The notes under the pieces were generated by a model that worked only from the letters and a program-made list of their open reading frames with translations, was not told the origin of the DNA and did not search any database. This document shows positions 1 through 33,009 of a DNA stretch of 33,009 bases, one piece after another. Numbering within the stretch: the stretch's first letter is position 1; each line of letters starts with the position of its first letter. The DNA comes from a virus: IMG/VR virus record IMGVR_UViG_3300035071_000100, positions 1-33,009 of that record; one strand, given 5' to 3'. The position numbers were made by a program, and so were the translations under genes.

Positions 1-32
1 ACGCGTTTGCGAAGATCGTCGGAAAGCGCCAT
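1..32 (-). CDS. IS630-type transposase, N-terminal fragment at the window edge
   Basis: The ATG at 32-30 on the minus strand opens a frame reading MALSDDLRKRV before the window ends. This is the characteristic opening of the helix-turn-helix domain of IS630-family transposases. A GGAGG Shine-Dalgarno sequence lies about 8 bases upstream of the ATG. Only ten or so codons are visible, so the family call rests on the N-terminal signature and the TA-bounded position; integrity of the gene is unknown. Confidence 0.5.
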   Translation of the reverse strand, partial: MALSDDLRKR

Positions 33-95
33 TCCTGCCGCCTCCTTCTCGCGGCAGAAATTATGAATCAGACTTCAGCCGATTCGGGAATCCTA
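1..95 (-). mobile_element. 5' end of an IS630-type insertion sequence, cut by the window edge
   Basis: Reading leftward, the element would begin just inside a TA dinucleotide at 94-95 with GGATTCCCGAATCGG. About 60 bases later comes a transposase start at 32. IS630/Tc1-mariner elements insert at TA and duplicate it, which fits this border. Only this end is visible, so the inverted repeat and the second TA cannot be checked. The element lies 43 bases beyond the stop of the Z1 gene and marks the left edge of the defence island. Confidence 0.5.
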
Positions 96-138
96 GACCG
101 ATTCAGAACGGTCGGAGCCCGCTCTAGATAGACCGCAG

Positions 139-2469
139 CTAGGTGGCAACCTTGGTGGCGAACACGCATGGCTCGGCGTCAGTGGGGGCGGCAAAAAGTG
201 GCCACCAGAACTTGTGCGCTGTCCAGCCCAGCTCCCGACCGCCCTCCTGCTGTAGCAGAATTAGCGCGGGCTTCGAGCGAGGCTCGCCTAGCACCTTCTT
301 GCGGAGCGCCGTGCCGAGGATCGAGCGGCCGGACTTGTCGCCTGAACCGGCTCGCGACAGCTTTCTGCCGGTCTCGGCGTAGATCAGGATCTTGCCGTCG
401 CCGTCCTTCGCGACGTCGGAGTAGTAATCGATTAGGCCGCGCATCGCGTCCCACTCGAACTCGACGGTATCGAACTCCATGCTTTTCGCGATGGCGTCGA
501 TGATCGCGATTGCCGTTTTGCGGTCGACTGCGACGAAGTCTCCGGTGTCACGCCACTCCGGCTTGATCAGGCGATCCAGATCGGCCTGGATCTTCGCCAT
601 GGTAGTGCCGCCCTTGGTCTGGAAGTCGCTGGGCAGCAGCATATCGTTGGGGGAGACGGCTACAACGTCGCTGAGCAGTACCTTATTGGGGGCGCAGGGG
701 CGCACCCGGCGCACGGCATCCGACTGGATAAACACAACTCCGGCATCGTGGGCGCCAGTCTCGAAGGCCTTCCTTAGTGAGCCCTCGAGTGTGTTGATGG
801 TGTAGAGCCGGTCATACACGGCCCGCGATGTATAGAAGCGAGTGACCGCCAGATCGCGACGGTCGCGATTGCCGTACATGCGGGAATGCTGGAGCACGGT
901 GTCGGCCTGCATCGTCTTCGGGTTGCGTCCATAGTAGAATGAGAGGAGGTTCGGGATGGTGATGCCACGATCGAGGATGTTGCCGCCCACCCAGATGTTG
1001 TAGGGCGTGCGCAGCTTGAGTTCTGCGTTGGTGTCCAGCAGGGCCATGACGTCGGTGTCCGAATTGACCTTCTCCACTGCCACGTCGTCGCTCTGCAGTG
1101 CATCGATGAAGGCGTCGAAGGCTTCCTCGCGAGGCGGCATCTTGCCCTTGTCGGCGAGGACTGACGTCTCTAGGTCCTCGAAAGCTGCGTCGAAGAGCGG
1201 ACGCAGTTGCGTCGGGTCGTTCTCGGCGGCACCGACGATCGCTTGGAATATCCAATCGATCACTTGGTCCTGCCATGCGTGTGCGGCGCGGGTGATGTCG
1301 TTGTGGATCACCATCGCGTATTTCTTCGCGCGCTCGCCCCCTTCCCGCTGCTGCCAGCGGCGCACACCCACAGCGACGATGAAAGTGATGATCGCCCGCC
1401 GCAATCCAGAGACGTTATCCGTCTCAAGCACGTTATTGGCGCTGATGCGCCGCTTGTCGGGACGGCGGAGAGCGTCTTGCTCCTGCTCGGCGACTTCGAC
1501 GATCAGCTTCGAGCGAGGATCGTCATCATCAAACTGACCAAAATAATCGTCGCCGCCGACATAGCCGGAGTGGATGGGGAGCAGCTTCGTGAACGCGGGG
1601 CGCTTCGGCTTGAACACGTAGTTCGTATTCGCCTCGTCGTAATCCTGCGGCTGGAGATACAGCGAGTAGGGGGTGGCCGTGACCTGCAGGAACGCTATGC
1701 CCTTTGTCATGTTGCGCAGCTGATCAATCTGATCGGCGATGGTGCCCTGGTTGACGTTGGCGTCGCCGCCCTTGCGTACGAAGCGGACGCTGGCGAGGTC
1801 GGCCTCGTCGTCCACGAGCAAGACCTTTCGATCGTGCAGGTCTTCGTGCTTCGTGATGAACTCGAGAAGGCGTTCGAGATTACGGGCCTGTTTCTTCGCG
1901 ACGACAACCACTTTTCTACGCAGCTCGCTACGGCGCAGAGTGCCCGGCAGGTTCATGATATCGACCACCAGGAACTCGTCGTCTTCGATGAACTCCGCGA
2001 AGTCGCCCTCAAGACGACGGACGGTCTGCGCTGAGAGCGTCTTGGTGCCCTTGGTCAGCACGATGGCCATGTCAAAGCCGCGATCGAAGGCTCGGGCGAT
2101 GACGCCCACGAATCCGCGGGTCTTGCCGGACTGGATTTTGCCGAGGAGCATGCCCGGCTTGTCGCCGGTGGTCGAGGCGCTCTCCAGCTCCTCGACGATT
2201 TCCTCGATACAGTTCGATAGCGCCTCATCGTCATTTCGGAAGCTCTTAAGACGAGGGTAGAAGGACGAAAATTCTTCCAGAGAGCCTAGCTTGCGGTTGT
2301 TGCGCATGAGCCAGGCGCGAATTTGAGTGCGTCGAAACACCGGGCCGGACGCGAGTTCCTTCAGCGGCTGCGGGAAATCGGACGAGCGCACCCGCCAGTT
2401 CGCAACCGCCTGCGTGCTGACGCCCGCCATGGTCGCGATTTCGTTGATGCCGACAAGATCATGCTCCAT
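139..2469 (-). CDS. HTH-Z1 domain ATPase, probable defence protein
   Basis: This 776-residue protein has an N-terminal helix-turn-helix (about residues 5-55). A P-loop ATPase follows, with Walker A GKIQSGKT (110-117), Walker B LLVDDEAD (217-224) and TATP (264-267). The Z1 core is at about 491-550, with VGGNILDRGITIP and DTVLQHSRMYG. Z1 proteins are helicase-like ATPases found repeatedly in phage-defence loci such as mzaABCDE; the mechanism is poorly known. The frame is open to 2598, but I chose the ATG at 2469 because AGGAG lies 7 bases upstream and a sigma70-like promoter (2501-2528) lies inside the longer version. The gene is divergent from the type I restriction operon. It may bind its own operator array through the HTH, but that is inference. 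No frameshift or missing motif is seen. Confidence 0.88.
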   Translation of the reverse strand: MEHDLVGINEIATMAGVSTQAVANWRVRSSDFPQPLKELASGPVFRRTQIRAWLMRNNRKLGSLEEFSSFYPRLKSFRNDDEALSNCIEEIVEELESASTTGDKPGMLLGKIQSGKTRGFVGVIARAFDRGFDMAIVLTKGTKTLSAQTVRRLEGDFAEFIEDDEFLVVDIMNLPGTLRRSELRRKVVVVAKKQARNLERLLEFITKHEDLHDRKVLLVDDEADLASVRFVRKGGDANVNQGTIADQIDQLRNMTKGIAFLQVTATPYSLYLQPQDYDEANTNYVFKPKRPAFTKLLPIHSGYVGGDDYFGQFDDDDPRSKLIVEVAEQEQDALRRPDKRRISANNVLETDNVSGLRRAIITFIVAVGVRRWQQREGGERAKKYAMVIHNDITRAAHAWQDQVIDWIFQAIVGAAENDPTQLRPLFDAAFEDLETSVLADKGKMPPREEAFDAFIDALQSDDVAVEKVNSDTDVMALLDTNAELKLRTPYNIWVGGNILDRGITIPNLLSFYYGRNPKTMQADTVLQHSRMYGNRDRRDLAVTRFYTSRAVYDRLYTINTLEGSLRKAFETGAHDAGVVFIQSDAVRRVRPCAPNKVLLSDVVAVSPNDMLLPSDFQTKGGTTMAKIQADLDRLIKPEWRDTGDFVAVDRKTAIAIIDAIAKSMEFDTVEFEWDAMRGLIDYYSDVAKDGDGKILIYAETGRKLSRAGSGDKSGRSILGTALRKKVLGEPRSKPALILLQQEGGRELGWTAHKFWWPLFAAPTDAEPCVFATKVAT

Positions 2470-2479
2470 AAATAACTCC

Positions 2480-2539
2480 TGTGAGCGATTGTCACAAGTG
2501 TGTATATCATTCACATCTATGGCGTCAACATCTGTGACG
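2480..2539. promoter_or_regulatory. three tandem 17-bp inverted repeats, probable operator array
   Basis: Three dyads share one geometry of 5-bp arms and a 7-bp spacer. They are TGTGAGCGATTGTCACA (2480-2496), TGTGTATATCATTCACA (2499-2515) and CGTCAACATCTGTGACG (2523-2539). The second has one arm mismatch; the others have perfect arms. The third covers the -35, the second covers the -10, and the first covers the start region up to the Shine-Dalgarno sequence. Such a layout would allow tight repression by a dimeric DNA-binding protein. The Z1 protein's own HTH is the nearest candidate regulator. The 7-bp spacer differs from the 6-bp spacer of a classical CRP site. The rest of the 2470-2767 divergent region shows no convincing promoter for hsdM. 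Confidence 0.6.
2501..2528 (-). promoter_or_regulatory. sigma70-like promoter of the HTH-Z1 gene
   Basis: On the minus strand, TTGACG (plus 2523-2528) and TATACA (plus 2501-2506) are separated by exactly 16 bases. Both are close to the TTGACA/TATAAT consensus. Transcription would begin near 2494 and give a short leader of about 25 bases before the ATG at 2469. The AGGAG ribosome site is at 2476-2480. Confidence 0.7.
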
Positions 2540-2767
2540 TTGTCGGTTAGCTTCGATTGGCTGGCCCTGACAGGAGGCTCACCGATAAAGGCAGCCAAGG
2601 TCAGCGGCCCCTTCTGACCGCATAGCCATGGGAAGCCGTCGGAGAGGACGCGTTCCTGCCCTTTCTAATTGTTAAGATTCAGATAGACCGCTCGATATTG
2701 AAGCCATAGCCGCGCATAATGAGGCATTGTCCGAATCAGAAATCTGGACGACTGGAGCGTGCGGCCA

Positions 2768-5455
2768 ATGGCCAAGTTGACCCTTGAAAAACTCGAACGC
2801 CATCTGTTCGCCGCAGCGGACATCCTCCGCGGTAAAATGGACGCGTCGGAGTTCAAGGAATACATTTTCGGCATCTTGTTTCTGAAGCGATGCTCGGACG
2901 TGTTCGTGCAGCAACGCGACAAGATTATTAAAGAGCAGCGCGCGCAGGGGCGCACCGAAGATGAGGCGCTCCAACGGGCCGATCATCCGTCTTCATATCA
3001 AAAAACATTCTTTGTTCCGACCGTTGCCCGATGGGGGCGGCTGCTGAACGACGTACATTCGAATGTCGCAAACGAGTTGAACAAGGCTCTGGCGGGCTTG
3101 GAAAACTCGAACCACCAGGCGCTGTCCGGTGTTCTCGGTCACATCAATTTCGCCCGTAAGGTCGGCGAATCTGAAATCCCCGACGAGAAGCTGCGGCGGC
3201 TCATCAGCCACTTCAACAAGTACCGGCTTCTGGACGATGATTTCGAGTTTCCGGACCTCCTCGGCGCTGCCTATGAGTATCTCATCAGCGAATTCGCTGA
3301 CTCGGCCGGCAAGAAGGCTGGCGAGTTCTACACCCCAAGAGGGGTCGTGCAGCTCATGGTGCGGATCCTCGACCCGCAGGGTGGCACGTCGCTCTACGAC
3401 CCGACCTGTGGCAGCGGCGGCATGCTGAACCAGGGGAACGAGCACGCCCTCCAGCACGGAGGGCCGCGGCTGCGCCTCTATGGGCAGGAAGACAACGGGG
3501 CTGTCTGGGCGATTTGCCGGATGAACCTGCTGCTACATGGCGTTCCCGACGCCGACATCCGGAATGGCGACACGCTGCTCGAACCGAAACACATCGAGGA
3601 TGGCCGCCTGATGCGCTTCGACCGGGTGATCGCCAATCCGCCTTTCAGCCAGAACTACACCAAGCGCGGCATCCAGTTCGGCGACCGCTTCCGCTTCGGC
3701 TGGTGCCCGACGACGGGCAAGAAGGCCGACCTGATGTTCGCGCAGCACATGCTGGCGAGCCTCAAGCAGAACGGAAAGATGGCGGTCGTGATGCCCCACG
3801 GCGTGCTGTTCCGCGGCGGGGAAGAGAAGAAGATCAGGATCGCGCTACTCAAGGACGACTGCATCGAGGCGGTCATCGGTCTGCCGCAGAATCTCTTCTA
3901 TGGAACCGGCATCCCGGCCTGTGTCCTGGTGATGCGCCATCCCGGCGGCAAGCCGGATGAGCGCAAGGGCAAGGTGCTGTTCATCAACGCCGACCGCGAA
4001 TATCGCGAAGGCCGTGCGCAGAACTTCATCGATCCGGAGCACATCGAGAAGGTTGTCAGCGCTTATGATGCGTTTGTCGACGTGCCTGGCTTCGCGGCCG
4101 TGCTCGACAACAAGGCCATCATTGAGGACGAAGCCGGAAACCTGAACATCCGTCGCTACGCCGACAGCAGCCCGCCGCCGGAACCCCATGACGTGCGGGC
4201 GCACCTTCATGGCGGTGTGCCAAAGCGCGAGATCGAAGCCATCCGCCCTCAGGCGATTGCGCAGGGCTTCGACGTTGGCACGCCGTTCTCCGACCGCGAT
4301 CCCGACTACGCCGAATTCGCGCCTACTGTGGCGAAGCGGGCCGACATCCGTGCATTGGTGGAAACGGATGCTGGCGTCGCCGGCCGGGCCGGAGAAATGC
4401 TAGGCGCCTTTGATACGTGGTGGGCTTCGGCGCAGACAGGGCTAGCTGATCTGCCAGAAACCAAGCGCCTCATGCCGCTGCGGCGGGAGCTGCTCGACAG
4501 TTTCGAGCCAGCCATGCTGCCGGTGGGCTGCGTCGATCGCTATGCGCTGATGGGCGCCATCGCGGGCTGGTGGGACGAAATCCGCTACGAGCTGCGCGTC
4601 ATCGTCGAGAACGGGTTCGCCGAGCTTGTCGACGGCTGGGTCGAGACGCTCCGCTCCGCGCTCGAAGACGAAGAGGCCGACGACGACGAGGACAGCGACG
4701 TCAAGAAGACCGTGAAGGTGACACTGGAGGAGCTGCTCGCGCATCCCTTCGTGCGGCACCGGATGGCCGACTATGTGACCCAACTCTCTGCGGCGCAGGC
4801 CGAGGTGGAGCGCATCAAGGCCGAGAAGGAAGCCTGGGAAACCGGCGACGGTGTCGATGGCGCCGAGGACTGGATGGACGAGGCCGAGGACGGCGCCACG
4901 CTGCCCAAAGTGCTGGAGAAGCGCCGCAAGGACCTGCGCGCCGAGATGGGCGAGGATGACAAGCGCCGCAAGGAGCTGGTGAAGACCACACCCGCCGGAA
5001 AGCCGTCCAAGGGCTCCATCGACTGGATGCGGGCGCAGGGCATGAACGTTCGGGAGGTCGAGGCCGAACTTGCCGACCTCAATCGCCGTCTCGCGCCGCT
5101 TGTCGACGAGGCGGAGACCATCGATGCCATGCTCGCCCCCTATGAAGTGATCAAGGAGGAGCTGAAGACGGCGCGCGCCACGCTGCGGCGGCTGAAAGCG
5201 GCTTTTGTCGAGCGGCTGACCGCAGCGCGGGCCGAACTCGATGACGACGATTGCCGCGAACTGGTGCTGACCATCGACCGTGAGCGGCTGTTCGACCGGC
5301 TGGAACGCGCTCGTGCGCGTCGGGTGGGCGTCCTGGTATCCTGCCTCCAGCGCCTCTCGGACAAGTATTGGGTCAGCCTCAAGAACATCGAAGGGCGAAG
5401 GGCTGATGCAACGTCGCTGCTGGATGGATACCTGAAGGAGCTCGGGTATGCCTGA
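2768..5455 (+). CDS. hsdM: type I restriction-modification DNA methyltransferase subunit HsdM, long form
   Basis: HsdM transfers a methyl group from S-adenosylmethionine to adenine in the site chosen by HsdS, and it is also needed in the restriction complex. In this 895-residue protein the N-terminal HsdM domain is followed by the SAM motif DPTCGSGGM (211-219) and the catalytic NPPF (290-293) of N6-adenine methyltransferases. HsdM proteins are commonly about 500-550 residues. Here about 350 more follow: an acidic stretch (around 640-655), then highly charged, probably coiled-coil sequence. I prefer the ATG at 2768 because GGAG at 2754-2757 is 10 bases away; the upstream in-frame GTG at 2759 is only one base from it. 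The end overlaps hsdS by 8 bases, implying coupled translation. Confidence 0.95.
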
Positions 5456-6752
5456 AGCCTTTGATCGCGATCTCCCCTTGGGTGCACTCATCAAGGAAAG
5501 TTTTGCAGGCGAATGGGGGCTGGAAACGCCGCAGCTCGGGTTCGTTCGCTCGCGCGTCGTCCGATCGACGGAAATCGACGATGATGGCAGCGTCGCGCTG
5601 ACGACAGCCGTGGAGCGCTTCATTCCGTCTGAAAAGGTTGCCGCAAAAGGCCTTCGGGACGGAGATATTGTAATCGAGTCAGCTGGTGGTTCTCCAGCGC
5701 GACCCGTCGGCCGGCCCGCAATATTGCGCGTGGATGATTATTCATCGCCTATTATGTCATCGAACTTTGTTAGAACACTCAGGTTCGACACAGAGAAGAT
5801 TACGCAAAATTTCGCGATTCATGCTCTCCGCCGCCTTTACGCTCAGCCGCGCTTTGGCGTCACTCAGCAGAAGACCACCGGTATCATCAACTTGAACTTT
5901 GGTGAGTTCCAAAAGCTTCGGATTTGGGTGCCAGGAACTGTCGATCTTCAGGCATTGATCGCGGACATCCTCGATGCCGTCGATGATGCGGTCCTTGAAG
6001 CCGATGCACTGTTCGAGAAACTGCGGACAGTTCGCGTCGGCATGATCGACGACTTGCTCACGCGTGGCGTGGCAGATGACGGCTCACCCCGCGTGTCATC
6101 TGCGCTAGTCAAGACAATGGTCGGCCCGCGCCCGGGGACATGGAAAGTCGCGAACTTGGGCCGCTTCGTCGTCGGCGCGGAGTATGGCACCAACCTCTCC
6201 TTGGGTGACAGCAGCGCGGGCATCCCCGTCCTGCGGATGAACAACATCCAGGACGGTGAGTTTGATCTGTCCGATCTGAAATATGCGCCGGCTCATGCGG
6301 TCGAGCGATTCCGGGTGCAGCGCGACGATGTGCTGTTCAACCGCACCAACAGCTGGGAGCATGTGGGCAAGGCCGCGATCTGGCGGCACGACGAACCTGG
6401 CCCTGCCTTCGCGTCCTATCTCGTGCGCCTTCACTGCGGCGACGAACTGCTGCCCGAGTTCCTTCACCTCTGGCTGAATTGGGCGCCGGTCCAGCGCGCC
6501 ATCCGGCAGTTCGCCACGCCGGGCGTCCAGCAAGTCAACATCAATCCGACCAACTTGCGGCGGGCCTTGATTGCGGTGCCGGACACCTTGGACGAACAAC
6601 GCGCCATCATCGAACGCGTGAATGGTGTCTCCTCGGCCACTGAGGATCACCGTCGTGAGCGCGCCAAGCTGGCGTCCCTTCGCGAAGGGTTGCGCGATGA
6701 CCTCCTCAGTGGCCGCAAGCCTGTTGCCGCCATTCGGGAGGCGGCCGAATGA
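5448..6752 (+). CDS. hsdS: type I restriction-modification specificity subunit HsdS
   Basis: HsdS sets the bipartite DNA target of the complex with two target-recognition domains (TRDs) held apart by conserved helices. In this 434-residue protein TRD1 covers about residues 10-160. A helical spacer follows at about 165-205 with [19 protein letters not shown]2 covers about 215-375 and the second helical repeat ([11 protein letters not shown]) starts near 380. The length is normal for the family. DNA encoding TRD1 (roughly 5620-5950) is visibly richer in A and T than that for TRD2, suggesting TRD1 was exchanged by recombination. The recognition sequence cannot be read from sequence alone. The gene overlaps hsdM by 8 bases and hsdR by 4 (ATGA). 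Confidence 0.93.
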
Positions 6753-9700
6753 CCCAGCTGGACCGCCTGGATGAGCTCAATGTCGTCGAACGTCCGCTGC
6801 TGCGCCAACTGGGCGCGATGGGCTGGCGCCATGTCGAGGGCGCCGACGAAGACCCGTCCAGCGGCCGCAAGGACTATCATCTGCTCGGCCGTACCGATTT
6901 TCAGCAGACGCTGCTGCGCGACCGGCTTGAGGCCGCGCTGCGCCGCCTGAACCGCAACGACGATGGTTCCGAATGGCTGGATGACCGCCGTATCACCCAG
7001 GCGATCTCGCAGCTCGAGCGGCCGACCGCGAAGGACTTCATCGCGATCAACGAGGAGCTGCACGACAAGATCGTGCGTGGTGTGAATGTCTCCGGCCCCG
7101 ACGGCGAGCACGAGCGCCGCGTGCGCTTCGTCGGGTTTGAGCCGGGCGACGAGAACGAGTTCATCGCGGTGAACCAGTTCCGCGTCGATCCGCCGGGCGC
7201 CAGTGGTGTGTCCGGCTTTATCGTGCCGGACGTCGTGCTCTTCGTGAACGGCCTGCCATTGGTGGTGATCGAGGCCAAGAGTCCCGCCGTCACTGACCCC
7301 ATCGCCACCGCCATCGACCAGATGCGCCGCTATGCCAATCGCCGCATTCCCGAGAAGAATGAGGGCGCGGAGCGGCTGTTCTGGACGAACCAGCTTCTGG
7401 TCGCCACCGACTATTACGACGCGCGTGTCGGCTCCGTCACGGCCCGGCCTGACGATTTCCTGCCTTGGCGCTCGGTCAAGCCGATCGGCATCGAGCATAC
7501 GCGCGCCGCCAATGACGAGGTGTGCCGCGAGATCGGCAAGGCGCCCGGCACCGAATTGGTCCAGCAGGAGGTGCTCGCCGCCGGTCTTCTGCGGCCGGCA
7601 TACCTGCTCGACGCGATGCGCTCGTTCACTGTCTTCATGACTACGGACGATGGCGTGCGGATCAAGGTCGTGCCGCGCTATCAGCAATTCCGGTCGGTCC
7701 ACATCGCGCTTAACCGGCTGCGCGAAGGCAAGACCCGCCGCCAGGACGGCATGACGGATCGTCGGGGCGGCATCATCTGGCACACGCAAGGCTCGGGGAA
7801 GAGCCTGACCATGGTGTTCCTGGTCAAGAAACTGCGGACAGTCCCCGAGCTTCGGCGGTTCAAGGTGGTCGTGGTCACGGACCGGACCGATCTCGAGGAC
7901 CAGCTGTCGAAGACCGCGAAGCTCGCCGGTCAGGTCATGCGCGTGGCGCGAAACGCCGATGGCGCGAAAGCGGATCTGGGCCGCCAGGAACCCGACCTGG
8001 TGTTCGTGATGATCCAGAAGCTGCAAGAGCGGAATGGCGGTGGCGACGAGCAGGAGATCGTGTTCGCTGCCGAGAATGACGAGCGCCAGGTTGCGGAGAG
8101 TGATGCGCTGCTCCCCGCCAAGCCCGATCAGTTGCGGTCGGGCAAGTTGGTTGCGAAGATCGGCGAGCGACAGGCGTTCCCCGTCTTGAACGAGAGCGAG
8201 GACGTCCTCGTCCTCATCGATGAGGCGCACCGCTCGCATACGAGCGGGCTGCACCAGAACCTTCTGGACGCTCTGCCGAACGCTGCACGGATCGGGTTCA
8301 CCGGAACCCCGATCGAGGAGAAGAGCAAGAAGAAGACACGGGAGATTTTCGGCACCTACATCGACCGTTACCTCCTGCGGGACGCCGAGGCTGACGGCGC
8401 GATCGTGAAGATCCTCTACGAGGGGCGTGAACTGAAAGCCGATGTGACCGACAAGGGAACGTTGGATGGACTGTTCGATGCCACCTTTGCCGGGAAGTCT
8501 TCCGAGGAGCGGGAGGCGATCAAGGATCGCTATGCAACACGTGCGCGCGTTCTGAATGCCGCCGACCCGCTGAATGCCAAGGCGATTGACGTGCTCCGGC
8601 ACTACATCGTTAACATCCTTCCCAACGATTTGAAGGCGCAGCTCGTCGCCTCCAGCCGGGAACTAGCAGTACAGTACGTCGACGCGTTGAATAACGCCCG
8701 CGACGAGATTGTTGCCGCCATCGAAGGCGCTGCGGACATCTTGAAGGATATCGACCCGGAAGATGCTCAAGATGCGGGCGGCGACGTGGCGTTCCTTGCC
8801 ACCGCGCTGCCATACCTCGACGCGATCAAATCCCTGGAATTCGCGGCCGTTATCTCTGTGGACCACAATGACCTGCCTCATCTGAAAGCGTGGGGCGGCA
8901 CGACAGAGATCAAGCAGCGGATCGAGCGGTTCAAGAAGCCGCTTTCCCGGGATGCTCTCGCAATGCTGGTGGTAAAGAGCAAGCTGCTCACTGGCTTCGA
9001 CGCCAAAGTCGAACAGGCGATGTATCTCGACCGCGCCATCTCGGGCGCCGAACTGCTCCAGGCGATCGCCCGCACCAATCGCACAGCCGGGGAAGCCAAG
9101 CGGTTTGGCATTATCGTGGATTACTACGGCGTTGGAAAGAATCTGGCAGACGCGTTGGCGCTTTATGACGCCGAGGATCAGAGCGATTTGACCGGTGGGA
9201 TTGGCAAGCCAGAAGAACTGCTGCCTGAGCTTCGCCAAGCCCGTGATGCAGTGATCAAGCACTTTGCCGATGTCGGCATAACACTCGGAACCGATCTGCA
9301 AGCATATGTCGATGCTTGCATTGGAACGCTCAAGGACCAGAAGTTTCGAGCGCAGTTCCTAGTTCTTGTGAAAAGCCTCATCGGTCTGTTCGACACGCTG
9401 ATGCCCCGCCCAGAGGCAAGGCCGTTTACCAAGGACGTGAAGATTTTCGCATTTATCGCCAAAGCTGCTGCGAACCTCTACCGGGACGGCACGCTTGACG
9501 TACGTGGCGTGGCGCACAAAGTTCAAGCCATGCTTGATGCCTTCATCCAGGCGCATGGCATCGATCCCAAAATTCCGCCCATCGAGATCCTCGATCCAAA
9601 CTTTGCAGCGGAGGTTTCGCGCAAGAAGACCGATCGTGCCAAGGCGGCCGAGATGGAAAATGCTCTACGTCACCATATTTCGATTTCGTTCGAAAAGGAC

Positions 9701-10132
9701 CCGACGAAGTTCAAGAGCCTGAGCGAGAGGCTTGAAGGCATACTGACTGCCCATCAACAAGACTGGAACGAGATCGCGAGGCAGCTTCAGAAGCTTATCG
9801 ACGAGGCTTTGGCGGCATCATCCGGGTCAGCCGTGTATCACGCGCTCGATCCTTACACGGAGGGGCCGATCTTTGGCATTCTCCGAATGCGATACGGGAA
9901 TGGCGACCGGGACACCGAGCTCGCGGAACTGGCTTCGGAAATCGTTCGGCAGGTGCGGAAGGAGACGGTTGTAGCAGGGTTTTGGGACAATCCAGTCGGC
10001 CAGGAGGAAGCGAGGCGGTGGGTTTTCCGCCAACTCGACAGCAGCAACCTGTTCCCATTCACGGAGCTGGACGCAATTGCGGCTGATTGCATGGGGGTCG
10101 CGCGGGCAAACCGCGCGGCGTTCGCCTCATGA
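6749..10132 (+). CDS. hsdR: type I restriction endonuclease subunit HsdR
   Basis: HsdR translocates DNA using ATP and cleaves at a distance from the unmethylated site. In this 1127-residue protein the N-terminal PD-(D/E)xK nuclease is visible as PD (160-161) and VIEAK (173-177). The SF2 motor follows with Walker A HTQGSGKS (345-352), DEAH (491-494) and TGTP (518-521). A helical C-terminal region for binding the HsdM/HsdS core completes the protein. All catalytic motifs are intact and the length is typical, so the enzyme is predicted to be active. It starts with an ATGA overlap on hsdS and ends with an ATGA overlap on the metallopeptidase gene, so four genes appear to be one transcript. Confidence 0.96.
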   Translation: MTQLDRLDELNVVERPLLRQLGAMGWRHVEGADEDPSSGRKDYHLLGRTDFQQTLLRDRLEAALRRLNRNDDGSEWLDDRRITQAISQLERPTAKDFIAINEELHDKIVRGVNVSGPDGEHERRVRFVGFEPGDENEFIAVNQFRVDPPGASGVSGFIVPDVVLFVNGLPLVVIEAKSPAVTDPIATAIDQMRRYANRRIPEKNEGAERLFWTNQLLVATDYYDARVGSVTARPDDFLPWRSVKPIGIEHTRAANDEVCREIGKAPGTELVQQEVLAAGLLRPAYLLDAMRSFTVFMTTDDGVRIKVVPRYQQFRSVHIALNRLREGKTRRQDGMTDRRGGIIWHTQGSGKSLTMVFLVKKLRTVPELRRFKVVVVTDRTDLEDQLSKTAKLAGQVMRVARNADGAKADLGRQEPDLVFVMIQKLQERNGGGDEQEIVFAAENDERQVAESDALLPAKPDQLRSGKLVAKIGERQAFPVLNESEDVLVLIDEAHRSHTSGLHQNLLDALPNAARIGFTGTPIEEKSKKKTREIFGTYIDRYLLRDAEADGAIVKILYEGRELKADVTDKGTLDGLFDATFAGKSSEEREAIKDRYATRARVLNAADPLNAKAIDVLRHYIVNILPNDLKAQLVASSRELAVQYVDALNNARDEIVAAIEGAADILKDIDPEDAQDAGGDVAFLATALPYLDAIKSLEFAAVISVDHNDLPHLKAWGGTTEIKQRIERFKKPLSRDALAMLVVKSKLLTGFDAKVEQAMYLDRAISGAELLQAIARTNRTAGEAKRFGIIVDYYGVGKNLADALALYDAEDQSDLTGGIGKPEELLPELRQARDAVIKHFADVGITLGTDLQAYVDACIGTLKDQKFRAQFLVLVKSLIGLFDTLMPRPEARPFTKDVKIFAFIAKAAANLYRDGTLDVRGVAHKVQAMLDAFIQAHGIDPKIPPIEILDPNFAAEVSRKKTDRAKAAEMENALRHHISISFEKDPTKFKSLSERLEGILTAHQQDWNEIARQLQKLIDEALAASSGSAVYHALDPYTEGPIFGILRMRYGNGDRDTELAELASEIVRQVRKETVVAGFWDNPVGQEEARRWVFRQLDSSNLFPFTELDAIAADCMGVARANRAAFAS

Positions 10133-10842
10133 GCGAGACCATCTGTGTCGACGGCCTCGCCTTTCGCGTGAAGCGCAGCGAGCGCCGGAAAACCGTTGGC
10201 CTAACGGTAGAGCGCGATGCATCGCTTGTGGCTCACCTCCCGAAGGATGCCGACATCGGCCTGGTCAGCGAACTGATCAGGACAAAGCTGGTCTGGGTTC
10301 ATCAGAAGCTCGCAACCCACAAAGATATCTGTCGTGAGACCGTATTTCGGCGTCCCGAGTTCGTCGATGGCGAGGGGTTCTACTTCCTCGGTAAGCATTA
10401 TCGACTGAAGCTGGTAGATATAGATCCCGCCGGGCCGCCCACCCCTACAGTTCGATTCGACGGCGATCTACTGTTGTTCCGACGAGAACAGGTGGCGGCA
10501 GGCGAGAAGCGCATAGCCCAGCACTACACCCGGGCGGCTCACCCTTACCTGAACGATTCAGTTAACAGGTGGAAGCAGATCGTGGGGGTCGAGCCCGCCC
10601 GATACGTGCAGGTCATCGACTTGGGTTTCAGGTGGGGTTCCTGCAGCTCTGACGGAACTCTGAACTTCCATTGGCGGACGATGCAACTCCCACCACAGGT
10701 AATTGACTACGTGGTGGTGCATGAATTGACCCACCTAAAAATTCCAGACCATTCGCGAGCCTTTTGGCGCGAAGTAAGCCGTGTGCTTCCAAACTGCCAA
10801 GCGCATCGCCAATGGCTTCGCGACAAGGGTGGAGAACTTTAG
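10129..10842 (+). CDS. YgjP-type (DUF45) zinc metallopeptidase linked to the type I operon
   Basis: This 237-residue protein carries HELTH at 198-202 and a third probable ligand, His208, in KIPDHSRAFW. It also has the WGSC motif (169-172) typical of the YgjP/DUF45 family of M48-like metallopeptidases. I chose the ATG at 10129, which overlaps the hsdR stop as ATGA, over an upstream in-frame codon at 10087 buried in hsdR. Genes of this family are often found as the last gene of type I restriction operons, but their role there is unproven; processing or turnover of Hsd subunits is a guess. No signal peptide is seen, so it is probably cytoplasmic. Confidence 0.9.
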   Translation: MSETICVDGLAFRVKRSERRKTVGLTVERDASLVAHLPKDADIGLVSELIRTKLVWVHQKLATHKDICRETVFRRPEFVDGEGFYFLGKHYRLKLVDIDPAGPPTPTVRFDGDLLLFRREQVAAGEKRIAQHYTRAAHPYLNDSVNRWKQIVGVEPARYVQVIDLGFRWGSCSSDGTLNFHWRTMQLPPQVIDYVVVHELTHLKIPDHSRAFWREVSRVLPNCQAHRQWLRDKGGEL

Positions 10843-11008
10843 CGACGAGCAATTGTAGCGTGTACGCATTTGCGTCGGGCGAATTTGCCAGGAGGCTTGC
10901 GCGGTTAAGCTGCCGGCCCGGCGTTGCCATCAATCTTTGGCCTTGTCTCCGTTGGTGAGCTGATTTTAATACGTCTGGTTTTGATGAGTCGTGGAGGAGA
11001 GTTCCCGG

Positions 11009-11512
11009 ATGGAAGAAAAAATCAATAGAGCAAAAGCGCTGTGGCAAAGCGCCCAAACTGAGCCAGATGAGGTCAATATTTGGGGGTTCTATAGTTATGG
11101 AGACGCTCCTCCCGCTATCGGTGGTGGCGTGGGCTCCTTTGCTTGGTTCGAGACAAGGAATGAGTTGCTCCAGTTTATTCGCGATGTCTTGCCCTACTCG
11201 CCGCCTGGCAGCTCTGGCGCTGATTGGAACAACGTCGAAACGGACGTGCACCAAATTATTGCGCAAGCGGTCGAAGGAAAAATCGATGATCGCAGAGCTG
11301 TTGAGGCTTTAAATGATGCCCTCAAAACATTTTCTCAGATTGAGTGGTTGGGCACCTTTGATGACCTAATTCGTAGCAGCCACCCTTTCGCCGAGAGAAT
11401 TCGCCTCGAGTTCTGGGAGTTGGAAGAGGAGGACAACAAAGCGGATCGCCAAACGATCTCGGATGATGAGATAGCGGCGTTCAGGCAGTTCCTTGCGGAA
11501 TACGGTATTTAA
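11009..11512 (+). CDS. hypothetical acidic protein, 167 residues
   Basis: I do not recognise this family. The ATG at 11009 has a strong GGAGGAGA Shine-Dalgarno sequence 8 bases upstream, supporting it over an in-frame GTG at 10991. The protein is acidic and appears soluble, with no membrane segment or signal peptide. It has a central segment rich in aromatic residues (WGFYSYG, SFAWFE) and an acidic C-terminal helix (FWELEEEDNKAD). Base composition is more A/T-rich than the flanking hsd and phage genes, a sign of separate acquisition. It lies 166 bases after the metallopeptidase gene on the same strand and converges with the phage D-like gene. A weak promoter-like TTGTCT-N17-TTAATA precedes it. 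It might be a small defence or immunity protein, but nothing shows this directly. Confidence 0.75.
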   Translation: MEEKINRAKALWQSAQTEPDEVNIWGFYSYGDAPPAIGGGVGSFAWFETRNELLQFIRDVLPYSPPGSSGADWNNVETDVHQIIAQAVEGKIDDRRAVEALNDALKTFSQIEWLGTFDDLIRSSHPFAERIRLEFWELEEEDNKADRQTISDDEIAAFRQFLAEYGI

Positions 11513-11637
11513 ACGTTGCTGTTATGCATCGAGGGAGATGGCTACTGCAGTCCGTCTTCCTCGATGAGGTGGCGCATGATTCCGGTCTATCTAGAGAAGA
11601 TGCTTTGATGTTCTCTGGTCTGCCCGGTTGCTATTCC
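11513..11637. other. junction between the defence island and the prophage late genes
   Basis: This 125-base spacer separates two convergent genes. It contains a 6-bp inverted repeat, AGAGAA and TTCTCT around a 12-base loop near 11590-11615, without a T run. I see no integrase, attachment-site repeat or tRNA here, so the prophage border cannot be defined from this side. An open frame at 11524-11757 runs antisense into the D-like gene and is not supported. Confidence 0.4.
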
Positions 11638-12648
11638 TTAAGATCTGCTGTTCGGCTGCTCAAGGTCGATCGTGGTCGTCCAGCCATTCTCTCGGGCGAA
11701 ATTGTGAGTGGCTGCGTAAATTTTATATTCCCCGTCGATCCCTGCACGGGTACCTGAAACCATACACCTCGCCTGCGCTACGGCCGCCGGATCCCCGTCA
11801 ATCGTGACCTGCCCTCCGCCCTTGCCGCGCTCAACCTCCTTGGCATTACTGTTCGCCCGGTCATTGGCGCGGTCCCGGTCTGAGAACTTGCGCGTTTCAA
11901 CAAGAGGGACGCGCGCCGTCTCGTCGCTGATCTGGACCGTCTCCTTCTTCCACTTCGCTTCCTTGCTGTCATACCATCGCACGATGGAGCGATTGTAGCG
12001 GGGCCGATTCTGAGTTGGACGGATCTGCCAGTCGAGAATGTTTGCGCCGTAGATCGCGTCGACAGTCGGCAGTTGCTGCCCACCGACTGAGTTATCGGCG
12101 TTACGCGGGACAAAGATCGCCTCTTTGCCCCGAATCTTGAACGTCGCGCCGAGTTCCGAGGCGATGCGCGTGCCCCAGGCCATGAAGGATTCGTTCTGCA
12201 TCGCCCAGTAGTCGCGCTTCTTCTGGGCGACGGCGCCAGACACCTTGACGTTCAATCCCGCGAGCTTCCCGAACTCCTTCGCCGTCTCTTCGAAGGTCGC
12301 ATCGTCCTTATGCTTGGTCTTCTTCTCTTTCGGCTTGTCCTTCATATCCGTGGCGCGGGCGGTGATGTTCATGACCATCCCGCCGCCGCGCGAGCCCTGG
12401 CTCTCGGGCTCGTCGGTCTTTCCCTTGAAGACGACCGCGCCGCCGCCGTCGCTCCACTGCAGCCTCACCTCGATATCGGCGTCGTCCCGCGGCATTTGCA
12501 GTTGACCGGCGCTGTCGTCGAGGGAAATCTCGCAGGTGTCGCTCTCGCCGCCGTCCGTCAGCCTGATCTGCAGACGTATCAGATAGGGTTCGAAATTGCT
12601 GGTGACGTCCCGGCCGTCGACCGAGATGAAATAGATGGCGCGGCGCAT
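11638..12648 (-). CDS. P2 gpD-like late tail protein
   Basis: This 336-residue protein matches the phage late control gene D family in layout: an N-terminal beta region, a central segment and a conserved C-terminal part with YGANILDWQIRPTQNRPRYN and YKIYAATHNFARENGWTT. In P2-type myophages gpD is a tail component in the baseplate hub region. I use the ATG at 12648; an in-frame TTG at 12657 is less likely. It is the last gene of the leftward tail module after U- and X-like genes, the P2-type order. It looks complete. Confidence 0.85.
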   Translation of the reverse strand: MRRAIYFISVDGRDVTSNFEPYLIRLQIRLTDGGESDTCEISLDDSAGQLQMPRDDADIEVRLQWSDGGGAVVFKGKTDEPESQGSRGGGMVMNITARATDMKDKPKEKKTKHKDDATFEETAKEFGKLAGLNVKVSGAVAQKKRDYWAMQNESFMAWGTRIASELGATFKIRGKEAIFVPRNADNSVGGQQLPTVDAIYGANILDWQIRPTQNRPRYNRSIVRWYDSKEAKWKKETVQISDETARVPLVETRKFSDRDRANDRANSNAKEVERGKGGGQVTIDGDPAAVAQARCMVSGTRAGIDGEYKIYAATHNFARENGWTTTIDLEQPNSRS

Positions 12649-12653
12649 GGAGA

Positions 12654-12881
12654 TCAATCGTAGAGAGAGATGACCTGAAAAGCCGTGCGACCGCGAGGCT
12701 CCGGCGCCGGCGTCTGCACGGTGATGTTCATGCCGACCGGCAGAAACAGGCCAATTTTCGCGAGTCCTGGATTTCGCCGCAGGGTATCCTCGACAAGGCC
12801 CGGAACCTCACGGCGGTAGCGGCGCCACAATAGAAGGTCGAGGGGGGTCTGTTCGGCCACGACGGTGAGCGTCTCGATCAT
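12654..12881 (-). CDS. phage tail protein X (P2 gpX-like)
   Basis: This 75-residue protein resembles gpX, a small LysM-like tail protein. The pattern is an N-terminal strand, a central LLLWRRY segment, then NPGLAKIGLFLPVGMNITV and a C-terminal strand. The family length of about 70 residues fits. The ATG at 12881 is preferred to an in-frame TTG at 12893. It lies between U- and D-like genes, which is its usual place in P2-like tail clusters. It appears intact. Confidence 0.85.
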   Translation of the reverse strand: MIETLTVVAEQTPLDLLLWRRYRREVPGLVEDTLRRNPGLAKIGLFLPVGMNITVQTPAPEPRGRTAFQVISLYD

Positions 12882-12885
12882 GGTC

Positions 12886-13317
12886 TCATCCAAACAGGCT
12901 GGCGATGGTCGCGATCATGCCGCCGGCCGCGGCGCGGAGCGGCGTTTTGATCAATTCGACATCGAGCTCGATCATGCGCCCGACGCCTGCGACATCAAGG
13001 AAAGAATGCTTGTCGGTAACCTGTTCGATCAGATACCAGCCGAGCACCTCGCCATCGCCGCGGATCAGCAGTTGCGGCTCGCCGGTTCGCGCCAGCGCCT
13101 GTAGCGCGCGAATACCAGCCACGCCGCCGAGCCTCTGCGGAAACAGGCGCCCGGAGAGTTTCACACGATCATCCGCCTCGCCGGTAAATTCCCGCGGCCG
13201 CATCGCGCCGACAATGTCCTTGGCGGCGTAGTCGGCCCCCATTTGTCGTTCGACTTCATGCACGTTGACCGGGAACACGTCGAAGGTGAAAGCGCCAAGC
13301 TGATAAAGGATCGCCAT
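12886..13317 (-). CDS. P2 gpU-like tail protein
   Basis: This 143-residue protein matches the gpU family of contractile-tail phages. It begins MAILYQLGAFTFDVFPVN and carries the GRLFPQRLGG and YLIEQVTDKHSFLD regions typical of that family. gpU is a tail-completion protein. Its start overlaps the tape-measure stop (TGATG at 13315-13319), consistent with coupled translation. The frame is intact, in contrast to the tape-measure gene just upstream. Confidence 0.87.
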   Translation of the reverse strand: MAILYQLGAFTFDVFPVNVHEVERQMGADYAAKDIVGAMRPREFTGEADDRVKLSGRLFPQRLGGVAGIRALQALARTGEPQLLIRGDGEVLGWYLIEQVTDKHSFLDVAGVGRMIELDVELIKTPLRAAAGGMIATIASLFG

Positions 13318-15072
13318 CAGGTCCGGCCCGGAATTGAGGGAACGACATAGTTGCTGCGCGCGACGCTGGCCGCCGAGCCGATGGCGGCCGCGGCCCTCGA
13401 CGCCTGTGCCGCGGCGCTGGCCGCAGCATTGCCCGCGGCGGCGGCTTGCGCCCCGATGCCGGAAAGAAGTGCGCGCAACTCATTGGCCTTGGCGATGGCG
13501 GCGTCGATGGAGCCAGTGTTGACGGTGGGCGAAGCCGTCATGTTGAGGCTCTCGACGGCGGCGTGGGCGCCCTCGGCGCTACCCTTCACAGCTTCGACGA
13601 AGGATGCATCCACACGCGGCGTGACCGTCGTATTCAGGGATTGCAGCGCCGTACCGGCGATATCGATCGCCGCCTTCGCTGCGTTGAGCGAGGAGAGGTC
13701 CAGCGACGGCGCGCCCTGCATGCGCTGGAAGGCAGGGAGATAATTGGCACTCACGCCGCCCGTGACGCCCATGGGGCCCGCCTGCGGACTTGCAGCCCAG
13801 GACGGGCCGCCCTTCGCCTTGCCGGCGCCAGAGGCCCGGAGCGCGCCCGACAGGCCGAGGAAAGACGCCGGCGGCGGCGCTTTCGGCTTTTCCTCCAAGC
13901 CAAGGCGCGCCTCGTAATTCGCTAAGGAGCCAGGCGCCGTCGACGGGCCCTTGGGATGCATCCAGTCCTCGACCGTCCGGATGGTCGAGTCGATTGCCTT
14001 GTTGATCCCCGGCAGCGCCCAGCGGCCGAGGGCGTCGCCCACCTGGGAGGCCAGCGCCTTGATCCGTTCGAGGTGATTCGCGGTTGTTTCCAGCTGAAGG
14101 TTCAGCGCCTGATCGGACGAGCCCTTCCATTTGGAGACGTCGGTGAGGTTGCGCAGGTTCTTGACGATCTCCGGCAGGGCCTGACCGGATCGCGCCGCCT
14201 CGTCCCACCATTCCCGCCCGAACAGGCTCTGGCCGATGCGCGCCTTTTCCGCGCTTTTGTCGAGCGCCTCCAGCAGCTTGAGGATGGTCGGCGTCGCCGT
14301 CGCGTCGGACTTCATGCCGTCCTGGACCTCTTTCATCGAGAGTCCGAGTTCCTTGAGATTCTTCGCCGCCTCCTTGCCGTCGAATGTGCGCAGCTTCGAC
14401 GAGAAGGCGTTCCAGAACCGCGACGCGACCTCCGGCTGCATGCCGATGGAGTTGAGGGCCGTGGTCACCGCGAGCGTAGTGTCGAGGGGAACATTCGCCG
14501 CTTTCGCCGCCGCGGCCGACCGGCCGAACATTTCGACGATGTCGCGCTCGGCCGACGCCCCGGTGTCGCCGAGCATGTTGACCTTGTCGACGAACTCCCC
14601 GAGCTCGCTGTTCGACCAGCCGGTCGCGGCTTTGATCTCGGCGAGCTTCTGCGCCATCTCGCGAGCGGGCACGTCGAAGGCCACCGCGCCCTTGGTCGTG
14701 AGATCCATGAAGCCGGCGAGATCCCGGAACTCGACCCCCGCCTGTCCGGCCTGCGCCACGAGCCCAGCCACCTCTTCGCGCGCAATGCCGATCCGCGCAT
14801 CTGCGCCGCGCCCTTCGCCGCCCACTCCGCGCCCATGGCTTGTTTTGAGGCGCGGGCGTAGAGCAGCCATTCTCTGCGGACGTCGCGAAGTTCGCTCGCC
14901 GTCAGCTTCAAGCTCGCGAGCTGGCGCCGGCAGAGCCGGCGGTCCTCCCCATGCCCTTGGCGACGGCCTCGGCCGCCTTCTCGGCGTCCTTCAGCGCCTG
15001 CGCCACGGAGCGCGCGGGCTTGCTGACCTCGTCGATCAGCTTGATGGTAAGGGAGCTGGTCAGATTGGCCAT
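13317..15072 (-). pseudogene. tail tape-measure protein (P2 gpT-like), split by two frameshifts
   Basis: Three frames carry successive parts of one tape-measure protein. The ATG at 15072 begins MANLTSSLTIKLIDEVSKPA but stops after 54 codons. Tape-measure sequence (LKLTASELRDVRREWLLYAR, then SKQAMGAEWAAKG) continues in a second frame from about 14945. Near 14790-14825 it moves to a third frame, which runs to the stop at 13317 as IGIAREEVAGLVAQAGQAG and beyond. Each switch can be explained by a single-base indel. The ancestral product would be about 585 residues with a helical and Ala-rich body. The longest open piece (to about 14870) lacks the N-terminus and would be non-functional. A sequencing error cannot be excluded from sequence alone. 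Confidence 0.82.
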
Positions 15073-15073
15073 G

Positions 15074-15406
15074 TCACCCGCTCAGCCTTCTTGCGACCTG
15101 AAGCTCATCAAGGAATTCGCGCAGCGCGCCATAGATGGTGTAGGGCCGCACGCCATTCGCGCCCAAGCAGAACAGAGCTTTCGTCTGGGCGTCGGCGCCG
15201 ACGAGCTTGAAGGTGACTTCCGGCGGCTCGAAGCCGAGACCGCCGATGGTGATCGCGCCGATGGCCCCGCCCGGATGATGCTCTTGGGTCTTTTCCTTCG
15301 GCTGCCAGAGCTGGATGTTCTGCAGCGTGAGGTGCTTGGAATTCGTGGGAGAGTCGTCGCCGGCGAACAGGTTAGCGGCCTCCCAGATGATGACGGACGC
15401 GGCCAT
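15074..15406 (-). CDS. tail tube protein (P2 FII-like), apparently C-terminally truncated
   Basis: The 110-residue product has the opening of major tail tube proteins of contractile tails (WEAANLFAGDDSP, LTLQNIQLW) and a middle GGLGFEPPEVTFKLVGADAQ. Proteins of this family are usually near 165-172 residues, so about the last third is missing. The start at 15406 has AAAGGA 9 bases upstream. It follows the sheath gene, the usual order. Normally the tail chaperone genes E/E' stand between tube and tape measure. Here the tape-measure ATG follows the stop by one base, suggesting a deletion that removed the tube C-terminus and the chaperone genes. Confidence 0.78.
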   Translation of the reverse strand: MAASVIIWEAANLFAGDDSPTNSKHLTLQNIQLWQPKEKTQEHHPGGAIGAITIGGLGFEPPEVTFKLVGADAQTKALFCLGANGVRPYTIYGALREFLDELQVARRLSG

Positions 15407-15418
15407 GTGGCGTTTCCT

Positions 15419-16711
15419 TTACTGGAGATATTGCGCGGGAAGGGTCGCAGCCTGCGCGACCAGGGCGCCGAGTTCGGCGACGAGGGCGTCGTAATTGGGC
15501 CGCGAATCGATCGTCACCTGCGTAATTGGCGCGGGCTCCTCGGTGGCGAAGAAGACGCGGAACTTGCCCTGCCGCAGATCGTTGGGGCTGTTCTTGCTCG
15601 CTTCAAACCCGACCTTGAAGCCGACCGAGCACTGGTTCTGGATCAGGTTCTGGCCGATGGCGACCATGTCGTTGAGGACGGCCTGCACGCCGTGGGGCGT
15701 GACATTGTCGACGCCGAGCCGCAGTCGGATCGACTTCAGAAGAGCGAGATGCGCCCAGTCTCGGCCGCGGGTCTTGTTGTACATCCACCAGAGCGGATCG
15801 GCGTCGGCGTTCCACACGCCCGCGAAGACGAAGCCGTTCGAGGCGATCGCCGTCTCGACCCCGACTTCACCGCGCTCGATCACGCCGATATGGGTTGCGA
15901 GCAGTTCCTGCCCCGTGGTCGCGCCGTCGACGAGCGAGAAGGGATAGTAATTCTTCAGCCCCACGGTCCCCTGTACCTGCTGGCCGGAGACCGACCAGAA
16001 GGGATAGCCGCCGTGCTGGAAATCGACGCGAACGAAGAGGCCAAGCACGGCGGCGACGCCGTCCTCCAGCCGAGTGGATTGGCCGTCCGCCACGCGTCGC
16101 CAGGCGTCGATGGCGATCAGCCGGCTGGAGCCGAGCGTCTCGAACCAGTCGGTCGCAGCGGCAAGCCCGGCGCCCGGCCCGCCGACGACGGCGTGAGCGA
16201 GAAGTGACGCGCAGATTGACGGCAGGGCCGCGCAGATCGGGTTGGCCTGAACCGCGCCATCGACGATCGTCGTCTGCCACGTATAGCCCGGCGCGCCGAT
16301 GAGCCGCGGAGCGACCCCGCACTGGTTGCCGGCGCGCAGCAGGGCATAGAGCCCCGTCCCGACATTGTTGGCGGCGGTCGTCGTGGTACGGGAGCCGATG
16401 ATGTTGGCGATGGTCTCCTCGTCGTCGGCGCCCGCCGCGACGCGCACGGCCACGATGCGGGCGCTCGTTTGCAGGTCGGCGAGCTGATCGTCGATCGCGA
16501 TGACGGCCTTGGAGAGGTCCCCCGTCCCGAGCTTCGGCAGCCAGGCCGGATCACCGGAGTCGAAAGCAACCGGCTCGTTCAATGGAAAGGCGGTCGCGTC
16601 GGCGTCCTCGCTCGGTAGCACAAGGCCGATGACGGAAAGATCGGAGGCCTGCGCCGGGCGCGGGTCCGTGTTGTCGCGGTTGAAGACGAGCCCGTAAGCC
16701 GGGGTGGTCAT
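15419..16711 (-). CDS. contractile tail sheath protein (P2 FI-like)
   Basis: This 430-residue protein resembles P2 FI tail sheaths: an N-terminal region with SDLSVIGLVLPSEDAD, a central GSSRLIAIDAWRRV region, and a C-terminal part with DPLWWMYNKTRGRDWAH and SNGFVFAGVWNAD. Sheath subunits surround the tube and contract on infection. I chose the ATG at 16711, with GGGAG 9 bases upstream, over an in-frame codon at 16753 lying in the hairpin before it. Length and frame look intact. Confidence 0.92.
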   Translation of the reverse strand: MTTPAYGLVFNRDNTDPRPAQASDLSVIGLVLPSEDADATAFPLNEPVAFDSGDPAWLPKLGTGDLSKAVIAIDDQLADLQTSARIVAVRVAAGADDEETIANIIGSRTTTTAANNVGTGLYALLRAGNQCGVAPRLIGAPGYTWQTTIVDGAVQANPICAALPSICASLLAHAVVGGPGAGLAAATDWFETLGSSRLIAIDAWRRVADGQSTRLEDGVAAVLGLFVRVDFQHGGYPFWSVSGQQVQGTVGLKNYYPFSLVDGATTGQELLATHIGVIERGEVGVETAIASNGFVFAGVWNADADPLWWMYNKTRGRDWAHLALLKSIRLRLGVDNVTPHGVQAVLNDMVAIGQNLIQNQCSVGFKVGFEASKNSPNDLRQGKFRVFFATEEPAPITQVTIDSRPNYDALVAELGALVAQAATLPAQYLQ

Positions 16712-16723
16712 TGAGGCTTCTCC

Positions 16724-16751
16724 CAAAAGGAAAGGCCGCCCGGAGGCGGCC
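16724..16751 (-). terminator. hairpin before the sheath gene, weak intrinsic terminator
   Basis: On the minus strand GGCCGCC and GGCGGCC form a 7-bp stem around a 4-base loop, followed by TTTCCTTTT, an interrupted T tract. It lies between the holin-like gene at 16781-17005 and the sheath start at 16711. It closely resembles the stronger hairpin at 18313-18340, so the two may bracket the lysis cassette. Confidence 0.55.
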
Positions 16752-16780
16752 AAGGGGTTGCGAGGTCAGGGTGCGGCGCG

Positions 16781-17005
16781 TCAGTCGTCGGCGTGTTCGG
16801 AACGCAACGTCCTCAAGACCAGGCAGATGCTCTGGATCAGCATCCACGTAATCGCGATAAAGGGCGTGACCTCTCCGGCGATGGCGCTCCATTCCTGCAG
16901 CCGTGCGCGCCAGAGCGGAAAGGTGATCGCTCCGGTCGCCACCACGACGTCGGCGGTCTTCGCCACAGGAGAATCTTGCAGCGCGTCGACAATTTTCGTC
17001 AGCAT
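16781..17005 (-). CDS. small phage membrane protein, possible holin
   Basis: The 74-residue product has two hydrophobic stretches, at about residues 19-32 and 43-64, with a short charged loop (RARLQEW) and a charged C-terminus. It stands directly after the spanin pair in the lysis cassette, which together with its size suggests a holin or related membrane protein. The family is not recognised with certainty. Confidence 0.65.
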   Translation of the reverse strand: MLTKIVDALQDSPVAKTADVVVATGAITFPLWRARLQEWSAIAGEVTPFIAITWMLIQSICLVLRTLRSEHADD

Positions 17006-17007
17006 GT

Positions 17008-17334
17008 CTATTGGCCCCGACAGATTCGAGCTTCCCGATGCATTCTGAGCAGGCGGCCCGCGATCCAGACCGCGCCCTTGCTGTGGTTCGCTTCGACGAA
17101 TTCAGCCGCCCATTCGAGCTCTTCGTCCAAGAGCGGCGTCGGGCAGACGACGGCGAGCTGCGCGCGGATCGCGGCCTTTCGGGCGGCCGGCGTCGGTTCA
17201 GAAAGGACGGCGCCGACGCGCGGCAGGATCACCGCCCGCGCTGGCGTCTCGTCGATCGTCGCGCAACTCGCGAGCGAGAGCGTCGGGATCAACAGGAGAA
17301 TCCGGCACGCCCGCACGCGCCTCGGCAAGGTCAT
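17008..17334 (-). CDS. Rz1-like outer-membrane spanin lipoprotein
   Basis: The 108-residue product starts at the ATG at 17334. It has basic residues, a hydrophobic segment (11-20) and a lipobox LASC with Cys24 as the predicted lipidation site. It overlaps the 3' 137 bases of the Rz-like gene in another frame, the classical Rz/Rz1 arrangement. Outer-membrane spanins connect to the inner-membrane partner and disrupt the outer membrane at lysis. At 108 residues it is longer than typical Rz1, and the C-terminal half (EELEWAAEFVEANH) could have another role. A frame start at 17469 is less likely because it lacks the signal peptide at its N-terminus. Confidence 0.68.
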   Translation of the reverse strand: MTLPRRVRACRILLLIPTLSLASCATIDETPARAVILPRVGAVLSEPTPAARKAAIRAQLAVVCPTPLLDEELEWAAEFVEANHSKGAVWIAGRLLRMHREARICRGQ

Positions 17335-17482
17335 GAATCGCCTCGTTCGTTTTGAGGGCAGCTTCGTTGATCGCCTGTCCACGCAGGGCCGCGTCATATT
17401 CCCGGTCCCGCCGGCGAACCCGGAGCGCTGAAAACAGCGCCCCGAGAACCGACTGAACGATGGCCGCAACGGCAGCCCACAT
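17198..17482 (-). CDS. Rz-like inner-membrane spanin
   Basis: This 94-residue protein has an N-terminal transmembrane helix (about 3-20), a basic RVRRRDR stretch, a probable coiled-coil (about 27-57) and a charged tail. That is the topology of i-spanins. Its ATG at 17482 overlaps the stop of the upstream membrane-protein gene (TGATG). The Rz1-like gene begins inside it in another frame. The function call rests on topology and overlap rather than on a recognised sequence family. Confidence 0.65.
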   Translation of the reverse strand: MWAAVAAIVQSVLGALFSALRVRRRDREYDAALRGQAINEAALKTNEAIHDLAEARAGVPDSPVDPDALARELRDDRRDASAGGDPAARRRRPF

Positions 17483-17664
17483 CACTTGACGCCGGTGACG
17501 TTGGCGTCCTTGGCGGCGACGAGGCCGAGCGACGCCATGATCGCCGGCATGTCGCTCCAGTCGATGACGCCCGACTGGACCCATTTGGCGAGGATGGCGA
17601 TGACGCCGGCAAGGCCGAGGAAGGTCGTGCGCCAGGACGCAAGGGAATTGATCGCAAGGTTCAT
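17482..17664 (-). CDS. small membrane protein of the lysis cassette, possible holin
   Basis: This 60-residue protein has a very good ribosome site, AAGGAG 9 bases before the ATG at 17664. It has a hydrophobic segment SWRTTFLGLAGVIAILAKWV and a second weaker one, ending GLVAAKDANVTGVK. Short proteins with this pattern occur in many prophage lysis regions and are often annotated as holins or left unnamed. Its position between the endolysin and the spanins supports a lysis role. Confidence 0.7.
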   Translation of the reverse strand: MNLAINSLASWRTTFLGLAGVIAILAKWVQSGVIDWSDMPAIMASLGLVAAKDANVTGVK

Positions 17665-17680
17665 TTTAAGTTTCTCCTTG

Positions 17681-17890
17681 TTAGCGGCAGAGAGCGTCCC
17701 TGCACGCATGGATGAGTGTGCGAGTCGTCGAGCAGCCCGCGAGCGGCAGCCAGATGACGGCGAGCAGGATCGCTGCACCGATGAGCCGCAGGATCGCCGA
17801 GACGCGCGCCTCGTTCGGCCAGGCGTTTGGGTTGCCGCCAAGGGTGACGAAAAGCGCGACGACGAATGACGCGAGCAGTCGAGCGGCCAT
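17681..17890 (-). CDS. small membrane protein after the endolysin gene
   Basis: The 69-residue product has two hydrophobic segments, about 3-18 and 33-52. The second ends in a lipobox-like LAGC (50-53), which is internal and therefore unlikely to be processed. The ATG at 17890 overlaps the endolysin stop (TGATG), so it is translationally coupled. A lysis-related role is inferred from position only. Confidence 0.6.
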   Translation of the reverse strand: MAARLLASFVVALFVTLGGNPNAWPNEARVSAILRLIGAAILLAVIWLPLAGCSTTRTLIHACRDALCR

Positions 17891-18300
17891 CACGCCGGAA
17901 TCCTCGGCTCCTTGCCCGCGCGCGCCTGCGCCAGCGTCAGGCCCCCGCGGAACTGCAGATGCGCCATCTCGAAGTCGAGACCTTCGAGGCCGAGGCCCTC
18001 GCCGATCTGCCGACAGCGCCTGAAGGTGCGGGCGTCGTTCCACATCGCCTTGCCACCCTTGATCGGCACGAAGTCGAAGGCGAGCCGAAAATTGGGCCAG
18101 GACTGGCCGGGCTTGGCGTGGGTGACGATGCGCCCGGGCTTCGTCCGGCCTTGCGCGTAGATCTCCGCCTGACTTTCCATGTCGCGGTAGGTCGAGGTGA
18201 TCAGCACCTCGATTCCTTCCTTCTTGCAGGCGGCGATGAAGCGCTTGCAGAGGCCGGCGACGTGGGGGTGGAGATCCGCGATGTTGCGTGAATTGATCAT
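17890..18300 (-). CDS. M15-family phage endolysin with a substituted zinc ligand
   Basis: This 136-residue protein resembles M15 L-alanyl-D-glutamate / D-Ala-D-Ala peptidases used as endolysins: ITSTYRDMESQAEIYAQGRT (34-53), then QSWPNFRLAFDFVP and EMAHLQF. In the family, zinc is held by His and Asp in H-x6-D and by a later His. Here the later His is present (His114) and the Asp is present (Asp76), but the first position is Pro69. The codon CCC is one base from CAC. The protein is otherwise full length and in frame, so catalysis is predicted to be lost or reduced. The start at 18300 follows a hairpin terminator by about 13 bases. Confidence 0.85.
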   Translation of the reverse strand: MINSRNIADLHPHVAGLCKRFIAACKKEGIEVLITSTYRDMESQAEIYAQGRTKPGRIVTHAKPGQSWPNFRLAFDFVPIKGGKAMWNDARTFRRCRQIGEGLGLEGLDFEMAHLQFRGGLTLAQARAGKEPRIPA

Positions 18301-18312
18301 GAGGCTGACCCA

Positions 18313-18340
18313 ATAAAAAAGGCCGCCTCGAAGGCGGCCC
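18313..18340 (-). terminator. intrinsic terminator between tail-fibre genes and the lysis cassette
   Basis: On the minus strand GGCCGCCT pairs with AGGCGGCC (8 bp, 3-base loop) and is followed directly by TTTTTT at plus 18320-18315. This is a strong rho-independent terminator shape. It lies between the 18368-18757 gene and the endolysin ATG at 18300. Read-through, antitermination or a separate start would be needed to express the lysis genes. Confidence 0.8.
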
Positions 18341-18367
18341 ACGATGGAAAACTGGTCTGAGTTGCGG

Positions 18368-18757
18368 TTACAGCGCCGCGGCGGCGCGGAAGAACTCGTC
18401 GATCTGATCCTCCGTCCAGCCCAGCGCCGCGCCGATCGATTGCGTCAGGGGATGATTGCGCTCGAAAGTGGTGGCGCCGGAGAGGATCATCTGAGCCGAG
18501 AACTTCTGCTGAGGGTCTGCAATCGCGTCCACGATGGTTTGCAGCGCCGCCGGGATCGCGCCGGTCTGCACCGCGGCAAGGGCTTCAGCCTGCGTGATGA
18601 TCCCTGCAAACGCCGCCTGCTGGAAGAACTGTCGATCGCTGATTGGCAGCAGAGGCGGCCGCATAGACGGCTGCGCCTGCAGCGCAGCGATCTCCTCCGC
18701 CGTCATGACGACGATCGTCTGTTCGCCGGTCAGGACATTCACCTCGATCCGTTCCAT
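18368..18757 (-). CDS. hypothetical phage protein downstream of the tail fibres
   Basis: This 129-residue protein starts at the ATG at 18757, 8 bases after the fibre stop, with a GTGAGG Shine-Dalgarno-like stretch. An in-frame GTG at 18769 overlaps that stop and is less likely. It has an N-terminal strand, then MTAEEIAALQAQ, SDRQFFQQAAFAGIITQAEA and a C-terminal ALGWTEDQIDEFF. Proteins of this type follow fibre genes in many alphaproteobacterial prophages and may assist fibre assembly. No established function is known to me. Confidence 0.75.
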   Translation of the reverse strand: MERIEVNVLTGEQTIVVMTAEEIAALQAQPSMRPPLLPISDRQFFQQAAFAGIITQAEALAAVQTGAIPAALQTIVDAIADPQQKFSAQMILSGATTFERNHPLTQSIGAALGWTEDQIDEFFRAAAAL

Positions 18758-18765
18758 GAGAAACC

Positions 18766-19839
18766 TCACACGTAAATGAGGGTGACTTTGCCGGCGTCAT
18801 AGGTCTCCGTGCCGTTCACCGTCGTGAGCTGGACTTGTGAAAGCGCACCGGAGAGCGAGACGCTGCCGCAGAGTGTGTTCCAGTAGTTCGAATAGACGCC
18901 GGCCGATTGGCCCCATTGACCCGTGCAGACCCAGGTGTTCGTCGAGGGGTCGGCGAGAACGAACTCGAGAAACCCGTGACGAACCGCCAACGCATAAATT
19001 TCGCCGTTGGAATCGAAGCCGGCGCTGAGATTGACGTTGCTGCCGCCGATCCCCAGCACCATGCCGACCGACGTTCCGGCATAGCCCGACGTGGCGACGC
19101 CCCCCGACGGACCAAGCCTGACCCTCGGCTGAGACGTATTGCCAGTGGTGGACAAGCCGCTGAACACAAGAACGACGCGCCTCACCCAGCTCGGGATGCC
19201 TGTAAAGGTGACGGACGCTCCCGATGCGGTGACGGTCGTCGCCGCGGTGACAAGGCTATAGTCGGCGCCGAGCACGGCGCTGCTGAAAGCCGACGCGCCA
19301 GAACCCTTGACGAGGCCCGTCAGCGTCGTCACGCCGGTGCCGCCGCGTGAGACGGCGAGCGTGCCCGTGGTGTTCGCAATGGGCAGGCCCGAACAGTTCG
19401 TGAGCGCGCCAGACGACGGCGCTCCGAGCGCGCCGCCGGGCGCAAGGTAATCCGTCCCGGCCGTCGCCGCGCTGACCGCGCCCGCGCCATTGGCCTTCAT
19501 GACGCCGTTGACGGTTCCAGCGCCGCCGCGCGCGGCCGCCAACGTCCCGGAGGAGATGTTCGAGGCGTTGGTCGTATCCGTCGTCGCCGAGGCGGCGAGA
19601 CCGAGATTGGTGCGGGCCGTCGCGACGCTGGTCAGATCTGAGAGATTGTTGGACGCCGTCAGTTTCCCGGAGAGCGCAGCGTCGAGGTTCGACAGCGTGG
19701 CGCTCTTGATGGTGACGCCGTCCGCGCTCAGCCAGAAGATCTTGCCGTCGGCCTCGTTGATCGCGATCTGCCCGCTGACCAGCGACGAAGGCGTCTGTCC
19801 GGGCGTGGTCGAGCGGAGGAGCTTGATGACGTTCGCCAT
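18766..19839 (-). CDS. tail fibre protein with glycine-rich repeats
   Basis: The 357-residue product starts at 19839, overlapping the preceding stop by one base. It begins MANVIKLLRSTTPGQTPSSL, resembling the N-terminus of the upstream fibre protein. It then contains repeated blocks: ARGGAGTVNGVMKANGAGAV and SRGGTGVTTLTGLVKGSGAS, each followed by A..G.DY. The C-terminal about 150 residues form a distinct beta-rich domain (SWVRRVVLVFSGLSTTGN) that may be the receptor-binding tip. A phage fibre or host-recognition role is likely; the receptor is unknown. Confidence 0.82.
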   Translation of the reverse strand: MANVIKLLRSTTPGQTPSSLVSGQIAINEADGKIFWLSADGVTIKSATLSNLDAALSGKLTASNNLSDLTSVATARTNLGLAASATTDTTNASNISSGTLAAARGGAGTVNGVMKANGAGAVSAATAGTDYLAPGGALGAPSSGALTNCSGLPIANTTGTLAVSRGGTGVTTLTGLVKGSGASAFSSAVLGADYSLVTAATTVTASGASVTFTGIPSWVRRVVLVFSGLSTTGNTSQPRVRLGPSGGVATSGYAGTSVGMVLGIGGSNVNLSAGFDSNGEIYALAVRHGFLEFVLADPSTNTWVCTGQWGQSAGVYSNYWNTLCGSVSLSGALSQVQLTTVNGTETYDAGKVTLIYV

Positions 19840-21098
19840 CAGAACGTGCCTCCGTCGATCGTGCTCGACGGCGACAGATAGTCGGTTCCCGCGACCGCCG
19901 CCGTGAAGGCGGATGTCCCATTGCCCTTGACGAGCCCGGTAAGGGTCGTGACGCCGGTGCCGCCATAGGCGACGCCGACCGCCGCGCCGTTCCACGTGCC
20001 GGTCGTGACCGTGCCGAGGGTCGTAATCGACGTCTGGCCGACATAGGTCGCGGCGATGTCGATTGAGTCGGCGTTGACCGTGATGCGGTTCGCCGTGCCG
20101 ACGACGTCGAAGACGTTACCGGTGAGCGTGAGACCGTTTCCGGCGACATAGGACGCCGCCGACGAAAACTGCGTCCACGGGATGGACGTCGTTCCGAGCG
20201 TTCCGCCCGGGTCGGCGGTGCAGACCCAGCCGGTGTCGGCTTGCGTCGTTCCCTGCTCGACAAAGACGAAGGCGTTCGGGACCTCCGACCAGGCGTCCAT
20301 GTCGAGCGCGCGGGACCAGGCGCCGGACTGCGCGACATAGACGCCATTCTGCGAGGCGGCCGACTGGTTCTTGACCAGCACGCGATCGCCCGCGACGACG
20401 GAGACGCCGTCGATGGTCTGCGCCCCGGAAAGGGTGATGTTGGCCGTGGTCGCGGCTTTGACCGACGCCTTGGCGTCGAGCCCCTGCGCGACGCTGTCGA
20501 CATAGGCCTTGGTCGCGGCGTCCTGCGCGTTGGTCGGGTCAAGAAGATTGCTGATCTTCTGCGCGTTCAACGAAACGGCGGCCATGGGCGCCGCCAGCTG
20601 GTCGAGCCGCGAGGCGCGGACCTGCGCATCGAAGTCGCTGATCTTCGACGCCGTCAGCGTCGGAATGTCGGCCGCGAGCAGGTTCGTCGCGGCGGTGACC
20701 AGCCCCTTGGCGTTGACGGTGACTTTTGTGTAGGTCCCGACATTGCTGTTGACGGTCGCGAGCGTGCCGGTGATCGAGGTCGCGCCCGAGCCGGTGATGT
20801 CGCCGGAGAGCGTGATCGGCTGATTACCGGTGAGGTAACCCTGCGCCTTGACGTAGGCGGTCGTCGCGCCCTTGGTCGAATCGTCGCCCGTCGCCGGCGT
20901 CGGCATGATCGGCGAGGTCGAAAAGGTTTTCGCGCCGCCGATCGGGATGATCGAGGTCGCATTTCCGCCGCTGTCGCCCTTGCCGTAATAGAGCGTATCA
21001 TCCTGCTCATTATAGGCCGGCTCGGCGGCGGCGAGCGATACCGGTGCGCCGGCCGCGCCGCCTGCGGCGCGCCGCTTGAGACGAATGGTGTTCGCCAT
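19839..21098 (-). CDS. tail fibre protein with repeat modules
   Basis: This 419-residue protein begins MANTIRLKRRAAGGAAGAPV, with EPAYNEQDDTLYYGKG, a common opening of phage fibre proteins. It has long Ala/Thr/Gly/Ser-rich blocks, a central VAQGLDAKASVKAATTANIT region with ASQNGVYVAQSGAWSRA, and the repeat YGGTGVTTLTGLVKGNGTSA near its end. It finishes in TIDGGTF, a C-terminal motif shared with two other proteins nearby. The next fibre gene starts on its stop codon. Confidence 0.82.
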   Translation of the reverse strand: MANTIRLKRRAAGGAAGAPVSLAAAEPAYNEQDDTLYYGKGDSGGNATSIIPIGGAKTFSTSPIMPTPATGDDSTKGATTAYVKAQGYLTGNQPITLSGDITGSGATSITGTLATVNSNVGTYTKVTVNAKGLVTAATNLLAADIPTLTASKISDFDAQVRASRLDQLAAPMAAVSLNAQKISNLLDPTNAQDAATKAYVDSVAQGLDAKASVKAATTANITLSGAQTIDGVSVVAGDRVLVKNQSAASQNGVYVAQSGAWSRALDMDAWSEVPNAFVFVEQGTTQADTGWVCTADPGGTLGTTSIPWTQFSSAASYVAGNGLTLTGNVFDVVGTANRITVNADSIDIAATYVGQTSITTLGTVTTGTWNGAAVGVAYGGTGVTTLTGLVKGNGTSAFTAAVAGTDYLSPSSTIDGGTF

Positions 21099-21380
21099 CT
21101 AGAAATTTCCCCCGTCGAGAATGAAAGCGCTGTCCAGAACGCCTTGCCCGGGCGGCCCCGGCGCTCCGGGCGGTCCCGGCATGCCCTGCGGCCCGGGCGG
21201 GCCCTGCTCAGCCGCCGAGACGAGCACGGGCGCTTGCATCGCCACTTCGAGGGCGATGGCAGGCGCCGCCGCGATCTCCAGCGTCTGTGGCGCAGCGCCG
21301 TCGAGCGTCAGGGAGGCCGCGGGACTGCCGTCGAAGACGATCTCCGCGGCGCTCAGCGCCAGGACGAGGTCCGTTGTCAT
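21099..21380 (-). CDS. short collagen-like phage protein
   Basis: This 93-residue protein has an N-terminal Ala/Leu-rich beta-like region. Residues 60-80 hold seven Gly-X-Y triplets (GPP GPQ GMP GPP GAP GPP GQG), then a C-terminal ILDGGNF. Collagen-like triplets form trimeric shafts in several phage fibres. The gene overlaps its upstream neighbour by 4 bases and its stop abuts the next fibre start, so it belongs to the fibre operon. Confidence 0.78.
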   Translation of the reverse strand: MTTDLVLALSAAEIVFDGSPAASLTLDGAAPQTLEIAAAPAIALEVAMQAPVLVSAAEQGPPGPQGMPGPPGAPGPPGQGVLDSAFILDGGNF

Positions 21381-21718
21381 CGCGCTTCGACGCAGAGCGG
21401 CCAGGCGGGGAAACTGCGCATGTCGCCATCCGGCGTGATCAGAAAGGCGCGCAGATGCGTCCCCGGCTTTCCGACGGGGACCTTGACGGTTGCCGCTCGG
21501 CCGAGGCTCAGGACAAATTTTCCTCTATTCGCCTCGACGGTCTGATCGAGAAGCTCCACCGCGCCATCAGGCGCATCAATCGCGATCCGGCCATCCGGCC
21601 AAAGCACGTCGCCGCCGACGCCGAAACCCGTTAGATCGATCGCGACGCCGACGCCGTCGCGGTAGGTGAAGGGCAGTACCCAATCGTCGCCGACGACGAG
21701 CCGGATTGGATCCGCCAT
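21377..21718 (-). CDS. hypothetical fibre-operon protein
   Basis: This 113-residue protein begins MADPIRLVVGDDWVLPFTYR and has alternating beta strands, with DLTGFGVGGDVLWPDG and GKFVLSLGRAATVKVPVG. The pattern resembles small beta-sandwich proteins encoded in tail-fibre operons (BppU/immunoglobulin-like), although identity is uncertain. It overlaps the collagen-like gene by 4 bases. No membrane segment is seen. Confidence 0.72.
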   Translation of the reverse strand: MADPIRLVVGDDWVLPFTYRDGVGVAIDLTGFGVGGDVLWPDGRIAIDAPDGAVELLDQTVEANRGKFVLSLGRAATVKVPVGKPGTHLRAFLITPDGDMRSFPAWPLCVEAR

Positions 21719-21731
21719 GATAGGCCTCGCT

Positions 21732-22214
21732 TCAGAACGTGCCGGAGTCGATCACGGCGAGCTTGCTGTCGATCTGCGCCGCGGAATAGGCGCCGACGTC
21801 CGCGGCAGAGAGCGACACGGCGCCGGTCTTCATGTTGACGGACAGGACCGGGCCGCTCGAAATCGACGCCGCCGAAGCGGCCGCCTGCGCGGCGCTGGCC
21901 GCGGCATTGTTGGCCGCCAATGAGGCGGTCTGCGCCGCCGCCACGGCGGTCGTCGTCGAGCCGGAAATCGTCGCGGCAGCGGTGGTCGCCGTCGCCGCAG
22001 CGGCCTGCGCCGCCGTGTTCGCGGAGACAGTCTTGTCCGCGCTCTCCAGCGCCGACAGCGCGCCGCCGGCGACGCCCCACACCGTCACATCCGCCAGCAG
22101 GGAATTTGCGCCCCATTGGTTGGTGACGTTGATGTGGAGTTCACCCGTTTGCTGGTCGTAGGAAAGCTTTCGGCCGAGGACATAAGAATCCGCAACGCTG
22201 TCGCTGACCAGCAT
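21732..22214 (-). CDS. Ala-rich tail-fibre component
   Basis: This 160-residue protein begins with a beta-rich LVSDSVADSYVLGRKLSYDQ region. A long Ala/Thr-rich helical stretch (about 50-115) probably forms a trimeric coiled shaft. A segment SGPVLSVNMKTGAVSLSAAD follows and the protein ends VIDSGTF. The C-terminal motif parallels DGGNF and DGGTF in two neighbouring products. A fibre role is inferred from composition and context. Confidence 0.73.
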   Translation of the reverse strand: MLVSDSVADSYVLGRKLSYDQQTGELHINVTNQWGANSLLADVTVWGVAGGALSALESADKTVSANTAAQAAAATATTAAATISGSTTTAVAAAQTASLAANNAAASAAQAAASAASISSGPVLSVNMKTGAVSLSAADVGAYSAAQIDSKLAVIDSGTF

Positions 22215-22217
22215 GAC

Positions 22218-22550
22218 CTACGGCGAGGGCGTGAAAACGTTGCGGCGATCCTCCGAGATCGTCACGCTCATGGGCCCGAGCGCAAAATAGGCGGTCGTCC
22301 CCGGCTGGATCGGCGCGTTGAGAAACCCCAGCGCCTGCACCCGCCCAAGCTCCTGCAGCAGCGGCGCGACGGCTTCATTGACGCGTTGCAGGCCGAAGAT
22401 TTGCAATTCGGCGAACAGCTGATCGAAACTCGGCTTGTAGGCCTCGAGCGCCCGCAGCCGCGCGTCGATATGAGCCGTTGCGCGGTTCATGCGGTCGGGC
22501 GAAGCCGCCTTGTCGACCCTGAAGTCGATCTCGGGCGGGAGGATGCTCAT
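22218..22550 (-). CDS. hypothetical phage tail-region protein
   Basis: The 110-residue product begins MSILPPEIDFRVDKAASPDR. A helical middle (RALEAYKPSFDQLFAELQIF) is followed by a C-terminal beta segment. It overlaps the 61-residue gene upstream by 4 bases (ATGA). It is not recognised beyond being a small conserved-looking member of the late operon between the large tail protein and the fibres. Confidence 0.7.
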   Translation of the reverse strand: MSILPPEIDFRVDKAASPDRMNRATAHIDARLRALEAYKPSFDQLFAELQIFGLQRVNEAVAPLLQELGRVQALGFLNAPIQPGTTAYFALGPMSVTISEDRRNVFTPSP

Positions 22551-22732
22551 GCGTTGAGTGGCCTCTTCGTCGCCACGGCGTCGCCGAGCGCAGCCAACGT
22601 CGCCGCGTCGACGACATGCTTCACGCCCGGTCGATAGGCGTGGCCCTGCAGTTCCACCATCCTGGACAGGGTCACTTCCGTGTAGGCCGGCTCCGGGATG
22701 GCCGTTTCAGTCTTGGTCGGAGTTTTCGCCAT
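22547..22732 (-). CDS. small hypothetical phage protein, 61 residues
   Basis: A strong AAGGAG lies 7-8 bases upstream of the ATG at 22732. The product begins MAKTPTKTETAIPEPAYTEV. It ends 4 bases inside the next gene. Proteins of this shape occur near baseplate or fibre genes. No function is recognised. Confidence 0.72.
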   Translation of the reverse strand: MAKTPTKTETAIPEPAYTEVTLSRMVELQGHAYRPGVKHVVDAATLAALGDAVATKRPLNA

Positions 22733-22742
22733 GCTGATCTCC

Positions 22743-22931
22743 TTACGGGACCCAGTCCTTGAACCAGGCGATGTGGAATACGTTGAGCGGCGTGGAGGAG
22801 GAGCCCGTCGCCTTGAACTTGAAGGCCGAGACAGGAGCGCCGAGGTTCCAAACATAGGTACGTTCGATAACGCCGGGTTCAGGTGCGACGTCGCTATATG
22901 ACGAGGCGGCCGTCTCCGTCGCGAAACTCGC
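22743..22931 (-). other. in-frame 62-codon extension after the TGA of the large tail protein
   Basis: The frame continues without a stop from GCG at 22931 to TAA at 22745-22743. It carries TYVWNLGAPVSAFKFKATG and FHIAWFKDWVP, a beta-rich sequence with regular codon use. The AAGGAG of the next gene begins right after its stop, as expected if this was the true end of the tail gene. The TGA is followed by G. Nonsense mutation or read-through are both possible. Confidence 0.6.
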
Positions 22932-25019
22932 TCAGGTGAGCAGCTTGACGCTCGCGGCATGGATCAGCGGATCGAAATTCTCGTAGCGAACCGTCAGCCG
23001 GATTTGGGAGGTCGACGCCGGCGGCGTGCGCCCACCGGCGGGCCAGTAATGTGCAAACGCCGTCTTGGGCCGCTCCACGCGCACGCGCGAGTTCAGGAGG
23101 CCGACGCAGGGCATCATGTCCGGCGTGCCCTGAAACACGGCCCGGAACGGCAGCAATGGCGGCAGCGCGCCGCCGGCGTTGAGCACGCCTGCGTTGACGC
23201 GGTCCAGCGGAACCCAGGCGCCGTTGACCTGCACGGCGTAAGTCAGGCTCACCGACGAGGGAACGACCGATTCCGCCAGAATGTCGATGCCGACAATACC
23301 GCCGGAGAGTTGCAAGCCCTGCAGGTCGACCGTGACGACGCTCTGCTGGAATCGGCAGGCGTAAAGCTCGAAGACGATGTGCTTTTGCGGATCGGCGATG
23401 GCGTAGCCGCCGATCATCGTAAAGAACATGCCGTTCGGAAAGGCCGGGCCATTGGCCGTGGTGATGTAATGGTTGGCTCCGCTGACGATTCGAAAGCCAT
23501 AGCGGGCGCCCGCCTTGAGGAAGATCGGCGTCGAGAAAACGAAGGCGGTCTTGCCCGTCGTGGTCAGCGACCCATAGGCGACGACGGCCTTGCCGATCAC
23601 GCGCGTCGGATCGATCTCCCCCGTCGACGTGCATTCGCAGACGACCATGGTGACCGCGCCGGAGGAGTCGAGTTGGGTGAACTTCAGCGCGATCGAGTGC
23701 AGCCACATGTCCTGGCCGACCGGGAAGGTCTCCTCGACCGAGGACCCGGAAACGGTGAAGGCTTCCTTGTTGATGTCCCAATAGGCTTCGGAATAGGTAT
23801 CGGTCCAGAACTGGGTCAGCCGGATGAAGACGTGCGGAATGAGCGCCGCCTGGGAATAGGCGGGGTCGATCTGGAACGTCTCGCCAGTGCGCGCGAAGAC
23901 ATGCGTCACCGGATCATAACGGCCGGAGGACCAGAACGCCGAGTTGGTGCAGACGAAGAAGGGATTGCCCCATCGGATGCGCGTCCGCGACATCTGCTTC
24001 TTGAGGAATTCGACGGTCTGGTAGGTGTAGCTCGCGAGACTGACCGAGCCAGTCTGGGGCCCCACGCTGATGCGCAGCGCCGTCTCATAGGCCGGGAATA
24101 GTACGCCATTGGCGACGGTCACTTGCGGATTGAGCGGATTGAACAGCTGCAGCGCCGTCTCATTGAGGCCGTCATCGGCGAAGCGCACGCCTTCGTCGAC
24201 CTTGCAGTTCGAGGCGACATGGCCGAGATCGGAGGTCGCCGGATCAAGGAAGAAATCGGCGAGGCTGTCGGCGGCGTTGGAGGGAATGCCGTCCCGCGAC
24301 TCCAGCACGGCGAGGCGGCCGAGGATGCGCCCGGTCAGATCGGCGCTCTGGTCGTTCTTGCGGTCGTTAGAAATGCGGGCGATGTCGGAAGCGAGCGACA
24401 GGATCATGGGCGCCGCCACCGCCTCCCACGTCTCGATGTCCGTCACGCGGTCGCTCAGGTCTTCGAGATTGCCGACTTCGTTCTCCGAGGCGACCGTGAC
24501 GCTCTCGACGCCGGTGGGCGAGAGCACCACGGTGGCGAGCAAGAGCAGCGCCGCGTCGATCACCGGAGCGGCCGGGTCGGGCGCCTCCGCGCCGACGGAC
24601 GTGCCGAGATTGACGATGCGGGAATGGGTGATCTCCAGGATCTGCGGCTGGTAGACCGGGTTCTGCGGGGTGGACTGGGCGGCGATCAGGACGTTGCGCG
24701 GCGTCGCGCCCGTGTCGACCTCCGTCCCCCATGCGGTGATCAGCACCTTCTTCTTCGCGGCCACCGGGAGCTGGGTGGTGAAATCGAAGGTCGTCGGCGT
24801 GGCGCGCGCATAGACGACGCCGTTCCTGTAGAGGCGGCCAGCGGTCACGGCGACCTGCGCCGGGCCGCTCTTGGCAGTCAGGAAGCCTGAGAACTTCGAG
24901 CCCTGCACGAGCGTGTCGACGACGATATGGTCGAGCGAGTCCGAGACGTAAGTCTGCAGGTTGTTGACGTCTTCGGGGACGTTTTCGGCATAGGCAATGA
25001 AATTGACCCGGTTTTCCAT
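22932..25019 (-). CDS. large tail protein (DUF4815-like) ending at a premature-looking TGA
   Basis: This 695-residue protein begins MENRVNFIAYAENVPEDVNN. It has an early beta-rich region (VAVTAGRLYRNGVVYARATP) resembling DUF4815-type phage tail proteins, a central ETALQLFNPLNPQ region, and a C-terminal IRLTVRYENFDPLIHAASVK. It stops at TGA 22934-22932. The same frame then stays open for 62 more codons to TAA 22745-22743 with plausible protein sequence. The gene may therefore be cut short by a nonsense mutation or extended by read-through. It lies between gene I and the fibre modules, where it could link fibres to the baseplate. The family call is tentative. Confidence 0.75.
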   Translation of the reverse strand: MENRVNFIAYAENVPEDVNNLQTYVSDSLDHIVVDTLVQGSKFSGFLTAKSGPAQVAVTAGRLYRNGVVYARATPTTFDFTTQLPVAAKKKVLITAWGTEVDTGATPRNVLIAAQSTPQNPVYQPQILEITHSRIVNLGTSVGAEAPDPAAPVIDAALLLLATVVLSPTGVESVTVASENEVGNLEDLSDRVTDIETWEAVAAPMILSLASDIARISNDRKNDQSADLTGRILGRLAVLESRDGIPSNAADSLADFFLDPATSDLGHVASNCKVDEGVRFADDGLNETALQLFNPLNPQVTVANGVLFPAYETALRISVGPQTGSVSLASYTYQTVEFLKKQMSRTRIRWGNPFFVCTNSAFWSSGRYDPVTHVFARTGETFQIDPAYSQAALIPHVFIRLTQFWTDTYSEAYWDINKEAFTVSGSSVEETFPVGQDMWLHSIALKFTQLDSSGAVTMVVCECTSTGEIDPTRVIGKAVVAYGSLTTTGKTAFVFSTPIFLKAGARYGFRIVSGANHYITTANGPAFPNGMFFTMIGGYAIADPQKHIVFELYACRFQQSVVTVDLQGLQLSGGIVGIDILAESVVPSSVSLTYAVQVNGAWVPLDRVNAGVLNAGGALPPLLPFRAVFQGTPDMMPCVGLLNSRVRVERPKTAFAHYWPAGGRTPPASTSQIRLTVRYENFDPLIHAASVKLLT

Positions 25020-25307
25020 TCAAGCCGCCTTTTGGTAATCGCCGAAAGCGAACTCGCCGAAGCGAAGCCCGCCGGAGAAAGTGATCTCGCGGTAAAGTTG
25101 CAGGGACACGGTGATGTCGTCGCGCGCCGCCTGAGAGACCCGGATGGCCTCTAACGCGTCCCAGAGCAGCGACAGGTCCGTCGCGGCCCAGAAGCCCTGG
25201 CCCCAGAACGCGGCGAACTGCCACAAGGGCTTTGGCGTCGGCGCCCGCAGGGTCAGCTCCGCGGAAAAAGCCGGGATCCCCGAGCGCGACCAGCTCCAGA
25301 AGGACAT
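25020..25307 (-). CDS. C-terminal part of gene I product or small separate tail protein
   Basis: The 95-residue frame begins MSFWSWSRSGIPAFSAELTL and continues with WQFAAFWGQGFWAATDLSLL to RFGEFAFGDYQKAA. No Shine-Dalgarno sequence precedes the ATG at 25307. The frame is also open upstream through LGAHGRP, overlapping the gene I frame, which ends about 50 bases later at 25253. I think a second 1-nt frameshift near 25325-25335 is likely, making this the original C-terminus of the gene I product, but a separate gene is possible. Confidence 0.5.
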   Translation of the reverse strand: MSFWSWSRSGIPAFSAELTLRAPTPKPLWQFAAFWGQGFWAATDLSLLWDALEAIRVSQAARDDITVSLQLYREITFSGGLRFGEFAFGDYQKAA

Positions 25308-25982
25308 GGGCCGCCCATGGGCGCCGAGAACCCACTGAACTGCGCCTGCCCATAAAACGCCTTGGCTGTCGCGCTCGCACGCAGCTGGATGACATAGCTG
25401 TCGTCGACCGCGGCCCCATTCAGCCCGGTGATGGTGACAGGACGCTCGCCGTCCTCATCGACATAGACCGTGCGATCGAGCCAGGACCGCTTAGCGTCGT
25501 CTGGATAGCGCGCGCCGTCTCCCCAGAAGGAGACGTTGAAGAACGTCTGGGCCGGCCCGGCCTCCGCGACGGACGGCTGCGGAAAGATGCGGATCTCCGG
25601 CATGCGCGCGTCGATGGCAGCACGTTCCTCCGCCGACATGGCGGGGACCCACCACATCCGATCCTTTGGCCGAACCGCCTTGACGATCTCGCCCCCAGTG
25701 AGCTCGACATAGTCCCTGATCCCCTGCAGCGTCGTCTTGCGGCGCTTCAGGAGCCAGATGCGCTTGATGACGTCCCGCTTCTTTTCCTCGGGCCACTCGT
25801 CCTTCCAGATCTCGAGTCCGAGGCCCCAGGCGAGATAAGGCAGGAACGCCTCGGGGCCAGAGATCCGGGTTCCAGACGAGCCGCGGCAAGTCGGTCGGCA
25901 GCGGCCGGCGCGCGGCCGAAGTCAGCGATTGCGCAAGCTCCCATCGGGTTGAGTTGGGCGGGAGCAGCGTTTCCGCGCTCAC
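25253..25982 (-). pseudogene. phage tail protein I (P2 gpI-like), frameshifted
   Basis: The GTG at 25982, overlapping the J-like stop, opens LLPPNSTRWELAQSLTSAAR and reaches LPRLVWNPD, the family's conserved opening. The next conserved part, PEAFLPYLAWGLGLEIWK, is in another frame. Between WNPD and PEAF there are 7 bases instead of 6. Removing one G of TGG (plus 25857-25858) restores WNPDLCPEAF. After this the frame runs well to 25253, with RRKTTLQGIRDYVELTGG. P2 gpI is a baseplate-periphery component. One added base, or a sequencing error, inactivates the gene here. Confidence 0.82.
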
Positions 25983-26428
25983 GCCGCCACCGTGAGAGCG
26001 ACGGAGACGGAGCGCAGATAAGGCGCCTCGTCAGGCTCGGGCAGAATGTCTTCCGCCGGCGAAACGAGCCTGAACTTGTTCATGGGCGGCACGCGGCCGG
26101 CGGCGATGATGGCGTCGGTCGGGACGCGCCCGCCGACGACTTTGAGCGTGCTCATGGCGGCGGTGATCGCGGAAACGGACGCGTTCTGGATCACTGAGGG
26201 CGTCGGCCCGGGCGGAATGATGGCCTCGGCGACAATGTCGAAAGCCAGCGGCCGCGCCGAGCGCACGGTCACCATATCCGTCAGCTGGCCGCCGTCGTCG
26301 GCGTTGAGCCGGTCGCGGACGGCCTTTACCGACGCCTCGTCCACCGCGCCATCCTCGCCGCGCCCGAGCAGAATGACGTCGATCTGGCCTCCTTGCGCGC
26401 CCCGGCGATCTGCGAATACGGGATCCAT
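25979..26428 (-). pseudogene. baseplate protein J, C-terminal part only, fused by deletion
   Basis: From about residue 14, IDVILLGRGEDGAVD onward, the frame matches the C-terminal third of gpJ-type baseplate proteins, including LTDMVTVRSARPLAFDIVAEA and a terminal SVSVALTV. The N-terminal two-thirds are absent. Upstream of position ~26384 the DNA belongs to V in another frame. The ATG at 26428 is therefore fortuitous. gpJ is a wedge component of the P2 baseplate and would be non-functional in this form. The stop overlaps the gene I GTG. Confidence 0.78.
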
Positions 26429-26649
26429 GGCGACTTGACGCTCTCGCCCTCGTCGTCGAGCCCGATCTCGATGCGGATGCGATGCTTCTTCGAATCCCGG
26501 TCAGTAACCCTTCCGTCGATGACCGAGTTGTCCTTGGCGCTACGCAGCCATTCGATTTCCTTTTGCGCCTCGACGAGGCCGAGCTGCAATTCGCGGATCG
26601 CGCCGGAGAGACTGCGCTGCAAATCCATGATCGCATCGGCGAGCGTCAT
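26326..26649 (-). pseudogene. baseplate assembly protein V, N-terminal part only
   Basis: The first about 84 residues match gpV-type baseplate spike proteins: EAQKEIEWLRS, then GRVTDRDSKKHRIRIEIGLD and SPWIPYSQIAGA. The frame then enters J-derived DNA and ends with 23 unrelated residues (RKEARSTSFC...). Full gpV proteins are about 200 residues. The gene starts at 26649 by ATGA overlap on the upstream gene. The missing rest of V, gene W (gp25-like) and the start of J were probably removed in one deletion with its junction near 26384-26397. Confidence 0.78.
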
Positions 26650-27410
26650 GGGTTCGATCCGGCCGGAATTTCGACATCGGGCTCCTGCGGGTCGCAAGAA
26701 TCCGCGCCTCCGACGCTGTCTTCGATGTGGACCGATTTCGCAACATAAGCCGAAAGCCCCAGATAGGCCGCATCGCGACCCGCGGGCGACAGCATCGCGC
26801 TGCGGATCGACGCCTCGACCCAATCCGCCAACGTCGATAGGCCGTCGTCGCGCGTGTCGGCGCGCATCAGAGTAATGAACGCCGCCCACGCGCCCGCAGG
26901 CTCCGCGCCTGGAACCGGCTCATGCAGCGGCTCGCATTCTAGCGTCACCTCGCGCGCCGTCACCTTTACGCCGTTCCTTTCGAGGAGATAATGTTGATTG
27001 GCGATGCTAACGACGGCTGGCGCAAACTCGCGCCACAGAGACGCCCATGGCTCCGCGGAAGCGTTCAGCGCCAGCAGGGCGTCGCGCCAAAGAATGTCGA
27101 GCGCCGTCTCTGCACCCTGCCGCCGCGTGTCCACGGTGACGATTTGGTCGGGCGACATCTCGAAAACGAAAGTCTCCGGCAGGAAGATTTGCAGGGTGAG
27201 CAACACCACCGGCGCGCCGCCCAGCAGGTTGCGCCCCTCCAGTTTGGTCATCGCCGACCCGGTATAGACTGCGACGACCGGGCGTGGCGCGGCCTTGTCC
27301 AGACAATCGAGCGGCTCCTGGGGACTGTCGACAACAACGACACTGGCTGGCAGCGCCGCTTGCAGCGCGCGTGTCGCGCAAACCCGGAGAGCGAAGGGCA
27401 CGAGGCTCAT
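26646..27410 (-). CDS. phage head-tail or tail-terminator region protein, unassigned
   Basis: The 254-residue product begins MSLVPFALRVCATRALQAAL and has a beta-rich region (PVVAVYTGSAMTKLEGRNLL, APVVLLTLQIFLPE) and an acidic C-terminus. It overlaps both neighbours by 4 bases. Position between a head-completion-like gene and V suggests a tail-terminator or connector function, but I do not recognise the family. The frame looks intact. Confidence 0.7.
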   Translation of the reverse strand: MSLVPFALRVCATRALQAALPASVVVVDSPQEPLDCLDKAAPRPVVAVYTGSAMTKLEGRNLLGGAPVVLLTLQIFLPETFVFEMSPDQIVTVDTRRQGAETALDILWRDALLALNASAEPWASLWREFAPAVVSIANQHYLLERNGVKVTAREVTLECEPLHEPVPGAEPAGAWAAFITLMRADTRDDGLSTLADWVEASIRSAMLSPAGRDAAYLGLSAYVAKSVHIEDSVGGADSCDPQEPDVEIPAGSNP

Positions 27411-27790
27411 CGCGCGGTTCCCACCAGAAACAGCAAGGTACGATCCGTCCCGAACAGCGCCGTGCGACTGACCCGCAGCGTCGGCGCGCCGTCCACGTCG
27501 AGCAGCTGCACCAGATCGCCCTCCTCGACCGCGTAGGGAAGCGCCGAGGTTTCGATCTTCGCGGTGTCGGCGGAAAAGCGCAGGCGCGCGTTCACGTCGC
27601 CTGGCGTCGCGCCGGCGGCGTTCACCACGCCCGCGCCACGTGCGACATACGCCAGGACTTCCGTCTCGGGCCGCTCGGGATCGGCGGCGCCGACGACATA
27701 GCCGCCGCTGTTCTGCGGCTTGATCAGCACTCGCTGGCCCAGTTGATCGTCCGTCGCCGCATGGAGGCGCATCAGGCGGGCGGGTTGCAT
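27407..27790 (-). CDS. probable head-completion or connector protein
   Basis: This 127-residue protein starts at the ATG at 27790; an in-frame start at 27853 would overlap the protease gene. It has N-terminal helices and a beta-rich core (LGQRVLIKPQNSGGYVV, EGDLVQLLDVDGAPTLRVSR). The last few residues overlap the following gene. Size and position after the capsid gene fit the small head-tail joining proteins of lambda-like heads. The family cannot be fixed by eye. Confidence 0.65.
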   Translation of the reverse strand: MQPARLMRLHAATDDQLGQRVLIKPQNSGGYVVGAADPERPETEVLAYVARGAGVVNAAGATPGDVNARLRFSADTAKIETSALPYAVEEGDLVQLLDVDGAPTLRVSRTALFGTDRTLLFLVGTAR

Positions 27791-27815
27791 ACGCTGATTT
27801 CCATCCGGTAACGCC

Positions 27816-28586
27816 TTAGGCTGTTGATCGCTTCCGGGCTTCCCGCTGCGCAACTAGCGTCGGATGTTCAAGTAGCTCCTCAATTTTCCACGCTGGCACG
27901 ATACGCGTCATGCTCGAGGGGATCTCGACTGCCTTGGCGTCGCTTTCGGTGAACAGGCTTATGCGCTCGCCATGTTGGGCACTATGGATCCCGAACAAAC
28001 CGTATTTGTAGTTCTCACGAGCATCCAAGGCAGGCATTTCCATGTAGCCGATGACTGGGGAGCCTGAAAATCCGGTCCTTGAACGCATGTCGCCCAAATG
28101 GCAGGGGCGTTCAGCGTTATTTCCCTGACGTATGAGTACACGATCGTTCGCGAATGCGCTCAGATTACCAAACCTAGCGCGGGGAACGTTCTCCCCGATA
28201 TCCCGTTCATCAAGCGATAATCCAAGCATATATAGGTCTGAGCCAATACCGAAATTCGAGTCCATGCGACCGACTGCATTGCCAATATCGATATAGCCGA
28301 TGTCGCCTTGAGCCCTCAAAACCATGTCGGTAATATCGAACGCAACGACATCGTCACCGGTGGGTGACTTACACCACTGGCGCTGGTCAATCGATATAGA
28401 TTGTCCATTACTGAAACGAGCCAGCACGCTCTTTTCGATACAATGTTCGCATGTAATCAGATAGTAAGTTTCGTAAAAGGCATCGTCGATTTCCCCAAGT
28501 CGCCCCACAAATGCCGTGCCAATCGGCCGCCCTTCTCTGAGTAGGTTGACAATGCTCTTGATGTATTGATTCGGAATTTTTGGCAT
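27816..28586 (-). CDS. trypsin-like serine protease, phage cargo (moron)
   Basis: This 256-residue protein has the trypsin-like triad: His48 in YLITCEHCI, Asp79 in TGDDVVAF and Ser174 in TGFSGSPV, with GLFGIHSAQ further on. No signal peptide is seen, so it would act in the cytoplasm or virion. The DNA is clearly richer in A/T than the genes on either side. It interrupts the usual capsid to head-completion order, so it looks like an inserted cargo gene. All three catalytic residues are intact while many phage genes around it are broken. It could serve exclusion of other phages, host protein processing or regulation; none is shown. The Shine-Dalgarno sequence is weak. Confidence 0.8.
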   Translation of the reverse strand: MPKIPNQYIKSIVNLLREGRPIGTAFVGRLGEIDDAFYETYYLITCEHCIEKSVLARFSNGQSISIDQRQWCKSPTGDDVVAFDITDMVLRAQGDIGYIDIGNAVGRMDSNFGIGSDLYMLGLSLDERDIGENVPRARFGNLSAFANDRVLIRQGNNAERPCHLGDMRSRTGFSGSPVIGYMEMPALDARENYKYGLFGIHSAQHGERISLFTESDAKAVEIPSSMTRIVPAWKIEELLEHPTLVAQREARKRSTA

Positions 28587-28604
28587 GCGCTGGCCTGACC
28601 TTTA

Positions 28605-28627
28605 GGGGTTACTGGACGGGGGTTACT
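28605..28627. repeat. 9-bp direct repeat upstream of the cargo protease
   Basis: GGGGTTACT occurs at 28605-28613 and again at 28619-28627, a 14-bp period. It lies 19-41 bases before the protease ATG, inside the spacer between the capsid and protease genes. It could be an insertion scar or a regulatory site. Confidence 0.4.
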
Positions 28628-28685
28628 TAATCCCAGCTTTCTGCACAAACTCAACCGGACGAAATTCACCATCCAGCACAAACCC

Positions 28686-29708
28686 TCAGCTTATCTTCCC
28701 CGCGTCAAGCGCCTGCGGCATGAGGCAAACATGGAGCGGATAGGAATATTGCTCCACGTCCGCCCATGAGTCGCGATCGCGATCCGGCACGATCCAGGAG
28801 TAGGTCTCCTGGCCGGGGGTATTCACGAACTCGAAGCGCTCAGCCGGCGCATGGGCGATCTGGAAGATTGGCGCGCCCACGGGGAAGAACTTCACCTTCT
28901 TCGCCGGGATCGCCACCGTCGAATTGTCGTCCGTACCGCGATAGTTATGCCAAGTGACGCCCGCAAATTTGAAGCTCTCCCACGCGTTCCCGACGTCGTT
29001 CTGGAGGGCAAGCGCCATCTGCGCCTGATAGGTGTGGCGGATTTCCGGGCAGGTGATGAAGGCGTCCCAGAAATCGTCGCCACAGAGCGCATGGATCGCG
29101 ACGCCGGCTCCGCCGAGACCTTTCAGGTTGCGCACCATCCGGCGCTTGATGGCGTTTGTCGCCTTCCGGATATCGCCCTCGGTGGCGCTCACCGAGAAGT
29201 CGAAGACGCGTTCGGTTGGCTTCGTCTGGCCGAATTCCTCGAACCAGTCGTAAATCACCGTGCCGTCGGCGTCGACGACGACGCCCTGAATGCAGCCGAG
29301 GCGCATGTTCTCCTTGGTGAGCGCAAAGTCCGCCTTCATTTTCATCTGTCGGCGGGCGACCTCCATCTGCATATCCTTGACGGCGGCTTCATCGCCGAAG
29401 GCGCGCACGTTCTGGATCTCATAGGCCCAGATGCGCGAGGCGTCGGCGATGCGCGTCGTCATAAAGGCGCGGGCCTTGCGCTGCTCGCCGCCGCGCTGCG
29501 ACGGAGCCGCGCCGCGGGGCGAAGTCTGGATGAGCACGGGCGCGAAGTCGCGCTCCTCGATCCAGACTTCTGCCGTGCGGACAGGCTTGGGCGTGAAGAG
29601 GCCCGGCAGGGTTTCGAGGAAGTTGGGAACGTAGCTGTAGCGGTCGACAGCCGCGGTGAGCGAGCGCGCCGAAAAGGCGTCGCCCAGAAAGACGTCCATG
29701 ATGGCCAT
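28686..29708 (-). CDS. major capsid protein E (lambda gpE family)
   Basis: The 340-residue protein matches lambda gpE-type major capsid proteins: LPGLFTPKPVRTAEVWIEER near the N-terminus, AKKVKFFPVGAPIFQIAHAP and EFVNTPGQETYSW later. It forms the icosahedral head shell. The length is normal. AGGA lies 9 bases upstream of the ATG at 29708; a second Met at 29699 is an alternative. After its TGA the frame remains open for 20 further codons (…EFRPVEFVQKAGIK) to a TAA, probably a remnant of another gene. It follows the gpD-like gene as in lambda. Confidence 0.9.
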   Translation of the reverse strand: MAIMDVFLGDAFSARSLTAAVDRYSYVPNFLETLPGLFTPKPVRTAEVWIEERDFAPVLIQTSPRGAAPSQRGGEQRKARAFMTTRIADASRIWAYEIQNVRAFGDEAAVKDMQMEVARRQMKMKADFALTKENMRLGCIQGVVVDADGTVIYDWFEEFGQTKPTERVFDFSVSATEGDIRKATNAIKRRMVRNLKGLGGAGVAIHALCGDDFWDAFITCPEIRHTYQAQMALALQNDVGNAWESFKFAGVTWHNYRGTDDNSTVAIPAKKVKFFPVGAPIFQIAHAPAERFEFVNTPGQETYSWIVPDRDRDSWADVEQYSYPLHVCLMPQALDAGKIS

Positions 29709-29738
29709 GAAGGGGAATCCTGATGGTTAGGGAGCGGC

Positions 29739-30131
29739 TCAGCGGACCTTGATCAACGCCGCGTCCATCTGCGCGACGATCTCGGCCTTGTCCGCGTCGG
29801 AGATGCCAGCGGGCCAGGTCAGGTCAGCGCCGCGCACGGTGGCGTGCTGGTTGATCCCGACGAATTCCATCGTCTGGCCCGGGGGAACTTTGGCGCGATA
29901 GCCAGCGATGCCGGCGAATTTTTCCGAGTCGTCGGTCCCTGCGGGGTTCAGCTTGACGGCCTTGCCGTCGACGACGGCGAAAATCTCGCCGACGAGGAAG
30001 TCGACGCCGGAGACGCCGCCCTCAGTGACGAAAGTGTCGCGGGAGAGATAGCCCGCGCCGTCGGAATCCTCCGAGACGACGAAGGTGAAGGCGTGCTGCG
30101 CCTCATAGAGCGTGATGCCCTTGACGGTCAT
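29739..30131 (-). CDS. head decoration protein (lambda gpD-like)
   Basis: This 130-residue protein begins MTVKGITLYEAQHAFTFVVS and has DGAGYLSRDTFVTEGG with VDFLVGEIFAVVDGKAVKL, then HATVRGADLTWPAGISDADK, the pattern of lambda gpD-type decoration proteins. They stabilise the expanded head. It lies between the protease/scaffold gene and the capsid gene, the lambda order C-(Nu3)-D-E. The frame is intact. Confidence 0.87.
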   Translation of the reverse strand: MTVKGITLYEAQHAFTFVVSEDSDGAGYLSRDTFVTEGGVSGVDFLVGEIFAVVDGKAVKLNPAGTDDSEKFAGIAGYRAKVPPGQTMEFVGINQHATVRGADLTWPAGISDADKAEIVAQMDAALIKVR

Positions 30132-30149
30132 GGGTGAGAACTCCGTGGA

Positions 30150-30605
30150 TTAGCGAGCTGCGCCGGCGCGGCGGCCGACCTCGGCGTTGAGCTCATCGGC
30201 GATCAAGGCCCACGAGGCGGCGCCGGGCTGCATGTTCTCGGCCGGAACATCCCCGACGCTGGACGCCGCCGTTACCGTCTCGGCAGCGCGGGCGGCGATG
30301 CTGGTGGATTTGGCGACGCCCGCCAGCACACCCGCGGCGTCCTCGATGCTCATCGAGGTATTGAGCGCGAGGTGGCGCGCCGAGGCCTCCCGCCCTGCGG
30401 CTTCGGGATGGGCGAGGATCGCCTTGATGCGCGCGCGCTCGTCCCCGGCGCCCACGCGGCGGCCCTCGGCGGCGCCGGCCTCGTAGCCTTCCTTTGCGCC
30501 CTCCGCCTTGCCGGCGGCAAAGCCCGCCTCGCGGCCCTCGGTCAGTCCCTCAGCCTTCCCCTCGGCACGGGCGCGGGCAAGATCTTCATCAGAATGCATG
30601 TTCAT
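30150..30605 (-). CDS. nested Nu3-like scaffold protein, internal start in the protease gene
   Basis: An in-frame ATG at 30605 (protease residue 301) is preceded by AAAGGA with a 7-base gap, better than the ribosome sites of many genes in this window. It would yield a 151-residue protein consisting only of the charged helical C-terminal region (ARARAEGKAEGLTEGREAGF and GKAEGAKEGYEAGAAEGRRV). In lambda the scaffold Nu3 is likewise made from inside gene C in the same frame. Separate translation is inferred from the Shine-Dalgarno sequence and this precedent. Confidence 0.65.
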   Translation of the reverse strand: MNMHSDEDLARARAEGKAEGLTEGREAGFAAGKAEGAKEGYEAGAAEGRRVGAGDERARIKAILAHPEAAGREASARHLALNTSMSIEDAAGVLAGVAKSTSIAARAAETVTAASSVGDVPAENMQPGAASWALIADELNAEVGRRAGAAR

Positions 30606-31505
30606 CCGTTTTCCTTTCGTGCCGCAGGATCCGACTTTCGAGAGCTGCCCGAGAAGTTCGACAAAGGAGCCGATATCGTCGACGAGACCCGCGCCCTTGG
30701 CGGCGTCGCCGATGAATGTCCGCGCCTCTGTCGCCCGCGCCGCTTTTGCGCCGAGCCGACGACCTCGGCCGGCCGCCACAGCGTCGATGAACAGCGCGTA
30801 ATAGCGGTCGACCTCCGCCTGCAGGTCGGCCTTCACCTCGCCCGACAGCCGCGTGTAGGGATTGCCATCGACCTTGTGAGCGCCGGCATGGATCAGGGTC
30901 GGCGTGATCCCGGCGCGATCCACGGCGCGGGAGTAATCGGCATGCATCAGCACCACGCCGATCGAGCCGGAGACGCCGGACTCTGTCGAAATGATCGCCT
31001 TGGCTCCGGAAGCGAGCGCGTACGCGGCTGAGGCCGCCATGCCGTTGACCATGGCGTAGACGGGCTTTGCTTCATTCGCTTTGCGAACGAGCGCAGCCGT
31101 CTCCATCGCTCCGACCGCCTCGCCGCCGGGCGAGTCGATGTCGAGAATGATGTTCCGGACCTTCGGATCTCTGATCGTGCTCTCGATCTGATGCGCGATC
31201 CCTTCGTAACTCGTCATCCCCGACTGGGCGCCGATCCAGGCGCCGCGGTTCACCAACGAGCCGGTGATGGTGATGATCCCGGTCCCCTCGGCCGTGCGGC
31301 GATAGGGAAGTTTTGCTGCCACCCGGCCGCTCGCGTCCGTCTCGGTCGCATCGCCGACGAAACGTGAGGCGTCAGGGGCCAAAGCAGCGTCAATGCCGAT
31401 CCGGCCGGCGAGAACCTCCGAGATGAGGACGAGCTTTTCCGGCAGGATCAGCAGCGGGCGGTTGAGAATCCGGTCTGCGATCCGCAGGAGAAGCGTATTC
31501 GACAC
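30150..31505 (-). CDS. S49-family prohead protease with C-terminal scaffold region (lambda gpC-like)
   Basis: This 451-residue protein has an S49 (SppA-type) domain in about residues 75-290. DIDSPGGEAVGA is at 122-133. Predicted catalytic Ser159 lies in NGMAASAAYALASGAK and the likely Lys211 in HAGAHKVDGNPY, which fits the Ser-Lys dyad of the family. Lambda gpC processes prohead proteins. The C-terminal about 150 residues are charged and Ala/Glu-rich, as in the scaffold part of lambda gpC/Nu3. The start is a GTG at 31505 just after the stop of the gpW-like gene, with GAGG 6 bases upstream. Confidence 0.9.
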   Translation of the reverse strand: MSNTLLLRIADRILNRPLLILPEKLVLISEVLAGRIGIDAALAPDASRFVGDATETDASGRVAAKLPYRRTAEGTGIITITGSLVNRGAWIGAQSGMTSYEGIAHQIESTIRDPKVRNIILDIDSPGGEAVGAMETAALVRKANEAKPVYAMVNGMAASAAYALASGAKAIISTESGVSGSIGVVLMHADYSRAVDRAGITPTLIHAGAHKVDGNPYTRLSGEVKADLQAEVDRYYALFIDAVAAGRGRRLGAKAARATEARTFIGDAAKGAGLVDDIGSFVELLGQLSKVGSCGTKGKRMNMHSDEDLARARAEGKAEGLTEGREAGFAAGKAEGAKEGYEAGAAEGRRVGAGDERARIKAILAHPEAAGREASARHLALNTSMSIEDAAGVLAGVAKSTSIAARAAETVTAASSVGDVPAENMQPGAASWALIADELNAEVGRRAGAAR

Positions 31506-31506
31506 A

Positions 31507-31809
31507 TCAACCTCGCGGGTCGGTCGGGTCGTAACTTGCGGGCAAACGCGCCGACCGGTAGGTCAGCGGCATTGCAAAGCGCTGGTTCGGATTTGGGGCG
31601 CCAGTAAGAGCGCAGCAGGCCGCCTCGGCAGCGCGCATCTCATTTCGGAGCGTGTTCAGATCGGCCCGGCTGAACCGCACCATTTCCTCGGCGTCGAGGG
31701 TGCGCGTACGGATCTCGGTTTCCAACGCGCCAGTAACGAGGCTGTAATACGCCTTGCTCAGCGCCGCGAAGCGCTCGCAGGGGTTGGTCCAGTCGACGGA
31801 TTCACTCAT
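31507..31809 (-). CDS. gpW-like head-tail connector protein
   Basis: The 100-residue product carries the gpW pattern: KAYYSLVTGALETEIRTR followed by an FSRADLNTLRNEMRAAEAAC helix and CALTG. Lambda gpW is 68 residues and joins the head to the tail connector; this one is extended at both ends. It overlaps the portal stop by 8 bases. In lambda W precedes the portal gene, whereas here it follows it. Confidence 0.75.
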   Translation of the reverse strand: MSESVDWTNPCERFAALSKAYYSLVTGALETEIRTRTLDAEEMVRFSRADLNTLRNEMRAAEAACCALTGAPNPNQRFAMPLTYRSARLPASYDPTDPRG

Positions 31810-32884
31810 CGGCCGGCTCCTTCTCCATGATCGGCTCGGGCGTGATGATCGTGGGTTCGGGCAAGCCGCGCTCCTGGCGCATCGCCATCTCGCGCGCCAG
31901 CTGGTCGTAGTTGTCCTCGATGTCCTGACCGAGCTCCGCGGCGATATATTCCGCCGTGATCACGCCCATGCCGTAGAGCTTTTCATGCGCCGCGGCGAAT
32001 TTGACCTCGTCCGGCACCGGCTTTGCGGGCCCGCGCCAGTCGGCGCGACAGGCGGCCATGCGATTGGCGAGGAAGGCATCGACGCCGCCCGGGAAGGCGA
32101 TGTCGCCGCGCTCGATTCCCTCTTCGAGCCAGCACTCGAAGGCCGACTGGTAGAAGGGCGCGGCGATGTGCGAGCGCCGCCACATCTGAATCGGCCAGTT
32201 AGTCGTGGTCGACATTTTGATCGAGGAATAGGTCGCGCCCGTGTAGTCGCCGGTCACGTCCTCGAAGGTGAAGCCGCCGCAGGCCGCCGTCTCCCGCAGC
32301 AGGAAGCGGACGAAGGGCTCATAGTTCGAGTTGGGCGTCTCGCTGCGCTGGAAGTTCAGCTTCTCGCCCGAGAACAAATGCACGATTCGGGCGAGGCCGC
32401 CGAGATCGAAGCTTGTCTTGTCGTACCAGCCGGCGCGGGCATCGAGATAGCCGTCGAGGCTGCCGCCGACGCCTTGCTCTTCGAGACTCTCGAAGGCCTG
32501 CAACACGTCCTGCGTCGGCGACGGACTCTCGATCGTCGCCGCGACGATCGCCTGCGCCAGCGCCGTGGAGAGAGTGGCGTTGGAGAGCTGGTCATATTGG
32601 CGCAGCACCTGCAGCACCGGCGCGAAGACCGAAATGCCTCGCATCTGCCCTACGTCGCCGTCGAAGCAGTGCCTGATCACCGGCCGGTTGCCGGCGTCGC
32701 GCGCTGCGACCTCCAGGATCTGGCCGGTCTCCATGATCGGGCTGGTCAGCCGCAGGAGGTATGCCTTGGGCAGACCCGTCTTATTGACCCTCACGCCCTG
32801 GAACAGGTCCTGGCCGTTGGAGTTCTGCACGAGCCGATGCGCCGGGATCAGATGGATCTTGGTCGCCGTCCGCGATTCCGGCCT
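31802..32884 (-). pseudogene. lambda-family portal protein, N-terminus removed by an insertion sequence
   Basis: The open frame reads as a lambda gpB-type portal protein from RTATKIHLIPAHRLV through MRGISVFAPVLQVLRQYDQL, GDYTGATYSSIKM and PDEVKFAAAHEKLYGMG. The last about 360 residues are present. Portal proteins of this family are usually over 480 residues, so the start is missing. The frame runs into the IS5-type element at 32884. A GTG at 32830 could start a shorter protein but would not be a functional portal. The C-terminus overlaps the gpW-like gene. Confidence 0.87.
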
Positions 32885-33009
32885 AGGGTCTGTTGGGAAT
32901 CGGGATTCCTCTTTTCAGCTTGTCATGATTCAAGCTTTGGATGAACCGATTCGTTTTGACAGACGCCCAATGGGCGAAGATGGAGCCGCTTTGTCTTGGC
33001 AAGGCGAGC
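32884..33009 (+). mobile_element. 5' end of an IS5-type insertion sequence inside the portal gene
   Basis: The border is marked by TA (32884-32885, within CTAG) followed by GGGTCTGTTGGGAATCGGG, then a short dyad GGAAT-CGGG-ATTCC. IS5-group elements of this kind (IS427 type) commonly insert at TA/CTAG. The transposase begins at 32941 inside it. The far end and the other half of the portal gene lie outside the window. Confidence 0.65.
32941..33009 (+). CDS. IS5-family transposase, N-terminal fragment at the window edge
   Basis: The ATG at 32941 opens MNRFVLTDAQWAKMEPLCLG before the window ends. The pattern L-T-D-x-x-W-x-x-x-x-P-L is the standard opening of IS5-family (IS427 group) transposases. 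The ribosome site is weak (TTTGG). It runs opposite to the portal gene it interrupts. Whether the element is intact cannot be judged. Confidence 0.7.
   Translation, partial: MNRFVLTDAQWAKMEPLCLGKAS

Follow-up and report, generated by a model that had tools for sequence, protein, structure and literature searches.

The HTH-Z1 protein encoded on a virus record of 33,009 bases (the whole stretch analysed, hereafter the window) very probably represses its own gene through two 17-bp palindromes, sites 1 and 2, at its own promoter. Own-promoter repression is the most likely form of control because these two sites would cover the -10 hexamer and the transcript start. In the sequences that we compared, the motif, its place at the promoter, its co-occurrence with the HTH regardless of the C-terminal part of the protein, and the correspondence between motif and recognition helix could all be established.

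Results

The window carries phage tail and head genes at about 12.9-31.5 kb, and its HTH-Z1 gene is divergent from hsdM (Table 1). The initial annotation had described three inverted repeats of identical geometry over the HTH-Z1 promoter, and both this geometry and the positions were as stated, with centres 19 bp (sites 1 and 2) and 24 bp (sites 2 and 3) apart. Their proposed coincidence with the -35, the -10 and the start/Shine-Dalgarno region also stood when the promoter was read by eye, for sites 3, 2 and 1, respectively. On the gene strand, the two inferred hexamers are separated by a 16-bp spacer, and site 1 spans about +1 to the Shine-Dalgarno sequence AGGAG upstream of the ATG. The TATACA hexamer was absent from the list of the promoter scanner; the TTGAC of the -35 was kept in each of the 10 Z1 loci of the initial comparison and also in L046 and L049.

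Table 1 Features of the HTH-Z1 gene and its promoter region in the window.
Feature	Position	Strand	Details	Basis
HTH-Z1 gene	139..2469	-	776 aa; ATG at 2469; Pfam Z1; PADLOC Helicase_II 2.6e-59	translation
HTH domain coding part	2275..2469	-		alignments, AlphaFold2 model, PDB neighbours
N-terminal winged HTH of HTH-Z1	residues about 5-57
Z1 domain of HTH-Z1	residues 356-571		Pfam PF10593, E 5.9e-23
Site 1, candidate operator	2480..2496		TGTGAGCGATTGTCACA; centre 2488, arms 5/5	ParA-only matrix; conserved in homologues
Site 2, candidate operator	2499..2515		TGTGTATATCATTCACA (gene strand TGTGAATGATATACACA); centre 2507, arms 4/5	ParA-only matrix; conserved in homologues
-10 hexamer, inferred	2502..2507	-	TATACA; inside site 2	by eye from sequence
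-35 hexamer, inferred	2522..2527	-	TTGACG; under site 3	by eye from sequence
Site 3, third dyad over -35	2523..2539		CGTCAACATCTGTGACG; centre 2531, arms 5/5	kept in nearest relatives
hsdMSR type I restriction locus	2759-10132

Dyad symmetry alone was rejected as evidence, being at chance level by window counts: of 5-7-5 dyads, 69 perfect and 788 near-perfect ones (at least 4/5) were counted across the window, and comparable clusters of three dyads were found elsewhere in it when the spacer was left free. The true unit exceeds 5+7+5: its arms are 7 bp each and enclose a 3-bp centre, TGTGWAC-NNN-GTWCACA.

Through a scan of genome contigs, we obtained nine relatives of HTH-Z1. Eight of these keep the HTH and carry similar palindromes in the same place; the ninth, a 68%-identical gene from Pandoraea (L009), begins only past the HTH and lacks them. 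A plasmid search revealed the HTH alone, fused to a ParA-type ATPase, in Methylocystis and Rhizobium plasmids (76% and 63% identical, respectively), and the promoters of these HTH-ParA genes bear 17-mers of the same type. Further ParA fusions and one further Z1 gene came from genome and viral scans. In a comparison of upstream regions, which the initial annotation had suggested as a check for homologous HTH-Z1 genes, TGTGWAC-N3-GTWCACA-like 17-mers lie at the promoters of 13 HTH-Z1 genes and likewise of 20 HTH-ParA genes, usually two each; L005, L008, L027 and L026 have one good site and no second.

The HTH-ParA loci include L012, L013, L023-L025, L028-L037, L043, L044, L048 and L050, several of them on phage contigs, and mostly have two operators spaced 22-23 bp start to start, the spacing at Z1 genes being 18-19 bp. 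A viral scan with the whole HTH-Z1 protein gave no homologue, and none of the phage GenBank records offered a homologue of the HTH-Z1 promoter that could be used. The viral scan with the HTH alignment recovered 14 loci, among them L038-L040, distant HTH proteins of short length that lack these sites. A part of the Z1 gene (window 1856-2172) is 74% identical to 5865-6181 of MT837621.1, a 6.5-kb human-faecal phage record (H88). On a Rhodococcus plasmid (L014), an N-6 DNA methylase (6001-8157) carries a 51%-identical HTH at its head and has an NYN gene adjoining upstream, and the palindrome CGTTAACCAAGTTAACA lies at 5366-5382, about 79 bp before the NYN gene; this actinobacterial HTH-N6-methylase locus yielded a weak candidate palindrome with a score of 9.9. 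Similar HTHs occur at methylases on other actinobacterial plasmids.

The first set comprised 10 Z1 and 16 ParA loci, and the later-found set seven loci (L043, L044 and L046-L050). As sites in the first set were chosen with a palindrome-like seed, the weight lies with the cross-class test together with the controls that lack the HTH and the seven loci found later. For the cross-class test, a matrix was built from 29 ParA-promoter sites with zero Z1 data, and its top match at each Z1 locus was the Z1 promoter. Over the 33-kb window, this ParA matrix scored site 2 best (18.2) and site 1 second (13.5), the next place reaching 6.6. The highest score among 108,586 background positions in the 10 Z1 loci was 7.2, none of them attaining 18.2 or 13.5, and for the base composition of the window these window scores have per-position chances of 1.4e-6 and 5e-8. 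In the reverse test, the top match of the Z1 matrix was the promoter in 16/16 ParA loci, and in all seven later loci the two best sites lay immediately upstream of the gene. The HTH-less Z1 genes (L009 and five distant ones) had no site from -250 to +20 (best score 0.3), while a matrix match of 11.9 in the Nostoc HTH-less control fell within coding sequence, not upstream. The conserved candidate operator thus co-occurs with the HTH, as would be expected of an own-promoter operator.

The single array of three operators that had been proposed holds for sites 1 and 2, which match the operator derived from homologues, and fails for site 3, which scored -3.1 with the ParA matrix (best background 7.2) and 3.7 with the Z1 matrix; a third operator of the same kind is unsupported by these scores. 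The GTCAC half of site 3 is kept in the window and L003-L006, with GTAAC in L011, and because of its retention in the nearest relatives site 3 may be a weak or different site.

In each of the eight HTH-Z1 host genomes (8/8), the HTH is present once, as part of HTH-Z1. The recognition helix comprises residues 19-28, and residue 23 is Ala in the window HTH-Z1. We observed that Ala or Ser at residue 23 goes with half-sites that have A at position 5 (TGTGA), and Thr or Val with half-sites without A at that position, in 26/26 loci first and then in 7/7 loci found after the rule was set (33/33 in total). The residue-23/base-5 match involves four changes on a poorly resolved tree, with one independent pair on well-supported branches, and in view of this tree and the few independent events the match is taken as support, not proof. 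The N-terminal HTH of the Z1 protein, which the initial annotation had named as the possible ligand, is well supported as the ligand of sites 1 and 2, because the same HTH and operators recur on ParA, residue 23 matches base 5, HTH and operators are jointly absent from the HTH-less controls, and the HTH is present in a single copy per genome.

An AlphaFold2 model of the HTH domain was confident (pLDDT 88) and placed residue 23 inside helix 19-28. Its elements (H8-15, H19-28, E37-39, E42-46 and H47-57) form an HTH followed by a beta-hairpin wing and a helix, as in MerR/BldC/excisionase winged HTHs. The structural neighbours in the PDB, at a modest Z of about 5.5-6.6, were BldC, RacA, MerR-family proteins and the excisionase RdfS, all of them DNA-binding winged HTHs. 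Sequence searches of Pfam and PDB with the HTH gave weak matches and nothing stronger, and the prediction for full-length HTH-Z1 was poor (pLDDT 58), too low for use. The Z1 domain passes the Pfam gathering cut-off (82.1 bits vs 25). Against the NCBIfam equivalog MzaC, the protein reached 84.7 bits, far below the cut-off of 1500, and it falls outside type Ia ParA, as it carries Z1, not ParA; the ParA fusions are other genes.

The HTH-Z1 gene of the window is flanked by hsdMSR on one side and by the contig end on the other. In relatives, the neighbours of the Z1 gene are an m5C methylase, a type II nuclease (REase_II, DUF4928 or GIY-YIG) and/or Vsr, not hsdMSR, and such genes adjoin it in L004, L008, L010 and L053; the hsdMSR neighbour is therefore probably incidental, and the dyad sites probably serve the Z1 gene. 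Control of hsdM by the sites was rejected, the hsdM start being more than 200 bp off and no hsdM relative being present in any operator-bearing relative locus within the stretch fetched. A sigma-70-like promoter, TCGATA-17-CATAAT (+ strand, 2692-2720), suits hsdM and is well separate from the operators. The contig stops just past the Z1 gene (window 1-138), where any methylase, nuclease or Vsr partner would be out of view; an ORF starting MALSDDLRKR, which we take to be possibly a transposase, runs off the contig end there.

Discussion

From these comparisons, we infer that HTH-Z1 dimerises, binds its operators and exerts a repressive effect. In the proposed mechanism, its winged HTH of MerR/BldC/excisionase type, most likely dimeric, would bind two TGTGWAC-N3-GTWCACA-type palindromes. 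Occupation of site 2 would cover the -10 hexamer and occupation of site 1 the stretch from the transcript start up to the Shine-Dalgarno sequence, excluding RNA polymerase and keeping the level of the restriction-associated Z1 ATPase low. The 19-bp centre distance, about two helical turns, would let the two dimers sit on approximately the same side of the double helix. The initial annotation had gone further, holding that a potentially toxic gene is kept tightly off until needed; neither part found support in our analysis, as self-repression would give a limited level and an inducing signal was not found, and nothing in it spoke for a toxic product.

Other readings of the same sites have to be weighed against self-repression. 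Instead of the Z1 protein, their ligand might be a CRP/FNR-type regulator of the host (TGTGA...TCACA), given the likeness of the outer arms TGTGA/TCACA to CRP half-sites. However, CRP sites have a spacer of 6 whereas the spacer here is 7, the sites accompany the HTH on ParA as well as Z1 genes but are absent from HTH-less Z1 genes, and half-site base 5 tracks HTH residue 23, all of which makes such a regulator very improbable. It is also unlikely, if less so, that the HTH binds and activates, or exerts two-way (homeostatic) control, in the manner of certain C proteins and MerR-family members. A protein bound to the operators would sit over the -10 and +1, a position that obstructs polymerase, and MerR-activated promoters have a long -35/-10 spacer of 19-20 bp, not 16 bp as here; this reading draws instead on the HTH fold, which falls in the MerR/BldC group with its many activators, and on the third dyad at the -35, which could serve as an activating site.

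That site 1 is a leader RNA hairpin (an attenuator or a Shine-Dalgarno mask) and not a DNA operator deserves hardly any credence: although a scanner flagged 2498-2478 as terminator-like, site 2, with the same motif, lies over the -10 and is untranscribed, and the half-sites track a protein residue. Self-repression by HTH-Z1 could be extended by making the Z1 ATPase its own sensor, so that engagement of foreign DNA or of damaged DNA, or else an altered nucleotide state, would pull HTH-Z1 off the operators and lift repression. We regard this extension as speculative and rather unlikely; if it were true, one protein would both detect attack and raise its own gene, with a module interchangeable with that of ParA.

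With self-repression, Z1 genes would gain a concrete, testable control circuit. A literature search covering a minority of subscription journals returned no paper on Z1-gene operators or on Z1 regulation, in agreement with the initial annotation, which knew of no such operator. The HTH and its operators would move as one module, attached either to a Z1 protein or to a ParA ATPase, and could pass between an enzyme linked to restriction and an ATPase of plasmid/phage partition; this looks like a portable self-control module common to a restriction-associated gene and DNA-segregation genes. The residue-23/base-5 rule is a simple candidate specificity switch in MerR/BldC-type HTHs.

Among known systems, the Z1 proteins of RM loci and MzaC (NF041933, PADLOC Helicase_II) share the Z1 domain, and the partners of the relatives are likewise an m5C MTase, a nuclease and Vsr; by contrast, the six HTH-less Z1 genes examined are without such an operator upstream. 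Self-repressing type II methyltransferases such as M.EcoRII are restriction-system enzymes in which an N-terminal HTH shuts down the enzyme's own gene, but they are methyltransferases, not Z1 ATPases, and the likeness leaves the operators aside. The nearest known designs are RptR and type Ia ParA. RptR, from type I RM defence islands, is an autorepressor with three palindromes over the -10 of a restriction-linked operon (PMC12255303). It shares with HTH-Z1 the repeated palindromes over the -10 of a restriction-linked promoter, along with the autorepression proposed here, whereas it is a small regulator in its own right, whose palindrome, TAGCTA, has 6 bp, and the HTH of HTH-Z1 is part of the effector. 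Type Ia ParA proteins (P1 ParA, F SopA) repress their own promoter via inverted repeats around the -35/-10, on which several dimers assemble (PMC9178275, PMC8465637). To call the control of HTH-Z1 a distinct mode, as had been proposed, is therefore too strong: in both cases an ATPase with an N-terminal winged HTH would repress its own promoter in the same general way, although the F operators are hexamers 28 bp apart, in place of the short 17-bp palindromes here, and the effector in the window is a Z1 protein, not ParA.
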